Position numbers and translations under genes: made by a program. A stretch of 64,000 nt of DNA from Fundidesulfovibrio putealis DSM 16056 (GTDB lineage: Bacteria > Desulfobacterota > Desulfovibrionia > Desulfovibrionales > Desulfovibrionaceae). The stretch is from positions 647,958 to 711,957 of the forward strand of contig NZ_KE386885.1 of NCBI RefSeq assembly GCF_000429325.1, read 5' to 3'. Below are positions 1 through 64,000 of the stretch, piece by piece (position 1 is the first letter of the stretch; every line of letters starts with the position of its first letter). The notes beneath the pieces are model-generated. The model was not told the DNA's origin. It did no database searches and saw nothing but the letters and a program-made list of their open reading frames with translations.

Positions 1-16
1 GCGCGTTTCATGACGT

Positions 17-1435
17 TTAAAATTGCGCGTAGATGAAAGGTGAGTGGGTCCCTGCGGCCAGTTGCAGCAGGGCGGCGGCCAAAAGCGCCGGAGGCAGCAG
101 GCGCGCAAGAACGGGACGCAGCGCAAGCGTTGCCGCGTCCAGGCGCGAAGCCAGCCAGGGCACGGCAGGGACGCTGCCGATAAGCGCCAGGGCCAGCATG
201 GTCAGCGTGGCGCGGTTCACCCGAACCATCCAGGTGTAGTCGAAGCCCTCCCAGTGGAAGCTGAACAGGGCCTGCATGTAGGCAAGCGCCGAGGTCAGGT
301 CGGCGGCGCGGAAGAACACCCACCCAAGGCCCACGGCCAGCAGGGCGTAGGCGTGGCGGGCCGGTCGCGGCAGGGCGTCCAGCACGCGGCCCACGCGCGT
401 GCGCTCCATGGCCAGGAACAGCCCGTGCCACAGCCCCCAGATCACGAAGCTCCAGCTTGCCCCGTGCCACAGGCCGCACAGCGCGAACACGATCAGCAGG
501 TTGCGCTGCACCTTCCAGGGGGCCACGCGTCCGCCGCCCAGCGGGATGTACAGGTAGTCGCGGAACCAGCTGGAGAGCGTCATGTGCCAGCGCCGCCAGA
601 ACTCGCGCACGGACTGGGCGCTGTAGGGATAGTTGAAGTTCTCGGGCAGATGGTAGCCGAACATGCGTCCAAGGCCTACGGCCATGTCCGTGTAGCCGGA
701 GAAGTCGAAATAGAGCTGGAGCGAATAGCAGACAAGCCCCAGCCAGGCCGTGCCCATGTCCAGCTCGCCTGCGGGCAGCCCGAAGGCCGCGTCAGCCATG
801 GGGCCGAGGGACCCGGCCAGCAGCACCTTCTTGGCCAGTCCCACGCCCAGGCGGGACAGGCCCTCCCGCAGGTCCTCGAGACACGGACGGCCCGGCCCGG
901 AAGCGCTCTGGGGGAACATGTCCTGGATGCGGGCGATGGGACCGGCGGTGATCTTCGGGAAGAAGGCCATGAACAGGCCGAAGCGGACCGGGTTGGTCTC
1001 GGGCGCGGCCTTGTCCCTGGCGATGTCCACCAGATAGGCGATGGCCGAGAAGGTGAAGAAGGAGACGCCAAGCGGCATGCCCGAGGGAGCCAGGGGCCTT
1101 AGTATCTCCAGTGCCGGAGCCGCAGTCTGGGGCAGCTGGGCCAGGGCGAAGAGGTAGTACTTCGACCAGGCCAGAAGCCCAAGGTTGGCGGCCACGCCGA
1201 TCGCCAGCGCCGCACGCCGGGACGCGCCGGAAGATCTCCCGATGCCCAGACCAAGCACCATGTTCATGGCAATGGACGCCGTGAACACAGGCAGCGACGA
1301 CACGTCGCTCAAGGCGTAGAAGAGCAGGCTGGCCGCCAGCAGCAGGAGCGCGCGGAAGCTCGCGGGCGTCATGGCGTTCAGGGCCAGCAGCGCGGGCAGG
1401 AAGGCCAGCAGGAACAGCGGCGAATCGACAGGCAT
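17..1435 (-). CDS. MBOAT family membrane-bound O-acyltransferase (AlgI/DltB-like)
   Basis: A 472-residue polytopic membrane protein of the AlgI/DltB branch of the MBOAT superfamily. The family moves acyl groups across the inner membrane onto extracellular polysaccharide or teichoic acid. Visible landmarks are the FDFSGYTDMA segment near residue 243, the EFWRRWH motif near 278-284, and the CGLWHGASW motif holding the presumed catalytic His near 324. Multiple hydrophobic segments run the whole length. Length is normal for the family. No SGNH/AlgJ partner is adjacent in the visible sequence, and the gene downstream lies off the window edge. A second MBOAT at 36701-38179 shares all these motifs. 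The acceptor substrate cannot be told from sequence. Confidence 0.93.
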   Translation of the reverse strand: MPVDSPLFLLAFLPALLALNAMTPASFRALLLLAASLLFYALSDVSSLPVFTASIAMNMVLGLGIGRSSGASRRAALAIGVAANLGLLAWSKYYLFALAQLPQTAAPALEILRPLAPSGMPLGVSFFTFSAIAYLVDIARDKAAPETNPVRFGLFMAFFPKITAGPIARIQDMFPQSASGPGRPCLEDLREGLSRLGVGLAKKVLLAGSLGPMADAAFGLPAGELDMGTAWLGLVCYSLQLYFDFSGYTDMAVGLGRMFGYHLPENFNYPYSAQSVREFWRRWHMTLSSWFRDYLYIPLGGGRVAPWKVQRNLLIVFALCGLWHGASWSFVIWGLWHGLFLAMERTRVGRVLDALPRPARHAYALLAVGLGWVFFRAADLTSALAYMQALFSFHWEGFDYTWMVRVNRATLTMLALALIGSVPAVPWLASRLDAATLALRPVLARLLPPALLAAALLQLAAGTHSPFIYAQF

Positions 1436-1654
1436 GAGGAGTGGTAATCGGCCAAGCGTTTGGAATCAAGACAAAACGCGTGCGCACCGGGCCCATACAG
1501 CTCCGGAAGCCTGTCGGGGCAGTGCCCGCCGTATGCCTTGGGCTGGCATGCCCGCGCCGCAAGTTCCTGAAAGGCCACGCGCATCAATCATCGCGTCATT
1601 GCCATCCCCAACCCATGTTGCTACAGTTTTTCAAACGCCAGGAGTCACGCGTCC

Positions 1655-2080
1655 ATGCTTCGCTTTCTTATTACCGATGACGACGATGTCACACACGCCT
1701 TCCTGCGCCACGTTCTGGTGGGGCTGGGGGACGTGGGGCACGCCTTTTCCGGCGTCGAGTCGGTGGAGCGCTGCCGCGACGCCCTGAAGCGGGGCACGCC
1801 CTTCACCTGCCTGTTCATGGATGTGCTGATGCCCGGCATGAACGGCCTGGAGGCCGTGCGCCGGATCCGCCAGCTGTACGCCGAGGAGGGGGTGCCCGCT
1901 CCCCTGTGCGTCCTGGTCAGCTGCGTGTCCTATGCGGAATGCCTCGCGGGGGGCTTGGTCCCCGGCTCCGTGGACCGCTACATCGCCAAGCCTTTCGAGC
2001 TTCACACAGTCCTCACCGTCCTGGCCGAGTTGGGCATTGGACAGGCTCCAGTCCGGGCGGCGGGCGAGGGCTTCTGGTGA
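1655..2080 (+). CDS. Single-domain response regulator (CheY-like receiver)
   Basis: 141 residues forming one receiver domain and nothing else. The acidic pocket is TDDDD at residues 7-11, the phospho-acceptor is Asp56 in FMDVLMPGMNG, a Ser sits in the VLVSC switch position, and the invariant Lys is in YIAKPFE. With no output domain it must act by protein-protein contact, like CheY or Spo0F. AGGAG lies upstream of the ATG. The stop codon overlaps the GTG start of the MerR gene, so the two are translationally coupled. No histidine kinase is nearby, so the signal is unknown. Confidence 0.9.
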   Translation: MLRFLITDDDDVTHAFLRHVLVGLGDVGHAFSGVESVERCRDALKRGTPFTCLFMDVLMPGMNGLEAVRRIRQLYAEEGVPAPLCVLVSCVSYAECLAGGLVPGSVDRYIAKPFELHTVLTVLAELGIGQAPVRAAGEGFW

Positions 2081-2397
2081 AAAACGACAAGCCACAGAAG
2101 ACGTACAAAATAGGCCAGATCGCAGCTCTTTTGGGACTCAAGCCCTTCGTGCTGCGTTTCTGGGAGACGGAATTCCCCGCGCTCAAGCCGATCCGCACCC
2201 CTAAAGGCCAGCGTCTCTACACCGAGGACCACCTGCGTCTGCTCAAATCCATCCAGCACCTGATGCACACCGAAGGCATGACTCTTGAAGGAGCACGCCG
2301 AAAGCTTGCCGAGCACAAACGCCAGAACGAGTTGAAAACCCTGGTGCGGCGCGAGCTTGAGGAAATCAGGCACCTGCTGAGTTCGGAGGATGTTTGA
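2077..2397 (+). CDS. MerR family transcriptional regulator
   Basis: 106 residues. A winged-helix MerR DNA-binding domain covers roughly residues 8-80 (YKIGQIAALLGL, then VLRFWETEFPALKP and RLYTEDHLRLL), followed by a short charged helix. There is no ligand-binding or Cys-rich metal domain, so this is the minimal MerR type seen with heat-shock or developmental regulators. I chose the GTG at 2077 because it follows GGCGAGGG and overlaps the preceding stop by three bases; a longer open frame upstream lies inside the response regulator gene and does not look like protein. The stop overlaps the start of the next gene (TGATG), suggesting one transcript with the exported-protein cluster. Confidence 0.88.
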   Translation: MKNDKPQKTYKIGQIAALLGLKPFVLRFWETEFPALKPIRTPKGQRLYTEDHLRLLKSIQHLMHTEGMTLEGARRKLAEHKRQNELKTLVRRELEEIRHLLSSEDV

Positions 2398-3113
2398 TGA
2401 AAGCCGCACGATATGTCGTAATTTTCATGATTTTGGTCTGGGCCGCCGTCCAGGCGCTGGCCGACACCCCCAAGCCCGCCGGAACCATCGACGAACTGGT
2501 GGGGCAGGCCGAGGCCAGGTCCGGCCAGGACGCCCCGCGCAAGCTGGCCAAGGGCGCGCCCGTGTTCGCCAAGGACGTGATCTCCACGCCCACGGACAAG
2601 GACAAGGCCCGCGTGGCCTTCACGGACGGCTCCGCCCTGGAGATCGGGCCGCAGTCCATGGTGGCGCTCAAGGACTTCGCCTTCGACGAGGCCAACAAGG
2701 ACAACTCCCGCCAGAACATCGCCATGGGCAAGGGAGTGTTCCGTTTCATCACCGGCAAGGTAGTGGCCCAGAACCCGGACAACCTGAAGATCGAGAGTCC
2801 GCTGTCGGTCATCGGCATCCGGGGCACCACCACGGACCACTGGATAAAGGTGAAGCCGTCCGCTCCGGGAGAGGTGGAGGCCGAGCTGCACGCGCTGCGC
2901 GAGACCAAGACCCAGAGCGAAGTGATCGTCGAGGCCGAAGGGCAGAAGCTGGTGCTGAACAAGCCCGATCAGGTGGCCTGGGTGCGCCCCAACCTGCCTG
3001 GAGCGGTGCGCTCGCTGACCGACGACGAGAAGCAGACCTTCGGCAGGACGCCGGTTACCCGCGCGCCCTTCGACCCGCCCGCCCGGTCCAGCTTCATCGG
3101 CGGGGCCAATTGA
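2397..3113 (+). CDS. FecR-domain exported protein
   Basis: 238 residues. An N-terminal signal peptide ends near ALA-D at about residue 22, then a FecR-type domain includes the segments RVAFTDGSALEIGPQS and SPLSVIGIRGTTTDHW typical of that beta-rich periplasmic family. FecR domains in non-siderophore settings are often found in surface or secreted proteins and probably bind polymer or protein partners. GGAGG precedes the ATG. The start overlaps the MerR stop by one base, so it is the first exported product of the cluster. No membrane anchor follows the signal peptide. The exact role is unknown; the domain call is firm. Confidence 0.85.
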   Translation: MKAARYVVIFMILVWAAVQALADTPKPAGTIDELVGQAEARSGQDAPRKLAKGAPVFAKDVISTPTDKDKARVAFTDGSALEIGPQSMVALKDFAFDEANKDNSRQNIAMGKGVFRFITGKVVAQNPDNLKIESPLSVIGIRGTTTDHWIKVKPSAPGEVEAELHALRETKTQSEVIVEAEGQKLVLNKPDQVAWVRPNLPGAVRSLTDDEKQTFGRTPVTRAPFDPPARSSFIGGAN

Positions 3114-3138
3114 CACCTCCCCGGGCAGGCAATAGTAT
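3110..3138 (+). promoter_or_regulatory. Sigma-70-type promoter for the exported-protein cluster
   Basis: TTGACA at 3110-3115, a 17-nt spacer, and TAGTAT at 3133-3138 (4 of 6 to consensus). The -35 box overlaps the fecR-like stop codon. Transcription would start near 3145, giving a short leader before the ATG at 3177. This implies the genes from 3177 onward can be expressed separately from the regulator genes. Confidence 0.6.
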
Positions 3139-3176
3139 AAAAACATAGGAAAAGCCGGGACAAAGGACACGCACAC

Positions 3177-3815
3177 ATGAACATTGCGGCTCTCTTTCTG
3201 GCGTTTGTTCTCGCCCTGCCCGCCACCGTCTGGGGCTTCAGCTTCACCGAGGAGACCCAGAAGGACTCCTCGGCCCGTCAGGCCAAGGCGTCCACGGCCC
3301 GCGCCCAGCTTTCCGAGCCCTGCCGCGCCAAGATCAAGGGGCAGCGAATCGCCCTGATGATCGCAGAGCGCCACCAGGGCATCACCAGCGTGAACGCCTC
3401 CAACCAGGGCGACCTGTTCCACCTGCTGAATTCGCGCCTCCAGGGCGTGGGGCTGTCCACCATCACCCAGGGCGAGATCAACGCCCGCGTGGCCAGGGCC
3501 GAGGCCGAGGCCATCCTGAACAACGACCCCGACGCCGCCCTGGCCGCATCGAAGAAGCTGGGTGCGTCCTTCTTCCTGAAAGGCATCATCTCCGCGCGTT
3601 CCGGGGCCAACAAGATGGTGCGCGCCAACGAGGTCACCGTGGACATCAACCTGACCCTCTCCGACGGTTCGGGCCGGGTGATCTCCCAGGTGCGGGCCAC
3701 GGGCCAGTCCTGGGCGGGGTCCGACGTCATCGGCGCGGCCATGTCCGTGCTGGAGGACGAGGCCGACTCCCTGGTGGCGCGGCTCTATTCCGATTTCTGC
3801 GCACGGGGCAAATAG
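3177..3815 (+). CDS. Exported protein with CsgG/TolB-N-like fold
   Basis: 212 residues with a signal peptide of about 20 residues. The mature part follows the pattern of CsgG and TolB N-terminal domains: a beta strand (QRIALMIAE), a helix with LLNSRLQGVGL, an E-rich helix, then LGASFFLKGIIS and a strand pair around VTVDINLTLSDGSGRVISQ. These folds usually occur in envelope assembly factors. It has no lipobox, so it is probably periplasmic. It sits between the FecR-like and FlgT-like genes with 62- and 44-nt gaps. The fold assignment is pattern-based inference; annotation as a plain hypothetical would also be defensible. Confidence 0.75.
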   Translation: MNIAALFLAFVLALPATVWGFSFTEETQKDSSARQAKASTARAQLSEPCRAKIKGQRIALMIAERHQGITSVNASNQGDLFHLLNSRLQGVGLSTITQGEINARVARAEAEAILNNDPDAALAASKKLGASFFLKGIISARSGANKMVRANEVTVDINLTLSDGSGRVISQVRATGQSWAGSDVIGAAMSVLEDEADSLVARLYSDFCARGK

Positions 3816-3859
3816 CCCCGCGGCATTTCCGGCCAAACGTCAGCATAAGGATCATTCCC

Positions 3860-5278
3860 ATGAAGACCTTGCGTCCTCTGCTTCTCCTCCTGGCGCTCCT
3901 CGCCTGCGCCCAGGCCGTCCAGGCCGCCGAATCGAAAACCATGGTGGTCACGGCCGAGGGTCTGGCCGACCCCAACGCCGACACCTACAAGCGCGACAAG
4001 GGCCTCCTGGTGGACGACCTGCGCGCCGACGCCAAGCGCCAGATCCTGGAGAAGGCCGTGGGCTCCTACGTGGAGACCTCGACGCTCATGCAGAACTACA
4101 CCCTGATCCACGACAAGGTGCTCTCTCGCGCCCAGGGCCTCATCAAGCGCGTCATCAAGGAGAGCCCCCCCTGGGTGGGCGAGGACGGCTTCGCACACAT
4201 GCTCATGACCGCCGAGGTCTACGTGGGCGACGTGAAGTCCGCCCTGACCGAGATGGGCCGCATGGAGCGCGTGAGCCTGCTCAAGGACCTGGGCAACCCC
4301 CGCATCTCCGTGGTCATCAACATCCGCGACGCAGAGCGCGGCGCGGACATCAAGCCCGAGCGCTCGGCCATTGCCGAGAACATCCTCAAGGAGCGCATCA
4401 AGAGCTTCGGCTACCGGGTGTGGAGCGAGGAGCAGTCCACAAGGCTCAAGACCGAGCTCATGGAAACCAGCCAGCTGGCCGGGCAGACCGAGGCCACCAT
4501 CTCCGCCTCCCAGGTGAAGGCCGCAGATTTCGCCGTCGTCGGCGAAGCCAAGTTCAAGACCGTCTCTGCCAAGCTCCAGGCTTCGGGGCTGGAGGTGAAG
4601 AAGTACGTGCTCACCTCCTGGAGCGTGAAGTGCGTGGACAACCACACCGGCGAGGAGATCTACTACAACAACCAGATCCCCAAGAAGCAGAGCTGGGCCG
4701 ACGAGGACCAGGCCATCGAGGAGATCGGGCGCATGATCGGCGCGGAGTTCTCCAAGGAGTTCTTCGAGGAGCACCTCCAGGCCCCGGCCAAGACCTACCA
4801 GCTCCAGGTGCTGGGCCTGCCCAGCTATGACGCCGGGCAGCTGCTCAAGAAGGAGTTCATCGGGCTGCGCCCCGTGCTGAACATCGACTTCCGTGATTTC
4901 GACCGCTCCGGCCTTTCGCTCTACGAGGTGGAGTTCGTGGGCACGCGCGCAAACTTCAACCAGCTTTTGAACACGGGCATCCTTGGGCCGCTGAACGCCA
5001 AGTTCGGCGAGGAGGCCTTCACCCTGGAATCGTCCCACGGCAACACCGTGCGGGTGGCCTTCCGCTCACGCCTGAAGGCAGAGGACTTCATGGCAAAGTT
5101 CCAGGGCCGGGTCCCGGCCAGTCTGGCCACTGCCTCGCCCGAGCGCATCCGCGAAGTGGTGAAGACCGAGGAGACCCTGAAGAAGGTCTCCGAGGTGGCC
5201 CCGGACGCGGCCAAGCGCGTGGGCGAGCAGGGCCTGCTGAAGTCCGACAAGGCTCTGGACGCGGTGAAAAATTTCTAG
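3860..5278 (+). CDS. FlgT-like / LPP20-domain periplasmic protein
   Basis: 472 residues with a signal peptide ending near AQAVQAA (about residue 23). Residues 50-125 match the FlgT N-terminal / LPP20 pattern: DAKRQILEKAVGSYVETST, then KVLSRAQGLIKRV and a hydrophobic strand AHMLMTAEVYVG. A middle TolB-like region follows (RISVVINIRDAERG, then AIAENILKERIKSFGYRV). In Vibrio, FlgT with FlgO and FlgP forms the H-ring of the flagellar basal body. No flagellar gene lies near here, so a flagellar job is not implied. The C-terminal third is unassigned. Best read as a scaffold subunit of an envelope structure. Confidence 0.78.
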   Translation: MKTLRPLLLLLALLACAQAVQAAESKTMVVTAEGLADPNADTYKRDKGLLVDDLRADAKRQILEKAVGSYVETSTLMQNYTLIHDKVLSRAQGLIKRVIKESPPWVGEDGFAHMLMTAEVYVGDVKSALTEMGRMERVSLLKDLGNPRISVVINIRDAERGADIKPERSAIAENILKERIKSFGYRVWSEEQSTRLKTELMETSQLAGQTEATISASQVKAADFAVVGEAKFKTVSAKLQASGLEVKKYVLTSWSVKCVDNHTGEEIYYNNQIPKKQSWADEDQAIEEIGRMIGAEFSKEFFEEHLQAPAKTYQLQVLGLPSYDAGQLLKKEFIGLRPVLNIDFRDFDRSGLSLYEVEFVGTRANFNQLLNTGILGPLNAKFGEEAFTLESSHGNTVRVAFRSRLKAEDFMAKFQGRVPASLATASPERIREVVKTEETLKKVSEVAPDAAKRVGEQGLLKSDKALDAVKNF

Positions 5279-5357
5279 CCGTAAGTCCTGAAATTTGTCA
5301 TTTTATACCAAAATGAGGTGTTTTATTTGGGGTTGAAAATGGGGCCTCCGGGCAGGT

Positions 5358-5380
5358 GGGAGATGTACGAGACATCTCCC
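5358..5380 (+). promoter_or_regulatory. Perfect 9-bp hairpin in the leader of the CsgG-like gene
   Basis: GGGAGATGT and ACATCTCCC flank a 5-nt loop in the 139-nt gap before 5418. No T-run follows, so it is not a standard terminator. It may stabilise or process the mRNA. The gap upstream (5290-5340) is A/T-rich compared with the surroundings and could carry a promoter, but no clean box pair is visible. Confidence 0.4.
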
Positions 5381-5417
5381 GGCGTCCCCCAACGAGGGTA
5401 AAGGGAGGAGGAGAGGC

Positions 5418-6188
5418 ATGGTCATGAGACACACGGGGATGCTTTTCGTATTGCTGGCCGCCCTGCTGGCTGCGGGTTGCCAGTCTGCTTCGCAGCAGGC
5501 CAACAAGGAGGCGGACGCCGCCATGTACCAACCGGTGGAGTACGCCAACGCGTCCAAACCCGGCCCCCAGGTGGTGGTGATTCCAGGCGCGGTGAAGTCG
5601 CAGAACGCCACCTTCGCCCAGAAATACGGGCCGAACAACATCGCTGATTTCGCGGAGATCGAACTGGGCAAGGCCAACTTCCAGGTGCTCGAGCGCCAGG
5701 ATCTGGGCTCCATGCTCCAGGAGATCGAGGTGGCCGCCAACCTGGGCGACGCCCAGACCCTCAAGAAGTTCAAGAAAGGCAAGATGCAGGCCACCAACTG
5801 GCTCATCCGCTTCGACATCATCAAGGCCGAGCAGGTGGCCCAGGTTGAGAAGAAGTTCGACGGCACGTACCTGGGCATCATCACCGGCGCGGCGGTGGGC
5901 ACCGCCACGGACAGCTGGGGCGCTGGCGCGGCCAGCGGCGCGGCCGTGGCCTCGGTCAAGTCCGAGGAGGCCAGCGGCGTGTGGATCATCGGCATGCGCT
6001 TCAAGGTGCTCGACGCCAACACCGGCGAGCAGAAGGCCACCGACTACTTCGAGGACAAGATGGAGATCAACTCCAAGGGCGGCGGCGCGCTCGGCTACAC
6101 CGAGAAGAAGACCACCGGCACCAGTCTGGACACCATGGTCCAGCGGCTTGTGCAGAAGTCCGTGCAGAAAATCGACGCAATGAAATAA
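5418..6188 (+). CDS. CsgG-family lipoprotein
   Basis: 256 residues. The signal sequence ends in the lipobox LLAAGC with the lipidated Cys at 21. The body has the CsgG signature FQVLERQDLGSMLQE, then a Gly/Ala-rich membrane-inserting stretch (GIITGAAVGTAT..GAGAASGAA) and the strand pair MRFKVLDANTGEQKATDYFED. In curli systems CsgG makes the outer-membrane pore, with hydrophobic loops in the position occupied here by the Gly/Ala stretch. No csgA, csgB, csgE or csgF is present. GGAGGAGAGG precedes the start; the second ATG two codons later is equally possible. A pore or outer-membrane scaffold role is inferred. Confidence 0.82.
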   Translation: MVMRHTGMLFVLLAALLAAGCQSASQQANKEADAAMYQPVEYANASKPGPQVVVIPGAVKSQNATFAQKYGPNNIADFAEIELGKANFQVLERQDLGSMLQEIEVAANLGDAQTLKKFKKGKMQATNWLIRFDIIKAEQVAQVEKKFDGTYLGIITGAAVGTATDSWGAGAASGAAVASVKSEEASGVWIIGMRFKVLDANTGEQKATDYFEDKMEINSKGGGALGYTEKKTTGTSLDTMVQRLVQKSVQKIDAMK

Positions 6189-6203
6189 CCGGAGGCAACA
6201 CAC

Positions 6204-6833
6204 ATGCGCCGCGCTACTTCACTCATCCTCGTCTGTCTGTGTCTGGCTCTGGCCGCCGGCTGCGCCAAGAAAGCCCCCCCGATGGAACCCACGGCCCAGG
6301 AGTTCTTCGACTCCGGCATGCGCTACTTCAACCAGGAAAACTACACCATGGCCCTCTCCGAGTTCGAGATGGCCGTGTCCAAGAGCCCCAGCTTCGTGGA
6401 CGCCAACTACTACGTGGGCCTGTCCGCCTGGAAGCTCAACATGATCGACAAGTCCAAGCGGGCCTTCATCGCCACCCTGAACCTGAACCCCAACCACGTT
6501 CAGGCCCGCGAGTCGCTGGGCATCCTCTCCTACAACATCTCGGACTTCACCGAGGCCAAGCGCCATCTTGAGGCCGCGCGCAACCTGAACTCCATCAACC
6601 CCCAGGTGTACTACTGCCTGGGCAAGATCTACGTGATGGAAGGCCGCTGCCCCGAGGCCCTGGAAGTGTTCCAGAAGGGTCTGGTGGTTGATTCCACCTA
6701 CCTGCCCCTGAAGACCGAGTTCGAAAACGCCAAGCGCACCTGCGGCAAGGGCGGCGGCACCAAGGCCCCGCCGGTGATCTACGAGAAGAAGTTCCGTGGC
6801 GGCGGCAAGGCCATCGACCCCAGCGACTTCTAA
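6204..6833 (+). CDS. TPR-repeat lipoprotein
   Basis: 209 residues. The lipobox LALAAGC puts the lipid-modified Cys at 20. Several tetratricopeptide repeats follow: FDSGMRYFNQENYTMALSEFEMAV, ANYYVGLSAWKLNMIDKSKRAF, ARESLGILSYNISDFTEAKRHL and YYCLGKIYVMEGRCPEALEVF. TPR lipoproteins of this size (PilF, BamD, NlpI types) hold together outer-membrane assemblies. It starts 15 nt after the CsgG-like gene with GGAGG, so it is cotranscribed and likely a partner of the same complex. The tail is Gly/Lys-rich and probably flexible. Confidence 0.85.
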   Translation: MRRATSLILVCLCLALAAGCAKKAPPMEPTAQEFFDSGMRYFNQENYTMALSEFEMAVSKSPSFVDANYYVGLSAWKLNMIDKSKRAFIATLNLNPNHVQARESLGILSYNISDFTEAKRHLEAARNLNSINPQVYYCLGKIYVMEGRCPEALEVFQKGLVVDSTYLPLKTEFENAKRTCGKGGGTKAPPVIYEKKFRGGGKAIDPSDF

Positions 6834-6834
6834 A

Positions 6835-7338
6835 ATGAGACGCATCCTCCTGGCGGCCGGGGCTCTGGCCCTGGCCGCCGTTCTCACCCAGGCAGGGGCC
6901 GCCACTGCGCAGACCTCCGGCACCGCCAGGGTCCCGCTGCCTCCGGCCAAGGCGCAGGGTGGCAACAAGGCCCTGATGGATGACTGGGTGCGCAAGAAGC
7001 AGGCCCTACGCGACCAGGTCTACGAGGACCTGCGCCGCAAGGGGCTCATCCCCAAGGACGGCACCGTGACCTTTGACGCGCGCGTGAAGCCCGACCCCAA
7101 AAATCCCGGCAAGGTCACGGTGAAGATCGAATCCATGACCATCACCGAGCGGCCCAAGGGCCAGGGCCAGTCCCAGGGGGGCGCTTTCCCGCAGACCAAG
7201 AACGATCCCATCTTCGGAGCGCGCACGCCAAACGGCCAGACCCAGGCCGTGGAAGCGGCCATCCCCATCGGGGGCGGAACCATGCGCGAGACAATTACCA
7301 TTGTCGGTGGAAAACCCCAGGAACAGGCCAGACCCTGA
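6835..7338 (+). CDS. Small exported protein of unknown function
   Basis: 167 residues with a cleavable signal peptide (about 1-26, ending ATAQ). The mature part is polar and Pro/Gly/Lys-rich, with one likely helix (LMDDWVRKKQALRDQVYEDLRRKG) and a strand-forming segment (KVTVKIESMTI). I recognise no domain. The ATG at 6835 lies one base after the upstream TAA with no clear ribosome-binding site of its own, so translation probably depends on coupling. Its end overlaps the region just before the next gene's GAGGAG. Confidence 0.7.
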   Translation: MRRILLAAGALALAAVLTQAGAATAQTSGTARVPLPPAKAQGGNKALMDDWVRKKQALRDQVYEDLRRKGLIPKDGTVTFDARVKPDPKNPGKVTVKIESMTITERPKGQGQSQGGAFPQTKNDPIFGARTPNGQTQAVEAAIPIGGGTMRETITIVGGKPQEQARP

Positions 7339-7363
7339 TTTCCGGGCGCACGAGGAGCAGACC

Positions 7364-8248
7364 ATGCCCCGATCCCGCCATGCCGCAATAGCCGTATCCG
7401 TGCTGCTTTCCGTGTTGGTGACCGCCCTGTGCGCCCATGCCCAGGGCAACCGCCAGCTTATGAGCGAAAAGATGGCCCGCCAGGACATGAAGCGCCAGAT
7501 CGTGGAATCGGTCATCGGCTTCAAGGTCAAGAGCGAGTCCGAGTTCGGCCTCACCGAGGACGCCCAGTACCGCGTGGACACCAAGGCCGCCGCCCTCATC
7601 AAGGGCATCAAGGTGGACAAGATGATCTACGACCGCGACAAGGACGTGGCCCTGTGCATCGGGCACATTGAGCTTGGCCGCGTGCGCAACATCGTGGGCG
7701 AGCGCGTGGAGTTCAAGAACGTGGTGGTGCAGGGCTTCGGCTTCGGCTCCATGACCGAGACCTCCAGGCCGCCGCTTCGCGCTCTTCGAGCCGCCATGCT
7801 GAACGCCTACGACGAGATGGCTGCGCTCCTGGTTGGCGAGAAGATCCTCAGCCGCTCCGGCGCGGAGAATTTCATCTTGACCAAGGACTCCAACCGCTCC
7901 AAGGTCTGCGCGGCCATCTTCGGCGCCTACGTGCCAAACCCCGACGTCAACTCGGCCAATCGCGGCTGGGGCTGGGACGAGACCGGCAACGGCTTCGTGC
8001 GCCTGGCCCTGGACGTGAGAAAGGCCCGCGACATCATGGGCAACCTGATCGTGTACACTGGCGGCGAGAACATCCTGGAAGTGCTAGGACGCGGCGCGCA
8101 GAAGGACGAGCTTTCGCCCCAGACGCCCGACGGCGGGCCGTCGATGATCCGCCCCGGCGCGCCCAAGACGCAGTATCAGCCCCTGGACGTGCCCATCGGG
8201 CAGCCCAAGCCCCAGGGCCAGGAGGTCATCGGCAAGCCCGCGCAATAA
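7364..8248 (+). CDS. LPP20-like exported protein, paralogue 1
   Basis: 294 residues with a signal peptide ending AHA-Q near residue 27. Residues 35-110 follow the LPP20 pattern (DMKRQIVESVIGFKVKSESEFGL, then AALIKGIKVDKMIYDRDKDVALCIGHIEL). Conserved blocks ALRAAMLNAYDEMAALLVGEKILS and NRGWGWDETGNGFV are shared almost word for word with the gene at 8574-9443. The tail is Pro/Gln-rich and disordered. The start at 7364 is preceded by GAGGAG; an upstream in-frame extension lacks a signal peptide and overlaps the preceding gene. Function unknown; LPP20 proteins are typically outer-membrane or periplasmic structural parts. Confidence 0.8.
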   Translation: MPRSRHAAIAVSVLLSVLVTALCAHAQGNRQLMSEKMARQDMKRQIVESVIGFKVKSESEFGLTEDAQYRVDTKAAALIKGIKVDKMIYDRDKDVALCIGHIELGRVRNIVGERVEFKNVVVQGFGFGSMTETSRPPLRALRAAMLNAYDEMAALLVGEKILSRSGAENFILTKDSNRSKVCAAIFGAYVPNPDVNSANRGWGWDETGNGFVRLALDVRKARDIMGNLIVYTGGENILEVLGRGAQKDELSPQTPDGGPSMIRPGAPKTQYQPLDVPIGQPKPQGQEVIGKPAQ

Positions 8249-8299
8249 GATGGCCTGGAAGTTGCTTTATATTCATCAGGAAGGCCATGGAGACTGGAA

Positions 8300-8554
8300 A
8301 TGACGAAATATCATAAATTTACCCCCGCCGTGCTGGCAGCTCTTCTGATGTGCGCCACGGCCGGGCAGGCCGGGACGCTGGACGAGGCCTTCGCGCCGCG
8401 CCCGGTGCCGGGGCTGACGCTCGCGTCCCTGGAGGTTCCGGTCCAGCCCGCGCTGAAGGCCGCACCGGCCCCGGTTCAGGAACTGGCCGCGCCAGCGGCG
8501 CCGGAGCCGGAGAAGGGTTTCTGGGACCGCACCCGTGAGTTTTTCGGATTCTAA
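8300..8554 (+). CDS. Small exported Pro/Ala-rich protein
   Basis: 84 residues with a signal peptide (about 1-23, ending GQA-G). The mature part is short, Pro/Ala-rich and probably disordered, ending in the aromatic patch KGFWDRTREFFGF, which could be an amphipathic docking helix. GGAG lies 8 nt before the ATG. It sits between two paralogous LPP20-like genes, so it may be a small partner of that duplicated unit. No family recognised. Confidence 0.6.
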   Translation: MTKYHKFTPAVLAALLMCATAGQAGTLDEAFAPRPVPGLTLASLEVPVQPALKAAPAPVQELAAPAAPEPEKGFWDRTREFFGF

Positions 8555-8573
8555 CCATCGGAGGACGAGTTTC

Positions 8574-9443
8574 ATGCGCGCTATCACCACCGTGACCCTG
8601 GCCCTGCTGCTGACCGTGTTCGCGGCAAGCGCCCAGGCCCAGGGCAACAAGCAGCTCATGAGCGAGCGGATGGCCCAGCAGGACCTCAAGAGGAACCTGG
8701 TGGAGGCGGTCATCGGCTTCAAGGTCAAGAGCGAAACCGAGTTCGGCCTCACCGAGGACGCCAAGTACCAGGCCGACACCAAGGCCGCCGCCGTGATCAA
8801 GGGCATCAAGGTCGACAAGATGATCTACGACCGCGAGAAGGACGTGGCTCTGTGCTTCGGCCACATCGAGCTGAAAGACGTGGTCAACGTGCTCGGCGAG
8901 CGGATCAGCTTCAAGGACGTGCGCGTGGAAGGCTTCGGCTTCGGCACCATGACCGAGACCTCGCGCCCGGCGTTGCGCGCGCTTCGCGCCGCCCAGATCA
9001 ACGCCTATGACGAGATGGCCACGCTGCTGGTGGGCGAGAAGATCCTGTCTCGCAGCACCGCCGAGAACTTCATCCTGACCAAGGACTCCAACCGCTCCAA
9101 GGTCTGCGCCGCCGTGTTCGGGGCCTACATCCCCAACCCCGGCATCGGCTCCCCCAACCGGGGCTGGGGCTGGGACGAGTCCGGCAACGCCTTCGTGTTC
9201 CTGGAGATGGACGCCCGCAAGGTCAAAGACGTGCTGGGCAACCTGATGGTCTACAAGGGCGAGAACATCCTGCGCGTGATGGGACGCGGCGCGCAGAAGG
9301 ACGAGCTGTCCGACGCCCCCGACGGCCAGAATCCCAATCTGGTGCGCGACCCCGGCTCCAAGACCCAGTACCAGGACCTGGGCATGCCCGGCTCCAAGCC
9401 GCCCGCGCCCCCGGCGGACCTGACCGGAAAGCCCGCCCAATAA
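8574..9443 (+). CDS. LPP20-like exported protein, paralogue 2
   Basis: 289 residues with a signal peptide ending AQA-Q. It aligns along its length with the product of 7364-8248 (for example VIGFKVKSE.EFGLTEDA, AENFILTKDSNRSKVCA, NRGWGWDE.GN), so the two arose by tandem duplication. Differences concentrate in the signal peptide and the Pro-rich tail. The start at 8574 follows GAGGACGAG; the extra in-frame codons upstream overlap the small gene and lack export features. It is the last gene of the cluster, followed directly by a terminator. Confidence 0.8.
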   Translation: MRAITTVTLALLLTVFAASAQAQGNKQLMSERMAQQDLKRNLVEAVIGFKVKSETEFGLTEDAKYQADTKAAAVIKGIKVDKMIYDREKDVALCFGHIELKDVVNVLGERISFKDVRVEGFGFGTMTETSRPALRALRAAQINAYDEMATLLVGEKILSRSTAENFILTKDSNRSKVCAAVFGAYIPNPGIGSPNRGWGWDESGNAFVFLEMDARKVKDVLGNLMVYKGENILRVMGRGAQKDELSDAPDGQNPNLVRDPGSKTQYQDLGMPGSKPPAPPADLTGKPAQ

Positions 9444-9452
9444 ATGAACGCG

Positions 9453-9482
9453 AACGGGGAGGCCAACGCCTCCCCGTTTTTG
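9453..9482 (+). terminator. Rho-independent terminator ending the exported-protein cluster
   Basis: An 11-bp perfect stem, AACGGGGAGGC with GCCTCCCCGTT, a 4-nt loop and a TTTTT run, starting 10 nt after the stop of the second LPP20-like gene. It closes the 3177-9443 transcript. Confidence 0.9.
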
Positions 9483-9488
9483 TCAGAC

Positions 9489-10448
9489 ATGCACCACAAA
9501 TCCCCAATGCCATCAGAACCGTCCCACGCCGTGACCGCGCCCGCCAATTCCCCGAAGATACTGACCGTCTCCCCAGCCGAGGCCGGGCAGAAGCTGGTGC
9601 AGTACCTGGGGCGCGTGCTGGGAAAAGACCTGCCGGGCTCGGTGCTCATGCGCTGGATACGCACCGGGCAGGTGCGCGTGGACGGCAAGCGGGCCAAGCC
9701 CTTCGACCGCCTGGACGCCGGGCAGGCCGTGCGCCTCCCCCCCTTCGCGGAGATTCCCCAAACAGCACAAAGCGTCACACCCCTGGACCTGCCGGTGCTG
9801 GCCCGGACGGACGACTGGCTGGTGATCGCAAAACCGGTCGGTCTGCCCGTGCATCCGGGCAGCGGCTGGACGGACTCGGTGCAGACCCGGCTTGCGCTGG
9901 CGTTTGCCGGGTCGGCCTTCGTGCCATCCATCGCCCACCGACTGGACCGCGACACCTCCGGCGTGCTGCTGGTGGCCAGGACGCACCGGGCGCTGACCTC
10001 GGCGCACGCCCTGTTCAAGGGCGGCGGCGCGGCCAAGGAGTACCTGTGCTGGGTGCGGGGGCGCTGGGAGTTGTCTGGGCTTAATGAGCCCGTGGAGATG
10101 CTGGACCGCCTGGAGAAGTGCGGCCCCGAGGGACGCGAGAAGATGGTCCGCGCCTCTGGAGGCGACGGCAAAGAGGCCAGGCTTAGGGCCACGCCCCTGG
10201 TGATTCAGGCGGAACACACGCTTGTGGCCGTGCGGCTGTTCACCGGGCGCACCCATCAGATCCGCGCGCAGCTCAGTCTTCGCGGCCACGCCATCGTGGG
10301 CGACGCCAAGTACGGGGGAGGCGCCCCGCCCATGCTGCTGCACGCCTGGAGGCTGGCGATAGGCGAGGACGTGTTCGCCTGCCCGCCGCCCTGGGCCGGG
10401 CGGTGGACAGTGGGGGACGATCTGCTGGAGACGCCTGCACCGCGCTGA
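9489..10448 (+). CDS. RluA-family 23S rRNA pseudouridine synthase (RluC/RluD type)
   Basis: 319 residues. An S4-like RNA-binding domain comes first (LMRWIRTGQVRVDGKRAKPFDRLDAGQAVRLPP), then the catalytic domain with HRLDRDTSGVLL holding the nucleophilic Asp, and the C-terminal GRTHQIRAQL motif. It isomerises uridines in large-subunit rRNA. I placed the start at 9489 because an ATG at 9444 lies upstream of and reads through the terminator hairpin; 9507 is also possible. No ribosome-binding site is obvious for either. Confidence 0.9.
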   Translation: MHHKSPMPSEPSHAVTAPANSPKILTVSPAEAGQKLVQYLGRVLGKDLPGSVLMRWIRTGQVRVDGKRAKPFDRLDAGQAVRLPPFAEIPQTAQSVTPLDLPVLARTDDWLVIAKPVGLPVHPGSGWTDSVQTRLALAFAGSAFVPSIAHRLDRDTSGVLLVARTHRALTSAHALFKGGGAAKEYLCWVRGRWELSGLNEPVEMLDRLEKCGPEGREKMVRASGGDGKEARLRATPLVIQAEHTLVAVRLFTGRTHQIRAQLSLRGHAIVGDAKYGGGAPPMLLHAWRLAIGEDVFACPPPWAGRWTVGDDLLETPAPR

Positions 10449-10478
10449 AGGGGCGGTGGAGTTCCGCTCCGGACCTCA

Positions 10479-10617
10479 CCAGGGCTCTGCCCTGGACCCG
10501 GCAGGGGGATGATCCCCCTGCACCATGCATCCGCTTCGCGTAACGCCCCGCTCCTGTGGGTGACAGGATGGGATAATAAGGGATTCCAAAGGGCGCAGCC
10601 CTTTGGCCGCCGGAGGC
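10479..10617. repeat. Cluster of intergenic palindromic repeats
   Basis: Three palindromes lie between convergent genes: CCAGGGC/GCCCTGG at 10479-10495, GCAGGGGGAT/ATCCCCCTGC at 10501-10521, and CCAAAGGGC/GCCCTTTGG at 10586-10606 followed by CCGCCGGAGGC. The same modules recur at 52299-52509 and 55351-55518. They look like REP/BIME-type or MITE-type intergenic elements. No coding potential is seen in this 190-bp gap. Confidence 0.7.
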
Positions 10618-10638
10618 TTTCCCCACTGCGAATTGGCG

Positions 10639-11382
10639 CTACTTTTTTCCTGAAAAGGCCTGCCGGGCCATCTGTCCCAGCACCACGGCCCCGGCCTGGG
10701 CCACGTTCAGCGACTCGAACCCTCCCGGCATGGGAATGAACAGGCTCCCCTCGCAGCGCTTGGCCACGCCGGGCCGCACGCCCTTTTCCTCACCGCCGAG
10801 CACCAGCACCAGCGGGAAATTGAAATCGGCCTTGAACACGTCCCCGCCCTTGGGTCCGGCCTCGGCCTTGTAGATGGTGAACCCGGCGTCGTAGCAGGCT
10901 TCCAGCTCGCGCGAGAGGTTGGTGCACAGGCGCACCGGCAACCGCTCAAGCGCTCCAGCGGAGCTTTTCGAGGCTGCGCCGCCCAGGCGAGCGCCGTGAT
11001 GCTTGGGCACGATCAGCCCGCCGCCGCCAAGCGCAAGCAGCGTCCGGGCAAGGCTCCCCACGTTGCCGGGGTCCTGCACCTGGTCCAGGGCCAGGATCAC
11101 GGGCAGGGGAGCGCGGCGTGCGTTGTCCAGAAGCTCGTCCAGTTCCACGAACGATTTCGCGGCCACGAAGGCGGCCACGCCCTGGCGGCAGCCGGGCACG
11201 CTGCGCTCCAGCGAATCATCGGGCAGGAAGCGGAAACGGATGCCAGACGCCTTGCAGGCGTCGATCAGTTCCTTGATGTCCTGGCCCTTCAGGCCCTGTC
11301 GCAACACCACGTGCTCGATGCTTCCGGGGTCGCGTCCGACCAGTTCCAGGACCGGTTTGCGGCCCATGACGACGTTGTCCAT
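10639..11382 (-). CDS. rlmB: 23S rRNA 2'-O-methyltransferase of the TrmH/SpoU family (RlmB-like)
   Basis: 247 residues. A short N-terminal substrate-binding domain (GRKPVLELV..., an L30e-like fold) precedes the SpoU/TrmH knot. The three family motifs are LDQVQDPGNVGSLART, LVLGGEEKGV and IPMPGGFESLNVAQAGAV. RlmB methylates G2251 of 23S rRNA; the domain order matches RlmB better than TrmL or TrmH. It is convergent with the pseudouridine synthase, across the repeat cluster. A 234-bp gap (11383-11616) separates it from the divergent mltD-like gene, and I see no clear promoter boxes or other feature there. Confidence 0.9.
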   Translation of the reverse strand: MDNVVMGRKPVLELVGRDPGSIEHVVLRQGLKGQDIKELIDACKASGIRFRFLPDDSLERSVPGCRQGVAAFVAAKSFVELDELLDNARRAPLPVILALDQVQDPGNVGSLARTLLALGGGGLIVPKHHGARLGGAASKSSAGALERLPVRLCTNLSRELEACYDAGFTIYKAEAGPKGGDVFKADFNFPLVLVLGGEEKGVRPGVAKRCEGSLFIPMPGGFESLNVAQAGAVVLGQMARQAFSGKK

Positions 11383-11616
11383 GATCCTTCCTACGGTACA
11401 TTCTGCATGTTCGGGACAGATGAAACACCATCCCGTGGCCGCAGAGTAGCAGAGAATGGCAATATTACAAGAGTTTCATGCGGGAACTCGCTTGCTCTTT
11501 TTGCTTTTAGTGGGTAACTGGCCAACCATCGAAGAATAAGCACAATCAATCCAGACCGGAACACGGCCGCGCCCTCTCCCTCCTCCTTCCAGCGGCTTGC
11601 CAGTCCCGGAGGACAC

Positions 11617-13629
11617 ATGCCCGTATCGCCGCGACTGTTTCTGAAACTCCTTCTCGTCTTTTGTCTGGCCTTTTCTGGCGCGTGCGCCAAGAAGCAGGTC
11701 TCCGACAACCAGGACATGAAGCCCAACCTCGATCCCGAGCTCTCCGACGATTTCCTCAAGATAAAACGCCCCAGGCCCCTGACCCTGCAGGAGAAGGAGG
11801 CCCTGGCCTCCAAGACCGACATCCCCTTCAACCTGGACGTTGCGGAGACCGAAGAGGTCCAGGCCTTCCTGACCTACTTCACCCAGGAGCGCCGCGAGAC
11901 CATGGAACGCTGGCTGGAGCGCGCCGCGCCGCACCTGCCCTACATCCGCGCCGTGCTGGCCACCCACAAGCTGCCCCCCGACATCATCGCGCTGCCCTTC
12001 ATCGAGTCCGGTTACAACACCATGGCCTACTCGCCGGTGGGCGCGGGCGGCATGTGGCAGTTCATGCCCGCCACTGGCCGCCGTTTCGGCCTCTCCGTCG
12101 ACTGGTGGGAGGACGAGCGCAGAAACCCCTATCTGGCCACCATCGCCGCCGCCAAATACCTGGGCGAGCTCTACAACATGTTCGGCGACTGGAACCTGGC
12201 CCTGGCCGCCTACAACTGCGGCGAAGGCAAGATGAGCCGCGTCATCAGCCAGTCCGGCCATACCAACTTTTTCGACATCGCCAAGAATCCCAACCTCCTC
12301 AAGCAGGAGACCCGCCACTACGTGCCCAAGTTCCTGGCCGTGCTCAAGGTGTTCAAGAACCTGAAGGCCCTGGGCTTCAAGCCGGTCAACTGGAGCGCCG
12401 GGCAGGTGCTTGAAGAGGTGCCCGTCCCCGGCGGCACCGACCTTGCCGCCCTGGCCGAGGCCTGCTCCATGAGCTGGGACGAGTTCCACAAGTACAACTC
12501 CGGTTTCCGCCGCCAGGTGAGCCCGCCGGACCGCGCAAGCCAGGTCTATGTGCCGGTCACCAAGAAGGAGCTGGCCCTGGCCTATCTTGCCAACCCCACC
12601 TGCGTGGCCAACCGGGGCATCCGCTCCTACACCACCGCCGGGACCGACTCCTGGTGGAACATTTCTAAGCGCACCGGAGTGCCCATCGCGGCGCTTCGCC
12701 AGATGAACCCCACCGTTGGCGACGCCGTGACCCCCGGCCAGACCGTGTACGTGCCCCTGGACAGCTCCGCCCAGGACTCCGCGCTGGCCGACCTGGACGA
12801 CAGGCCCGCCGGACGCGCTGAGGTGGCCAAGTCTCAGGTCCACAAGCTCAAGAAGGGCGAGAGCCTGGCCGCCCTGGCCAAGCAGTACGGCGTGTCCCAG
12901 ACGGACATCCTCAAGGCCAACAGCCTGAAATCCGAAAAGCAGCTGGCTGCGGGCAAGTCCATCACCATTCCCGGCAAGGCCGTTGCCGCAGGGGCCGCCT
13001 GTCCGCCCGTGCAGCCCAAGTCCGGCGTGGCCGTGGCCGAGGCCAAAACCGTGGAGGTCAAGAAGGGGCTCACCCTGGCCGCCGTGGCCGCCGCCAACAA
13101 GGTGGACGTGAAGACCCTGATGGCCGCCAACGGCATAAGCTCGGAGAAGGACCTCAAGGCCGGGATGAAGCTGAAGATTCCGGGCGAGGTGGCCTCCGCC
13201 CCTGTTGCGGCCCAGACCGCAGCGGCCAAGCAGCCCGAAGCCCCGGCCAAGAATCAGGCCCAGGCCGAGAAGCTGGCCGCCCTGGCCAAGAGCCAGCAGC
13301 CCGCGCCTCAGCCGGTCGCGCAGGCTCCTGCATCGTCCAAGGACCCCAAAGCCGCCCCCGCCCAGGCTGCCGCATCACCGGCCAAGGATGCCAAGGGCGC
13401 GCCCGTCCAGGTCGCTGCCGCCAAGAACCAGCCCTCGCCCGCACCAGCTCCCGCAAAGGACGCGCACAAGCCCAGCGGCCCCGTGCAGTACAAGGTGGAG
13501 AACGGCGAGACGGTCTGGAGCATCGCCCGCAAGTTCAAGGTGGACCCGGTGGCTCTTTTGAGCTGGAACAACCTGGACAAGTCCGTGCACCTGAAGCCGG
13601 GCGACAAACTGAAGATCAACGTGCAGTAG
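11617..13629 (+). CDS. mltD: MltD-like lytic transglycosylase with LysM repeats
   Basis: 670-residue outer-membrane lipoprotein. The signal peptide ends FSGAC (Cys23). The goose-lysozyme-like domain holds the catalytic Glu130 in IESGYN, followed by GAGGMWQFMPATGRRFGL and AAYNCGEGKMSRV. The C-terminal half carries LysM-type modules (around residues 407-450, 473-520 and 622-670, the last being VENGETVWSIARKFKV..LLSWNNL), separated by an Ala/Pro/Lys-rich linker of about 100 residues. It cleaves peptidoglycan glycan strands to anhydro-muropeptides. Slightly long for MltD because of the extra linker. Transcription ends at the hairpin at 13651. Confidence 0.92.
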   Translation: MPVSPRLFLKLLLVFCLAFSGACAKKQVSDNQDMKPNLDPELSDDFLKIKRPRPLTLQEKEALASKTDIPFNLDVAETEEVQAFLTYFTQERRETMERWLERAAPHLPYIRAVLATHKLPPDIIALPFIESGYNTMAYSPVGAGGMWQFMPATGRRFGLSVDWWEDERRNPYLATIAAAKYLGELYNMFGDWNLALAAYNCGEGKMSRVISQSGHTNFFDIAKNPNLLKQETRHYVPKFLAVLKVFKNLKALGFKPVNWSAGQVLEEVPVPGGTDLAALAEACSMSWDEFHKYNSGFRRQVSPPDRASQVYVPVTKKELALAYLANPTCVANRGIRSYTTAGTDSWWNISKRTGVPIAALRQMNPTVGDAVTPGQTVYVPLDSSAQDSALADLDDRPAGRAEVAKSQVHKLKKGESLAALAKQYGVSQTDILKANSLKSEKQLAAGKSITIPGKAVAAGAACPPVQPKSGVAVAEAKTVEVKKGLTLAAVAAANKVDVKTLMAANGISSEKDLKAGMKLKIPGEVASAPVAAQTAAAKQPEAPAKNQAQAEKLAALAKSQQPAPQPVAQAPASSKDPKAAPAQAAASPAKDAKGAPVQVAAAKNQPSPAPAPAKDAHKPSGPVQYKVENGETVWSIARKFKVDPVALLSWNNLDKSVHLKPGDKLKINVQ

Positions 13630-13650
13630 CGCGAGAGATTCTCGAACGAT

Positions 13651-13688
13651 AAAGGGCGCGCGCCGGACATCCGGCGCGCGCCCTTCGT
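13651..13688. terminator. Bidirectional terminator between mltD-like gene and ADH synthase
   Basis: A 15-bp perfect stem AAGGGCGCGCGCCGG / CCGGCGCGCGCCCTT with ACAT loop. A short T-rich tail follows on the plus strand and TTTAT on the minus strand. It lies between two convergent genes and can serve both. Confidence 0.85.
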
Positions 13689-13713
13689 TATTAAGGGGAG
13701 TGCTGTTGGCGTT

Positions 13714-14520
13714 CTATTCGCCCAGCCCTTCCAGGCCCTTCATGGCCTCGTCCACTTCCCAGCCGTCGTGCACGATCTTGCCCAGCGCCTGCAGAAGCCG
13801 CGTGGGGTCCTTGTGCTGGAAGATGTTGCGCCCGACCGAAAGGCCGGAGCCCCCGGCCTGCACCGAGTCGAACACCATGCGCAAAAAGTCCCTGGTGGTG
13901 GCGGTCTTGGGGCCGCCCGCGATCACCACGGGGATGCGCGCCCCGGCCACCACGGACGCGAACGACTCCGGGTCGCCCGTGTAGGGCACCTTCACCACGT
14001 CCGCGCCCAGCTCCATGCCCACGCGCGCGCAGTGCGCCACCACGTCCGGGGCGAATTCGTCCGTGATCTTGGGGCCGCGCCCGTAGACCATGGCCAGCAC
14101 CGGGATGCCCAGGCGGGCGGCGTCGCGGGTGATGCGGCCTGCGTCGGCCAGCATGTCGCGCTCGGAGTCGTCGCCCAGGTTCAGGTGCAGGCTCACGGCG
14201 TCCGCGCCCAGGTACACGGCCTCTTCCACGTCGCAGACCAGGGTCTTGGCGCCGGGGAAGGGCGAAAGCACGGTGGATGCCGACAAGTGTACGATAAGCC
14301 CGATGTCGCGCCCGCGCGCCCGGTGTCCGCAGGGGACCACGCCCTTGTGCATGAGCACGGCGTTGGCCCCGCCTTCCACGATGCGGGTGACCGTGTCTCG
14401 CATGTCGGTCAGGCCCGCGATGGGGCCTACGGTGACGCCGTGGTCCAGGGGGACGATGATGGCCCGGCCCGTGTCGCGGTTGAAGATGCGTTCGATGCGG
14501 ATGGTTTTGCCGATGTGCAT
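13714..14520 (-). CDS. 2-amino-3,7-dideoxy-D-threo-hept-6-ulosonate (ADH) synthase
   Basis: 268-residue class I aldolase of the DeoC/LacD/FbaB type. In methanogens and Desulfovibrio it makes the first intermediate of the alternative shikimate route, replacing DAHP synthase. Key residues are visible: Asp26/His27 in IVPLDHG, Tyr146 in VYGRGPK and the Schiff-base Lys177 in [14 protein letters not shown] chose the ATG at 14520 because AGGAGA precedes it; the ATG five codons earlier lacks one. Transcription passes a Phe/Tyr/Trp-rich leader ORF and a terminator first, so it is probably attenuated by aromatic amino acid supply. The partner DHQ synthase II is not in the window. A degenerate paralogue lies at 44958. 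Confidence 0.9.
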
Positions 14521-14570
14521 GGTGTTCTCCTGCATCCGTTTCCCGGGGGTGGAAGCCCGCTCCCGGCATG

Positions 14571-14605
14571 AAAAAGGGGCCGCGAACGTCTTCGTTCGCG
14601 GCCCC
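14571..14605 (-). terminator. Attenuator terminator in the ADH synthase leader
   Basis: A perfect 13-bp stem (GGGGCCGCGAACG with its complement) and 4-nt loop, followed on the minus strand by TTTTT. It stands between the leader ORF and the ADH synthase start, in the transcribed leader. The 5' arm GGCCGCG (14603-14597) can instead pair with CGUGGCC (14651-14645), which overlaps the Trp codon of the leader ORF; that would be the antiterminator. Confidence 0.88.
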
Positions 14606-14631
14606 GTGGAAAGGCGCTTCGTGTTGTGTTC

Positions 14632-14718
14632 CTACGATATGCCCGGCCACGTCCCGCGATTGCGGACGGCGTAGGAATAATAATACTGGGAAAAGTCGCG
14701 GGCAAGGTTCTTGCTCAT
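14632..14718 (-). CDS. Aromatic amino acid leader peptide (attenuator ORF)
   Basis: 28 codons read as MSKNLARDFSQYYYSYAV..., ending ...GTWPGIS. It holds one Phe, a YYYSY run (four Tyr in five codons) and one Trp, all products of the pathway begun by the downstream ADH synthase. The sequence CGUCCGCAAUCGCGGGACG inside it folds as a protector hairpin. CGUGGCC can pair with the terminator 5' arm. This is the classic ribosome-stalling attenuator layout. No Shine-Dalgarno precedes the ATG; a -35 box 31 nt upstream suggests the mRNA begins at or next to the ATG. An in-frame ATG six codons earlier is possible but would lie inside the promoter spacer. Confidence 0.8.
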   Translation of the reverse strand: MSKNLARDFSQYYYSYAVRNRGTWPGIS

Positions 14719-14727
14719 GGAAAAGGA

Positions 14728-14755
14728 TTTAGACATGCTGGCCCGGGCCTGTCAA
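14728..14755 (-). promoter_or_regulatory. Promoter of the aromatic leader / ADH synthase
   Basis: TTGACA (14755-14750), a 16-nt spacer, and TCTAAA (14733-14728, 4 of 6 to consensus). The start site would fall near 14721, only a few bases before the leader ATG at 14718. Confidence 0.6.
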
Positions 14756-14821
14756 GCCACAGGACCGGCCGGATATGCCGGAAAACGCAATCGGTCCAGG
14801 AGGCCGGACCCGGAGGAACGC

Positions 14822-15046
14822 ATGATAGTCACGGTTCGTTGTCTGGCTTCGCTGTCGCGGTTGCAGCCCGATCCCCCGCACATGGACTTCCCGGAGGGGG
14901 CGGTCCTGGCGGACGTCTACCAACGGCTGGGCCTCGCGCCTGACCCGGACGTGGTGGCCATCCTGGATGGCGGTCCGGCAAACCCGCTGACACCCTTGAA
15001 AAATGGCTGCGTGATCGAGCTTGTGCCAATGGTCGAGGGAGGTTGA
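14822..15046 (+). CDS. MoaD/ThiS-family sulfur carrier protein
   Basis: 74 residues with a beta-grasp pattern and the C-terminal Gly-Gly that is adenylated and thiocarboxylated in MoaD and ThiS. It sits 40 nt before moaA, so it is most likely the small subunit of molybdopterin synthase. The sequence is diverged and ends VPMVEGG. The ATG at 14822 follows CGGAGGAACGC; codons upstream in frame lie in the divergent promoter region of the aromatic leader. A MoeB/ThiF-type activating enzyme and MoaE are not in the window. Confidence 0.8.
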   Translation: MIVTVRCLASLSRLQPDPPHMDFPEGAVLADVYQRLGLAPDPDVVAILDGGPANPLTPLKNGCVIELVPMVEGG

Positions 15047-15086
15047 TCCCCTTTCCTTGATGGTGTTTTTGGCATAACATGACTCC

Positions 15087-16121
15087 ATGGAATCGCGCAC
15101 TGCACTTTCTTCCCGCCTGGATTCGCCCCGGCTGGCCGACAGCTTCGGACGCGTTGTCAACTATCTGCGGGTGAGCGTCACCGACCGCTGCAACCTGCGC
15201 TGCATGTATTGCCGCCCGGTGCAGGATTTCAAGGCCATCGAGCACTCCGACATCCTCTCCTACGAGGAGTACCTGCGGATAATAAAGCTGGCCGTTCCCC
15301 TGGGGCTCAGCAAGATCCGCCTCACCGGGGGCGAGCCCCTGGCGCGCCGGGGCTTCCACCGCTTCCTGGACGAGGTGATGAAGGCTGCGCCGGGCATGGA
15401 CGTGCGCCTGACCACCAACGGCACGCTGCTGGCCGGGCAGGCTAAAACGCTTGCGGGCCTTGGGCTCAAGGCCGTCAACATTTCGCTCGATTCGCTCGAC
15501 CCCGAGACCTTCCACCGCATCACCGGGGCGGACCTGTTCCATCAGGCGCGCAGCTCCATCGACGAGTGCCTGGAGGCCGGAATCCGCGTCAAGGTGAACG
15601 CCGTGGCCCTCAAGGGCCTGAACGACCACGAGCTGCCCGCCTTCCTGGAACTGGCCCGCACCCACCCCCTGGACATGCGCTTCATCGAGTTCATGCCCAT
15701 CGGCGGCGACACCCTGTGGGACGACACCCTGTACTGGCCCGCCTCGGACATCCTGGAGCGCGCCGGACAACTGGCCGAGCTCTCCCCGGTGGTTTACGGC
15801 GACGAGGGGCACGGCCCGGCCCGCATGTGGCAGATCGCGGGCGGCCAGGGCCGCCTGGGGGTGATCTCCGGGCTGTCCGGCCACTACTGCCTGACCTGCA
15901 ACCGCCTGCGCCTGACCTGTGACGGCAGGCTGCGCCCCTGCCTGTACTCCGACACCGAGTACCGGCTGCGCCCGCTTTTGCGCTCGGAGAAGTCCAGCGA
16001 CGGCAAGGTGCTGGAGGTGCTCAGGCGCGCGTTGGCGCGAAAGCCCATGGGGCACAAACTTCTGGCCGAGCGGGGCAGGCGCGGCGTGTGCGCCAAGTCC
16101 ATGACCTCCATCGGGGGATGA
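15087..16121 (+). CDS. moaA: GTP 3',8-cyclase MoaA
   Basis: 344 residues. The radical SAM cluster motif CNLRCMYC (Cys35, 39, 42) is near the N terminus. A second 4Fe-4S site is formed by CLTCNRLRLTCDGRLRPC in the C-terminal part, and the chain ends SMTSIGG, the catalytic Gly-Gly tail specific to MoaA. It converts GTP to 3',8-cyclo-7,8-dihydro-GTP, the first step of molybdopterin synthesis. Length is normal. It lies between the MoaD-like gene and moeA in one operon. Confidence 0.97.
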   Translation: MESRTALSSRLDSPRLADSFGRVVNYLRVSVTDRCNLRCMYCRPVQDFKAIEHSDILSYEEYLRIIKLAVPLGLSKIRLTGGEPLARRGFHRFLDEVMKAAPGMDVRLTTNGTLLAGQAKTLAGLGLKAVNISLDSLDPETFHRITGADLFHQARSSIDECLEAGIRVKVNAVALKGLNDHELPAFLELARTHPLDMRFIEFMPIGGDTLWDDTLYWPASDILERAGQLAELSPVVYGDEGHGPARMWQIAGGQGRLGVISGLSGHYCLTCNRLRLTCDGRLRPCLYSDTEYRLRPLLRSEKSSDGKVLEVLRRALARKPMGHKLLAERGRRGVCAKSMTSIGG

Positions 16122-16124
16122 CGC

Positions 16125-17363
16125 GTGGAAAAGGGCTTTCTCGATCTCATTTCGTCCGACGCTTTCCGTGAACTCCTGGCGGGCTTTCCCCCGCTTGAGG
16201 CAGAGACCGTCCCGCTGGAGGCGGCGCTTGGGCGTTACCTGGCCCATGACCTGCTCTCCCCTGAGGACCTGCCGGTGTTCGCCCGCTCCAGCATGGACGG
16301 CTTCGCCGTGCGCGCCGCCGACTGCTACGGCGCCACCGAGACCAACCCCGGCTACCTTGACCTGGCTGGCGATCTGGACATCACCGCCGTGTCCGCCGAG
16401 ACGCTTCGTCCCGGCTGCTGCGTGCGCGTGGTCACCGGTTCGAGCCTGCCGCCCGGTGCGGACGCCGTGGTCATGGTGGAGCAGACCCAGGATCTGGGCG
16501 CGGACACCATCGAGATCAGGAAGGCCGTGGCCCCCGGCGAGAACATGATGCAGGCCCGCGAGGACGCCGCCGCCGGGCAGGCCGTGCTGTCCGCCGGGAC
16601 GCTCATCCGGCCTGCCGAGACCGGACTTCTGGCGGCGCTTGGCGTGGGCTCCGTGCCGGTGCGCAGGCGGCCCGTGGTGGCCATCCTGTCCACCGGGGAC
16701 GAGCTGGTGCCGGTCTCCGGCAAGCCGCGCCCCGGCCAGATCCGCGACGCCAACGCCCCGGCCCTGGCCGCCATGTGCGTGCAGTCCGGGGCGGTTCCCT
16801 TGTGCATGGGCATCGTGCCGGACCGGGTGGAGGCCATCGCCGAGGCGCTCACGCTGGCTCTCAGCAAGGCCGATGTGGTCTTTTTGTCGGGCGGAAGCTC
16901 GGTCGGCGTGCGCGATCTGACCATCGAGGCCCTGTCCCATCTGCCGGACACCACCGTGCTGGCCCACGGGTTGACCGTGAGCCCGGGCAAGCCCACCATC
17001 CTGGCGCGCTCCGGCAACAAGGCCATCTGGGGCCTGCCGGGCCAGACCGCCTCGGCCCAGGTGGTCATGTTCGTGTTCGGTTGTCCTTTTCTCTCCCACC
17101 TCGCGGGCGACGCCCAGGCGTTTTGCAGGCCGCGCCCCGAAATCCAGGCCGTGCTCTCACGCAACGTGGCCTCGCGCCAGGGGCGCGAGGATTTCGTGCG
17201 CGTTCGCCTGGAAACAAACGGAGGCGGTTCTGCCAAGGCCGTCCCGGTGCTCGGCAAGTCCGGTTTGCTGAAAACCCTGGTTCAGGCCCAGGGCCTCATC
17301 CGTATCCCGGCCGGCCTCGAAGGCCTGGAGGCCGGCAGCACAATTCAGGTGACGCTGCTATGA
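16125..17363 (+). CDS. moeA: Molybdopterin molybdenumtransferase MoeA
   Basis: 412 residues. Motifs include PVFARSSMDGFAVRAAD, GADAVVMVEQT, STGDEL and the GGSSVG loop, followed by the domain IV beta barrel. MoeA inserts molybdate into adenylylated molybdopterin. It starts at a GTG three bases after the moaA stop, preceded by GGGGGA. Its stop overlaps the start of a second MoeA-like gene (ATGA), so both are made from one message. Confidence 0.95.
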   Translation: MEKGFLDLISSDAFRELLAGFPPLEAETVPLEAALGRYLAHDLLSPEDLPVFARSSMDGFAVRAADCYGATETNPGYLDLAGDLDITAVSAETLRPGCCVRVVTGSSLPPGADAVVMVEQTQDLGADTIEIRKAVAPGENMMQAREDAAAGQAVLSAGTLIRPAETGLLAALGVGSVPVRRRPVVAILSTGDELVPVSGKPRPGQIRDANAPALAAMCVQSGAVPLCMGIVPDRVEAIAEALTLALSKADVVFLSGGSSVGVRDLTIEALSHLPDTTVLAHGLTVSPGKPTILARSGNKAIWGLPGQTASAQVVMFVFGCPFLSHLAGDAQAFCRPRPEIQAVLSRNVASRQGREDFVRVRLETNGGGSAKAVPVLGKSGLLKTLVQAQGLIRIPAGLEGLEAGSTIQVTLL

Positions 17364-19324
17364 ACGTGAAGCGAAATATCTACCTGCGCACCATTCCCAT
17401 CCCGGACGCCCTGGCCCTGGTCAAGGGCGCGCTGGAGCGCGAAAATCTCGTGGGCGTGGAGTCCGTGCCCGTGGAGGAAGCCCTGGGGCGCATCACCGCA
17501 AGGCCCGTCATGGCCCGGCTGAGCTCCCCCACCTACCACTGCGCGGCCATGGACGGCATCGCCGTCAAGGCAGAGTCCACCTACGCAGCCCGGGAAGGCA
17601 ACCCCGTCACGCTGATGCCCGAAACCGATTTCGGCATGGTCAACACCGGCCAGCCCCTGCCCAAGGGCATGGACGCCGTGGTGATGATCGAGCACGTGGT
17701 GTTCGGCGAGGACGGCTCGGCCAGCCTGGAGTCTTCCGTGGCTCCCTGGACCCATGTGCGCCGCATCGGCGAGGACATCGTGGCCACGGAGCTGGTGCTG
17801 CCGCGCAGGAGAAAGCTCACGGCCTACGACCTGGGCGCGCTGCTCTCCTGCGGCGTGTGGGAGGTGGAGGTCTACGAGCGGGTGCGCATGGCGGTCATCC
17901 CCACGGGCGACGAGGTGCTGGACTACACCACCCACCCCGAGCCCGGTCCCGGACAGGTGGTGGAGTCCAACTCGGTCATGCTCTGCGCCCTGGCCCAGGG
18001 CTGGGGCCTGGACGCACGGCGCTACCCCCCGGTGCCCGACAACATGGAGAGCCTGTCGCGCGCGGTGGAGGAGGCGCTCAACTCCAAGGCGCACATCGTG
18101 GCCATCCTGGCCGGGTCGTCGGCTGGCAGCAAGGATTTCACCCGCGCCGTGATGGAGCGCTTCGGCGAGGTGGTGGTGCACGGCATCCAGGCCATGCCCG
18201 GCAAGCCCTCGCTTTTGGGCGTGGCCCAGGGCAAGCTCCTGGTGGGCGCGCCCGGCTACCCGGTGTCGGCGGTGGTCTGCTTCGAGGAGCTTCTGGCTCC
18301 GCTGGCCGCGTGGCTCACCCGCTGCGAACCGGCAAAGCGGCAGACGGTCATGGTCACCCTGGCCAAGGACGCCCCCTCCAGGCCGGGGCTCACGGAATTT
18401 CTGCGCCTGGCCGTGGGGCGCGTGGGCACGGGCTACACAGCCCTGCCGCTGTCACGCGGGGCCGGGCTCATCACCACGCTCACCAAGGCGCAGGCCGTGG
18501 CCAGGATCGCCCCGGACAAGGAGGGCATCGCGCGCGGCGAGGTGGTGGAGGCCGAACTGCTGGTCTCCCCGGAGGATCTTGAGCGCACCATGGTGGTGGT
18601 GGGCAGCCACGACATCACCCTGGACCTGCTGGCGGACGAACTCATGCGTCTGGACCCCCCCCTGCGGCTGGCCTCCAGCCACGTGGGCAGCCTGGGCGGG
18701 CTCACGGCGCTGGGGCAGGGCGCGGCGCTCATGGCCGGGACGCACCTGCTGGACACGGCCACCGGCGATTTCAACTTTTCGTTCTTGGAAAAGCATCTTC
18801 CCGGCAGGAAGCTGGCGGTCATCAACCTGGCCATCCGCCACCAGGGGTTCATCGTGCCCCCCGGCAACCCCAAGGCCATCCAGGACGTCAACAGCCTGTC
18901 GCGCCCGGACGTGGTGTTCGTGAACCGCCAGCGAGGGGCGGGCACGCGCATCCTGCTGGACTATCATCTCTCCCTTGCCGGGATCGACCCCTCCTACGTG
19001 CACGGCTACACCCAGGAGGAGATGACCCACATGGGCGTGGCGGCCAACGTGCAGAACGGCGGCGCGGACTGCGGCCTGGGGGTGTATGCGGCGGCTGCGG
19101 CCCTGAAGCTGGATTTCGTGCCCCTGGCCCGCGAGCGCTACGATCTGGTGATGGAAGAGTCCAGCCTAGAGGAGCCGCGCGTGAAAGCCCTGCTTCAGGT
19201 GATCGCCAGCGACGCCTTCAAGGCCAAGGTCGAGGCGATGGGCGGCTACGAGACCGCCTGGACGGGCCTGCGCATGCAGCCGGGCATGGGGCTGCCTCCG
19301 GCCAACGTGGACGTGGCGGGCTGA
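17360..19324 (+). CDS. MoeA fused to a periplasmic-binding-protein-like domain
   Basis: 654 residues. Residues 1-415 are a complete second MoeA (YHCAAMDGIAVKAE, KGMDAVVMIEHV, IPTGDEVLDY, LAGSSAGSKDF). Residues about 425-654 form a PBP-like domain (VVGSHDITLDLLADEL, RQRGAGTRILLDYHL, GVAANVQNGGADCGLGVYAAA) related to molybdate and LysR-type ligand-binding domains. The same fusion is known in archaea and sulfate reducers. Neighbouring canonical moeA suggests division of labour, perhaps one for molybdenum and one for tungsten; this is inference. The GGSSVG loop is replaced by AGSSAGS. A terminator follows. Confidence 0.92.
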   Translation: MNVKRNIYLRTIPIPDALALVKGALERENLVGVESVPVEEALGRITARPVMARLSSPTYHCAAMDGIAVKAESTYAAREGNPVTLMPETDFGMVNTGQPLPKGMDAVVMIEHVVFGEDGSASLESSVAPWTHVRRIGEDIVATELVLPRRRKLTAYDLGALLSCGVWEVEVYERVRMAVIPTGDEVLDYTTHPEPGPGQVVESNSVMLCALAQGWGLDARRYPPVPDNMESLSRAVEEALNSKAHIVAILAGSSAGSKDFTRAVMERFGEVVVHGIQAMPGKPSLLGVAQGKLLVGAPGYPVSAVVCFEELLAPLAAWLTRCEPAKRQTVMVTLAKDAPSRPGLTEFLRLAVGRVGTGYTALPLSRGAGLITTLTKAQAVARIAPDKEGIARGEVVEAELLVSPEDLERTMVVVGSHDITLDLLADELMRLDPPLRLASSHVGSLGGLTALGQGAALMAGTHLLDTATGDFNFSFLEKHLPGRKLAVINLAIRHQGFIVPPGNPKAIQDVNSLSRPDVVFVNRQRGAGTRILLDYHLSLAGIDPSYVHGYTQEEMTHMGVAANVQNGGADCGLGVYAAAAALKLDFVPLARERYDLVMEESSLEEPRVKALLQVIASDAFKAKVEAMGGYETAWTGLRMQPGMGLPPANVDVAG

Positions 19325-19356
19325 GGCTCTTCAGCAAACCGCGCGATCCGAAATTC

Positions 19357-19397
19357 AAAAGCGCCGCGATGCCTGTCGGGCTTCGCGGCGCGTTTTC
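19357..19397. terminator. Terminator after the molybdopterin operon
   Basis: AAAAGCGCCGCGA pairs with CGCGGCGCGTTTT around a 14-nt loop, with flanking A and T runs on both strands. It lies between the convergent MoeA-fusion and DUF554 genes and can act in both directions. Confidence 0.8.
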
Positions 19398-19414
19398 GTC
19401 GGGTATGTCGGGAG

Positions 19415-20128
19415 CTACCCCAGCAAGCGGCTCCACAGGGCGGAGAGGGGCATCACCATGAACAGCGACGGGATCATGTTGGCCACCGGGAACTGCTTGA
19501 TGCCGCAGATGCGAAAGCCCGTGGCCAGCATGATGAGTCCTCCGCAGGCCGAGAAGTCGGCGACCATGGTCGGGGTGGTCAGCGGCATGATGAGCGCGGC
19601 CCCGAAAAAGAGCGAGGTCTGGATGATGAACTGCGGCACCACCAGCGTGACCACCGTGTAGCCGAGCGTCGCCGCGAAGATGGCCGAGGTGAAGAGGTCC
19701 AGGATGGCCTTCACGATGAGAAGCGTCGGGTCGCCGGTCATGCCCTCGCTCATGGCCCCGAAGATGCCGGTGCCGCTCACGCAGAAGAGCACCATGATGG
19801 CCACGAACTTCTCCAGGAATTCGTCGTGGCTCAGGTCGCCGGAGGGCTTGGCGAATTTCTCGATCAGCGCGCGGGCCTTGGTGGCCAGCTTTTGGATTCC
19901 GGTCTCCAGGTGGACCAGCTCCCCGAAGATGGAACCCAGCACCAGGGCCAGCACCATGGGCGGCAGGGACTGGACCTTGACCACCATGGCCATCCCCAGC
20001 CCGAGCGAGGCGCACCCAAAGACCATGGGCATGCGCTCGCGCAGGTTGCGGCTCATGCGCGAGCCCAGGAAGGCCCCGGCCAGGCTCCCCGCGACCACCG
20101 TCGCCCCGTTCACATACGGACCAATCAT
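19415..20128 (-). CDS. DUF554 family membrane protein
   Basis: 237 residues with six or seven hydrophobic segments. It starts IGPYVNGATVVAGSLAGAFLGSRM and contains LGSIFGELVHLE and the GTGIFGAMSEGMTGD segment typical of DUF554 (YdfK-like) proteins. The function is unknown; transport has been suggested for the family. I chose 20128 because GGGGGAA precedes it; the longer open frame upstream is polar and Pro-rich, not protein-like. It is divergent from nrdJ. Confidence 0.88.
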   Translation of the reverse strand: MIGPYVNGATVVAGSLAGAFLGSRMSRNLRERMPMVFGCASLGLGMAMVVKVQSLPPMVLALVLGSIFGELVHLETGIQKLATKARALIEKFAKPSGDLSHDEFLEKFVAIMVLFCVSGTGIFGAMSEGMTGDPTLLIVKAILDLFTSAIFAATLGYTVVTLVVPQFIIQTSLFFGAALIMPLTTPTMVADFSACGGLIMLATGFRICGIKQFPVANMIPSLFMVMPLSALWSRLLG

Positions 20129-20391
20129 ACTTCCCCCTTGGTGAGCGGGCCTGTCCGTGTCCGGGCCTGCGCCGCGCTGAAGGCGCTTACTCCCCACGGG
20201 GCGGGGCGGCAAGGGGGATGTGTCGTCGGGATGCTCGGAAGCGGTCGGAAGTGGGAAGTTGTCGCAGCAAAAAATACGCACACTGAACAGGTTACAATTC
20301 CAGGGTATTTTCCCAGCCTTCGTCTCTCAAAAGGCCATCCCCGCTTCTGCTGTGTGGATTTCCGCGAGGCTTTTGGGTATGTTCGTTTGAT

Positions 20392-20413
20392 GCGGCCTTT
20401 TGGCCGCTTCTTT
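20392..20413 (+). promoter_or_regulatory. Terminator-like hairpin in the nrdJ leader
   Basis: GCGGCC-TTTT-GGCCGC followed by TTCTTTC, about 40 nt before the nrdJ start, in the 322-bp divergent gap between 20129 and 20450. It could be an attenuator or simply a stable stem. I saw no cobalamin-riboswitch-like box and no good promoter pair in the gap. Confidence 0.4.
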
Positions 20414-20450
20414 CGATTTCAAGCCCGATTTCCCGCTCCAAGGAGACCTC

Positions 20451-22685
20451 ATGCCCGCCGTGACCATACCTGCCGACCTGCCCGTGCCTCAGCTCAACCA
20501 GAACGCCAAGCTCGTGCTTTCCAAGCGCTACCTGCGCAAAGGCCCCGAGGGCGAACCCATGGAGACCGAACAGGAGCTGTTCTGGCGCGTGGCCCAGGCC
20601 ATCGCCGCCCAGGAAGTGAATTACGCGAAGTCTTCCTGCACTGTCGAAGAGCTGGCGCGGACCTTCTACGACATGATGATCTCTTTCAAGTTCCTGCCCA
20701 ACTCCCCCACGCTCATGAACGCGGGCACGGACCTGGGACAGCTGGCCGCCTGCTTCGTCATCCCCGTGGGCGACTCCATGGACGAGATTTTCGACGCGGT
20801 GAAGCACGCCGCGCTCATCCACAAGTCCGGCGGCGGCACCGGCTTCTCCTTCTCCCGCCTGCGCCCGGCCAGCGCCCGTGTGGGCTCCACCGGCGGCGTG
20901 GCATCCGGCCCGGTGTCCTTCATGCGCATCTTCAACACCGCCACCGAGCAGGTGAAGCAGGGCGGCACGCGCCGGGGCGCCAACATGGGCATCCTGCGCG
21001 TGGACCATCCGGACATCCTGGAGTTCATCCGCTGCAAGGAGCGCGAGGGCGACCTGAACAACTTCAACATCTCCGTGGCCCTGACCGAAGCCTTCATGCA
21101 GGCCGTGGAGGCCGACGAGCCCTACGACCTGATCGCCCCCCACACCCGGGAGGTCAAAGGCCAGCTCAAGGCGCGCGAGGTGTTCTCCATCCTGGTGCAG
21201 AAGGCCTGGGAGTCCGGCGATCCGGGCATCATTTTCCTGGACCGCATCAACCGCGACAACCCCACCCCGGCCCTGGGCGAGATCGAGTCCACAAATCCTT
21301 GCGGCGAGCAGCCCCTGCTGCCCTACGAGGCCTGCAACCTGGGCTCGATAAACCTGGCGCTCCTGGCCACGGACACCCATGAGGGCGTGGACTGGGACGA
21401 GCTCAGGCGCGTGGTGCATGTGGCCGTGCGCTTCCTGGACAACGTCATCGACGCCTCGGTCTATCCGCTGGACCGCATCACGGACATGGTGCGCTCCAAC
21501 CGCAAGATCGGCCTTGGCGTCATGGGCTTCGCCGACCTCCTCTACCAATTGGACATCCCCTACGATTCCCAGGAGGGGCTGCGCCTGGCCGAAAAGGTGA
21601 TGGACTTCATCCAGACCGAGTCCAAGGCCGCGTCCAAGATCCTGGCCGACGAGCGCGGGCCTTTCCCCAACTTCGAGGGCTCCACCTTCGCCAAGCGCAA
21701 GCAGGGGCCGTTCCGCAACGCCACCACCACCACCATCGCCCCCACGGGCACGCTGTCCATTCTGGCCGGGTGCTCCTCGGGCGTGGAGCCGCTGTTCGCC
21801 CTGTCGTTCGCGCGCCACGTCATGGACGGCGAGAAGCTGGTGGAATCAAACCCCTACTTCGAGGCCGCCGTGAAGGCCGCCCAGTGCCACTCGCCCAAGC
21901 TCATGGAGGAGGTGGCCGCCAAGGGGTCCATCGCGCACATCACCTACATCCCCGAGGACATCCGCCGCGTCTACGTGACCGCCATGGACATCGAGCCGGT
22001 CTGGCACCTCAAGATGCAGGCCGCCTTCCAGAAATACACCGACAACGCCGTGTCCAAGACCGTGAACCTGCCCAACTCCGCCGTGCAGGACGACATCTGG
22101 CGCATCTACTGGATGGCCTACGAACTGGGCTGCAAGGGCGTCACCGTGTACCGCGACGGCTGCAAGGCAGGGCAGGTGCTGTGCACCGGCGACGGGACCA
22201 AGGCCGACAAGCCCGACGAGCGCGCCGAGACCAAGGTGCGCCACCGCCCCGACGTCTGCTACGGCTTCACCCAGAAGGTGAAGACCGGCTACGGCGACCT
22301 GTACCTCACCGTGAACGAGGTGGACGGCAAGCCCTTCGAGGTGTTCGCCACCATCGGCAAGTCCGGCCGCTCCATCACGGCCAAGGCCGAGGCCATCGGA
22401 CGCCTGGTGTCTTTGGCGCTGCGCTCCGGCGTGGACGTGGCCGACGTGGTTGGGCAGCTGAAGGGAATAGGCGGCGAGAACCCTGTGTTCCAGAAGAAGG
22501 GCCTCCTGCTCTCCGTGCCGGACGCCGTGTCCTGGGTGCTGGAGCACCGCTACCTTCAGGGCAAGGTGCTGGCCGAGGACTTCCAGTCCCTGAACGCGCC
22601 CACCTGCCCCGAATGCGCCCAGGAACTGGTGTTCGAGGAAGGCTGCTACGTGTGCAAGGCCTGCGGCTTCACCAAGTGCGGCTGA
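20451..22685 (+). CDS. nrdJ: Class II (adenosylcobalamin-dependent) ribonucleoside-diphosphate reductase
   Basis: 744 residues. Substrate-site Cys101 (LAACFVIP), the NPCGEQ motif with the thiyl Cys284 and Glu286, and EACNLGSINL all match the class II catalytic barrel. The C terminus has a zinc-ribbon-like CPEC...CYVCKACGFTKC, which includes the redox cysteines. It lacks the long ATP cone of class I enzymes and no NrdB partner is present. It makes deoxyribonucleotides without oxygen dependence, suiting an anaerobe. AAGGAG precedes the ATG. It is followed 13 nt later by ftsE. Confidence 0.95.
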   Translation: MPAVTIPADLPVPQLNQNAKLVLSKRYLRKGPEGEPMETEQELFWRVAQAIAAQEVNYAKSSCTVEELARTFYDMMISFKFLPNSPTLMNAGTDLGQLAACFVIPVGDSMDEIFDAVKHAALIHKSGGGTGFSFSRLRPASARVGSTGGVASGPVSFMRIFNTATEQVKQGGTRRGANMGILRVDHPDILEFIRCKEREGDLNNFNISVALTEAFMQAVEADEPYDLIAPHTREVKGQLKAREVFSILVQKAWESGDPGIIFLDRINRDNPTPALGEIESTNPCGEQPLLPYEACNLGSINLALLATDTHEGVDWDELRRVVHVAVRFLDNVIDASVYPLDRITDMVRSNRKIGLGVMGFADLLYQLDIPYDSQEGLRLAEKVMDFIQTESKAASKILADERGPFPNFEGSTFAKRKQGPFRNATTTTIAPTGTLSILAGCSSGVEPLFALSFARHVMDGEKLVESNPYFEAAVKAAQCHSPKLMEEVAAKGSIAHITYIPEDIRRVYVTAMDIEPVWHLKMQAAFQKYTDNAVSKTVNLPNSAVQDDIWRIYWMAYELGCKGVTVYRDGCKAGQVLCTGDGTKADKPDERAETKVRHRPDVCYGFTQKVKTGYGDLYLTVNEVDGKPFEVFATIGKSGRSITAKAEAIGRLVSLALRSGVDVADVVGQLKGIGGENPVFQKKGLLLSVPDAVSWVLEHRYLQGKVLAEDFQSLNAPTCPECAQELVFEEGCYVCKACGFTKCG

Positions 22686-22698
22686 TCCAGGGGACCCG

Positions 22699-23478
22699 AT
22701 GATATCGGCCGTCCACCTGACCCACGCCTTCGGCGACCACCTCGCCCTTCGCGCCGTGAGCTTTCGCGTGCGCAAGGGCGAGTTCGCCTTCCTGACCGGG
22801 CACTCCGGCGCGGGCAAGACCACGCTGCTGCGCCTGCTGCACGGCGACGTCGCGCTCCAACGCGGCAAGGCGTCCATCGCGGGGTATGACCTGGCGGGCA
22901 TCCGAAAGAGCCAGCTGCCCTATCTGCGCCGCGACGTGGCCGTGGTCTTCCAGGACTTCAAGATCCTCATGGACCGCACCGTGGAGGAGAACGTGCGCCT
23001 GCCCCTGGAGGTCAGCGGCCTCTCCTGGGACCAGATCAAGCGCCGGGTGGACTCGGTGCTGGCCTCCCTGCACCTGACCCGCATGGCCCGGCTGGAGTGC
23101 CAGAGCCTCTCCGGGGGCGAGCAGCAGCGCGTGGCCATCGCCAGGGCCATGGCCGGAGGACCCAAGGTCATCCTGGCCGACGAGCCCACCGGCAACCTGG
23201 ACTGGGACATGGCCCAGCGTTTGATGGAGGTGTTCAAGGAGTTCCACGCCCACGGCGTGACCATCCTCATGGCCACCCACAACCAGGAGATCGTTCGCAC
23301 CACGCCCCAGGCGCGGGTGCTGAGCCTGGAGGCGGGGTTCCTGCTCTCCGGCGGCGAGGAGGCTCCTGCCGAAGGGTACCCGGACTCGGCGCGCGATGCT
23401 GATGAACTGAGGCGCGAGGCAGGAAACGGCGAAATGTTCGAGTTCTCCATGAAGCCCCCCAGGGACGGTCAATCATGA
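22699..23478 (+). CDS. ftsE: Cell division ATP-binding protein FtsE
   Basis: 259 residues. Walker A GHSGAGKTT is at 34-42, the Q-loop is VVFQDFKIL, the signature is LSGGEQQR, and Walker B is VILADEPTGNLD. With FtsX it forms a mechanotransmitting ABC complex that activates periplasmic peptidoglycan hydrolases at division. It has about 35 extra C-terminal residues compared with E. coli FtsE. Stop overlaps the ftsX start (ATGA). Confidence 0.92.
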   Translation: MISAVHLTHAFGDHLALRAVSFRVRKGEFAFLTGHSGAGKTTLLRLLHGDVALQRGKASIAGYDLAGIRKSQLPYLRRDVAVVFQDFKILMDRTVEENVRLPLEVSGLSWDQIKRRVDSVLASLHLTRMARLECQSLSGGEQQRVAIARAMAGGPKVILADEPTGNLDWDMAQRLMEVFKEFHAHGVTILMATHNQEIVRTTPQARVLSLEAGFLLSGGEEAPAEGYPDSARDADELRREAGNGEMFEFSMKPPRDGQS

Positions 23479-24341
23479 CCATGCTGGGGCGCGCCTTCGC
23501 CCGCGCCTTCATCCAGTTGGCCAGGAGCCCCGGCCTGCACGCCATGGCCGCCCTGGCCCTGGCGCTCACCTGCTTTCTGGCCGGAGCCTTCGGTCTGTTC
23601 CTCTCCAACCTGGATTCGCACCTGCGCAAGCACCAGGGGCACGCCCAGTTCCAGATCTACTGGAAACCCGGCACGGACATGGCCCAGGTGCGCCAGCAGT
23701 GGGACGCCATCCGCTCCATCTCCGGCGTGGACGAGTTCGTGGCCTTCACCCCGGACCAGGCCCTGGAGAGCCTGAAGCGTTCCATGGGCGACGGCATGGA
23801 CTTCTCCTGGATGGGCGCAAGCCCCATGCCCGCCACGGCCCTGGCCTCCCTGCGGGTGGTCAGCGAGGACGCCCGCCCGGCCCGGATATTCCTGGAGCGC
23901 CTCAAAGCCCTGCCCGGCGTGGACAAGGTGCGCATAAACCCCATGCAGCTGGACGTGGCCACGGCGCTGCGCTCGCTGTCCATGCAGGCGCTGGTGCCGT
24001 TGTCCGTGTCGCTGTCCCTGGCCATCGCCATGGTGGCCTATCTGGCGGCGCGGCTGTGCCTGGAGGGCCGCCGGGCCGAGGTGGAGATCATGCGCCTCGT
24101 GGGCGCGCAGGAGTGGTTCGTGCGCCTGCCCTGGGCCGTGAGCGCGGGCTTCACCGGCCTGATTGGAGCGCTTCTGGGCCTGGGGGCGCTGTACACGCTG
24201 CAACTGGCCCTTTCAGGCGTTCTGTACGAGCCGCCCCTGTGGATCAGGCTCGGGCCTCTCCCGCTGGAGGAGGCTGGGGCCATGCTGCTCATGGCGCTGG
24301 CCATGTCCTCCCTGGGCGGCTGGCTGGCCGCCAGGGAGTAG
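23475..24341 (+). CDS. ftsX: Cell division permease FtsX
   Basis: 288 residues: one N-terminal transmembrane helix (about 22-45), a periplasmic domain (46-170) and three C-terminal helices, the FtsX topology. The segment RAEVEIMRLVGAQEWFVRLPW is the conserved coupling region. It pairs with the overlapping ftsE. The usual EnvC or peptidase partner is not downstream; a glycosyltransferase-like gene follows instead. Confidence 0.92.
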   Translation: MTMLGRAFARAFIQLARSPGLHAMAALALALTCFLAGAFGLFLSNLDSHLRKHQGHAQFQIYWKPGTDMAQVRQQWDAIRSISGVDEFVAFTPDQALESLKRSMGDGMDFSWMGASPMPATALASLRVVSEDARPARIFLERLKALPGVDKVRINPMQLDVATALRSLSMQALVPLSVSLSLAIAMVAYLAARLCLEGRRAEVEIMRLVGAQEWFVRLPWAVSAGFTGLIGALLGLGALYTLQLALSGVLYEPPLWIRLGPLPLEEAGAMLLMALAMSSLGGWLAARE

Positions 24342-24344
24342 CTT

Positions 24345-25376
24345 GTGCCCGGTCCCGGTGAGTCCACCCGGAATCTCGAGCATCCTGGCGGCCTGATCGC
24401 CTGGTTCGGTCGCGAATACTTCGCCGGATCGCTGCGCGCCCTGGGGCGGCGTCTGCTGGTGCATTCCCACCACAAGCCGCGCCTGTTCACCTGGGAGAAC
24501 GTCCTGTCCGTGTGCGGGGAGGCTCCCCAGGTGCTGGTTCTTGGCGACCGGAGCCACCCCCCGCCGTTCCTGGGCCTGGAAAACTTCCCCTGCCTGACCG
24601 TGTTCTTCAGCGTGGACAGCCACATACACGCCTGGCATCCCCTGTATGCCCAGGCCTTCGACGCCTGCCTGGTGGCCCTGAAGGATGACCTGCCGAACTA
24701 CGTCCAGGGACGCCTTGGTCCGGAGCGGCTTCTGTGGACCCCGGCCTACGCCCTGAACCCGGAGAACATGCCCTGGACCCCGGCTGAGCCGGAATGGGAC
24801 GTTTTGTTCGTGGGGGCGGTGGACCCGGAGACCACGCCGGGGCGCGTCGCGTTTCTGGGAGAGCTTTCGCGCGAACTGCCCGGGCTGGAAGTCCGGCAGG
24901 GGGATTTCCTGGAGCTTTTCCCCAAGGGGAAGGTGATCCTCAACGTGGCGGAGCGGGGCGACCTGAACTACCGGGTGTTCGAGGCCCTGGCCATGGGCAA
25001 GCCGCTGCTCACGCCGCGCACCGGCAACGGGCTTCTGGACCTGTTCGAGGACGGGGTGCATCTTCTGACCTACGCGCCGGGCGACGCGGCGGACTGCGCG
25101 GCCAAGGCCCGCTGGCTGCTGGACCACCCGCAGGAGGCCGAAACCATGGGCCGCGCAGGAAAGAGGCTGGTGGACGAGAAACACAGGGCCAGACACCGCG
25201 CCGCAACGTTTTCGGCTTTCCTGGACGAACGGTTGGCCGAGGGCAACGCCGAGCGGCTCTCCCTGGCCCGGACGCTCCACGAGAGCGTGCTCAAGCCGCT
25301 GCACCTGCACTTCGCCGAGATTGCGGGCGACCCTGCCTTTGCAAGGGCCTATCTGGCCGACGCCTGCCGCCGCTGA
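24345..25376 (+). CDS. CgeB/GT1-like glycosyltransferase-type protein
   Basis: 343 residues. It has a divergent GT-B pattern: CLTVFFSVDSHIHAWHPLYAQAFDACLVA, then EWDVLFVGAVDPETTPGR, and the donor-side motif LNYRVFEALAMGKPLLTPRTGNGLLDLFEDG, which resembles the E-x7-E of family 1 and CgeB-like proteins. It begins at a GTG three bases after ftsX, so it is in the same transcript. The substrate is unknown. It is homologous to the N-terminal part of the convergent product of 25453-27108. Confidence 0.8.
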   Translation: MPGPGESTRNLEHPGGLIAWFGREYFAGSLRALGRRLLVHSHHKPRLFTWENVLSVCGEAPQVLVLGDRSHPPPFLGLENFPCLTVFFSVDSHIHAWHPLYAQAFDACLVALKDDLPNYVQGRLGPERLLWTPAYALNPENMPWTPAEPEWDVLFVGAVDPETTPGRVAFLGELSRELPGLEVRQGDFLELFPKGKVILNVAERGDLNYRVFEALAMGKPLLTPRTGNGLLDLFEDGVHLLTYAPGDAADCAAKARWLLDHPQEAETMGRAGKRLVDEKHRARHRAATFSAFLDERLAEGNAERLSLARTLHESVLKPLHLHFAEIAGDPAFARAYLADACRR

Positions 25377-25452
25377 GGGGGCATCCTCACCTCATTTCCA
25401 GTCTCGTCAGTCCATGGCGGCGAACGCCGGCCGACATCCCAAACCAGGGAAG

Positions 25453-27108
25453 TCAGACCGCAAGCGCCGCCCGGATGCGTCCGCGCGGGTCCTGCGCGGC
25501 CAGGATGCGCTCGAAGCTCTCGAGCTTGCCCAGGGAGCGTGCCTGCTCGCGGGCCACGCGCAGCTCCTCCAAACCCTGATCGATGCGAAAAAGCTTCAGG
25601 TCCACAAGCCCCAGCGCCAGCCCCAGGCGGAAGTCCTCGCGATTTCGAAGCGAAATCTCGGACAGATAGCCCATTCGATAGAGCTCGCTGCCGGGTACGG
25701 CGCGCAGCAGGGCCTCGGCCTTGCGCAGCACCTCCACGTCGTCCGGCGCGCATTGGAGGCTCATGTGGAAGAACTCGCTGGCCGTGGCCGGGAGGTGCAT
25801 GGCCGGGTCGAAGGGGAAGCCGGGGCGGCAGTTGAGGTCGCGCCGGGCCAGGGTCTCGGCCAGGGCGGCGTAGAGCTTCGCCGGGGTCTTCGCAGGGCGA
25901 AGCGCTTCGCCTGCGGCCTTGGCGAAATCCTCGTACAGGCGCAGCGCCAGGGGATACTCCTGCTGGCGCAGGGCCAGGGCGCACAGGCAGGCCTGGAACG
26001 ATGCCCCGTCGCGCGCGAAACCCTCCGAGGCGAAGCGCAGGCCCAGATGCAGGGCGTCTCGCGACTGGCCCCCCAGCGTGAGGATGGACAGGATGGAGAC
26101 CAGGCAGTCCGGGTCCTCCTGGAAGCGGGCCAGCTCTCCGATGACCTCCTCCGGGGCGGCTGCCAGCAGGTTCGATTCCAGGGCGCGCCCGGCCGTCAGC
26201 CAGAACAGCCGCTCTCCTTGCGCGCCTGACGCTCCGGCCCCGGCCTGCGCGGACAGGGCCAGACGCCCCAGAGCCTGAACCCGGTGCCCGGGCTGGTGCT
26301 CGCGGCGCACACGCTCCCAACCGGCGCGGCCCAGGCGCTCCGCCTCAAGGGGGTGGCCGGTGAAGCGGCGCATGGCCTCGTCCAGTTCCAGGGCGTCGGC
26401 GTAGACCACCACTTCCTTGCCGGGCTCGAAGAGCTCATCCAGGCCGTTGTCCTGGGCCGGTTCCAGCACCAGGGCTCCGGCTCCGGCGGCTGCGAAGAGG
26501 CGCTGGTTCACCTCGCCCCGGATGGACTCGTTGGGCGCAAGCCGCGCCTTTGCGTACACCTGCTGGACAAGTCCGGGCTCGATGTCGGTCTCCAGGCGCA
26601 GGGGGAAGCGGGCCGCCAGGAACTCCGCGAACATCTGCCTGACCGGGCGGAACTCGTTGATGCGGCCCACGAAGGCCGCATTGTCCTGGCGCTCGGCGAA
26701 CGGCGTCCAGGCCACGCTGCGGGCGTTCCAGGTGATCCACTCCACGGACCTGGCCGCTGTCTGGGCCGGATTTCCGGCGCGGCGCATGGGCTCGACCCAG
26801 TCCTTCTGGGTGACGGCCACGGCGTCGAACAGCGTGGAGTAGGGGGCCTGCCAGTAGGGATTCAGGTGCGGGTCCAGGCTCCAGAACACCTTGGGGCAGG
26901 GGAGTGTCTCCAGGCCCTTCAGCAGGACGCGCGGAGCCAGGCGTTCGTCCTGGAGTATCAGGTCAGGGCGCAGGCCCCGCTCCTCCAGGGCGGCGGGCAG
27001 GTCGAAGATGCCGGGCGGAGGGGTCAGCACCGCCACCTCGGCGGGGAAGGCCTCCAGCCAGGGGGCGAGGCTCGGCGAGACGTAGACCGCCAGGGGTTTG
27101 GCGTTCAT
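25453..27108 (-). CDS. CgeB-like glycosyltransferase with helical-repeat C terminus
   Basis: 551 residues. The first 310 form a GT-B-like module (PCPKVFWSLDPHLNPYWQAPYSTLFDAVAVTQKDW, NAAFVGRINEFRPVR, VNQRLFAAAGAGALVLEP..GLDELFEPGKE). The remaining 240 are Ala/Leu-rich helices that look like TPR repeats (ALRQQEYPLALRLYEDFAKAAGE, LGLALGLVDLKLFRIDQGLEELRVA). Such combinations occur in flagellin and S-layer glycosylation. It overlaps the stop of tag by four bases (ATGA), which fixes the start at 27108; a longer open frame upstream lies within tag in another frame. Acceptor unknown. Confidence 0.8.
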   Translation of the reverse strand: MNAKPLAVYVSPSLAPWLEAFPAEVAVLTPPPGIFDLPAALEERGLRPDLILQDERLAPRVLLKGLETLPCPKVFWSLDPHLNPYWQAPYSTLFDAVAVTQKDWVEPMRRAGNPAQTAARSVEWITWNARSVAWTPFAERQDNAAFVGRINEFRPVRQMFAEFLAARFPLRLETDIEPGLVQQVYAKARLAPNESIRGEVNQRLFAAAGAGALVLEPAQDNGLDELFEPGKEVVVYADALELDEAMRRFTGHPLEAERLGRAGWERVRREHQPGHRVQALGRLALSAQAGAGASGAQGERLFWLTAGRALESNLLAAAPEEVIGELARFQEDPDCLVSILSILTLGGQSRDALHLGLRFASEGFARDGASFQACLCALALRQQEYPLALRLYEDFAKAAGEALRPAKTPAKLYAALAETLARRDLNCRPGFPFDPAMHLPATASEFFHMSLQCAPDDVEVLRKAEALLRAVPGSELYRMGYLSEISLRNREDFRLGLALGLVDLKLFRIDQGLEELRVAREQARSLGKLESFERILAAQDPRGRIRAALAV

Positions 27109-27701
27109 GCGGGCGCTGTGAGCTGTGCGTGGCGGAAGCAGCCGTTGAGGTGGTCGTTCACCAGCCCGGAGGCCTGCATGAACGCGTAGATGATGGTGGA
27201 GCCCACGAAGGTGAACCCGGCGGCCTTGAGGGCGCGGCTTATCTCGTCGGAAAGGGGCGTTTTTGCCGGGACGTCCTGCATGCGCTCCCAGGCGTTGGCC
27301 ACGGGGCGGTGGTTCACGAAGCCCCACAGGTAGTCCGAGAAGCTGCCGTGCTTTTCCAGGATGGCCAAGTAGGCCCTGGCGTTCTTCGTGGCCCCGTGGA
27401 CCTTCAAGCGGTTTCGGATGATGCCGGGGTCGGCCAGCAGGCGCTGGAAATCCGCGTCGCCGTAGGCTGCCAGGGTCACGGGGTCGAAGCCTTGGAAGGC
27501 CCGGCGCATGCTTTCGCGCCGCCGGAGGATGGTCAGCCAGGACAGCCCGGCCTGGAAACCCTCCAGCAGGAGCAGTTCGAACAGGGCGCGGTCGTCTCGC
27601 AGGGGCGCGCCCCATTCGCGGTCGTGGTACTCCAGGTAGAGGGGGTCGGTTCCCGGCCAGGGGCAGCGCGCGAGGCCGTCCGCTCCCGTGACGAGGCTCA
27701 T
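27105..27701 (-). CDS. tag: DNA-3-methyladenine glycosylase I
   Basis: 198 residues. It removes 3-methyladenine from alkylated DNA. The Tag zinc-site residues are visible as Cys13 and His26 near the N terminus and HLNGC near the C terminus. LLLLEGFQAGLSWLTILRRRESMRRAF and GFTFVGSTIIYAFMQASGLVNDH are family blocks. GGAAGG precedes the ATG, which overlaps the stop of the upstream small gene. Confidence 0.95.
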   Translation of the reverse strand: MSLVTGADGLARCPWPGTDPLYLEYHDREWGAPLRDDRALFELLLLEGFQAGLSWLTILRRRESMRRAFQGFDPVTLAAYGDADFQRLLADPGIIRNRLKVHGATKNARAYLAILEKHGSFSDYLWGFVNHRPVANAWERMQDVPAKTPLSDEISRALKAAGFTFVGSTIIYAFMQASGLVNDHLNGCFRHAQLTAPA

Positions 27702-27958
27702 GCGCCTTCCTTGGTCAGATAGACCTCCATCTTCTCGGAGAAGAGGAACAGGCAGTCCACCATGAAGGCGTATTCGGGACACTCCTGGCGCCACAGGGCC
27801 ATGATCTCCTTGAGGTCGTCGCGCGCGGCTGCCGCCTCCGCCGGGGTGTCGGCGTTGTTGATGCGGGCCAGCAGCTCCAGGTATTCGTCGGAGGTGAAGG
27901 CCGTGAGCACGGCGCGGCTCACGCGCTCCTTGTCGAGTCCGTCCCAGACGCCTTTCAT
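27698..27958 (-). CDS. Small conserved-type protein of unknown function
   Basis: 86 residues, acidic and mostly helical, soluble (AFTSDEYLELLARINNADTPAEAAAARDDLKE). No motif recognised. It is the first gene of the tag operon, overlapping tag by four bases. Codon use resembles the neighbours, so it is likely real. Confidence 0.7.
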   Translation of the reverse strand: MKGVWDGLDKERVSRAVLTAFTSDEYLELLARINNADTPAEAAAARDDLKEIMALWRQECPEYAFMVDCLFLFSEKMEVYLTKEGA

Positions 27959-28014
27959 GGTGGATATCCTTTGCGGTTCAGGTGTGATTCAGGTGCGATG
28001 CGGGTGAACGGACG

Positions 28015-28824
28015 CTACTGCTGCGCCGGGGCGTCGTTCTTGCCGTTCTTGCCGTTCCCGGACGACTTTCCGGAACTCTTGTCCTTGGCTTTGGATTTGT
28101 CCTTGGACGTATCCTTGGCTTTGGACTTGCTTTTGGGCCTGGCTTCTTCGGTGCCTGCGTCCGTGGCCGCGCCCGCATCAACCGGCGGCCCCTGGCAGAT
28201 GGCCAGCTTGTCCTTGGCCATGAAGGCCACCGCGCCGGTTCCGGCCTTGGTGGCGTATTCCACCACCACGGAGGTGTCCTTCTCGTCGTAGCGCCAGGAG
28301 CGGTCCCCGCGCGGGTTGGGGGCGGCCTCCAGGGGCGTGCCGTACGTCTCCCCGAGCTTGGCCTGGAGCTGCAGGTGGTTGATCTCGCCGTCGTAGCGGG
28401 TGAGCGCCCCGGCCAGCCTGCCCTTGCAGAACACGTAGACCACCTCGCGCATGGATACGCCAAGAAGGTCCATGTTGTCGCCGGTCACGGTGTAGTAGGC
28501 CAGGTCGCCGTCTTTTTCGCGCAGGTCTGGTTCCTTCAGCACGGAAAGGGGGGAGCCCCAGGCCAGGCCGCGAAATCCGCCAGCGGTCGCCTTGGCGTCG
28601 CTCTTCTTTTTAGAGCCACCCTCTTCGGACGATTTCCTGGACTTGCCGGAGTCCTTCTTGGACTTCGGTTTGGCGTCCTGTTTGGTAGCGGAGCCGGACG
28701 CCGTCTTCTGGGCGTCGTCGGTCTTGGCCCAGGACGCCGGGACGGCGAGGCACAGGGCCAGGGCAAAGCTCAGACTCAGACACAGGGCCTGGATCAGGCG
28801 GGAGGATCGGATGAAGATGTTCAT
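28015..28824 (-). CDS. Exported Lys/Ser-rich protein of unknown function
   Basis: 269 residues: signal peptide (about 1-33, ending SWA-K), a low-complexity Lys/Ser/Asp linker (34-80), a globular core (82-215; GFRGLAWGSPLSVLK..., VVYVFCKGRLAGALTRY, WRYDEKDTSVVVEYATK) and a second Lys/Ser/Asp tail with repeating KSK/KDK units. The core pattern, starting with a Gly-Leu-Trp-Gly segment, resembles periplasmic proteins of unknown function. The start at 28824 is the first giving a proper signal peptide. The 170-bp gap upstream (28825-28994) has a short GGAGCC/GGCTCC palindrome and nothing else obvious. Confidence 0.75.
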   Translation of the reverse strand: MNIFIRSSRLIQALCLSLSFALALCLAVPASWAKTDDAQKTASGSATKQDAKPKSKKDSGKSRKSSEEGGSKKKSDAKATAGGFRGLAWGSPLSVLKEPDLREKDGDLAYYTVTGDNMDLLGVSMREVVYVFCKGRLAGALTRYDGEINHLQLQAKLGETYGTPLEAAPNPRGDRSWRYDEKDTSVVVEYATKAGTGAVAFMAKDKLAICQGPPVDAGAATDAGTEEARPKSKSKAKDTSKDKSKAKDKSSGKSSGNGKNGKNDAPAQQ

Positions 28825-28994
28825 GGGCGTGGGATAAAGAATGCCCGGCCCCGCATCAAGCGGTCCGGGCATGAAAATGCGACTTTCCTGCGGATAGCCT
28901 AAAAACTGTGGTATGCAACCGCCGGGCAGGCCTCACCCCTGGAGCCGACGGCTCCGGTTGCGAGGTCTGCCACAGACGCTCTGCGGCCCCGGCC

Positions 28995-29393
28995 TCAGAC
29001 GGCCTTGTCCATGAGCCCCTTGCTCATGCGCTTCAGGCTGTCCGAGAGCTTCAGCAGTTCATCCTGGGGAAACTTCCGGATCACCTTGTTGCTGTCGGCG
29101 TCCACCACCTCCACCTGGAGCTCGTCGGAATCGTCCAGCACCTTGAAGTGCAGGTTGACGCCCTTGTCCTTGAAGTAGTCCTGGGCCTTATTCACGAGTT
29201 TCGTCACATCGTCGCGGCCCAAGGTCTTGGGGTCGTCCTCTTGCGGCGTGTCCCGGAGTTCCTTTCGGACGTCCTGTCCGACTGCAACGGAGACGGCCTT
29301 CTCGTCTTTCTCCTTGAGCGACTGTACGGCGCGTTCCGCCGTCAGCGTCTGGAGAACGGCCTCGTGCGGCAGTTCCTGGGTCTGTACGTTCAT
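28995..29393 (-). CDS. flaG: FlaG family flagellar protein
   Basis: 132 residues. The C-terminal 70 match the FlaG family (LHFKVLDDSDELQVEVVDADSNKVIRKFPQDELLKLSDSLKRM). FlaG affects filament length and interacts with flagellin or the cap in polar-flagellated bacteria. No other flagellar genes are adjacent. A sigma-28-type promoter lies upstream at 29448-29474, consistent with late-class flagellar control. Confidence 0.9.
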   Translation of the reverse strand: MNVQTQELPHEAVLQTLTAERAVQSLKEKDEKAVSVAVGQDVRKELRDTPQEDDPKTLGRDDVTKLVNKAQDYFKDKGVNLHFKVLDDSDELQVEVVDADSNKVIRKFPQDELLKLSDSLKRMSKGLMDKAV

Positions 29394-29447
29394 GGCTCAC
29401 CCCTCCCTGGATGAAACCTCCCAAAACAACGGGTTTCGTCTCTCCTC

Positions 29448-29474
29448 CTATCGGTCTTGACGCCGCGAACTTTA
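29448..29474 (-). promoter_or_regulatory. Sigma-28 (FliA) type promoter of flaG
   Basis: On the minus strand: TAAAGTTC, 11 nt, ACCGATAG. The enteric consensus is TAAAGTTT-N11-GCCGATAA, so 13 of 16 positions match with exact spacing. It is about 55 nt before the flaG start. Confidence 0.8.
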
Positions 29475-29575
29475 GGGGGAAAACCGCGCGTCGAAGATGT
29501 CCGCGCCCTTTCTTGACTTGGGCGCGCTTTTCATAAAAACTCCCCCCTCTCAATTTCGCTATCCTGGAGCCCCAC

Positions 29576-32659
<3,084 letters not shown>

Positions 32660-32696
32660 TAGGCAGCATCTGGGTCGCGACTTAAAGAAAACACAG

Positions 32697-32730
32697 CGTC
32701 GCTCCCGTCATGGGGGCGGCGCTTTTTCCG
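32697..32730 (+). terminator. Terminator after ileS
   Basis: AGCGTCGCTCCC and GGGGGCGGCGCT form an imperfect stem around a short loop, followed by TTTTT. It lies about 40 nt after the ileS stop. Confidence 0.75.
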
Positions 32731-32780
32731 TCACGCGACCGCCTTTTGCCTCCCGCGAAAAAAACTGTTAGGCAGCCCCC

Positions 32781-33380
32781 GTGAACATAGCTGACTTGGC
32801 CCTGCTCATCATCTGGGGCTTCTTCTTTTTCCGGGGATACTACCGGGGCCTGGTCAAGGAGGCGGCGTCCATCCTGGCGCTGATCCTTGGGTTCAAGCTG
32901 GCCGTGGCCTACTCCCCGCAGGTGTCCCCGCACCTGACCTCGCTGGTCTCCAACCCGGCCTTCGCCGCGCCCGCAGCCTTCATCCTCATCTTCGTGGGCG
33001 TGATGATCGCCTGTTCGCTCATCGTCAGCGGACTCACGGCGCTCATGAAGCTGACCCTGATCGACTGGGCCAACAAGTTTTTCGGCGGCTTCTTCGGGCT
33101 GGCCAAGGGCGTGTTCATAACCGCCCTGGTGCTCTGGGTGTGGACGGTGCTGCTGCCCAAACCGGACTTCATGGCCTCCTCGCGTCTGGTGCCGGTGCTT
33201 GAAAAAGTCGACGCGGCCCTGTCCGAGTACATCCCGGCGGACTGGAAGCAGAAGCTGAAAACCCTGACCCCGCCCCCTGTGGTTCCCCAGAAGAAGGTCG
33301 TGGAGGAACCCAAGCCCCAGCCCAAACCGCAGGCCAAACCGCAGGCCCAGCCCTCGGAAGGCCAGCCCAAGAAAGGATAA
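32781..33380 (+). CDS. CvpA family membrane protein
   Basis: 199 residues with four hydrophobic segments in the first 125 (IADLALLIIWGFFFFRGYYRGLVKEA is the CvpA signature start). The tail is a Pro/Lys/Gln repeat (KPQPKPQAKPQ), probably cytoplasmic and disordered. CvpA is linked to colicin V export, bile stress and envelope maintenance in enterobacteria; the molecular role is unclear. It starts at a GTG and is followed 4 nt later by mazG. Confidence 0.85.
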   Translation: MNIADLALLIIWGFFFFRGYYRGLVKEAASILALILGFKLAVAYSPQVSPHLTSLVSNPAFAAPAAFILIFVGVMIACSLIVSGLTALMKLTLIDWANKFFGGFFGLAKGVFITALVLWVWTVLLPKPDFMASSRLVPVLEKVDAALSEYIPADWKQKLKTLTPPPVVPQKKVVEEPKPQPKPQAKPQAQPSEGQPKKG

Positions 33381-33384
33381 TCCC

Positions 33385-34170
33385 ATGTCCGACGCTTCAG
33401 GCGAGGCCCTGGCCAAGCTGCGTCAGGTGGTCGCCACGCTGCTCGGTCCGGACGGCTGTCCCTGGGACCGCAAGCAGACCCCGGAAACCCTCTGCGACTA
33501 CGTGGTCGAGGAAGCCTTCGAGCTGGTGGAGGCCATCCGCTCCGGCGACTCCAAGGCCGCCATGGAAGAGCTGGGCGACGTCCTGTTCCTCTTGTGCTTC
33601 GTGGCCGCGCTCTTCGAGCAGCGCGGGGAGTTCACCCTGGCCGACGCCACGGACGCCATCACCGCCAAGATGATCCGCCGCCATCCCCACGTGTTCGAGG
33701 GGGCGAAGGTGGAGAACCAGGAGCAGCTGCTCAGGAACTGGGAGCGCATCAAGCGTCAGGAAAAAGACAATAAAGAGGGGATCTTCGATTCCCTGCCGCG
33801 CGGCCTGCCCGCGCTCCTGAAGGCCTACCGACTGAACTCCAAGGCCGCCCGGCACCACTTCACCTGGGAGACGGACGCCGATCAGACCGCGCAGCTGGCC
33901 TCGGAGTGGGCCGAGCTCCAGGAGGCCATCGCTGGGGGCGACCCGGTCCGTGTGGAAGCCGAATTCGGCGACTACCTGTTCAGCCTGGTGGAGTACGGCC
34001 GCAGGCTCGGCGTGAAGGCCAACGCGGCCCTGGAAGGGGCCAACGCCACGTTCCTCTCCCGCTTTGAGGCCATGGAGGAACTGGCCCGCGAACGCGGGCT
34101 GGACACCGCTCAATTCGGCCTTACTGATTGGGACGGACTCTGGGACGAAGTGAAGGCGCAGGGAAAGTAG
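33385..34170 (+). CDS. mazG: Nucleoside triphosphate pyrophosphohydrolase MazG
   Basis: 261 residues, two tandem MazG modules as in E. coli. The first has CPWDRKQTPETL, EEAFELVEAI and EELGDVLFLL, the metal-binding acidic helices; the second has EWAELQEAI and EFGDYLFSLV. It hydrolyses NTPs and dNTPs to monophosphates and may clean the nucleotide pool or modulate ppGpp. Cotranscribed with cvpA. Confidence 0.95.
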   Translation: MSDASGEALAKLRQVVATLLGPDGCPWDRKQTPETLCDYVVEEAFELVEAIRSGDSKAAMEELGDVLFLLCFVAALFEQRGEFTLADATDAITAKMIRRHPHVFEGAKVENQEQLLRNWERIKRQEKDNKEGIFDSLPRGLPALLKAYRLNSKAARHHFTWETDADQTAQLASEWAELQEAIAGGDPVRVEAEFGDYLFSLVEYGRRLGVKANAALEGANATFLSRFEAMEELARERGLDTAQFGLTDWDGLWDEVKAQGK

Positions 34171-34267
34171 CTCTCGGCAGCATCTCCCGGGCTACGCCAC
34201 ACGCTCGCCGAACGGACAATGAGAAGCGACTGGGGGGGACCTCCACGACAAGGAGATCCGCCCCCGA

Positions 34268-34606
34268 TTATTGGAGCTGGCCGGTGACGGTGACGTTCCA
34301 GTGCTCGGCAGGTATGGGCAGGCACATGGTGCGCCCGTCCAGTTCGGCGCACATGATGAGCTCCCCCCCCGCCTCGTTCCAGTAGAGCCGGGAAGCAAAC
34401 AGAGACACTATTTCCGAAAGCGGCATGGCGTGCGCGCTGGCTGCGTCGATGACCCGGGCCAGCAGCGAGCGGCCTGCCTTGCCCATGGCGGACAGGGCTT
34501 CGGGCGAGATGGCGACGTCGTCGGTGTCCATTTCGTGGAGCATGTTCCTGGTGGTCTTCTGGTTGGCGGCCAGAGCGTCCAGGAGTGCATTGTTGTGTGC
34601 GGTCAT
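34268..34606 (-). CDS. Small protein of unknown function
   Basis: 112 residues, soluble, N-terminal half helical, C-terminal half beta-like (LYWNEAGGELIMCAELDGRTMCLPIP). AGGAGG lies 6 nt before the ATG at 34606, a strong start. No family recognised. Divergent from 34679-35122 with a 72-bp gap. The 97-bp gap toward mazG contains a G/C-rich imperfect hairpin (about 34230-34264) without a T-run. Confidence 0.65.
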   Translation of the reverse strand: MTAHNNALLDALAANQKTTRNMLHEMDTDDVAISPEALSAMGKAGRSLLARVIDAASAHAMPLSEIVSLFASRLYWNEAGGELIMCAELDGRTMCLPIPAEHWNVTVTGQLQ

Positions 34607-34678
34607 GGTGGCCTCCTTGTTTGGAATACATCCGATTCCGAGCAAGATGCGGGCCACTGGACCATTAAAGGAGTCGTC

Positions 34679-35122
34679 ATGCGTGTTAACGAGTTGGGAA
34701 CCCCGAAAAAATTGTTTTTCGTTCTCCTAGCGCTGTTTCTGGCCCTGGTCTATTTCGGGCCGGAACGTCAGGAAAAGGACGTGCTTTTGAGCGGCCTGGT
34801 GGTGGGCGTGCAGGAAACCGAGGGCCTCATGCGGGCTTTTGCCGTGGAATCGAACGGCCAGCGCTACGTGGTGCGGGTCACCGGGCAGTATTTGCAGCAG
34901 GCGGCCCCCCCCTCGCTCCAGGAGAACCAGGACGTTGACGTCAAGGTGACGGGCTTCAAGGGCGTGAAGCAGGGCATCACCTGCGAGCTGGTGGCCGTGG
35001 TGCGCGCAGGCGAAGTCCATCCCCCCAGGGAGCAGGCCGATGGCGCGCCCTCAGCGCCACAGGGGAACGCGTCGCTGCCCGTCGACGACCTCAAGAGCTC
35101 CTTCGGCCTCAAAGGTATGTAG
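34679..35122 (+). CDS. Single-pass membrane protein with OB-like domain, unknown function
   Basis: 147 residues. One N-terminal membrane helix (LFFVLLALFLALVYFG, about 12-27) anchors a periplasmic beta-rich domain (SGLVVGVQETEGLMRAF, RYVVRVTGQY, DVDVKVTGFKG) that resembles an OB fold; this is a pattern-based guess. AAAGGAG precedes the ATG at 34679. Its last 72 bases overlap, tail to tail, the 3' end of the gene on the other strand at 35051. Confidence 0.65.
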   Translation: MRVNELGTPKKLFFVLLALFLALVYFGPERQEKDVLLSGLVVGVQETEGLMRAFAVESNGQRYVVRVTGQYLQQAAPPSLQENQDVDVKVTGFKGVKQGITCELVAVVRAGEVHPPREQADGAPSAPQGNASLPVDDLKSSFGLKGM

Positions 35123-36580
35123 GCAGAAACTTCCCGCGATGAGCTCAGGCTCCAGGCGGGAAGCGGGGCGCTCCTCATAGCCTGCCTCGTCCAGGCGCGT
35201 GATCTCCATGACGGCCAGCGCGCGCCCGTACCACCCCGAACAGTCCTGGGCCGGACGGTACAGCTTGCCGCCACGACGGATGATCCTGCCTGCGGGCCTG
35301 GCTTGGCACACGTCCGAGACTACCGGGTTCAGGGGGTGCGGGCGAAACGGCCCAAGGCGCGACTCGCCCCGGTAGAGGTGCAGCTCGTCCCAGGACGAAC
35401 CGCCCGGCGCGCGCAGGTTCACGAACATCCACCAGACCCCGCCGTGCTCAACGAACGTTGCGTCTGTGCCGGGAGCATCGTTCAGAAGAATCCGGTCCAG
35501 CACCCAGCCCCCCGGAAAATCCGTGGCCCGGTACAGGCGCACCTGCCCCGCTTCAGCCGTCTCCGGCACCATGTACATCTGCCCGTCGTGCTCGAACACG
35601 TTGGGGTAGGACAGGTGGAAGGGCTCCTCCAGCACGCGCCGGGGATCGCTCCAGCCGCCGTCAGGCAATAGCTCCAGCACGCTCAGCACGCCCTTTTTCC
35701 CGAAAGGGATCTCCTCGATGAACAGCCAGGTGCGCCCGTCCCTGGTGAACAGGAACGGGTCGGCCCAGCCGGTTTTGCCGGGCGGCAGCAGGGGCACGAA
35801 AGGCTCTTGCGAAAAGCCGGGCCGCGTGGGGTCGCCGTTTCCGGGGCGCACAGCCAGAAACCACTGCCGACGGTGGAAGATGTCCTGCCAGGCCCGCGTC
35901 AGGCCGTAGGCGGCAAGTTCGCCCAGGAATCGCAGCCAGTCGCCGGGGCCGGGGGTATAGGGGGGCAGGGGGGACGCCTCGGGGCAGGCCCGCCAGCAGT
36001 CCTCGCCTTCCAGCTCAAGCCGGGCAATCAGGCGCGCTGGCATCAGGGCGGTCTTGGCGAAATGCGCCTTCGCCCAGTCGAGCGGCAGGGGGCCGGGGCG
36101 GCAGGTGACCGTCTCGCTGGCCAGCCGCGCCGACATGGCGGAGCGCCGCCAGAGCATGCGCCCGGTCAGGACGCCGGGGCCGAAAGCGGCTGGATGAACG
36201 GGCTCGATCTCAAGCACGCCCCAGGGCAGGCGCTCCAAAAGGTCCTGCGCGAGGTCCGGGCGGGCAAGCGCTCCCGGCGTGAGAACCAGGATGTCCGGCC
36301 TGGCCTGCGCCAGGGAGACGGCAGGGATGTCCGCGCTGGCCAGCAGGTCCGGCCTGGGGCGCGCCAGCAGGCGCTCCAGGGGCAGCAGCGCGCGCCAGGG
36401 CAGGGCGACGGGGTGGAGGTGGCCCGCATCGCGTGTCGCGTCCGCCGGATTCGTCGCCCCTGGGTGTTCCAGGCGCACAGCCACTCCGGCCTCGCCCAGG
36501 GAGTCCAGAAGAAACCGGTGCCACCGCAGCGCGCCGGTGCTGGGAATCATCACGCCGACCCGTATCTGTGCCTGTTTCAC
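35051..36580 (-). CDS. GINT1-like / five-blade propeller glycan enzyme with N-terminal transferase-like region
   Basis: 509 residues. The C-terminal half has the repeated blade motifs of the glucosamine inositolphosphorylceramide transferase (GINT1) N-domain family: WADPFLFTRDGRTWLFIEE, EEPFHLSYPNVFEHDGQMYMVPET, GTDATFVEHGGVWWMFV and SSWDELHLYRG. The N-terminal half (IRVGVMIPSTGALRWHRFLLDSL..., then PDILVLTPGALARPDLAQDL) looks like a Rossmann-type transferase, similar to formyltransferase-plus-propeller proteins in bacterial glycan clusters. Start GTG 36580 follows GGAGG. It is divergent from the MBOAT/AlgJ pair and probably works on the same surface polymer. Confidence 0.72.
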   Translation of the reverse strand: MKQAQIRVGVMIPSTGALRWHRFLLDSLGEAGVAVRLEHPGATNPADATRDAGHLHPVALPWRALLPLERLLARPRPDLLASADIPAVSLAQARPDILVLTPGALARPDLAQDLLERLPWGVLEIEPVHPAAFGPGVLTGRMLWRRSAMSARLASETVTCRPGPLPLDWAKAHFAKTALMPARLIARLELEGEDCWRACPEASPLPPYTPGPGDWLRFLGELAAYGLTRAWQDIFHRRQWFLAVRPGNGDPTRPGFSQEPFVPLLPPGKTGWADPFLFTRDGRTWLFIEEIPFGKKGVLSVLELLPDGGWSDPRRVLEEPFHLSYPNVFEHDGQMYMVPETAEAGQVRLYRATDFPGGWVLDRILLNDAPGTDATFVEHGGVWWMFVNLRAPGGSSWDELHLYRGESRLGPFRPHPLNPVVSDVCQARPAGRIIRRGGKLYRPAQDCSGWYGRALAVMEITRLDEAGYEERPASRLEPELIAGSFCLHTFEAEGALEVVDGQRRVPLWR

Positions 36581-36597
36581 GCGCACCTCCGGGCAGG

Positions 36598-36626
36598 GTG
36601 CTACCGCCTGCACCGGGAGTTGTCAA
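36598..36626 (-). promoter_or_regulatory. Promoter for the GINT1-like gene
   Basis: TTGACA, 17-nt spacer, TAGCAC (3 of 6) on the minus strand, with the start site about 12 nt before GGAGG and the GTG start. Confidence 0.5.
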
Positions 36627-36700
36627 AACGTCGTCCATCGGGTAAGGGGCAGCGACTCGTTACGACTCTCGCCTTTCAATCCGACTGATCGCAGGACAGC

Positions 36701-38179
36701 ATGGTTTTCAGCTCCGCATCTTTTCTCTTTTATTTCCTCCCCTTGGTGCTACTGCTGTATTTTGCGGCCGCCCCTACGCTACGGCTGCGCAACCTGGTCC
36801 TCCTCGCGGCGAGCTTCGTGTTCTACGCCTGGGGCGAAGGCATATACACGGTAGTCATGGCCATCTCCATCCTGGCCAACTACTTCTTCGGCCTGTGGGT
36901 GCACAAGGCGCACGAGAACTCCTCCGCCAAGCTTCAGATCGGGCTGGCCATCGCCTTCAACATCACCCTGCTGGTGATCTTCAAGTATACCAACTTCATA
37001 GTGGACAACCTGAACCTCTATCTGGCGGAGCCCATGGGTCTTGGCCGGATAGAGATCGGCAAGGTCCACCTGCCCATCGGCGTCTCCTTCTTCACCTTCC
37101 ACTGCATCTCCTACCTGATGGACATCTACCGCAAGCAGACGCCGCCCAACGCGTCGCTGCCGCAGCTGTCCCTCTACGTGTCGCTTTTCCCGCAGCTGGT
37201 TGCCGGCCCCATCGTCCGCTACAAGGACATCGCCGACCAGCTCACCAAGCGCACCGTGAACGTTGAGCGCTTCGCCCACGGCGTAAACCGTTTCGTTGCG
37301 GGCCTTGGCAAGAAGGTGCTGATCGCCAACGTGCTGGCCCTGCCCGCCGACAAGATCTTCGCCATCCCGGCGGACCAGCTCACCACTCCGGTGGCCTGGC
37401 TGGGCGTGGTCTGTTACACGCTCCAGATTTATTTCGACTTCTCCGGCTACTCGGACATGGCCATCGGCCTGGCCCACATGTTCGGGTTCAAGTTCATGGA
37501 GAACTTCAACTACCCCTACATCTCCCGCAGTGTCCGCGAGTTCTGGCGGCGCTGGCACATCTCGCTCTCCACCTGGTACCGCGACTACCTGTACATCCCG
37601 CTGGGCGGCAACCGCGTGTCCAACGCGCGCGTCACCTTCAACCTTGTGCTGGTGTTCTTCCTGTGCGGCCTGTGGCACGGCGCGAGCTGGAGCTTCATCG
37701 TGTGGGGCCTGTACCACGGCTTCTTCCTGGGCCTTGAGCGCACCCGCTTCGGCAAGTGGCTGGACGGCTCCTGGCGGCCCATATCGCATGTGTACGCCAT
37801 CCTGGTGTTCATGGTGGGCTGGGTGTTCTTCCGGGCCGACAGCCTGGGGCAGGCCGAGGCTTTCCTGCGGGCCATGGCCGGTTTCGGCGGCGGCTCCGGG
37901 AAGGAGTGGCACGTGGGGCTGTTCCTGAACCCCAAGGTGGTCATCATGCTGGTGCTTGGCGTGATCGGCTCCATGCCCATCATCCCCTGGATCAGGGACT
38001 GGCGCCATCACAGGCTTGAGACCATGCACGCCAAGGGGCTCTCCCCGGCGGGCGGGATTCTGCTCGGAGCCGGCGTGGACGCGCTGGTCGGGCTGGTGGC
38101 CACTCCGGTGATCCTGCTGCTGGCGTGCATGTCGTTGGCCAGCGGGAGCCACAATCCATTCATCTACTTTCAGTTCTAG
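36701..38179 (+). CDS. MBOAT family O-acyltransferase (AlgI-like)
   Basis: 492 residues, polytopic. FDFSGYSDMAIGLAHMFGF, EFWRRWHISLSTWYRDYLYIPLGG and CGLWHGASWSFIVWG match AlgI closely; the last holds the catalytic His. It is followed 3 nt after its stop by an AlgJ/AlgX-like gene, the standard two-part O-acetylation module in which the MBOAT exports the acyl group and the SGNH-like partner transfers it to polysaccharide. The polymer is unknown; alginate synthesis genes are absent. Confidence 0.94.
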   Translation: MVFSSASFLFYFLPLVLLLYFAAAPTLRLRNLVLLAASFVFYAWGEGIYTVVMAISILANYFFGLWVHKAHENSSAKLQIGLAIAFNITLLVIFKYTNFIVDNLNLYLAEPMGLGRIEIGKVHLPIGVSFFTFHCISYLMDIYRKQTPPNASLPQLSLYVSLFPQLVAGPIVRYKDIADQLTKRTVNVERFAHGVNRFVAGLGKKVLIANVLALPADKIFAIPADQLTTPVAWLGVVCYTLQIYFDFSGYSDMAIGLAHMFGFKFMENFNYPYISRSVREFWRRWHISLSTWYRDYLYIPLGGNRVSNARVTFNLVLVFFLCGLWHGASWSFIVWGLYHGFFLGLERTRFGKWLDGSWRPISHVYAILVFMVGWVFFRADSLGQAEAFLRAMAGFGGGSGKEWHVGLFLNPKVVIMLVLGVIGSMPIIPWIRDWRHHRLETMHAKGLSPAGGILLGAGVDALVGLVATPVILLLACMSLASGSHNPFIYFQF

Positions 38180-38181
38180 GC

Positions 38182-39378
38182 ATGGAGCACTCTCCGGCAC
38201 GCAGGCTGACCCTGGCCGCAGCCATCCTGACGTCGACGGTGTTCGTCGCGGCCATCTGCATCCCGGCCACCGCCAACCTCTTCAAGATTAATCCTCCGGT
38301 GCCTCTCCAGGAGTCCGACCCCAACCCCATGCCCGTGCTGCAGTCGGACCTGGCCACGGTCGGGCAGGTGATCTACACGCTGCGGCGCAACTGGCTGGAC
38401 CGTAATTTCGGCCTGCGCAAGGTGCTGGTGCGCTGGCAGCAGCTTCTGGACGTGCGCGTGCTGGGGGCGTCCATGCCCAACGACTCCGTGCTGGCGGGCG
38501 ACGGCGACTGGCTCTATCTGGCTCAGGAGAACCCGCAGCTGAACGTCATCACCGACTACCGGGCCGTGAATCCTCTGACACAGGCGCAGCTCGCGACCTG
38601 GGTGTCGGTGTTCACCGCCAGGCGCGACTGGCTTGCGGCTCACGGCATCAAGTACATGGTGGTGGTGGCGCCCAACAAGGCCAGCATCTATCCGGAGCAC
38701 ATCCCCAGTCGCTTCAACCGGGCCAAGGACATCAACAAGATGGACCAGCTGGTGGGCGTGCTCGGCGGCGCGGGCATCGACATCGTGGATCTGCGCCCGG
38801 CCCTGCTGGAAGCCAAGGCCCAGGGACCGGCTTATTACCGCACCGACAGCCACTGGACGCCCTACGGCGCGTTCTTCGCCTACCAGGAGATCGCGCGCCG
38901 CCTGCAACGCTATTTCCCGGACATGCGCCCCGCCCCGCTCGAGAGTTTCGTCGTGGGCCGCAAGCCGGGTCTGCTGGGAGGCTTGTCCTACATGATCGCC
39001 ATGGGGGACCTCTACCAGGAAGATATCGTCCTGATTGAGCCGAAGTTCCAACGCAACGCCTTCGAGGTGTCCGGCAAGAAGGCGCAGCTCAACCATTTCC
39101 AGCCGCTCAGCGTCTATGAGAACCCGGACAAGTCCCTGCCCAGTGCGCTGGTGGTCCGCGATTCCTTCGTGCACGAGATCATCCCGTTCATGGCCGAGCA
39201 TTTTTCACGCATGTATTTCGTGTGGCCTTTCCCCACCGACGCCGTGCGGGTTCGCGGCTTCGACACCGAGGCCATTCTCCAGGAAAAGCCGGACATCGTC
39301 ATCGACGAGTTCGTGGAGCGTTACTTCACCCAGCCACCGCCGCCGTCGGCCCTCTCTTCCCTCCCGAGGCTGCCATGA
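38182..39378 (+). CDS. AlgJ/AlgX-like SGNH-type acetyltransferase partner
   Basis: 398 residues with an N-terminal signal anchor (about 10-28) and a periplasmic domain. The AlgX/AlgJ landmarks are YYRTDSHWTPYGAFFAYQEI, holding the Asp-x-His pair, and LVVRDSFVHEIIPFM with the probable Ser nucleophile. KYMVVVAPNKASIYPEHIP is another family block. It receives acyl groups from the adjacent MBOAT. The stop overlaps the next gene's start (ATGA), though that gene is functionally unrelated. Confidence 0.87.
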   Translation: MEHSPARRLTLAAAILTSTVFVAAICIPATANLFKINPPVPLQESDPNPMPVLQSDLATVGQVIYTLRRNWLDRNFGLRKVLVRWQQLLDVRVLGASMPNDSVLAGDGDWLYLAQENPQLNVITDYRAVNPLTQAQLATWVSVFTARRDWLAAHGIKYMVVVAPNKASIYPEHIPSRFNRAKDINKMDQLVGVLGGAGIDIVDLRPALLEAKAQGPAYYRTDSHWTPYGAFFAYQEIARRLQRYFPDMRPAPLESFVVGRKPGLLGGLSYMIAMGDLYQEDIVLIEPKFQRNAFEVSGKKAQLNHFQPLSVYENPDKSLPSALVVRDSFVHEIIPFMAEHFSRMYFVWPFPTDAVRVRGFDTEAILQEKPDIVIDEFVERYFTQPPPPSALSSLPRLP

Positions 39379-40046
39379 CCACCCCCTTCGAGCCGCCGCG
39401 CGCCCTGTTGCCTGAAGAATTCGCCGAACTTCCCCAGGCCCGCTTCGAGGGCGACGTGCTGGTAGTGGAAACCGTTCAGGACGCCCTGGATGCGCTGAAG
39501 CGCCTGGAAGGCGTCCCGGTGCTCGGCTTCGATACCGAGACCCGGCCCACGTTCAAACGCGGGGTGAGTTACTCGCCGTCGCTGGTGCAGCTGGCCGGGG
39601 ACAACACCGTGGTGCTCCTGCGCGCGAGCGCATTCGGAGCCTGGGAGGCACTTGCCGGGGTGCTGGGAGACGCTGGAAGGGTCAAGGCGGGAGTGGCCGT
39701 GCGCGACGACCTGACCGGGCTTGGCAAGATCGGTCCGGTATCGCCCAAGGGGTTCGAGGATGTGGGGGAGTGGGCCAGAAAGTTCGGCTGGCCCGTGACT
39801 GGTCTTCGCAACCTGGCTGCCGCGCTTCTGGGGGTGCGGGTGTCGAAGAAGGCCCGGCTCACCAATTGGGAGGCCAAGACCCTGAGCGCCGCCCAGATCT
39901 GCTATGCGGCCACGGACGCCTGGGTCAGCCGGGAGCTCTACCTTGCCATGCGCGGGTTCAAGATAAAGCCCAGGAAAAAGGATTCGGCAAAAAAGGATTC
40001 GCCCGGACGCGCTGTGCCGGGTGACCGGCAGTGCCCCGGATCCTAG
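39375..40046 (+). CDS. 3'-5' exonuclease domain protein (RNase D/WRN-like)
   Basis: 223 residues, a DEDDy-type exonuclease. Motif I is LGFDTETRP, motif II lies around AGVAVRDDLTGL, and motif III is CYAATDAWVSRELY, which includes the catalytic Tyr-x3-Asp. There is no HRDC domain, so it is shorter than RNase D and resembles stand-alone WRN-exonuclease-like proteins. The tail is Lys-rich (KPRKKDSAKKDS). RNA or DNA substrate cannot be told from sequence. Confidence 0.88.
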   Translation: MTTPFEPPRALLPEEFAELPQARFEGDVLVVETVQDALDALKRLEGVPVLGFDTETRPTFKRGVSYSPSLVQLAGDNTVVLLRASAFGAWEALAGVLGDAGRVKAGVAVRDDLTGLGKIGPVSPKGFEDVGEWARKFGWPVTGLRNLAAALLGVRVSKKARLTNWEAKTLSAAQICYAATDAWVSRELYLAMRGFKIKPRKKDSAKKDSPGRAVPGDRQCPGS

Positions 40047-40402
40047 TCGATGGTCTCGGGGATTGATCGCGCGTTTGGCGAATCCTGAGGGGCGCTCATT
40101 CGCCCGCTATGGGCATGCCGGTTAACGATCAACACCCTCCGTTTCGGTGGACAGGCCTGCCGAAGACCGCCTTCGGCATTGATTCCCTCATACTCGCACC
40201 CTGTTCCGCTGCAAGAAAAAAAACACAAGATCATTCCGCAGGTTAGCAGTCAGCATCCAAGAAATGCTGTGATTGTGACGATTTGAATGCTGAAAAAAGT
40301 TTCAGTATTCCCGGTCTGGCCGCCTTTCGCCGCTAAATCGCCATAAAAGCGCGTGATTTCGGCGCGCTTGCCCTTGACCTGCGCCGCAGGTACTATGCCC
40401 CC
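40047..40402. other. 356-bp intergenic region
   Basis: No gene is supported. It holds a poly-A tract (about 40216-40223), a short imperfect palindrome CTGAAA-AAAG-TTTCAG at 40294-40309, a stem AAGCGCG/CGCGCTT near 40348-40370, and TTGACC about 23 nt before the hydrolase ATG, too close for a normal -35 box. The promoter of the hydrolase is probably in the A/T-richer stretch 40240-40350 but I cannot place it. Confidence 0.5.
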
Positions 40403-41185
40403 ATGGACTATTCCCGCGTCACGCTGGATGACGGCGTCAGCTTGTCCGTTTACGAGAGCGGCAAGCGGGGCATCCCGCTTCTCTTCATTCACGGATGCAG
40501 CTGCGACCACACCTTCCTGGCCCCCCAGATAGAGCACTTCGAGGAGCAGCGCCGGGTGTTCGCCCTGGACCTGCGCGGCCACGGGGCCAGCGACAAGCCC
40601 GAGGGCGATTATACTTTCGCGCGGCTGGCGGATGACCTCGCTGAGGTCGCGCAGAAGCGCGACTGGCCGCCCGTTGTGGCAGTGGGGCACAGCATGGGCG
40701 GCATGGTGGCCCTGGAACTGGCCATGCGCCATCCCGGACTGGTGGCGGCGGTCGCCTGCCTGGACTCCACCGTGCTCACTCCTCCGGGGAGGCCCACCCG
40801 CATGCATTCGCTGTTGGAGGGGCTGCGCTCGTCTGCCTGGGAAGGGTACTTCCGGCGATATTTCGAGTCGTCCTTCGAACCCGAGGATGATCCGGAGCGC
40901 AAGCAGGCCATACTGGTTCGCATGCTGGCCACCCCGCAGCACGTGGTGGTCAGCATCTTCGAGCAGTGGCGGCTGGCCGACGGCGCGGCGGCGGCCCGGG
41001 CCTGCCGCGTGCCGTTTTTGTACGTGGCCTCGTCACGTCCCCGCATGGACGTGGCCCAGCTGCGCGAACTCTGCCCGCAACTGGTGGCGGCGCAGGTGGC
41101 GGGCTCGGGCCATTTCCTGACCCTGGAGGTCCCGGATCAGGTCAACGCCATGCTGGAGCGGTTTCTGGGGATAAGCGGTCTATAA
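40403..41185 (+). CDS. Alpha/beta hydrolase
   Basis: 260 residues. The oxyanion region is FIHGCSCDHTF, the nucleophile elbow is GHSMGG, and the catalytic His is in GSGHFLTLEVPDQVN. DLRGHGASDKP is the usual block after strand 4. The substrate is unknown; the cap region is short. Stands alone, convergent with cmk, whose stop lies 6 bases before this gene ends. Confidence 0.9.
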   Translation: MDYSRVTLDDGVSLSVYESGKRGIPLLFIHGCSCDHTFLAPQIEHFEEQRRVFALDLRGHGASDKPEGDYTFARLADDLAEVAQKRDWPPVVAVGHSMGGMVALELAMRHPGLVAAVACLDSTVLTPPGRPTRMHSLLEGLRSSAWEGYFRRYFESSFEPEDDPERKQAILVRMLATPQHVVVSIFEQWRLADGAAAARACRVPFLYVASSRPRMDVAQLRELCPQLVAAQVAGSGHFLTLEVPDQVNAMLERFLGISGL

Positions 41186-41875
41186 GACGTGGGGCTTGCG
41201 CCGGATCTCGTCCATGATGCGGGTGAAGACCTGCTCCAGGTTCAGCTTTGACGTGTCGATGATGATGGCGTCCGGGGCTGGGGCCAGGGGAGCTATGGCG
41301 CGGTTTCGGTCCAGGTCGTCGCGCTGGCGGATGGACTGCTCGATGGTGTCCAGGTCGGCGCTCTGGCCCATGGCCCGCAGCTGATCCGCCCGGCGCTGCG
41401 CCCGCACGCGGGGGTCGGCGTCCAGGAAGAACTTGTGGCGCGCCTTCGGGAACACCACGCTGCCCATGTCGCGCCCTTCGGCCACCAGGGATGTCCGGAC
41501 GCTTATGGCCCGCTGCGCCGCCTTCTGGTATTCGCGGATTTCACTCCTGGAGGCCACCCGGGAGGCCCACATCCCCACCTGCTCCGTGCGCACCTCGTCG
41601 CCCACGGGCATCCCGTCGCAGAAGAGGACAGAATCCTCGCCCACGCCTTCCAGGCCGAAGGTCATGGCCGCCAGTTTCCGGGCCAGTTGGGGGCCGGGCA
41701 CGTCCCAGGCCCCTTCGCCGAGTTTCAGGGCTGTGACCCTGAACATGGCGCCCGTGTCCAGATAGGCTATCCCCAGGGCCTGGGCCACTTTCCTGGCTAG
41801 GCTGGTCTTGCCGACCCCGGCTGGTCCGTCCAGGGTGACGATGAAATGATCATGCACCGGATGCACCTGCTTCAC
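41180..41875 (-). CDS. cmk: Cytidylate kinase
   Basis: Up to 231 residues. P-loop GPAGVGKTS, the CMP-binding block YLDTGAMFR and the lid AEGRDMGSVVFP with the QRR/RRADQLR region are present. It phosphorylates CMP and dCMP. The longest reading starts at the GTG at 41875, overlapping hisC by 26 bases; GTG codons at 41866 and 41857 are also possible, and 41857 has an AGG at better spacing. Some homologues of this branch were once taken for (d)CMP kinase fusions; no fusion here. Confidence 0.93.
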   Translation of the reverse strand: MKQVHPVHDHFIVTLDGPAGVGKTSLARKVAQALGIAYLDTGAMFRVTALKLGEGAWDVPGPQLARKLAAMTFGLEGVGEDSVLFCDGMPVGDEVRTEQVGMWASRVASRSEIREYQKAAQRAISVRTSLVAEGRDMGSVVFPKARHKFFLDADPRVRAQRRADQLRAMGQSADLDTIEQSIRQRDDLDRNRAIAPLAPAPDAIIIDTSKLNLEQVFTRIMDEIRRKPHVL

Positions 41876-43013
41876 CCGGAGCCAACGCCTCCTCGAAGGC
41901 CTTGATGAAGGCCTTGTTCTCCGGTTCGCTGCCGATGCTCACGCGAAGCGAGTCGGGCAGGCCGTAGCTGGCCAGGGGACGTATGATCACGCCTTTGGAC
42001 AGCAACGCCTCGAACACGGCCTTGGCGGGCGCGGGCGGGGTGAACAGCAGGAAGTTGGCCTGGGAGGGCGCCACAACGCAGCCCAGGCGGGTCAGCTCGC
42101 TGGTCAGCCAGTCGCGGCCTACGCGCACGGTCTCCAGGGTGGCCTGCCGGAAGTGCAGGTCCTCCAGGGCGGCGATGCCTGCTGCCTCGGCCAGCAGGTT
42201 CACGCTGAAGGGCAGGCGAACGCGCAGGAGCAGGTCGGCCAGCCACTCGGGCATGACTCCGAAACCCAGACGCAGCCCGGCCAGCCCGTAGAGCTTGGAG
42301 AAGGTGCGCAGCACCACCACGTTGGGCAGGCTCCCCAGGCGGCTCATCACCGAGTACTCCTCTTCGGGCTGCGCGAACTCCACATAGGCCTCGTCCACCA
42401 CCAGCAGGGCGCGCGGCGGCAGGGCCTTGGCCAGATAGGTCAGCTCGGCGGCGCGCACCGCATGCCCGGAGGGATTGTCCGGGTTGGTGACGAACACCAG
42501 GGCGGTGTTGTCGTCGCACAGGTCCAGGAGGGCCTGGAAGGGGAAGCTGAAGTCCGGGCCCAGGCGGGTCTGGCGCAGCTCCACGCCGCAGAGCTTGGCC
42601 TGGAGGCGGTAGATGCTGAAGCACGGGTCGAAGGCCACCACGTTGTCCAGGCCGGGCCTGGCCTTGACGCGCAGGAGCAGGTCGATGATCTCGTCCGAGC
42701 CGTTGCCCGGCACCACGCACGATGCAGGCACGCCGTGGTGGGCGGCGATGGCCGCCACAAGCTTGGGGTTGCCCGACTGCGGGTAGCGGAAGGCCGTCTC
42801 GGCGCGGCGCGCCAGGACGCGCTGGACCAGCGGCGAGGCTCCCAGGGGGTTCTCGTTGCTGGCCAGCTTGATGACGCCCGGAAGCTTGAAGCGCTCCTTG
42901 ATCTCATCGATGGAAAGGCCGGGAGAATAGGGCGTGAACTCCAGAATCTCCGGCCTCAAGGTGTCTTTGGGAGTCTTTGGGGGAGTCATCGGGGTATCCG
43001 TTGGGGAATGCAT
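41850..43013 (-). CDS. hisC: Histidinol-phosphate aminotransferase
   Basis: 387 residues, PLP fold type I. SNENPLGASP, NGSDEIIDLLL, FVTNPDNPSG, VDEAYVEFA and the PLP-lysine motif TFSKLYGLAGLRLG are all in place, as is the phosphate-binding Arg in SLRVSIG. It makes histidinol phosphate; related enzymes also act on aromatic keto acids. No other his gene is adjacent. An internal ATG at 42989 is an alternative start. It overlaps cmk. Confidence 0.93.
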   Translation of the reverse strand: MHSPTDTPMTPPKTPKDTLRPEILEFTPYSPGLSIDEIKERFKLPGVIKLASNENPLGASPLVQRVLARRAETAFRYPQSGNPKLVAAIAAHHGVPASCVVPGNGSDEIIDLLLRVKARPGLDNVVAFDPCFSIYRLQAKLCGVELRQTRLGPDFSFPFQALLDLCDDNTALVFVTNPDNPSGHAVRAAELTYLAKALPPRALLVVDEAYVEFAQPEEEYSVMSRLGSLPNVVVLRTFSKLYGLAGLRLGFGVMPEWLADLLLRVRLPFSVNLLAEAAGIAALEDLHFRQATLETVRVGRDWLTSELTRLGCVVAPSQANFLLFTPPAPAKAVFEALLSKGVIIRPLASYGLPDSLRVSIGSEPENKAFIKAFEEALAPGEAGASGA

Positions 43014-43019
43014 CGGTCC

Positions 43020-43481
43020 TTAATCCTTGTCGTCTGAACTGGGCTCGGGGCGGATGGTGAGCACCGGGCAGGTGGAGCTCTTGACCACCTTTTCGGCCAC
43101 GGAGCCGAACAGGATGCGGTCTATGCCGGTGCGCCCGTGGGTGCCCATGATGATGAGGTCCGCGTTTTCGTCCTCGGCCATGTTGAGGATTTCCTCGGCG
43201 GGATAGCCCACCAGGACCTTGCCCTCAGCGTCGGCGCCTGCGAAGTGGGTCTCCAGGTAGGTCTGCATGCTGGTGTCCGCGCCCGCCACGATCTCGCCCA
43301 CGAAGGACTCGATGGAGCTCGGCGGCACGTGGAAGCCTACGTACTGCGAGAGCGACGGGGCCACGTACACGCACAGGAGCTTGGCTCCGGTGCAGCGGGC
43401 CAGGGTCTTGGCGTAATCGGCCAGTTTGGGGCTCTGATCGGAAAAATCGACTGCGCACAGAATCTTCTTGAACTCGGCCAT
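43020..43481 (-). CDS. Universal stress protein (UspA family)
   Basis: 153 residues, one Usp domain. The nucleotide-binding motif GTHGRTG-x8-GS is near the C terminus (GTHGRTGIDRILFGSVAEKV), so it is probably the ATP-binding type. Start at 43481 follows GGAGG; a longer in-frame reading lacks family similarity. Six bases separate it from hisC, so the two may be cotranscribed with cmk. Confidence 0.93.
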   Translation of the reverse strand: MAEFKKILCAVDFSDQSPKLADYAKTLARCTGAKLLCVYVAPSLSQYVGFHVPPSSIESFVGEIVAGADTSMQTYLETHFAGADAEGKVLVGYPAEEILNMAEDENADLIIMGTHGRTGIDRILFGSVAEKVVKSSTCPVLTIRPEPSSDDKD

Positions 43482-43692
43482 GGCCGCCTCCAATGATTTC
43501 ACGTTGTCCGGGAAGCCAATGTAGCCAACGGGGGCAAGAATAGACAAGGGGTTTCCTGTGTACTAGAAAAAGGAAAGAATCCCGAGCGGGGTCAACGCCG
43601 TGAACGGCCTCTGCCTGGAGGCCCGGAAAAAACTTCCCTGCCGGGATATTTACAATCTCTTTTATTTCAGCTGATTACGCTGGACGCGCTCT

Positions 43693-43708
43693 TGGCAGGA
43701 CCTTTGCT
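43693..43708 (+). promoter_or_regulatory. Sigma-54 promoter
   Basis: TGGCAGGACCTTTGCT matches the consensus TGGCACRNNNNTTGCW at all but one defined position, with exact GG-to-GC spacing. It is 35 nt before the ATG at 43743. Confidence 0.85.
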
Positions 43709-43742
43709 ATGAAAGGCCCGAGGAAAACGTCAGGGCGAGGAG

Positions 43743-44234
43743 ATGCAGCCTATGAAGATCCAAACCGACCAGATCGCCTCTCTTCAGCAGACGGGCAAGG
43801 CCCAGACGGCCAAGTCCGCCTCGGCCACGAACTTCGGCGAGCTTCTGGCCAAAGAGGTCGACGGCGGCCAGCAGACGGCCAGGACCGGCTCCCTGCCTCC
43901 ATTGGCGGGCGTGGGCGGGCTGGCTCAGGCCATGGCCACGCAGGCGGCGGAGCAGGTTGCCGACGTGGGAAGCGAAAGGCAGGCGGTCATGGAAAATGTG
44001 GACGGCATTCTCAACCAGTGGGAAAAATATTCCGGCCAGTTGGCCAGCGGGTCCAGCGCCCAGCTGCGCCAGGCGTACGGAACCCTTGAAAACATCCAGA
44101 CCGGCGTGAAAAAGCTCAAGGACGAGCATCCCGGCCTGGACGGGCACAGCCCGCAACTGTCGTCTCTGGTCAACGAACTGGAAGTCATGACCGTGACGGA
44201 AAAGATCAAGTTCAACCGGGGCGACTACCTGTAA
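43743..44234 (+). CDS. Protein of unknown function under sigma-54 control
   Basis: 163 residues, soluble. The N terminus (IQTDQIASLQQTGKAQTAKSASATNFGELLAKEV) resembles the disordered starts of FliK- and rod-type secreted flagellar proteins. The C-terminal 90 residues are helical with a heptad-like pattern (ERQAVMENVDGILNQWEKYSGQL). The sigma-54 promoter just upstream fits a motility or nitrogen regulon. No flagellar gene is adjacent. The family is not recognised; a flagellar role is inference only. Confidence 0.7.
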   Translation: MQPMKIQTDQIASLQQTGKAQTAKSASATNFGELLAKEVDGGQQTARTGSLPPLAGVGGLAQAMATQAAEQVADVGSERQAVMENVDGILNQWEKYSGQLASGSSAQLRQAYGTLENIQTGVKKLKDEHPGLDGHSPQLSSLVNELEVMTVTEKIKFNRGDYL

Positions 44235-44271
44235 GCCGGGCTCGCCCCAGCCCTGACGGCTTCGCTGCGGA

Positions 44272-44937
44272 TCAGCCGGAGGCTCCGAATTCCCCAAGCG
44301 GGAGGTAACGGGGCCCCGGCTGGCCGGCGCGGACATTCTCCGCCGGACCTTCCGGCGTCCCTTCTCCCAGAGCTCCCCCCAGATACGACCGCCACAGCAC
44401 GAACCGGTCCATGACCACCTGCGGCCAGTTCGCCCCCTGCACTTCGCCAAGCGGGCGCTTCCAGTCAGCGCCAGGCCGCGAGGAGCGGATGCGGGCCAGG
44501 GTGAGGTGCGCCGCGAAGGGGCGCGCGTCCTGGCCCAGTCCGAAGGAGGCCAGGGCGTCCTTCACGGCCCAGGCCAGCTCCCGACAGGGCCTCCCGCCTT
44601 CGGCTGCGCCTACCCAGAACACGCGCGGGCACTCCGGCGAGGGAAAGAATCCTCCGCCCCCGGCCATGAAGGGAAAGGCCTCCCAGCGCACCGACGCCAG
44701 GGCGGCGCACAGGTCCGGGACGATATTGAGGGGCACGTCGCCCAGGAAGGCCAGGGTCAGGTGCCAGTTGCCGGGTTTTGTCCAGGAGCAGGTTCCGGGA
44801 ACCAGGGGGGCAAGCGTGCGGATCAGTCCGGCCAGACCCTGCTGGTAGGACTCGGGCAGGGGCAGGCCCACGAACAGGCGGGCGCTTCCCGCGCCCGCGC
44901 GTCCCGCTTCTGCCGGATTGTCGTGAGCGTGTGTCAT
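44272..44937 (-). CDS. thpR: RNA 2',3'-cyclic phosphodiesterase (2H superfamily, ThpR)
   Basis: 221 residues. Two HxTx motifs, HLTLAFLG near residue 59 and HLTLARI near 144, form the 2H active site. RLFVGLPLP is the usual first strand. It opens 2',3'-cyclic phosphates on RNA ends. The last 30 residues are Gly/Pro-rich and unusual. It lies 20 nt downstream of the ADH-synthase-like gene on the same strand. Confidence 0.9.
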   Translation of the reverse strand: MTHAHDNPAEAGRAGAGSARLFVGLPLPESYQQGLAGLIRTLAPLVPGTCSWTKPGNWHLTLAFLGDVPLNIVPDLCAALASVRWEAFPFMAGGGGFFPSPECPRVFWVGAAEGGRPCRELAWAVKDALASFGLGQDARPFAAHLTLARIRSSRPGADWKRPLGEVQGANWPQVVMDRFVLWRSYLGGALGEGTPEGPAENVRAGQPGPRYLPLGEFGASG

Positions 44938-44957
44938 TGTTGGGACGGCTCTTGCCG

Positions 44958-45809
44958 CTATTCCTGCGGGATCACGCCCGTTTCTGCTTCCGGCAGAGCG
45001 CCGGAGGCGGGTTCGGTTTCCGCGTCAGCCGACAGGGGATCATCCCCGGCGCGCATGCCGTGCACCATGTTCACCAAAAGCTCCAGGGCTTCGCCCGGAT
45101 CGGGGTTCTGGAAGATGTTTCGCCCCACGCACAGCCCCGCCGCGCCGCAGCGCAGGGCCTCGTCCATGGCCGAGAGGAACCGGGGGAAGTCGCCGCGTCC
45201 GGGGCCGCCCGTCACCAGCACGGGTGTGGCCGAGGCGTCCACTGCCTCGGCAAAGCTTACGGGGTCGCCGCTGTAGGGCACGCCGATGAGGTCCGCGCCA
45301 AGCTCCGCGCCCAGGCGGATGCAGTGGGAGATGAGGCTCGGGTCCATCTCGTTGACGATGTGCCCGCCGCGCGGGGCGATGATGGCGAACACGGGCAACC
45401 CGGCCAGATGGGCTTCGTCGGCCATGGCCCCGAAGTCGGCCAGCATCCGCTCTTCCAGATCGTTGCCGACATTGATCTGGAGGCTGACGGCGTCCGCGCC
45501 CAGGCGCAGGGCCTCGCCCACCGAGCAGACCACGGTGCGCCCGTAGGGGGGCAGGGCGTGCTTGGTGCCGCCGGAGAGCTGAACGATCACGTTGACCGAA
45601 AGGGGCAGGTCGGCCCCGTGCACCCGGGCCGGACCTTTGTTCAGCACCACGCCCTGCACGTTTCTTCCGTCCAGCATGCCAAGCAGCACGGAGATGGCCT
45701 CCAGGCCCGGCAGCATGCCTTCGCCAACGCCGTGATCCAGGGGAAGGATGACGGCCCTGCCGCTTGACGGATCGAAGAGGCGGCCCAATCTGCGATAGAT
45801 TCCGGTCAT
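44958..45809 (-). CDS. ADH-synthase/FbaB-like aldolase paralogue lacking catalytic residues
   Basis: 283 residues aligning along its length with the ADH synthase of 13714-14520 (LPLDHGVGEG, GADAVSLQINVGND, LGAELGADLIGVPYSGDP, GRNIFQNPDP). At the position of the Schiff-base Lys177 it has Gly176, and Ala145 replaces the acid-base Tyr146; Asp25/His26 remain. It should not work as a class I aldolase. The fold and phosphate site are intact. Start 45809 has AGAGGT 7 nt upstream; longer in-frame readings add a non-homologous basic stretch. Possible non-catalytic regulator, or an enzyme with changed chemistry. Confidence 0.85.
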   Translation of the reverse strand: MTGIYRRLGRLFDPSSGRAVILPLDHGVGEGMLPGLEAISVLLGMLDGRNVQGVVLNKGPARVHGADLPLSVNVIVQLSGGTKHALPPYGRTVVCSVGEALRLGADAVSLQINVGNDLEERMLADFGAMADEAHLAGLPVFAIIAPRGGHIVNEMDPSLISHCIRLGAELGADLIGVPYSGDPVSFAEAVDASATPVLVTGGPGRGDFPRFLSAMDEALRCGAAGLCVGRNIFQNPDPGEALELLVNMVHGMRAGDDPLSADAETEPASGALPEAETGVIPQE

Positions 45810-45918
45810 GTCCATACCTCTGCGCGTCTGGTGGAAATTGTAGATCCTGTCCGGCGCGGGCGCGCTCTTGGCGGCCTGGCGGAGTCTGGTTCGCGGCATC
45901 ACGTTTCTGATCATGTCC

Positions 45919-47217
45919 TCACCTGTCGGACCAGAGGGCGCGTCCGCCCTTCACGGTCACAAAGCCCAGGGGCAGCCCCCGGAAGTATAGCCCCATGCGC
46001 CCGGCCGCGACCGTCGTCTGGATGCTGCGGCCCTCCAGCAGGGCCGCGAGCGGCTCGGGGCCGTCCACGTTCAGTTCAGGCCCCCGGCCTTGCGGGGGCA
46101 GAAGAAGCCTGGCCCTGGCCCAGGGCCGGAAGATCCCGCCCTTGAGCGTGCCCAGGCGCTGACCCTTGCGGCGCACCGGCAAGAGCCCCTGGCCACGTGC
46201 AGGGATGAAACAAAGGTCTTCCTTGAAAGTCTCGAAATATCCCGGCGGGAGATTCTCCCAGGCCAGGGACGGATCGTTCAGGGCCTTGTCCGGCACGGCG
46301 GGCTTGGCGTCGGTCTGCGACGCCGAGGCCTTGCCGCGTTTCTTCCTGGCCGGGCTGGGGGCGCGGTCCTGCGCCTCGTCATCAGGGAGCTCTTCGCCGG
46401 GCGCGCCGGGTTTGGCCAGCAGCGCCAGATAGAAGCCCTGAGCCTGCGACTCCTCGCCGTCCACGCGCAGCGTTCCGGCGGCTTCGGGCAGGTGCGGCTC
46501 GTGAAAGCTGAAGCCTGCGAACGGCGCGAGCGCGACAACCGAGAGCCCCAGTTCGGACACGGCCCAGGCGGCCTGTTCCTCGTTCTCGGCCCGGTTGGTG
46601 GTGCAGGTGGAGTACAGGAGCCTGCCGCCCGGAGCCAGCAGCGAGGCGGCCTTGGCAAGCAGCTCGCGTTGCAGGGCGATGAGCGGGTCCACCTTGTCGG
46701 GCTTCCACAGGGTGAGCACCTGGGGGTTCTTTTCGGCTGTGCCCCATCCACTGCACGGCGGATCAAGCAAAATATGGCCAAATCCTGCCTCGGGCAAGGG
46801 CAGGTCCTGGCCCTTCATCCCGGTGGACACGGCCTGGGGCAGGTTCATGCGGGCCAGGTTCTGTCGAAGCGTGGCCAGCCTGTCCGCGCCGGGTTCGTTG
46901 CCCAGCACGTAGCCCTCGCGGCCGACCAGCTGGGCCAGGAAGGAGGTCTTCCCGCCGGGGCTCGCGCACATGTCCAGCACGGCGTCGCCTGCCCCCGGAG
47001 CCAGGGCCAGCGGGGGCAGCATGGAGGAGCGGTCCTGGATGAAGAGGAGCCCGAAGCGCGCGGCCAGAGAGGCCCCCAGCGCGAAGGGTTCTTCGAGAAT
47101 CCTGCGGCACCAGGGGCTGAATGGTTCCGGTTCGAAGGAAAAACCCTGGGACTGGAGCAGGGCTTCCACCAGGGAAACTTCGCCAGGAGAACAGACAATG
47201 CGAAAAGAACGTGCCAC
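45919..47217 (-). CDS. RNA cytosine-C5 methyltransferase of the RsmB/NOP2 (RsmF) family
   Basis: 432 residues. SAM motif DMCASPGGKTSFLAQ, the Pro-Pro-Cys motif LLDPPCSGWG and the catalytic-cysteine motif YSTCTTNRAENE identify an RNA m5C methyltransferase. The C-terminal 120 residues carry an extra domain as in RsmF/YebU, after a Lys/Arg-rich linker (ARKKRGKASASQ). I chose the GTG at 47217, where family similarity begins; the longer frame to 47439 is Arg/Ala-rich and not protein-like. The target RNA is likely 16S rRNA. Confidence 0.88.
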   Translation of the reverse strand: MARSFRIVCSPGEVSLVEALLQSQGFSFEPEPFSPWCRRILEEPFALGASLAARFGLLFIQDRSSMLPPLALAPGAGDAVLDMCASPGGKTSFLAQLVGREGYVLGNEPGADRLATLRQNLARMNLPQAVSTGMKGQDLPLPEAGFGHILLDPPCSGWGTAEKNPQVLTLWKPDKVDPLIALQRELLAKAASLLAPGGRLLYSTCTTNRAENEEQAAWAVSELGLSVVALAPFAGFSFHEPHLPEAAGTLRVDGEESQAQGFYLALLAKPGAPGEELPDDEAQDRAPSPARKKRGKASASQTDAKPAVPDKALNDPSLAWENLPPGYFETFKEDLCFIPARGQGLLPVRRKGQRLGTLKGGIFRPWARARLLLPPQGRGPELNVDGPEPLAALLEGRSIQTTVAAGRMGLYFRGLPLGFVTVKGGRALWSDR

Positions 47218-47527
47218 AAGCCCAGGATGGCTTAAGCACGGCCCGTTGGCAAGGGGGGCGTAACCGATCCGCCCCCTGGCGCGTCGTAAGTGGGAGGCCC
47301 GCAGCGCGCCGCGGCAGGCGCAGCGGCTGGCCGTTCGGGCTTCCGGACGGCGCAGATCGGCGTCGGCGCTGATGAATTTTTGTTCATGCCCGCACGGTCC
47401 GCCCAAGACCTCGGCCTGTCTCGGAAAACCCAAGCACATTTCTTTTGCCTCGCATGTGCGATAATGCTAAATGCTGGCCCGCCCGGCAGTGTCCGGGAAG
47501 GCTTCCCAAGCCAATGGAGGTTCCTGC

Positions 47528-49189
47528 ATGATCCGCGTCCGCGTGGTGTTTCTGGCCGCACTGGCCCTTATAGTGTCCGCTTCGGCCGCCGTCGCCCAGG
47601 TGAAAACCTTTGCGGTGCTGCCCTTCGCCGTCAACGGCCCCGAGAAATTCGCCTATCTTTCCCAGGGCGTGCAGGACATGCTCGTCTCCCGCCTGACCTG
47701 GCAGGGCAAGTTCCAGCCTCTGGACAAGTCCGTCATCGACCAGAAGGCCAAGACCGCGCCCCGCTCCGACTCCGACGCCAAGGCCGCCATGGCCGCCCTC
47801 AAGACCGATTTCGTGGTCTTCGGCTCCATGACCATCGCGGGCGACGACGCGAGCCTGGACGTCAAGGTCATGGATTCCAAGGGCCAGGTGACCCCCAAGA
47901 CCGCCCAGACCAAGCTCAATACGCTCATCCCCGCCATGGAGGGCGTGGCCAAGGACATCAACACCCAGGTGTTCAAGCGTCCCGACGCCCCGCGCGACCC
48001 CAAGACCGGGCAGCCCGTGGAGCAGGTCAACCAGATGAACCCGGCTTTCGTGGTCAACCAGACCGGCGAAAACCAGCAGGTCTACCTGAACCCCAACTTC
48101 CGCTACGCAGGCAACACCGAGACCCCCGGCTCCTGGCGCAGCCAGACCCTGCCCTTCGCCGCCAACGGCATCGCCCTTGGCGACCTGGACGGAGACGGCA
48201 AGAACGAGGTGGTGCTCTTCACCAACTCCGACATCTACGTCATGCGCTGGCAGGACCGCCAGTTGGCCCAGGTGGCCAAGATCAGCGGCTCCACCCGCGT
48301 CGTGCAGGTGCGCGCCAGCATCGTGAACCTGGGTGGCGACAAGTCCGCCAGGCTGGTGGTTTCCGGCCACTTCGACCGGCTGCCCCAGGCCATGATCTAC
48401 CGCCTGGAAGGCAACAAGCTGGTGGCCGAGACCGAGCGCCTTCCCTGGTACCTGTCCGCCGTGAGGCTGCCCCCCCGCTACCAGCTGCAGCTGGTCGGCT
48501 CCAAGGGCGAGCAGAAGAACCTGTTCGCTGGCGGCGTCTACGAGATGACCTACTCCGGCGGCAAGCTGACCCCCGGCGCGCGCCTGAACCTGCCCCTGAA
48601 GGCCAACCCCTTCAACTTCGCCTATCTGCCCGAAGAGGCCGGATACAAGCTGGTGCTGGTGGACGACAACGACCACCTGGAGGTCATCTCCGGGCGCAAC
48701 GACACCATCGCCAAGACCGAGGAGCTCTACGCCGGTTCGGGCCTGGGCATCGAGCATGACTCCCTCATGGCGCCCGGCGCGGCCACCAACCAGAACTACC
48801 TCTGGTCCTACTACTACGTGCCGCTGCCGCTGGTGCCCGTCACCCTGGGCAAGACCCCGGAACTCATCGTCAGCCGCAACATCTCCGTGGCCGCCCAGTT
48901 CTTCGAGAACTTCCGCTCCTTCTCCCAGGGCGAGATCCACGCCCTGGCCTGGGACGGCGTGGGCCTCAACCTGAAGTGGAAGACCCGCCGCATCAAGGGC
49001 ACCATCATGGGCTACGACGTCTCCGACATCGAGAACGACGGCACCAAGGATCTGGTCGTGTGCCTCAACACCTACCCCGGAGCCGCAGGCCTCAAGAACC
49101 GCCGCACCATCGTGACGGCCTATCCCCTGGACGTCAGCTCCGCTCAGCAGGGCGGCACCTTCGGCAATATGGAGGAGGTGGGCAACTAG
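47528..49189 (+). CDS. Exported TolB-N-like / FG-GAP repeat protein
   Basis: 553 residues with a signal peptide (about 1-23, ending AVA-Q). The N-terminal domain (TFAVLPFAVNGPEKFAYLSQGVQDMLVSRL, then TDFVVFGSMTIAGDDASLDVKVMD) matches the TolB-N/CsgG-type fold. The rest has FG-GAP/VCBS beta-propeller blades with calcium-loop motifs (LGDLDGDGKNEVVLF, VSDIENDGTKDLVVCL). GGAGG precedes the ATG. It lies 17 nt before the livH-like gene, so it may be cotranscribed with the transporter genes; the functional link is unknown. Confidence 0.82.
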   Translation: MIRVRVVFLAALALIVSASAAVAQVKTFAVLPFAVNGPEKFAYLSQGVQDMLVSRLTWQGKFQPLDKSVIDQKAKTAPRSDSDAKAAMAALKTDFVVFGSMTIAGDDASLDVKVMDSKGQVTPKTAQTKLNTLIPAMEGVAKDINTQVFKRPDAPRDPKTGQPVEQVNQMNPAFVVNQTGENQQVYLNPNFRYAGNTETPGSWRSQTLPFAANGIALGDLDGDGKNEVVLFTNSDIYVMRWQDRQLAQVAKISGSTRVVQVRASIVNLGGDKSARLVVSGHFDRLPQAMIYRLEGNKLVAETERLPWYLSAVRLPPRYQLQLVGSKGEQKNLFAGGVYEMTYSGGKLTPGARLNLPLKANPFNFAYLPEEAGYKLVLVDDNDHLEVISGRNDTIAKTEELYAGSGLGIEHDSLMAPGAATNQNYLWSYYYVPLPLVPVTLGKTPELIVSRNISVAAQFFENFRSFSQGEIHALAWDGVGLNLKWKTRRIKGTIMGYDVSDIENDGTKDLVVCLNTYPGAAGLKNRRTIVTAYPLDVSSAQQGGTFGNMEEVGN

Positions 49190-49206
49190 CCCGCCACGCA
49201 TAGAGA

Positions 49207-50079
49207 GTGTTCGCGCTTTATCTGGCCCAAGCCGTCAACTCAGGGTTGGCGCTGGGGGCTGTCTACGGGTTGATGGCCCTGGGATTCTCCCTGGTCTACA
49301 ACTCAAGCAGGCTCATCAACTTCGCCCAGGGGGAACTGCTCCTCCTGGGCGGACTTGTGCTGTACAGCCTCTCCCAAGCCCTGGAACTCGGACCCGTGAC
49401 GGCTCTTCTGGCCACCGGGGTCTTCGGCTTCGTCCTGGGGCATGCGCTCTATGCCTCCACCCTGGGGGTGATGCTTGGCGCGCAGCCGCTCAGGCAGCTC
49501 ATGCTCACCGTGGCCGCCAGCCTCGTCTGGCAGGGGGCGGCCATCCTCGTATGGGGCAAGAATCCCCTGAAGCTCGAACAGTTCGTGGTCTTTCCTCCCT
49601 TTCGTGCAGGGCCCCTTTTCCTGGGGGGCAACACCGTCACCGCCCTGGTGCTCTCCGTGGCCAGCGTGGCCGTGCTTTCGGCCTTCCTGACGCTCACGCG
49701 CACGGGCCGGGCCATCCGCGCCGTGTCCATGAACGCCCTCGCGGCTCGCCTTCAGGGCGTGAACCCCGTGCGGGTGCAGGCTTTGTCCTTCGCCCTGTCC
49801 GGCATGCTCGCGGCGCTTGCGGCCATGGCCATCGGGCCGCAGACCATGCTGCGCTACGACATGGGCTTCGGCCTTGGCCTCAAGGGCTTCGTGGCAGCCA
49901 CCCTGGGCGGGTATTCGTCCTTGTCGCGCGTGTTCGCAGGCGGGCTGTTTCTTGGCGTGGTGGAAGCCTGCCTGACCCTGGCCTTCTCCGCTGACCTCAA
50001 GGAAACCCTGACCTACACCATTCTGGTGGCGCTCATGATGCTCGCGCCTCTGCCCCAGAACCTGAAGCAGAAGGTCTAG
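49207..50079 (+). CDS. Branched-chain amino acid-type ABC permease (LivH family)
   Basis: 290 residues, about eight membrane segments. GAVYGLMALGFSLVYNSSRLINFAQGEL is the LivH signature, and GLKGFVAATLGGYSSLSRVFAGGLFLG is the coupling/EAA region. It starts at a GTG at 49207. It pairs with the LivM-like gene 2 nt downstream. The ligand could be branched-chain amino acids, urea, short amides or aromatic compounds. Confidence 0.92.
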   Translation: MFALYLAQAVNSGLALGAVYGLMALGFSLVYNSSRLINFAQGELLLLGGLVLYSLSQALELGPVTALLATGVFGFVLGHALYASTLGVMLGAQPLRQLMLTVAASLVWQGAAILVWGKNPLKLEQFVVFPPFRAGPLFLGGNTVTALVLSVASVAVLSAFLTLTRTGRAIRAVSMNALAARLQGVNPVRVQALSFALSGMLAALAAMAIGPQTMLRYDMGFGLGLKGFVAATLGGYSSLSRVFAGGLFLGVVEACLTLAFSADLKETLTYTILVALMMLAPLPQNLKQKV

Positions 50080-50081
50080 CC

Positions 50082-51005
50082 GTGGGCGGGGAGCTTCGCA
50101 GACTTGCCGTATTTCTGGGAGCCGTGGGCGCTTTGGGGCTCATGCTGCCCAACGTCCACCTCCTGGCGCTGAACCAGCATCTCTTCCTGGCCCTGAACGT
50201 CCTGGCGCTCAACTTCAGCCTGGGCCTGGGCGGGCAGGCGTCAATGGCCACCGGGGCCTTTTGCGGCCTTGGAGCCTACGCCTCGGTGATCCTGCACTCC
50301 ATGTGGCCGCAGGGCACCCTGGTGATCGTCCCGGCGGTGGCCTTTACGGCCTACGCCTGCGGAGCAGCCGTCAGCAAACCCCTGGAGAAGCTGGGCGAGG
50401 GCTTTCTGGCCATGGCCACTCTGTGCCTGTGCCTGATCTTTGTGAACCTGGTGCTGGTGTTCACGCCCATCACCGGCGGTTCCAACGGCATGATGGTCTC
50501 GCACCATCCCATGCTGCCCTTCATCGGAGAACTGAAAGGCGACCGGGCCAACTTCGCCGCGCTCCTGGCGCTCCTGGCGCTGGGCGGCTACCTGTTCGCA
50601 GCCGTGCGCTCCTCCCGACTGGGACGCGCGCTCCTGGCCTGCAAGGACGACGCCCTGGCTGCGTCCAGCTGCGGCATCGACCGTTTGTCCACGCGGGCCG
50701 TGTCGTTCGGCATCGGCGGGGCGTTCTCCGCCCTGGCGGGCATGGTGCTGGCCAACTCCACGGGATTCATAAGCCCAGGCCAGTTCGACCTGGGCCTCTC
50801 CCTCAAGACGCTCCTCTTCCTTGTGATCGGCGGCCCCGGCAAGCTCACTCGCCCCCTGATCGCCGTTGTGGTCCTCGAATCGCTCATCGCCTGGTTCCAC
50901 GCGCTTGGCGAGGCCACGGTGCTGGTGCACGGCCTGATCCTGGCCGGGGCGCTCATCGCCGGGTACTGGCGGGAAACGGGCCGTCTGCGTCTGTTGCCCC
51001 GCTAA
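50082..51005 (+). CDS. Branched-chain amino acid-type ABC permease (LivM family)
   Basis: 307 residues. LNFSLGLGGQASMATGAFCGLGAYAS and LLACKDDALAASSCGIDRLSTRAVSFGIGGAFSALAGMVLA match LivM. It starts at a GTG two bases after the livH stop. The next gene is the binding protein. Genes for the ATPases LivG and LivF, normally next to livM, are not present on this window. Confidence 0.92.
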   Translation: MGGELRRLAVFLGAVGALGLMLPNVHLLALNQHLFLALNVLALNFSLGLGGQASMATGAFCGLGAYASVILHSMWPQGTLVIVPAVAFTAYACGAAVSKPLEKLGEGFLAMATLCLCLIFVNLVLVFTPITGGSNGMMVSHHPMLPFIGELKGDRANFAALLALLALGGYLFAAVRSSRLGRALLACKDDALAASSCGIDRLSTRAVSFGIGGAFSALAGMVLANSTGFISPGQFDLGLSLKTLLFLVIGGPGKLTRPLIAVVVLESLIAWFHALGEATVLVHGLILAGALIAGYWRETGRLRLLPR

Positions 51006-51054
51006 GCAAAGGAGTGTACTTCCTGCCGGAAACATTTCATTTTCCGGAGGACGT

Positions 51055-52215
51055 ATGCCCCGCAGACTGCTTCTCGCCGTCCTGGCCCTCTTGTGTCTGG
51101 CCGTTCCGGCCTTCGCCGCCGAGCCCATCCTCATAGGCGGCATCTTCGCCGAATCCGGCCCTACCGCCGAGATCGGCACTGCCACCCGGCTGGTGGCCGA
51201 GATGACCCTCAAGGAAATCAACGACAAGGGCGGCGTGCTGGGCAGGCCCCTCAAGCTCATCGCCTACGACACCCAGTCCACCCCCGAGGTCGCCCTGCGC
51301 ATGGCCCGCCAGCTGGTGGAGTCCGACAAGGTGCTGGCGCTCATCGGCCCCACCTCCACGGGCGAGGGCATGGCCGTGAAGAAGTACACCGAGGAGCAGA
51401 AGGTCCCCTCCATCATGACCGTGGGCGGCGACGCCATCGTGGCCGGAGGCAAGTACGGCCCCTTCGCCTGGACCTACAAGGTTCCCCAGCGCACCAACAC
51501 CGCCGTGGACAAGATTTACAGGCACCTGAAGGCCAAAAATCTTACCAAGGTGGCCCTGCTCACCGCCAAGGACCCCTTCGGACAGGACGGCTTCGACGCG
51601 CTGAAGTCCCAGGCTGCGGCCAACGGCATCACCATCGTTTCCGAGGAGACCATCGACTCCAAGGGCGCGGACTTCTCCGCCGAGGCCTTCAAGGTGGCCA
51701 TGACCAAGCCCCAGGCCGTGGTCATCTGGACCATCGGGCCTGCCGCCGCCATCGCGGCCAAGAACTTTGCGGACCTGCCCGGCGACAAGCCCCTGCTGGT
51801 GCAGTCGCACGGCATCGCCGGACCCAACTTCCTGAAGCTGGCCGGAGCCGGCGCCGAAGGCGTGGTCATGCCTGCCACCAAGCTGATGGTGGCCCAGGGC
51901 CTGCCCGCCGCCGACCCGCAGAAGGCCGTGATCGACGCCTTCGTGAAGAACTACCAGGAGAAGGGCCTTCAGGCCAAATTCCCCATGAACACCCACTCCG
52001 GCTACGCCGCAGACGCCCTGACGCTGCTGGTCGAGGGCCTGAAGAAGGCGGGCAAGGCCGAGCCTGCGGCGCTGCGCGACGCCCTGGAGAACCTGAAGGG
52101 TGTAGTGGCCATCTCCGGCGTCTACAGCCTGACCCCCGAAGACCACAACGGTCTGGGCGTGGATTCGCTGGTCATGGTGCAGGTGAAGGGCGGTCAGTTC
52201 GTGGAGGCCAAGTAG
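51055..52215 (+). CDS. Periplasmic binding protein of the Leu/Ile/Val family (LivK-like)
   Basis: 386 residues with a signal peptide (about 1-21, ending AFA-A). PILIGGIFAESGPTAEIGT, LALIGPTSTGEGMAVKKY and KDPFGQDGFDALKSQAAANGI are type I periplasmic-binding blocks. CGGAGG precedes the ATG. Its gene is last in the livHM row, in contrast to the usual first position. Confidence 0.92.
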   Translation: MPRRLLLAVLALLCLAVPAFAAEPILIGGIFAESGPTAEIGTATRLVAEMTLKEINDKGGVLGRPLKLIAYDTQSTPEVALRMARQLVESDKVLALIGPTSTGEGMAVKKYTEEQKVPSIMTVGGDAIVAGGKYGPFAWTYKVPQRTNTAVDKIYRHLKAKNLTKVALLTAKDPFGQDGFDALKSQAAANGITIVSEETIDSKGADFSAEAFKVAMTKPQAVVIWTIGPAAAIAAKNFADLPGDKPLLVQSHGIAGPNFLKLAGAGAEGVVMPATKLMVAQGLPAADPQKAVIDAFVKNYQEKGLQAKFPMNTHSGYAADALTLLVEGLKKAGKAEPAALRDALENLKGVVAISGVYSLTPEDHNGLGVDSLVMVQVKGGQFVEAK

Positions 52216-52298
52216 CAAGAGGTTGAGCCCGACGGCGCGGGAGAAGCCCGCGCCGCCAGGATGCACTGGTTGGCAGGCGTGGGGTGATGAGTGGGAGA

Positions 52299-52340
52299 AG
52301 CCTCCGGCGGCCAAAGGGCTTCGCCCTTGTGGAATCCCTT
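52299..52340. repeat. Intergenic palindromic repeat, inverted copy
   Basis: GCCTCCGGCGG then CCAAAGGGC/GCCCTTGTGG and GGAATCCC: the reverse-orientation version of the module at 10581-10617. Confidence 0.7.
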
Positions 52341-52385
52341 ATAGGTCTGCGTAGCCATGATAACTGGGTAGATGTCTGAGCTAAC

Positions 52386-52421
52386 GAAGCCCCGGCCGGA
52401 CGTAGTCCGGCCGGGGCTTTT
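52386..52421 (+). terminator. Terminator after the liv-type genes
   Basis: A 15-bp perfect stem AAGCCCCGGCCGGAC with its complement around GTA, followed by TTTT. It sits about 170 nt after the binding-protein stop. Confidence 0.85.
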
Positions 52422-52442
52422 CGTGCGAAGCTTATTGCGGGT

Positions 52443-52509
52443 CCAGGGGGATCATCCCCCTGGCGGGTGCAGGGCAGAGCCCGCCGGGGTGCAGGGGCAG
52501 AGCCCCTGC
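52443..52509. repeat. Intergenic palindromic repeats
   Basis: CCAGGGGGAT/ATCCCCCTGG at 52443-52463, GCGGG...CCCGC next, and GCAGGGGCA/TGCCCCTGC-type palindrome at 52491-52509, the same modules as at 10479-10521. They fill the end of the 302-bp gap before 52518. Confidence 0.7.
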
Positions 52510-52517
52510 GGTTGACT

Positions 52518-53012
52518 CTACGACTTCAGCTGCTGGTCGATCCACTCGTCCAGGGCCTTGCCGCCCTTCTCGAAGCGGTCCTTGAAGCGGTCGCGGAAGG
52601 CGTGCTTCTTCTCGGACGCGGCGGCGCGCTGTTCAGGGGTCAGCACCGTGTCGATCTTGGCCTTGACCTTGCCGTGGTGCACGGCCATGTCTTCGCCGAC
52701 CTTGGCCATGGCCTGTGCGGCCTTGCGTACCAGGGCCTCGTCGCCGGGGGTCTTGTCCATCACCTCGCTCATCTGCTGGCGGGCGGTCTTCATGGCCTCG
52801 CGCAGGCCCTTGCCCTCGGCGCGGGAGTCCTTCAGGGTCTGGGCCACGAAGCGCTTCTGCTCTGGCGAGAGCTTCAGGTCCTCGATCATCCGGATGATGC
52901 CCTTGCCGTCGCCGTGGTGCGGCCCGTCAGGGGGAGGGGCCATTTCCTTGGCGGCCAGGGCGGTGGTGGCCAGCATTGCGAGTACTGCCATGATTGCGGC
53001 TATGCGTTTCAT
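52518..53012 (-). CDS. Spy/CpxP-like periplasmic protein
   Basis: 164 residues. Signal peptide (about 1-20, ending ALA-A), a His/Pro/Asp patch (PPPDGPHHGDG) that may bind metal, and long helices with two LTxxQ-like segments (LSPEQKRF and LTPEQRAA), the hallmark of the Spy/CpxP/ZraP group. It is probably a periplasmic chaperone or metal-stress protein. No CpxAR-type two-component pair is nearby. Confidence 0.82.
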   Translation of the reverse strand: MKRIAAIMAVLAMLATTALAAKEMAPPPDGPHHGDGKGIIRMIEDLKLSPEQKRFVAQTLKDSRAEGKGLREAMKTARQQMSEVMDKTPGDEALVRKAAQAMAKVGEDMAVHHGKVKAKIDTVLTPEQRAAASEKKHAFRDRFKDRFEKGGKALDEWIDQQLKS

Positions 53013-53091
53013 CGTTGTTCTCCTTGCTTGAAGGTGCGTGAGCGCGCTCAGCGAGTAAGTACGAAAAACGCTGCCTTTCGTTACAGCTATT

Positions 53092-54411
53092 TCAATACAC
53101 CAGCCCGGATATTTTCTTCTCCAGCATTATGGACAGGATGGTGCGGTCGGTCTCGATCATGCCTTCGGTGCTGAGCATGCCCACGTTTCGCATGGTCTGC
53201 TCGGGCGACTGGGCGATGATGCCGTCCGTGGGCTTCACCTTGACTCCATGCAGGGAGAAAAGCGCCGCCTGCACGGCAGTGCCCGCCGCCGTGGCCAATT
53301 TAAGCGCGCAGCCCGCCTTGGCTCCGTCGCATATGATCCCGGCCAGGTCCTCCATCAGGTTCTTGATGGCCCCGGCCACGTGATGCACGTCGCCGCCCAT
53401 GAGGTAGGCCACTCCGGCGGCAGCGCCCGCGCCAGCCGCCACCGAGCAGCCGCACACGGCGGAGAGCCTGCCGGTGTGGGCCTTCACGTAGGCGGTGATG
53501 ATGTGGCTGACCGCGATGGCGCGCAGGGCCTCGTCGCTGGTGCAGGTCAGGTAGTCCTTCACGGCCCAGATGGGCAGGATGGCGGTCAGGCCGTGGTTGC
53601 CGCTTCCGGCGGAGCTCATGGCCGGCAGGGCCACGCCGTCCATGCGGGCGTCGGCGGCGGCGGAGGTCAGCATGCGCGCGGCCACGAACATGTCGCTCTT
53701 CATGAGGTTCTGGCGCACCAGACGCTCGAAGGTCTTGCCCACGCCCAGGCCTGGCCCGTGCTTCAGGCCGTAGTCGGCCAGGGCCATGTTGTGGCGCACG
53801 CCGTCCTGCAGGAAGGCCATGTCGTCGGCGTCCAGGGCGTCGGCCAGGTCCAGGAGTTGCTGCAGGCTCTGCTCCTTGAGCCAGGTCTCCAGTTCCGCCA
53901 CGCCGCCAGAGCCTGCGCGCGCCTCGTGGAACAGGGGGCTGTCCGTCAGGTCTGCGCCGTCCATGCGAAGCGACGTGAGATGGTCGTGGTGCTGCTCGAT
54001 GATGGCCTCGCCCACGTGTTCGCCCTGGCGGGCCTCGGCCTTGATGTAGATGCCGCGCCGGTCGGAGAGCAGGTGCACGCGCACCTGTCCCAGACGCAGC
54101 AACTCGCTCGAGCGGGCCACGTCGGCCTCGGACAGGGGGGAGAGCACTTCGAGCCGCAGCATGGGGTCGCCGCCCACAGCGCCCAGAGCAGCGGCGGTGT
54201 CCAGTCCGCACAGGCCTCCGGTGCCAGGGATGGTGACGGCCAGCCCGTTTTTGTAGATGTTGGGGTCCACCCAGACGTCGAGCGCGTCGAAGCGTTTGCC
54301 CGGCAGGAGCGACACGGCTGCGGCAGCGGCCAGGGCCACGGCCACGGGTTCGGTGCAGCCCAATGCGGGGGCGACTTCCAGGCGAAGGACGTCCTTTACG
54401 GTGAAGGCCAT
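53092..54411 (-). CDS. L-cysteine desulfidase family protein (CyuA/UPF0597)
   Basis: 439 residues. Conserved motifs APALGCTEPVAVALA, SAVCGCSVAAGAGAAAG and IICDGAKAGCALKL hold the cysteines that ligate the 4Fe-4S cluster in this family, which is related to serine dehydratases. CyuA converts cysteine to sulfide, pyruvate and ammonia, a plausible fit with a sulfur-metabolising anaerobe. GGAG precedes the ATG. The gene stands alone. Confidence 0.9.
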   Translation of the reverse strand: MAFTVKDVLRLEVAPALGCTEPVAVALAAAAAVSLLPGKRFDALDVWVDPNIYKNGLAVTIPGTGGLCGLDTAAALGAVGGDPMLRLEVLSPLSEADVARSSELLRLGQVRVHLLSDRRGIYIKAEARQGEHVGEAIIEQHHDHLTSLRMDGADLTDSPLFHEARAGSGGVAELETWLKEQSLQQLLDLADALDADDMAFLQDGVRHNMALADYGLKHGPGLGVGKTFERLVRQNLMKSDMFVAARMLTSAAADARMDGVALPAMSSAGSGNHGLTAILPIWAVKDYLTCTSDEALRAIAVSHIITAYVKAHTGRLSAVCGCSVAAGAGAAAGVAYLMGGDVHHVAGAIKNLMEDLAGIICDGAKAGCALKLATAAGTAVQAALFSLHGVKVKPTDGIIAQSPEQTMRNVGMLSTEGMIETDRTILSIMLEKKISGLVY

Positions 54412-54512
54412 GTGCGACTCCTTGGGGTTCTGGCTCGACGCAAGCGCCGGGCCTGGAGTTGGGGCAAAAACGGGCGTGCGTCAAGCGCGAACGCGCGGCG
54501 ACCACTGTCCAG

Positions 54513-54540
54513 TTGATTTCTCCAGCCTACCATGTATTTT
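54513..54540 (+). promoter_or_regulatory. Possible promoter of the Cys-rich lipoprotein
   Basis: TTGATT, 16 nt, TATTTT (4 of 6 at each box) in an A/T-richer patch 66 nt before the ATG at 54606. Confidence 0.4.
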
Positions 54541-54605
54541 GATGGCGTCCGGGCCAGGACGCCGTTCGAGGCGCAGCGTCCGCATGGCCGGCAGGAGGAG
54601 GTGGC

Positions 54606-54935
54606 ATGAAACGCATGCTCGTGACGGTTCTCGCTTTGGCAGCTTTGGCGTCCGCAGGTTGCGGCCCGGTGAAGCCCATGACCGAGGCCGAATTCAAGGG
54701 GTTCTGTTACCAGTACACCGGCAGTCCGCAGCAATCCTGCGACACCATTCCCATCTGCGACGAATATTCCATGGTGATGAACATGAAACAGGCATCCCTG
54801 CAGAAATGCCTGGACGAGTGCAACGCGGTGTACGCTCCGCAGGGCAGACAGTACAGTTTCGACGACTGCGCAGGGGCCGCCCAGACCGCGCGCGACTGGT
54901 GCCAGCGCTATTGCAGGACGAACTACCCGCAATAG
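54606..54935 (+). CDS. Small Cys-rich lipoprotein
   Basis: 109 residues. Lipobox LASAGC with the lipidated Cys at 19, then eight further cysteines in 90 residues (FCYQY, SCDTIPIC, KCLDEC, DCAGA, WCQRYC). Even number and spacing suggest four disulfides. No heme CxxCH motif is present, so it is not a cytochrome. Family not recognised. GGAGGAGG lies upstream. Confidence 0.75.
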   Translation: MKRMLVTVLALAALASAGCGPVKPMTEAEFKGFCYQYTGSPQQSCDTIPICDEYSMVMNMKQASLQKCLDECNAVYAPQGRQYSFDDCAGAAQTARDWCQRYCRTNYPQ

Positions 54936-54997
54936 CGGAATCACCCTGGCGGATGCCGCGCCGCCAGCGATGTAAACAATATTCCCGGAGGTACTCC

Positions 54998-55243
54998 ATG
55001 GAATGGGTTGAAAAAGTCAAAAGTTTCTTTGCCGGAGAGAAAAAGGACCTGACCGATCCCGAGAACCGCAAGGAAGCCTTCTTCCTGCTGTCCGAACTGC
55101 ACGGGCAGGCCAAGTGGGACGAGTTCGCCATGATCGTTCGCCAGACCATCATCACGCGCCATCCCGTGCAGAAGCCGTCGTTTGCCGAGATGGAGGCCGA
55201 GATGCGCGAGGTGCACAAACTTTTCGAGCCCTGGCTGAACTGA
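54998..55243 (+). CDS. Small soluble protein of unknown function
   Basis: 81 residues, acidic and helical (MEWVEKVKSFFAGEKKDL...). CGGAGGT precedes the ATG by 6 nt. It lies 62 nt after the Cys-rich lipoprotein and ends at a strong terminator, so it is expressed with it. No family recognised. Longer in-frame reading upstream passes through the lipoprotein gene in another frame and is not real. Confidence 0.72.
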   Translation: MEWVEKVKSFFAGEKKDLTDPENRKEAFFLLSELHGQAKWDEFAMIVRQTIITRHPVQKPSFAEMEAEMREVHKLFEPWLN

Positions 55244-55247
55244 CAGG

Positions 55248-55281
55248 AAAAGGGCCGCCCCACAGGGCGGCCCTTTTTTTA
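55248..55281 (+). terminator. Rho-independent terminator
   Basis: AGGGCCGCCC/GGGCGGCCCT perfect 10-bp stem, CACA loop, and a run of seven T. It starts 5 nt after the stop of the 81-residue protein. Confidence 0.92.
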
Positions 55282-55350
55282 CTGACACGTTGCCGGTTTC
55301 CGTCATGCGTCCGCATCGTCGACGGCAGGATGAACCATCCTGATCCCGTA

Positions 55351-55408
55351 AGGGTTTCCAAAGGGCGGAGCCCTTTGGCCGCCGGAGGCCCTCTTTCGCC
55401 TGTGCCTC
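55351..55408. repeat. 58-nt direct repeat, copy 1
   Basis: AGGGTTTCC, the CCAAAGGGC/GCCCTTTGG palindrome, CCGCCGGAGGC, then CCTCTTTCGCCTGTGCCTC. Identical to copy 2 at 55461-55518; start-to-start distance is 110 nt. The 275-bp gap 55244-55520 holds these repeats and the terminator only. Confidence 0.85.
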
Positions 55409-55460
55409 CGCGCTGCGTCCTTCGCCGCCTGCCTCGCCGGAAGAAGCGACCAACCCCGTG

Positions 55461-55518
55461 AGGGTTTCCAAAGGGCGGAGCCCTTTGGCCGCCGGAGGCC
55501 CTCTTTCGCCTGTGCCTC
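55461..55518. repeat. 58-nt direct repeat, copy 2
   Basis: Exact copy of 55351-55408, ending two bases before the leuA stop codon on the minus strand. Its palindrome could act as the leuA 3' end stabiliser. Confidence 0.85.
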
Positions 55519-55520
55519 GA

Positions 55521-57218
55521 CTACTCTTCCTTCAGCTTCTCCAGCATCTCAGCGCGCACTTCGCGCGTGGCCATGGCCAGCAGGCGGTTCACGGCGCTCA
55601 CCACCGCCAGAATCGAGGCGGTGACGATGTTCTCGTGCACGCCCACGCCGAAGGTCATGCCCTTCACGCCCTCCATGGACACTTCCACGAAGGCGGCGGC
55701 CTTGGCGTCCGCGCCCTGGCTGATGGCCCGCTCCTCGTAGGAGTGCAGGGTGATGGGCAGTCCCAGGGCGTGCACGGTGGCGTCGATGGGCCCGTTGCCC
55801 AAGCCTGAGAGCCCCAGGGTCTTCTTGTCCAGTCCCACGGTGAGGCTTACGCCCTGGCCCTTGTCGCGCTCGATCAGGTGATGCCCGGCGTAGAGCAGGG
55901 GCTTTTTAAGCTTCAGGTATTCCGTGGCGAAGAGGTCCCAGAGCTCGGTCGCGGAGATCTCGCCGCCCTTGGCGTCTGCGCGGCGCTGCACCGCGCCGGA
56001 GAACTCCACCTGAAGCCTGCGGGGCATGACCATGCCGTGGGACGTCTCCATGAGGTAGGCCACGCCGCCCTTTCCGGACTGGCTGTTGACGCGCACGATG
56101 GAGTCGTAGCCGCGGCCGAGGTCCTCGGGGTCGACGGGCAGGTAGGGCACGTCCCAGACGTCGCCGGGCTGGCGAGCGGCCATGCCCTTCTTGATGGCGT
56201 CCTGATGGGAGCCGGAGAAGGCAGTGAACACCAGATCGCCCGCGTAGGGATGGCGCGGGTGGACGGGCAGGCCGGTGAGCTCCTCGGCGGTGCGGGCCAG
56301 CTTGTCCAGTTCGGTGAAGTCCAGGCCCGGATTGATGCCCTGGGTGTAGAGGTTCAGCCCCATGGTGACCAGGTCGGCGTTGCCGGTGCGCTCGCCGTTG
56401 CCGAACAGGCAGCCTTCCACGCGCTCGGCCCCGGCCAAAAGGGCCAGCTCGGCGGCGGCCACGGCGGCTCCACGGTCGTTGTGGGTGTGGACGCTTATGA
56501 TCATGCTCTGGCGGTGTTTCAGGTTGCGGCACATCCATTCGATCTGGTCGGCGTAGACGTTGGGGGTGGCAAGTTCAACGGTGGCCGGGAGGTTCACGAT
56601 GAGCTTGTCGTCTGGCGTTGCGCCCCAGGCCTCGGCCACGGCGTCGGAGATGTCTCGGGCGAAGGTGAGGTCGGAGCCGGAGAAGTTCTCGGGGCTGAAC
56701 TCCAGCGCCCACTCGGTGGCGGGCTGGGCGGCGGCCAGCTCGCGGATGAGCTTCACCGAGGACACGGCCATGGCGATGACCTCTTCGGGGGTCTTGCGGA
56801 ACACGGTCTTCATGAACACCGGAGCCGTGGAGGCGTAGATGTGCACGATGGCCCGGCGCGCGCCCTGGAGGGATTCCATGGTCCGGCGGATCAGGTGCTC
56901 GCGGCACTGGCTGAGCACGGAGATGGTCACGTCGCTCGGGATGTGGCTGTCCTCGATGAGGGAGCGCACGAAGTCGAAATCGGTCTGGGAGGCCGCCGGG
57001 AAGGCCACTTCGATTTCCTTGAAGCCCACGCGGGTCAGGAGTTCGAACAGGCGCAGCTTGCTTGCCGGGTCCAGGGGCTCGAACAGGGCCTGGTTGCCGT
57101 CGCGAAGGTCCGTGGAGAGCCAGATGGGGGCGGCGGTGATGGTCTTGTCCGGCCAGGTGCGGCCAGTGAGGGGCACGGGAGGAAATGGACGGTACTTGTC
57201 CGGGGTGCTGGGCTGCAT
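55521..57218 (-). CDS. leuA: 2-isopropylmalate synthase (LeuA, long eukaryote-like type)
   Basis: 565 residues. The catalytic domain starts with STDLRDGNQALFEPLD, metal-binding HTHNDRGAAVAAAELAL, and GNGERTGNADLVT. The C-terminal regulatory LeuA dimer domain (GNGPIDATVHALG) is present, so Leu feedback is expected. The order PLTGRTWPDKTITAAPIWLSTDLRDGNQ is typical of the 560-residue LeuA2 type found in yeast and many Proteobacteria. SD AGGAG is 10 nt before the ATG. A Leu-rich leader ORF lies upstream. No leuB, leuC or leuD is adjacent. Confidence 0.94.
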   Translation of the reverse strand: MQPSTPDKYRPFPPVPLTGRTWPDKTITAAPIWLSTDLRDGNQALFEPLDPASKLRLFELLTRVGFKEIEVAFPAASQTDFDFVRSLIEDSHIPSDVTISVLSQCREHLIRRTMESLQGARRAIVHIYASTAPVFMKTVFRKTPEEVIAMAVSSVKLIRELAAAQPATEWALEFSPENFSGSDLTFARDISDAVAEAWGATPDDKLIVNLPATVELATPNVYADQIEWMCRNLKHRQSMIISVHTHNDRGAAVAAAELALLAGAERVEGCLFGNGERTGNADLVTMGLNLYTQGINPGLDFTELDKLARTAEELTGLPVHPRHPYAGDLVFTAFSGSHQDAIKKGMAARQPGDVWDVPYLPVDPEDLGRGYDSIVRVNSQSGKGGVAYLMETSHGMVMPRRLQVEFSGAVQRRADAKGGEISATELWDLFATEYLKLKKPLLYAGHHLIERDKGQGVSLTVGLDKKTLGLSGLGNGPIDATVHALGLPITLHSYEERAISQGADAKAAAFVEVSMEGVKGMTFGVGVHENIVTASILAVVSAVNRLLAMATREVRAEMLEKLKEE

Positions 57219-57309
57219 GCTATGAACACTCCTGCTGCGAGAATGCGTGAGGAAACCCCCGCCTTAAGCGGGTGGACACGGATTGCGAATGCAAAAAGAG
57301 AAAATAGTA

Positions 57310-57372
57310 TTATTTGCCCGCGGGGGGCAGTAGCAGGAGAGCCAGAGCGAGGGAGGCGCAGACCGTGGTCAT
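57310..57372 (-). CDS. Leu-rich leader peptide upstream of leuA
   Basis: 20 codons, MTTVCASLALALLLLPPAGK, with six Leu codons including four in a row. It lies 91 nt upstream of leuA and fits a leucine-responsive leader. No Shine-Dalgarno precedes the ATG; TTGACA is 31 nt upstream, as in the aromatic leader. The codons CUC CUG CU(A) are perfectly complementary over 8 nt to AGCAGGAG at the leuA ribosome-binding site. A weak 5-bp hairpin (CCCGC/GCGGG at 57272-57258) follows with only UUU, so transcription termination is doubtful. Confidence 0.65.
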   Translation of the reverse strand: MTTVCASLALALLLLPPAGK

Positions 57373-57379
57373 GTGGGGA

Positions 57380-57409
57380 AGGCTACACGCGGTGAGTGGG
57401 GGTTGTCAA
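57380..57409 (-). promoter_or_regulatory. Promoter of the leuA leader
   Basis: TTGACA (57409-57404), 18-nt spacer, TAGCCT (57385-57380; 3 of 6). The start site would lie within a few bases of the leader ATG at 57372. Confidence 0.55.
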
Positions 57410-57593
57410 CAGGGGGATTGCGCGATCCTGACTTCGCGGGAGGAAGGGAAGGCACGGGGGCCGGAGTTCGGATGCGTGTTGTCGTCCGGGATGAGCCTCT
57501 TGTGTCGCGTCCTTGAAAAATGTGAGGATGCATTCCGGGAAGAAGACAGTATGCCAATAATATTGTCCTCCAGACTGCACATCTGTTGAGGTT

Positions 57594-58310
57594 TCAATAC
57601 AGGGGGACGGACGATGTCGTGTTTGCGGGTCGCTGCGGTCCAAGTTGTTCCCAATGAGAATAATCCCAAAAATCCTTTGTTGCGGAAATATACGTGTGAA
57701 CAATCTCTCGGGTTGGATAGAGACGGATGCCGAGAAGGGGTGTTCCGAAAAATGTTTCAGGCAGCGGGGTAGGTGGTTCTATCGTGATTGGTGCCCCTGA
57801 TGCCAACAATTCGTCGTATGAGCTGCCTTGCCCTTGCTTTATGGCGTTTGTAATGAGCTGCATTTCCTGCAAGTCACTGTACGATGGGATGAGATTTTTG
57901 GGTGTGCTATACTCTGAAAGGGTGGAGATGATCGTCTCCCATGTCCAATATGATTTTTGAATGAAGATGTCGTTGAATTCGAGTTGAAGCTGAAGATGGT
58001 TGATTATTTGTCTTTCCCAGAGATTGTATGTTGAGACGATTGTCATTGCCAGAAAGTGGAGGCTGATGTCGTTCAAGAAGACTGCGTTCCCAGCGGTGTC
58101 GCTGCGTGCCGACGATGTGGCTTGGTTTTGGGTGGAAACGCCATTCGCGAGTGCCAGGTATTCAACAAATTTTGTCTCTTCCTTGAGAATGTCACTATAT
58201 GTCGGTATGTTTTGAAGGATATGCGTGTGTATGAATCTGCTGTAGAGGTCGATTTCGGATTGATAGCCGCGACATTGCCCTCGGTCGAAGGAGATGTATT
58301 TCGAATGCAT
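57594..58310 (-). CDS. A/T-rich orphan protein of unknown function
   Basis: 238 residues, soluble, rich in Ser, Thr, Ile, Tyr and Asn, unlike the Ala/Gly/Arg-rich proteins around it. It has aromatic-rich helical stretches (DISLHFLAMTIVSTYNLWERQIINHLQLQLEF) and no signal peptide. Its DNA is clearly A/T-richer than the flanks, which argues for recent acquisition. It begins 11 nt after the ogt stop on the same strand with no ribosome-binding site. I recognise no domain. No integrase, repeat or att site borders it. The 184-bp stretch between it and the leuA promoter holds no gene that I can support. Confidence 0.65.
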   Translation of the reverse strand: MHSKYISFDRGQCRGYQSEIDLYSRFIHTHILQNIPTYSDILKEETKFVEYLALANGVSTQNQATSSARSDTAGNAVFLNDISLHFLAMTIVSTYNLWERQIINHLQLQLEFNDIFIQKSYWTWETIISTLSEYSTPKNLIPSYSDLQEMQLITNAIKQGQGSSYDELLASGAPITIEPPTPLPETFFGTPLLGIRLYPTREIVHTYISATKDFWDYSHWEQLGPQRPANTTSSVPLY

Positions 58311-58321
58311 ATGTAGCGACG

Positions 58322-58795
58322 CTACTTGCAGGACTCACGCTCAAGTTCCAGCAGCCACTTCTTCATCTCGACACCAGGCCCGAACCCGCCAAGCCCGCCG
58401 CCAGAGGCCAGCACCCGGTGGCAGGGGAACACCAGCGGCCAGGGGTTCTTGGCCATCACCTGCCCCACGGCGCGGGCGGCCTTGGGGCTGCCGCAGCGCT
58501 CGGCCAATTGGCCGTAGCTCAGGCTCTCGCCCGCCGGAATCCGGTACAGTTCCTTCAGCACCACGCGGTGGAACGGCGCGAGCCTGCTCAAATCAACGGG
58601 CAGCACCGGCCACTCCACGCGCTCCCCGGCCACGTAGCGGGCAAGCGCCTCGGCCAGTTCGCGCCCGAGCTGCGTCCTGGGGGCGGAGACGTCCTCGTCC
58701 CCGGCCCACTTCAGGCCGATGGAGTCCAACGTGTCCCCATCCCAGGTCAGGTGCAGGGCCAGCGGTCTGGCGACGATGATTTCGGTGGCGCTCAT
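58322..58795 (-). CDS. ogt: Methylated-DNA-protein cysteine methyltransferase
   Basis: 157 residues. The acceptor Cys125 is in FPCHRVLASGGGLGGFGPG; SYGQLAERCGSPKAARAVGQVMAKNPWP is the DNA-binding helix-turn-helix region. It repairs O6-methylguanine by suicide transfer. No AraC-type Ada domain is fused. Its start overlaps the stop of the upstream gene (ATGA). Confidence 0.95.
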   Translation of the reverse strand: MSATEIIVARPLALHLTWDGDTLDSIGLKWAGDEDVSAPRTQLGRELAEALARYVAGERVEWPVLPVDLSRLAPFHRVVLKELYRIPAGESLSYGQLAERCGSPKAARAVGQVMAKNPWPLVFPCHRVLASGGGLGGFGPGVEMKKWLLELERESCK

Positions 58796-59415
58796 TTCTT
58801 GCCCTCCGGCACGTATTCCAGCTCCGGCGAAAGCTTCACGCTCATGGCCGACTGGTGCAGCGTGGGCTCATAGGCCCTCAGCTCGTTTTCGCCCACGAAC
58901 CAGGCCACGCGCAAAAAGCCCCGGCTGGTCAGATAGGTGTACACGCCCATGGCCACCTTGCGGCCCTGGGCGGCACTGTAGCTGACGTCTTTATAGTAGT
59001 GCATGCGCTTGGTGGGCAAGTGGTCCTTTTCCCGGAAGCGGTAGCCCTCGCCTGGCGCTCCGGCCTCGCTGTCCTTCTCGGCCAGCACGTGGTCCATGAA
59101 CAGCTCCTGGGGGCCGCGTTTCTTGCCGGTCTCCAGGCGCACGATCATGTAGGGCAGGGTGAACCAGGCGTCTGCGGGCCGCTGGAAGCCCATGCGCGTG
59201 TTGCGAAATTCTGCCAGCTCCTCTGGCGTGACCGGCGTGGTGCGGCCCGGATGCTCGAACAGATACAGCTCAAGCGTCGGGATGGCCACCCAGCCGGACG
59301 GGATGGTCAGGGAGAAGGACCTGTCCGGCGCGGACGCGCTCTGCTGGGCCTGGGCCGGAGCGGCCAGGACGATGACAAGCGCCAGCAGCGCGAAGAAGCC
59401 CAAGGTGCGTTTCAT
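58792..59415 (-). CDS. Exported protein of unknown function
   Basis: 207 residues with a signal peptide (about 1-23, ending AQA-Q). The mature domain has the pattern of beta-rich periplasmic proteins similar to PsbP/Mog1-like folds (RSFSLTIPSGWVAIPTLELYLFEHPG, then GRKVAMGVYTYLTSRGFLRVAWFVGE), which is a guess. GGGAGAACGACGC precedes the ATG. It overlaps ogt by four bases. Confidence 0.7.
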   Translation of the reverse strand: MKRTLGFFALLALVIVLAAPAQAQQSASAPDRSFSLTIPSGWVAIPTLELYLFEHPGRTTPVTPEELAEFRNTRMGFQRPADAWFTLPYMIVRLETGKKRGPQELFMDHVLAEKDSEAGAPGEGYRFREKDHLPTKRMHYYKDVSYSAAQGRKVAMGVYTYLTSRGFLRVAWFVGENELRAYEPTLHQSAMSVKLSPELEYVPEGKK

Positions 59416-59483
59416 GCGTCGTTCTCCCGGAAAATAGCCGACAGTCGTGTCGCGCTGGTTTGTTTCTGCGTCGTCAGGCGAGC

Positions 59484-59516
59484 CCGGTCTCAGGCCGGTC
59501 TCAGGCCGGTCTCAAT
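59484..59516. repeat. Three tandem copies of an 11-bp unit
   Basis: CCGGTCTCAGG twice, then CCGGTCTCAAT, in the 96-bp gap after the radical SAM gene. Confidence 0.7.
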
Positions 59517-60453
59517 CTGTTCCGCTCCAGGCCGCGCCCTGCCTGATCCCGCCGCGCCGGATTTCCGCCATGATGGCGTTATGCACCGCGCGCTTGTCTC
59601 CGGCCCATGCAGGCGCGACCAGTTCGCCCTGGGCCGGGTCTGCGGCCAGCCGGTGCACCACCATGTCCGGGCGAAGTGCCGAAAGCGACCGGCCCACCCA
59701 GGCCGCGTAGTCCTCAAGCGTGGGCGGCTGGACGAACCCTGCCCGGTAGTCGTTCGCCAGGGGCGTGTTCCCGGCCACGAACAGGTTGTGGAACTTGATG
59801 CCCGCCACGGGGAGCGCGTTCACGAAGCGCACGGTCTCGTCCCAGTCCCCGGGCGTTTCGCCGGGCAAACCGGCCATCACGTGCGCCAGCACCTTTACGC
59901 CCATCCCGGCGGCCATTTCGGCGGCGCGGGCAAAGCACTCGGGCCCGTGCCCCCGGTTCACGCGGGCAAGGGTTGCCGGGTTGGAAGATTGCAAACCCAG
60001 TTCCAGCCAGAGCTCGCGGGCGGGAAAATCCGCCAGCAGCCGGATTTTTTCCTGGTCCAGGCAGTCGGGCCGGGTGCCCAGGCACAGCCCCTCCAGGTCG
60101 GGGATGGTGGCCAGCTCCTCCAGCACGGCGCGCAGCTTTGACGCAGGCCCGTGGGTGTTGGAGAAGGCCTGGAGGTAGCCCACCAGGGCCACCTCGCCCC
60201 ACACGGTGCGGCGCCGCTCCCGCCAGTGGTCCCACTGCTGCGTGAGGCTCATGGCGCGGTGAAGGCCCGTGCCGGACCCGTTGGCGTTGCAGAAGGAGCA
60301 CCCCCCGGAGGAGACGGTCCCGTCGCGGTTTGGGCAGGTGAATCCGGCGTCCAGCGGGACCTTGCGGGCAGGGCGGGAAAATAAGTCCTTCCAGTGCGCG
60401 GATACGGAGTAATATCCCTGTGCCTGGATTGCGTTTGATGATACCTTGTTCAT
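59512..60453 (-). CDS. Radical SAM protein of the YhcC/TIGR01212 family
   Basis: 313 residues. The cluster motif is CPNRDGTVSSGGCSFC, the arrangement seen in YhcC-type proteins with a long first Cys gap. GLCLGTRPDC, LELGLQSSNPATLARVNRGH and HVMAGLPGETPGDW are family blocks. The reaction is not established. Divergent from mreB. Confidence 0.9.
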   Translation of the reverse strand: MNKVSSNAIQAQGYYSVSAHWKDLFSRPARKVPLDAGFTCPNRDGTVSSGGCSFCNANGSGTGLHRAMSLTQQWDHWRERRRTVWGEVALVGYLQAFSNTHGPASKLRAVLEELATIPDLEGLCLGTRPDCLDQEKIRLLADFPARELWLELGLQSSNPATLARVNRGHGPECFARAAEMAAGMGVKVLAHVMAGLPGETPGDWDETVRFVNALPVAGIKFHNLFVAGNTPLANDYRAGFVQPPTLEDYAAWVGRSLSALRPDMVVHRLAADPAQGELVAPAWAGDKRAVHNAIMAEIRRGGIRQGAAWSGTD

Positions 60454-60548
60454 AAGTGCAAAATCCCGTTGACATCAGGCGGGGAATCGAACAACACCAA
60501 CCCTCGACCGGGCGGGGGCCACGAGATCACCGCTCTGCCGATCCGAGG

Positions 60549-60576
60549 GCCGGCCGCGCGCGGCCCGGCTTTTTTT
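60549..60576 (+). terminator. Terminator-like hairpin between divergent genes, upstream of mreB
   Basis: GCCGG and CCGGC stem with a self-complementary CCGCGCGCGG interior, followed by seven T. The flanking genes are divergent, so no upstream plus-strand gene needs it. It may end a short leader or small RNA, or attenuate mreB. TTGACA at 60469-60474 is the only nearby -35-like box and its -10 is poor. Confidence 0.6.
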
Positions 60577-60647
60577 ATCGGCCGCCAAGGCCGGTTTCGA
60601 GGCGGGCCGCGAGGCCCACTCCGCAAGACGCCAGACTCCATGATTGA

Positions 60648-61703
<1,056 letters not shown>

Positions 61704-61737
61704 GCCCACGCCCCAGCGCATAGCACTGGGTCTGCTG

Positions 61738-62694
61738 GTGGTCCTTTTTGTCTATCTGGGCTTGTTCACCTGGAACATCCGCACCGGATACGTGGACAAT
61801 CTGGCCAGCCATACGGGCCTGGAACTCACCCGGTGGGTACTGACCCCCGGTCGGTGGGTATGGACACGTCTATCCTCGTTCTGGGAGCGCTACGTCTACT
61901 TCGTGGGCCTGCGCCAGGAGAACGAGGTGCTGCGTGACGAACTGGCGCGCGCCAACGACGAACTTGTGGGCGCGCGCGAGCAGGCCTCGCTGGCCAAGCG
62001 TCTCACCGGCATCCTGATGATCACGCCGCCGCCCGAATGGTCCCGGGAGGCGGCGCGCGTCATCGCCCACCGCCTTGGCCCCAACGCGGCCCTGGAGACG
62101 TTCGTCATCGATCGTGGCAGCCGCCACGGCGTGGAGATCAACACGCCCGTGGTCTCGCCCGAGGGCGTGGTGGGGCGCGTGCTGCGCTACTCCATGAACG
62201 CGGCCACGGTCATCATGATCACCGACCCCAACAGCAAGATTCCCGTGGTCTCCCAGAAGACCCGCACCCAGGGCATCCTGGTGGGGCGCGGCCCCAACCT
62301 GGGCATGACTCTGCAATACGTGGCCCTGAACGCTCCCCTGGAAAAGGGCGAGACCCTGGTCACCACTGGGCTGGAAGGCATCTTCCCCCAGGGGCTGCCC
62401 GTGGCCGAGGTGTCCGACGTCTCGCGCGAGGGGGCCTCGTTGTTTTTGAACGTGCAGGCCCAGGCCCTTTTCGACCCCAAGCGCATGGAAGAAGTGGCCC
62501 TGCTGCGCAAGATTCCGCCTCCCAGGCCACCCGAGGCCACCGAAGCCGACGACGCCCTGCCCGACACCTCCACCAAGCGCCCCAAGGGCGCGGCGGAGCG
62601 CAAGGGCGAGGTCAAGAAGCGCGGGCGCAACGAACCTCCCGAGGCCCGGCCCCAGGAATCCCTGCCCAGGAAGAAGCGGGGCGAAGGGCAATGA
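61738..62694 (+). CDS. mreC: Rod shape-determining protein MreC
   Basis: 318 residues from the first canonical start (GTG 61738). The coiled coil (ENEVLRDELARANDELVGAREQASLAKRL) and two-barrel periplasmic domain (VIDRGSRHGVEINTPVV, VVGRVL, GILVGRGPNLGMTLQYV) are present; the tail is Lys/Arg/Pro-rich. From this GTG the N-terminal membrane helix is too short. An in-frame extension to ATT 61699, overlapping the mreB stop with AGAGG 9 nt before, adds [13 protein letters not shown] and would complete the anchor, so the true start may be non-canonical. Confidence 0.88.
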   Translation: MVLFVYLGLFTWNIRTGYVDNLASHTGLELTRWVLTPGRWVWTRLSSFWERYVYFVGLRQENEVLRDELARANDELVGAREQASLAKRLTGILMITPPPEWSREAARVIAHRLGPNAALETFVIDRGSRHGVEINTPVVSPEGVVGRVLRYSMNAATVIMITDPNSKIPVVSQKTRTQGILVGRGPNLGMTLQYVALNAPLEKGETLVTTGLEGIFPQGLPVAEVSDVSREGASLFLNVQAQALFDPKRMEEVALLRKIPPPRPPEATEADDALPDTSTKRPKGAAERKGEVKKRGRNEPPEARPQESLPRKKRGEGQ

Positions 62695-63161
62695 ACGGCC
62701 CCCGCCTGGCTTTCTGGTCGGTCTTCACCCTGGCCGGACTGTGGATGCAGAGCTTCATGCCCGGAGTGGACTTTCTCGCGCCGGGGCTTATCTTGAGCCT
62801 TCAGGAAGAAAAACCCCGAACCACGGTCATCCTGGGGCTCATCTGGCTCCTGCTCCAGGAAGGCTCCGGCTCCCTGGCTTTCGGCACGGTGGTCCTGTGG
62901 TACGGGGTGCTTACGGCGCTCTTCTTCTTCGGACACTGGCTCTTTGAGGCCAAGAACTTTCTGTTCATGATCATCCTGGGCGCGTGCCTGGGGGTTTTGC
63001 ATTTTGGGCTGATGAATGTCATGACCCAGCTTCAGGACTGGCGGGTGCCGCCGGGACGTGTTCTTCTGGAGGCCGTGGTCCAGGCCGTGGTCTTCCCCGT
63101 GCAATGGGGCCTTGCTTACATCATCTACAACCACCTGCCCCACAATGGCCAAGACGTATGA
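62691..63161 (+). CDS. mreD: Rod shape-determining protein MreD
   Basis: 156 residues with five hydrophobic segments in a short polytopic protein, the MreD pattern. It links MreC to the PBP2-RodA synthase. Its ATG overlaps the mreC stop (ATGA) after AAGGG. Sequence conservation of the family is low, so position in the operon is the main support. Confidence 0.85.
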   Translation: MNGPRLAFWSVFTLAGLWMQSFMPGVDFLAPGLILSLQEEKPRTTVILGLIWLLLQEGSGSLAFGTVVLWYGVLTALFFFGHWLFEAKNFLFMIILGACLGVLHFGLMNVMTQLQDWRVPPGRVLLEAVVQAVVFPVQWGLAYIIYNHLPHNGQDV

Positions 63162-64000
63162 GCCCGACACCGGGCAACAATCGCCACGCGGCGGTCTGAT
63201 CCTCCTCCAGAGCCTCATCCTGGGGCTCTTCTGCCTGTTCACGGTCCGCCTGTGGTATCTCCAGGTGCACAAGGGCGAGCACTTCGCCGAGCTCGCCCGG
63301 GAAAACCAGATGCGCCAGGCCTCCATCATCGCCGCGCGCGGCATGATCCTGGACCGCAACGGCAAACCCCTGGCCATCAACGAACCTTCCTTCGCACTTG
63401 GCCTCATCCGCGAGGATTGCGAGGACATCCAGGCCACCTTGCGCAAGGTGTCCGAGTGGACCGGGCTCGACTATCAGGTGCTTCTCGACACATACATTCG
63501 CGGCAAGAAGCGCTCCAAGCCCTTCGAGCCCATGGTGCTCATCTCCAACCTGTCCTACGAGCTGCTGGCCAAGATCGAGGCCAACGCCGTGTCCTGGCCG
63601 GGCCTGGAGATCCTCATCCGCCACAAGCGCTACTATCCGGACGGGCAGCCCCTGGCGCACGTCATGGGCTATGTGGCCGAGGCCAACGAGGAGGAGCTGG
63701 AGAAGGACTCGCGCCTGGCCCTGGGCGACCACGTGGGCAAGCAGGGCCTCGAGCTGGTGCTGGAGCAGCGGTTGCGCGGCGAGAAGGGCCTCAAGCAGAT
63801 CGAGGTGGACGCCTACGGCCGCGAGCACGACCAGCAGGTGATCCAGGAGCCGCGCACCGGAGGCAACCTGATGCTTTCCGTGGACGCCGACCTCCAGGCC
63901 TTCTGCGCCAAGCAGCTGGAAGGGCAGGCCGGGGCCGTGGTTGTGCTCCAGCCCGAAACCGGCAAGGTGCTGGCCCTGGTGAGCCAGCCCACCTACGACA
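63145..64000 (+). CDS. mrdA: Penicillin-binding protein 2 (MrdA), truncated by window end
   Basis: The first 285 residues of a class B PBP. N-terminal membrane helix (LILLQSLILGLFCLFTVRLWYL), then the pedestal domain with ARGMILDRNGKPLAIN, RYYPDGQPLAHVMGYV and GKQGLELVLEQRLRGEKG. The window ends in the start of the transpeptidase domain (GAVVVLQPETGKVLALVSQPTYD), before the SxxK serine. The ATG at 63145 overlaps mreD by 17 bases. RodA should follow. Confidence 0.93.
   Translation, partial: MAKTYEPDTGQQSPRGGLILLQSLILGLFCLFTVRLWYLQVHKGEHFAELARENQMRQASIIAARGMILDRNGKPLAINEPSFALGLIREDCEDIQATLRKVSEWTGLDYQVLLDTYIRGKKRSKPFEPMVLISNLSYELLAKIEANAVSWPGLEILIRHKRYYPDGQPLAHVMGYVAEANEEELEKDSRLALGDHVGKQGLELVLEQRLRGEKGLKQIEVDAYGREHDQQVIQEPRTGGNLMLSVDADLQAFCAKQLEGQAGAVVVLQPETGKVLALVSQPTYD

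Follow-up and report, generated by a model that had tools for sequence, protein, structure and literature searches.

What controls the stand-alone ADH synthase gene of Fundidesulfovibrio putealis DSM 16056, and to which amino acid would its leader respond? The gene lies in a 64,000-nucleotide stretch of contig NZ_KE386885.1 (positions 647,958 to 711,957, hereafter the window). ADH (2-amino-3,7-dideoxy-D-threo-hept-6-ulosonate) synthase is the first enzyme of the alternative aromatic amino acid pathway, the alternative entry to shikimate. A first-pass annotation had placed a 28-codon ORF with Phe, a YYYSY run and Trp, followed by a perfect 13-bp hairpin and U5, ahead of this gene, and the coordinates of all these elements were confirmed. 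The identity of the gene was also borne out: its product scored 369.3 bits against TIGR01949 in a profile search (cut-off 299.45), and its best PDB match was MJ0400 (307.7 bits), in an alignment that spans the gene's length and retains the lysine of the VK-YTGD motif, which we take to be the catalytic residue. The start codon, ATG 14520, sits behind the Shine-Dalgarno sequence AGGAG (14531-14527); the first in-frame ATG is at 14535. No same-strand match to aroB2, pheA, aroA, tyrA or trpE was found in the 6 kb downstream of the gene. Upstream, the order on the minus strand is TTGACA, TAAATC, leader ORF and terminator:

13714-14520, minus strand: ADH synthase, stand-alone copy, start ATG 14520
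11617-13629: LysM/SLT gene, convergent with ADH synthase
14822 onward, plus strand: ThiS-family protein (molybdopterin gene), the divergent upstream neighbour of ADH synthase
15087-16121: moaA (molybdopterin gene), divergent from ADH synthase
14750-14755, minus strand: -35 box TTGACA, at a conserved distance from the leader ATG
14726-14731, minus strand: weak -10 element TAAATC, 18-nt spacer, ending 7 nt before the leader ATG
14632-14718, minus strand: ORF for the leader peptide MSKNLARDFSQYYYSYAVRNRGTWPGIS, 28 codons from ATG 14718 to TAG 14632, without a Shine-Dalgarno sequence
14671-14685, minus strand: regulatory codon run TAT TAT TAT TCC TAC (YYYSY), a Tyr-rich cluster present in all 18 closest copies
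14576-14605, minus strand: intrinsic terminator hairpin GGGGCCGCGAACG-aaga-CGTTCGCGGCCCC, 13 of 13 pairs, loop AAGA
14571-14575, minus strand: terminator U-tract TTTTT (U5), read from the sequence

The leader peptide carries F at codon 9, four Y, and W at codon 24; an alternative in-frame ATG at 14736 would extend it to 34 codons. The hairpin was considered as the terminator of an upstream gene, which was ruled out by the divergent orientation of the upstream neighbour. A riboswitch, T-box or known leader family was ruled out for want of an Rfam match: window positions 12000-17000 gave two matches with E up to 1, both to unrelated families and far under the gathering scores, and 12 related loci (45,091 bases) gave none at the gathering score. 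The Rfam entries relevant to such a leader are presumably Trp_leader, Phe_leader, T-box and the riboswitches.

Upstream regions of ADH synthase genes were compared across the genome itself and its relatives. We took 88 regions, at matches of at least 54% identity apart from one of 48%, excluding lower-identity DeoC paralogs, and the 94 ADH synthase matches of the survey represent 90 unique copies in 56 genomes. A leader was scored where a terminator lay within 140 nt of the gene and an ORF with at least four F/Y/W in 10 codons ended shortly before that terminator. Such leaders preceded 71 of the 90 copies, or 72 with L040 (YYCY), which was admitted by hand; 18 copies had none (19 by the strict rule). 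Applied to 10 dinucleotide-shuffled versions of the 90 regions, the rule picked out no more than one per set (0-1 of 90), and of 900 windows drawn at random from these loci it accepted 3. Leader and terminator thus occur ahead of ADH synthase more often than by chance. At least one leader-bearing copy was present in 55 of the 56 genomes with ADH synthase, the exception (G027) being 67% complete. These counts are lower bounds, since Nitratidesulfovibrio leaders, situated about 300-410 nt upstream, escaped a search limited to 330 nt; in two species of this genus, which we take to be the one now holding D. vulgaris, the leader MLSTSATFTTAYRTNYYFWYFFSYGEARGRMERA and a GGCCGCGGGC hairpin precede the only ADH synthase copy found.

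Confinement of the arrangement to Desulfovibrionales was considered and rejected, as leaders with terminators were found in other groups (80 named loci): Desulfobotulus (L181), Desulfobacterales or Desulfobacteraceae MAGs (L178, L159), Desulfofervidaceae (L187), a Deferribacteres MAG (L185) and two further bacteria (L179, L180). In L179, L180, L185 and L187 the hairpin arms are different (GGCCATGG, GGCCGTGG), and the design reaches past Desulfovibrionales. By the same rule no leader was found in Desulfobacterales MAGs L163 and L177, in the four Aquificota loci whose upstream DNA was long enough (L188, a fifth, offers 94 nt) or in 24 archaeal loci. A regulon scan of the genome itself with the exact pattern GGCCGCNGGC-loop-GCCNGCGGCC, which is narrow and misses the window's own hairpin, matched two places only: the operonic ADH synthase leader, and an apparently ordinary intergenic terminator on another contig.

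The promoter elements were examined in the same set. TTGAC(A) started 35-40 nt 5' of the leader ATG in 62 of 72 leaders and 53-65 nt in nine, with none in one, and in the window's clade it lay 36-37 nt before the ATG in 18 of 18 (window counted). The T and A of the -10 box, at +24 and +25 from the -35 start, were kept in 53/71 and 61/71 respectively. The leader ATG had been picked partly by its distance from the -35 box, and the cleaner set is the 49 leaders with one in-frame ATG, of which 36 have an exact TTGACA at 35-40 nt. A Shine-Dalgarno-like word preceded 12 of 71 leader ATGs, compared with 65 of 71 ADH synthase starts. The mRNA seems to be leaderless: its predicted start is the A of the leader AUG, give or take about 1 nt. 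The window's Tyr codons TATTAT also overlap a sigma-70-like match (14677-14705, minus strand), and a second start within the leader is possible.

To ask which amino acid is sensed, we turned to the closest copies. Of 159 family genomes (own included), 18 hold a close counterpart of the window's copy (E up to 1e-122). Clustered Tyr codons, ranging from YCYSY and YYCY through YYYYY, and a terminator (judged by eye) are present in every one of these copies, the window counted. Five of the sequences are near copies (L229/L231 and L234-L236), and the 42-codon leader of L230, with QYFSYPYYY, is atypical. Trp is absent from L225, L229, L040, L042 and others of this Tyr clade, as well as from L107, which represents a second origin of the Tyr type; Phe is absent from L038, L224 and L228. 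TAT makes up 53 of 77 Tyr codons in the 18 leaders vs 2 of 39 in their ADH synthase genes. Because Tyr is constant in the 18 copies, Phe and Trp are not, and TAT is enriched, the best interpretation of the window's leader is that it senses Tyr, and most likely tyrosine alone. In L232, which reads FFYCYSY, Phe may count as well.

Two candidate antiterminator strands can be drawn in the window, one in a register homologous among relatives and one proposed in the first-pass annotation:

14654-14659, minus strand: antiterminator 5' strand UCGCGG, homologous register, pairing with CCGCGA at 14601-14596
14645-14651, minus strand: alternative antiterminator strand CGUGGCC, pairing with GGCCGCG at 14603-14597

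In the window species only 6 bp are left of the homologous helix. Its UCGCGG strand lies 8 nt upstream of the alternative strand, whose duplex with GGCCGCG has seven pairs, one of them G-U. The window's best antiterminator duplex came to -16.1 kcal/mol vs -14.8 for shuffles (p 0.29; another shuffle test, p 0.106), and its terminator to -28.2 kcal/mol. Duplex energies were computed for 13 of the 72 leaders and gave p > 0.05 in eight of them (the window's, L037-L040, L042, L044 and L107). As the window's own duplex is no better than shuffles, the case for its antiterminator rests on conservation.

That conservation was measured on A2, an alignment of 14 of the 18 Tyr leaders; the near copies L231, L235 and L236 were left out, as was L230, which does not have the RG segment. 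In the homologous register 88.9% of cells were paired, nine cells were compensatory and covariation was 0.283, each as high in 0 of 500 shuffles, and slid versions of the register had 34-45% paired. Two of the five measures fell within the shuffles (both-side-change pairs, of which there were two, 172/500; further pair types, 499/500), and 14 related sequences are few for covariation. By comparison, the alternative register, drawable as it is in the window, showed no compensatory change in relatives and was paired in 64.1% of cells; its 7-bp helix may stand in for the shrunken homologous helix in the window species. Terminator covariation on the same 14 leaders was 0.294, with 0 of 500 shuffles as high. 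The check proposed with the first-pass annotation, for conservation across Desulfovibrionales, came out positive. The annotation had also drawn a protector stem, CGUCCGC/GCGGGACG, with seven pairs and one bulged G. It can indeed be formed in the window, but a protector (1:2) candidate, CCGC-NNTC-GCGG, was visible by eye only in the six sequences of the window's genus.

For a more general view of the antiterminator we compared the whole family. The aromatic run is followed in most leaders by codons resembling A-C-G (GCC TGT GGY), a strand that pairs with the terminator 5' arm (GGCCGCAGGC). At a pivot base, the first after GGCCGC, tabulated for 70 of the 72 rows (L101 and L116 do not have the anchor), the leader and the arm form Watson-Crick pairs in 63 of 70 (U-A 41, C-G 15, A-U 7) and U-G pairs in a further three. 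Permutation with the leader site re-chosen gave a mean of 34.8 Watson-Crick pairs and a maximum of 48 in 2000 permutations. With the site fixed the mean was 33.0 and the maximum 44, a flattering comparison in that the pairing site is not re-chosen. The 50 leaders with a single candidate site had 44 pairs vs a mean of 22.6 and a maximum of 33; all of these permutations leave the relatedness of the sequences in place. Within the terminator, the pivot base is Watson-Crick paired in 16/70 and non-pairing in 47/70 (A.G in 32). The terminator arm therefore fits the leader at the hairpin's cost, which is hard to explain without an antiterminator.

The spacing of the leader elements fits ribosome control. 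The last aromatic codon lies 8-12 nt from the pairing strand in 59 of 70 leaders (a count that uses the alternative register for the window, L036 and L037); the median distance is 25 nt from the pairing core to the end of the stop codon, and 29 nt from the stop to GGCCGC. Given the size of the ribosome footprint, a ribosome stalled on the run would stand at or just upstream of the pairing strand, and one at the stop codon would overlap it in the main class. The A.G mismatch noted above at the leader-pairing base (32/70) recurs in the terminator stems of operonic leaders, for example L048.

Leader codons were next set against gene content. In the operonic class, ADH synthase is followed by DHQ synthase II, usually by pheA, aroA and tyrA, and often by trp; the genome's own operonic copy (L035) belongs to an operon that includes trpE. 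Operonic leaders contain Phe and Tyr, mostly with Trp, and occur in 53 of 57 operonic rows; each of the four leader-free rows is the second copy of a tandem pair. With trpE in the operon, the leader run has Trp in 42 of 42 cases, vs four of nine with no trpE there (Fisher 5e-5), or five of nine if Trp anywhere in the peptide is counted (Fisher 5e-4); kinship is not corrected for in these tests, the cases without Trp make up about two tree groups, and the table leaves out L046 and L096, whose operons lie at contig ends. In L093, L100, L101 and L086 (genomes G015, G019, G020 and G026), a tandem ADH synthase pair heads the operon with a leader on the first copy only, and the tree places the second copies well apart from the first.

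Of the nine genomes without trpE in the operon, six (G007, G011, G012, G024, G031 and G037) have it elsewhere, as does G022, where ADH synthase is not operonic. At all seven detached trpE loci a WW/WWW ORF and then a T-tailed hairpin were seen upstream of trpE (by eye, without a control), the ORF being about 1.1 kb upstream in G007. At L124 and L129 (G037 and G022), two tandem Trp-leader ORFs with T-tailed hairpins precede trpE. No Trp leader was found upstream of trpE at the G010 locus, where trpE sits behind an apparent tyrA and the first part of the operon runs off the contig end; this trpE probably belongs to the operon. No trpE was detected at E up to 1e-40 in the other three of the nine, G009 (89% complete), G014 (95%) and G017 (83%). 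G050 also gave no trpE match and keeps Trp in its leader, the operon being cut by the contig end, and G016 matched neither trpE nor ADH synthase. These five, out of 13 genomes searched, are possible Trp auxotrophs or incomplete genomes.

Stand-alone copies numbered 33, of which 19 have a leader: nine of Tyr type, six of Phe type (for example FFFFFFF in L088 and FFFFSFFY in L065) and four others (L044, L071, L113 and L116, with L071 and L113 near contig ends), the Tyr and Phe labels being assigned by eye. By the survey rule the remaining 14 are leader-free (L055, L063, L070, L074, L075, L076, L079, L080, L082, L084, L092, L094, L102 and L121). A quick protein tree needs two origins for the Tyr type and two for the Phe type, with supports of 93 and 92 for the larger clades. 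We think it likely that in Desulfovibrionales the aromatic entry is shared among ADH synthase isozymes, many of them told apart by leader type (Tyr, Phe or Phe/Tyr/Trp), with codons gained and lost with operon membership, the Tyr and Phe types each arisen at least twice, and leaderless translation of the leader.

The proposal of a ribosome-type attenuator ahead of ADH synthase is supported by this conservation and covariation, and it is very probable that the window element is a tyrosine-specific, ribosome-mediated transcription attenuator of the gene, with ribosome stalling and a response to tyrosine as its presumed working steps. The first-pass annotation had instead proposed a multi-amino-acid attenuator, in which the Phe, Tyr and Trp codons of this leader would all count. 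The peptide does hold F, four Y and W, the operonic paralogs are truly mixed, and FFYCYSY occurs within the Tyr clade itself (L232). However, F and W come and go in that clade (no F in L038, no W in L040 or L042) while Tyr stays, L107 from the second Tyr origin also has no W, and the window's own W codon lies 3' of the stall run, within the alternative antiterminator strand. The mixed Phe/Tyr/Trp design is that of the operonic copy, and for the window's leader we regard it as unlikely.

It could also be that leader RNA and terminator do not form a sensor, and either set a fixed low level of expression or supply an RNA or peptide acting in trans, as in the case of the S. meliloti trp leader. 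For that attenuator leader, which is leaderless, trans functions are described in the available text of PMC7298713, and the window's antiterminator is weak. Against this, codon content tracks gene content, which points to a switch, and at the pivot the antiterminator covaries rather than the terminator; we consider a non-sensor very unlikely, and a trans role could coexist with a switch. Finally, a promoter inside the leader (TTGCCC at 14705 to TATTAT at 14677, 17-nt spacer, minus strand) would make the ORF an accident of a -10 box and the hairpin a leftover. This is the sole sigma-70-like match in 13600-15200 (9/12 positions; shuffles average 0.2 matches), and it would yield transcripts without the leader ORF. 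Such an explanation is scarcely credible given the upstream TTGAC(A) at a fixed distance from the ATG in 18 of 18 copies, and a reading frame and Tyr codons conserved across diverged sequences.

Conservation, covariation, the match of codons with gene content and promoter spacing are all apparent from comparison of the copies, and from them we infer the transcription start, the stalling of the ribosome and the response to tyrosine. In the tyrosine attenuator so proposed, RNA polymerase would begin transcription at the leader AUG, to within about 1 nt, and a ribosome would load onto the leaderless end and trail the polymerase. When Tyr-tRNA is short, the ribosome would stall on the YYYSY codons and free UCGCGG just downstream, which could then pair with the terminator's 5' arm; with UCGCGG so paired, the terminator would be unable to form and ADH synthase would be transcribed. 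When tyrosine is plentiful, the ribosome would cover UCGCGG on its way toward the stop codon, the hairpin would form and transcription would end. Once the ribosome has passed, the strand could also be sequestered, in the window's genus, by a small CCGC/GCGG hairpin. Judging by the ribosome's footprint, UCGCGG would already be just clear of a ribosome that has reached the window's stop codon, and this genus-specific hairpin may therefore matter in the window. The window's leader would be one of a modular set, in which operonic leaders carry Phe/Tyr (mostly with Trp), stand-alone leaders mostly Tyr or Phe, and detached trp leaders Trp. The weak window helix, the poor -10 box and the leader-free stand-alone copies (14/33) were counted against the proposal.

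Attenuators of the trp, his and pheA type comprise an ORF with regulatory codons, a terminator, and an antiterminator that shares the terminator's 5' arm. The leader described here is like them in its short ORF with regulatory codons, its terminator and a putative antiterminator using the terminator's 5' arm. Unlike them, it would control an ADH synthase isozyme and has its pairing strand within the leader ORF; no general 1:2 protector came to light, and its start is predicted to be leaderless. Ribosome-mediated attenuators of amino acid operons are mentioned in the available text of PMC5343134 and PMC1262725. The S. meliloti trpL leader, as far as described in the text available of PMC7298713, is leaderless and SD-free, with its ORF at the 5' end of the transcript and a terminated leader RNA, all of which resembles the arrangement predicted here. 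It differs in sensing Trp, in controlling trpE(G) and in its reported trans roles, whereas the present leader is a putative Tyr sensor for ADH synthase. Aromatic leader peptides before the first enzyme of the pathway are also found in C. glutamicum (aroF, a leader with FYF; PMC4046766) and in Acholeplasma (uORFC-13-1, with Phe; PMC8632094). These precede DAHP synthase, in other bacteria, and no isozyme-by-isozyme specialization is described in the parts of those papers available.

The first-pass annotation knew of no described attenuator for ADH synthase, a statement that needs amending. A putative attenuator before the D. vulgaris aroA'-aroB'-aroQ-pheA-aroF-tyrA-[trp] supraoperon was listed in 2005, from a web database (Table 7 of PMC1173090). 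It concerns the same enzyme (aroA') in the same bacterial order, and corresponds to the operonic class found here; the listing, in the text available, covers one genome, names no leader peptide and does not mention stand-alone Tyr- or Phe-type copies. The word Desulfovibrio is absent from the main text of PMC2965389. No report of leaders of stand-alone ADH synthase isozymes was found in the open PMC literature, most subscription papers lying beyond its scope. The stand-alone leaders may be new, the operonic-class attenuator having already been listed as putative.

Isozyme-specific leaders may be viewed as the leader-peptide counterpart of the AroF/AroG/AroH division of labour in E. coli. They offer a model of regulation at the alternative shikimate entry for bacteria outside the gammaproteobacteria, to which TrpR and TyrR are confined according to the available text of PMC5343134. 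They also amount to a natural experiment, the leader codons varying with operon content, would allow the amino acid of an isozyme to be predicted from DNA alone, and form a clean set for the study of attenuation on leaderless mRNAs. Besides its stand-alone isozyme, the window encodes a diverged ADH-synthase-like DeoC aldolase (44958-45914, minus strand), with 40% identity and a score of 206.4 bits, under the TIGR01949 cut-off of 299.45.
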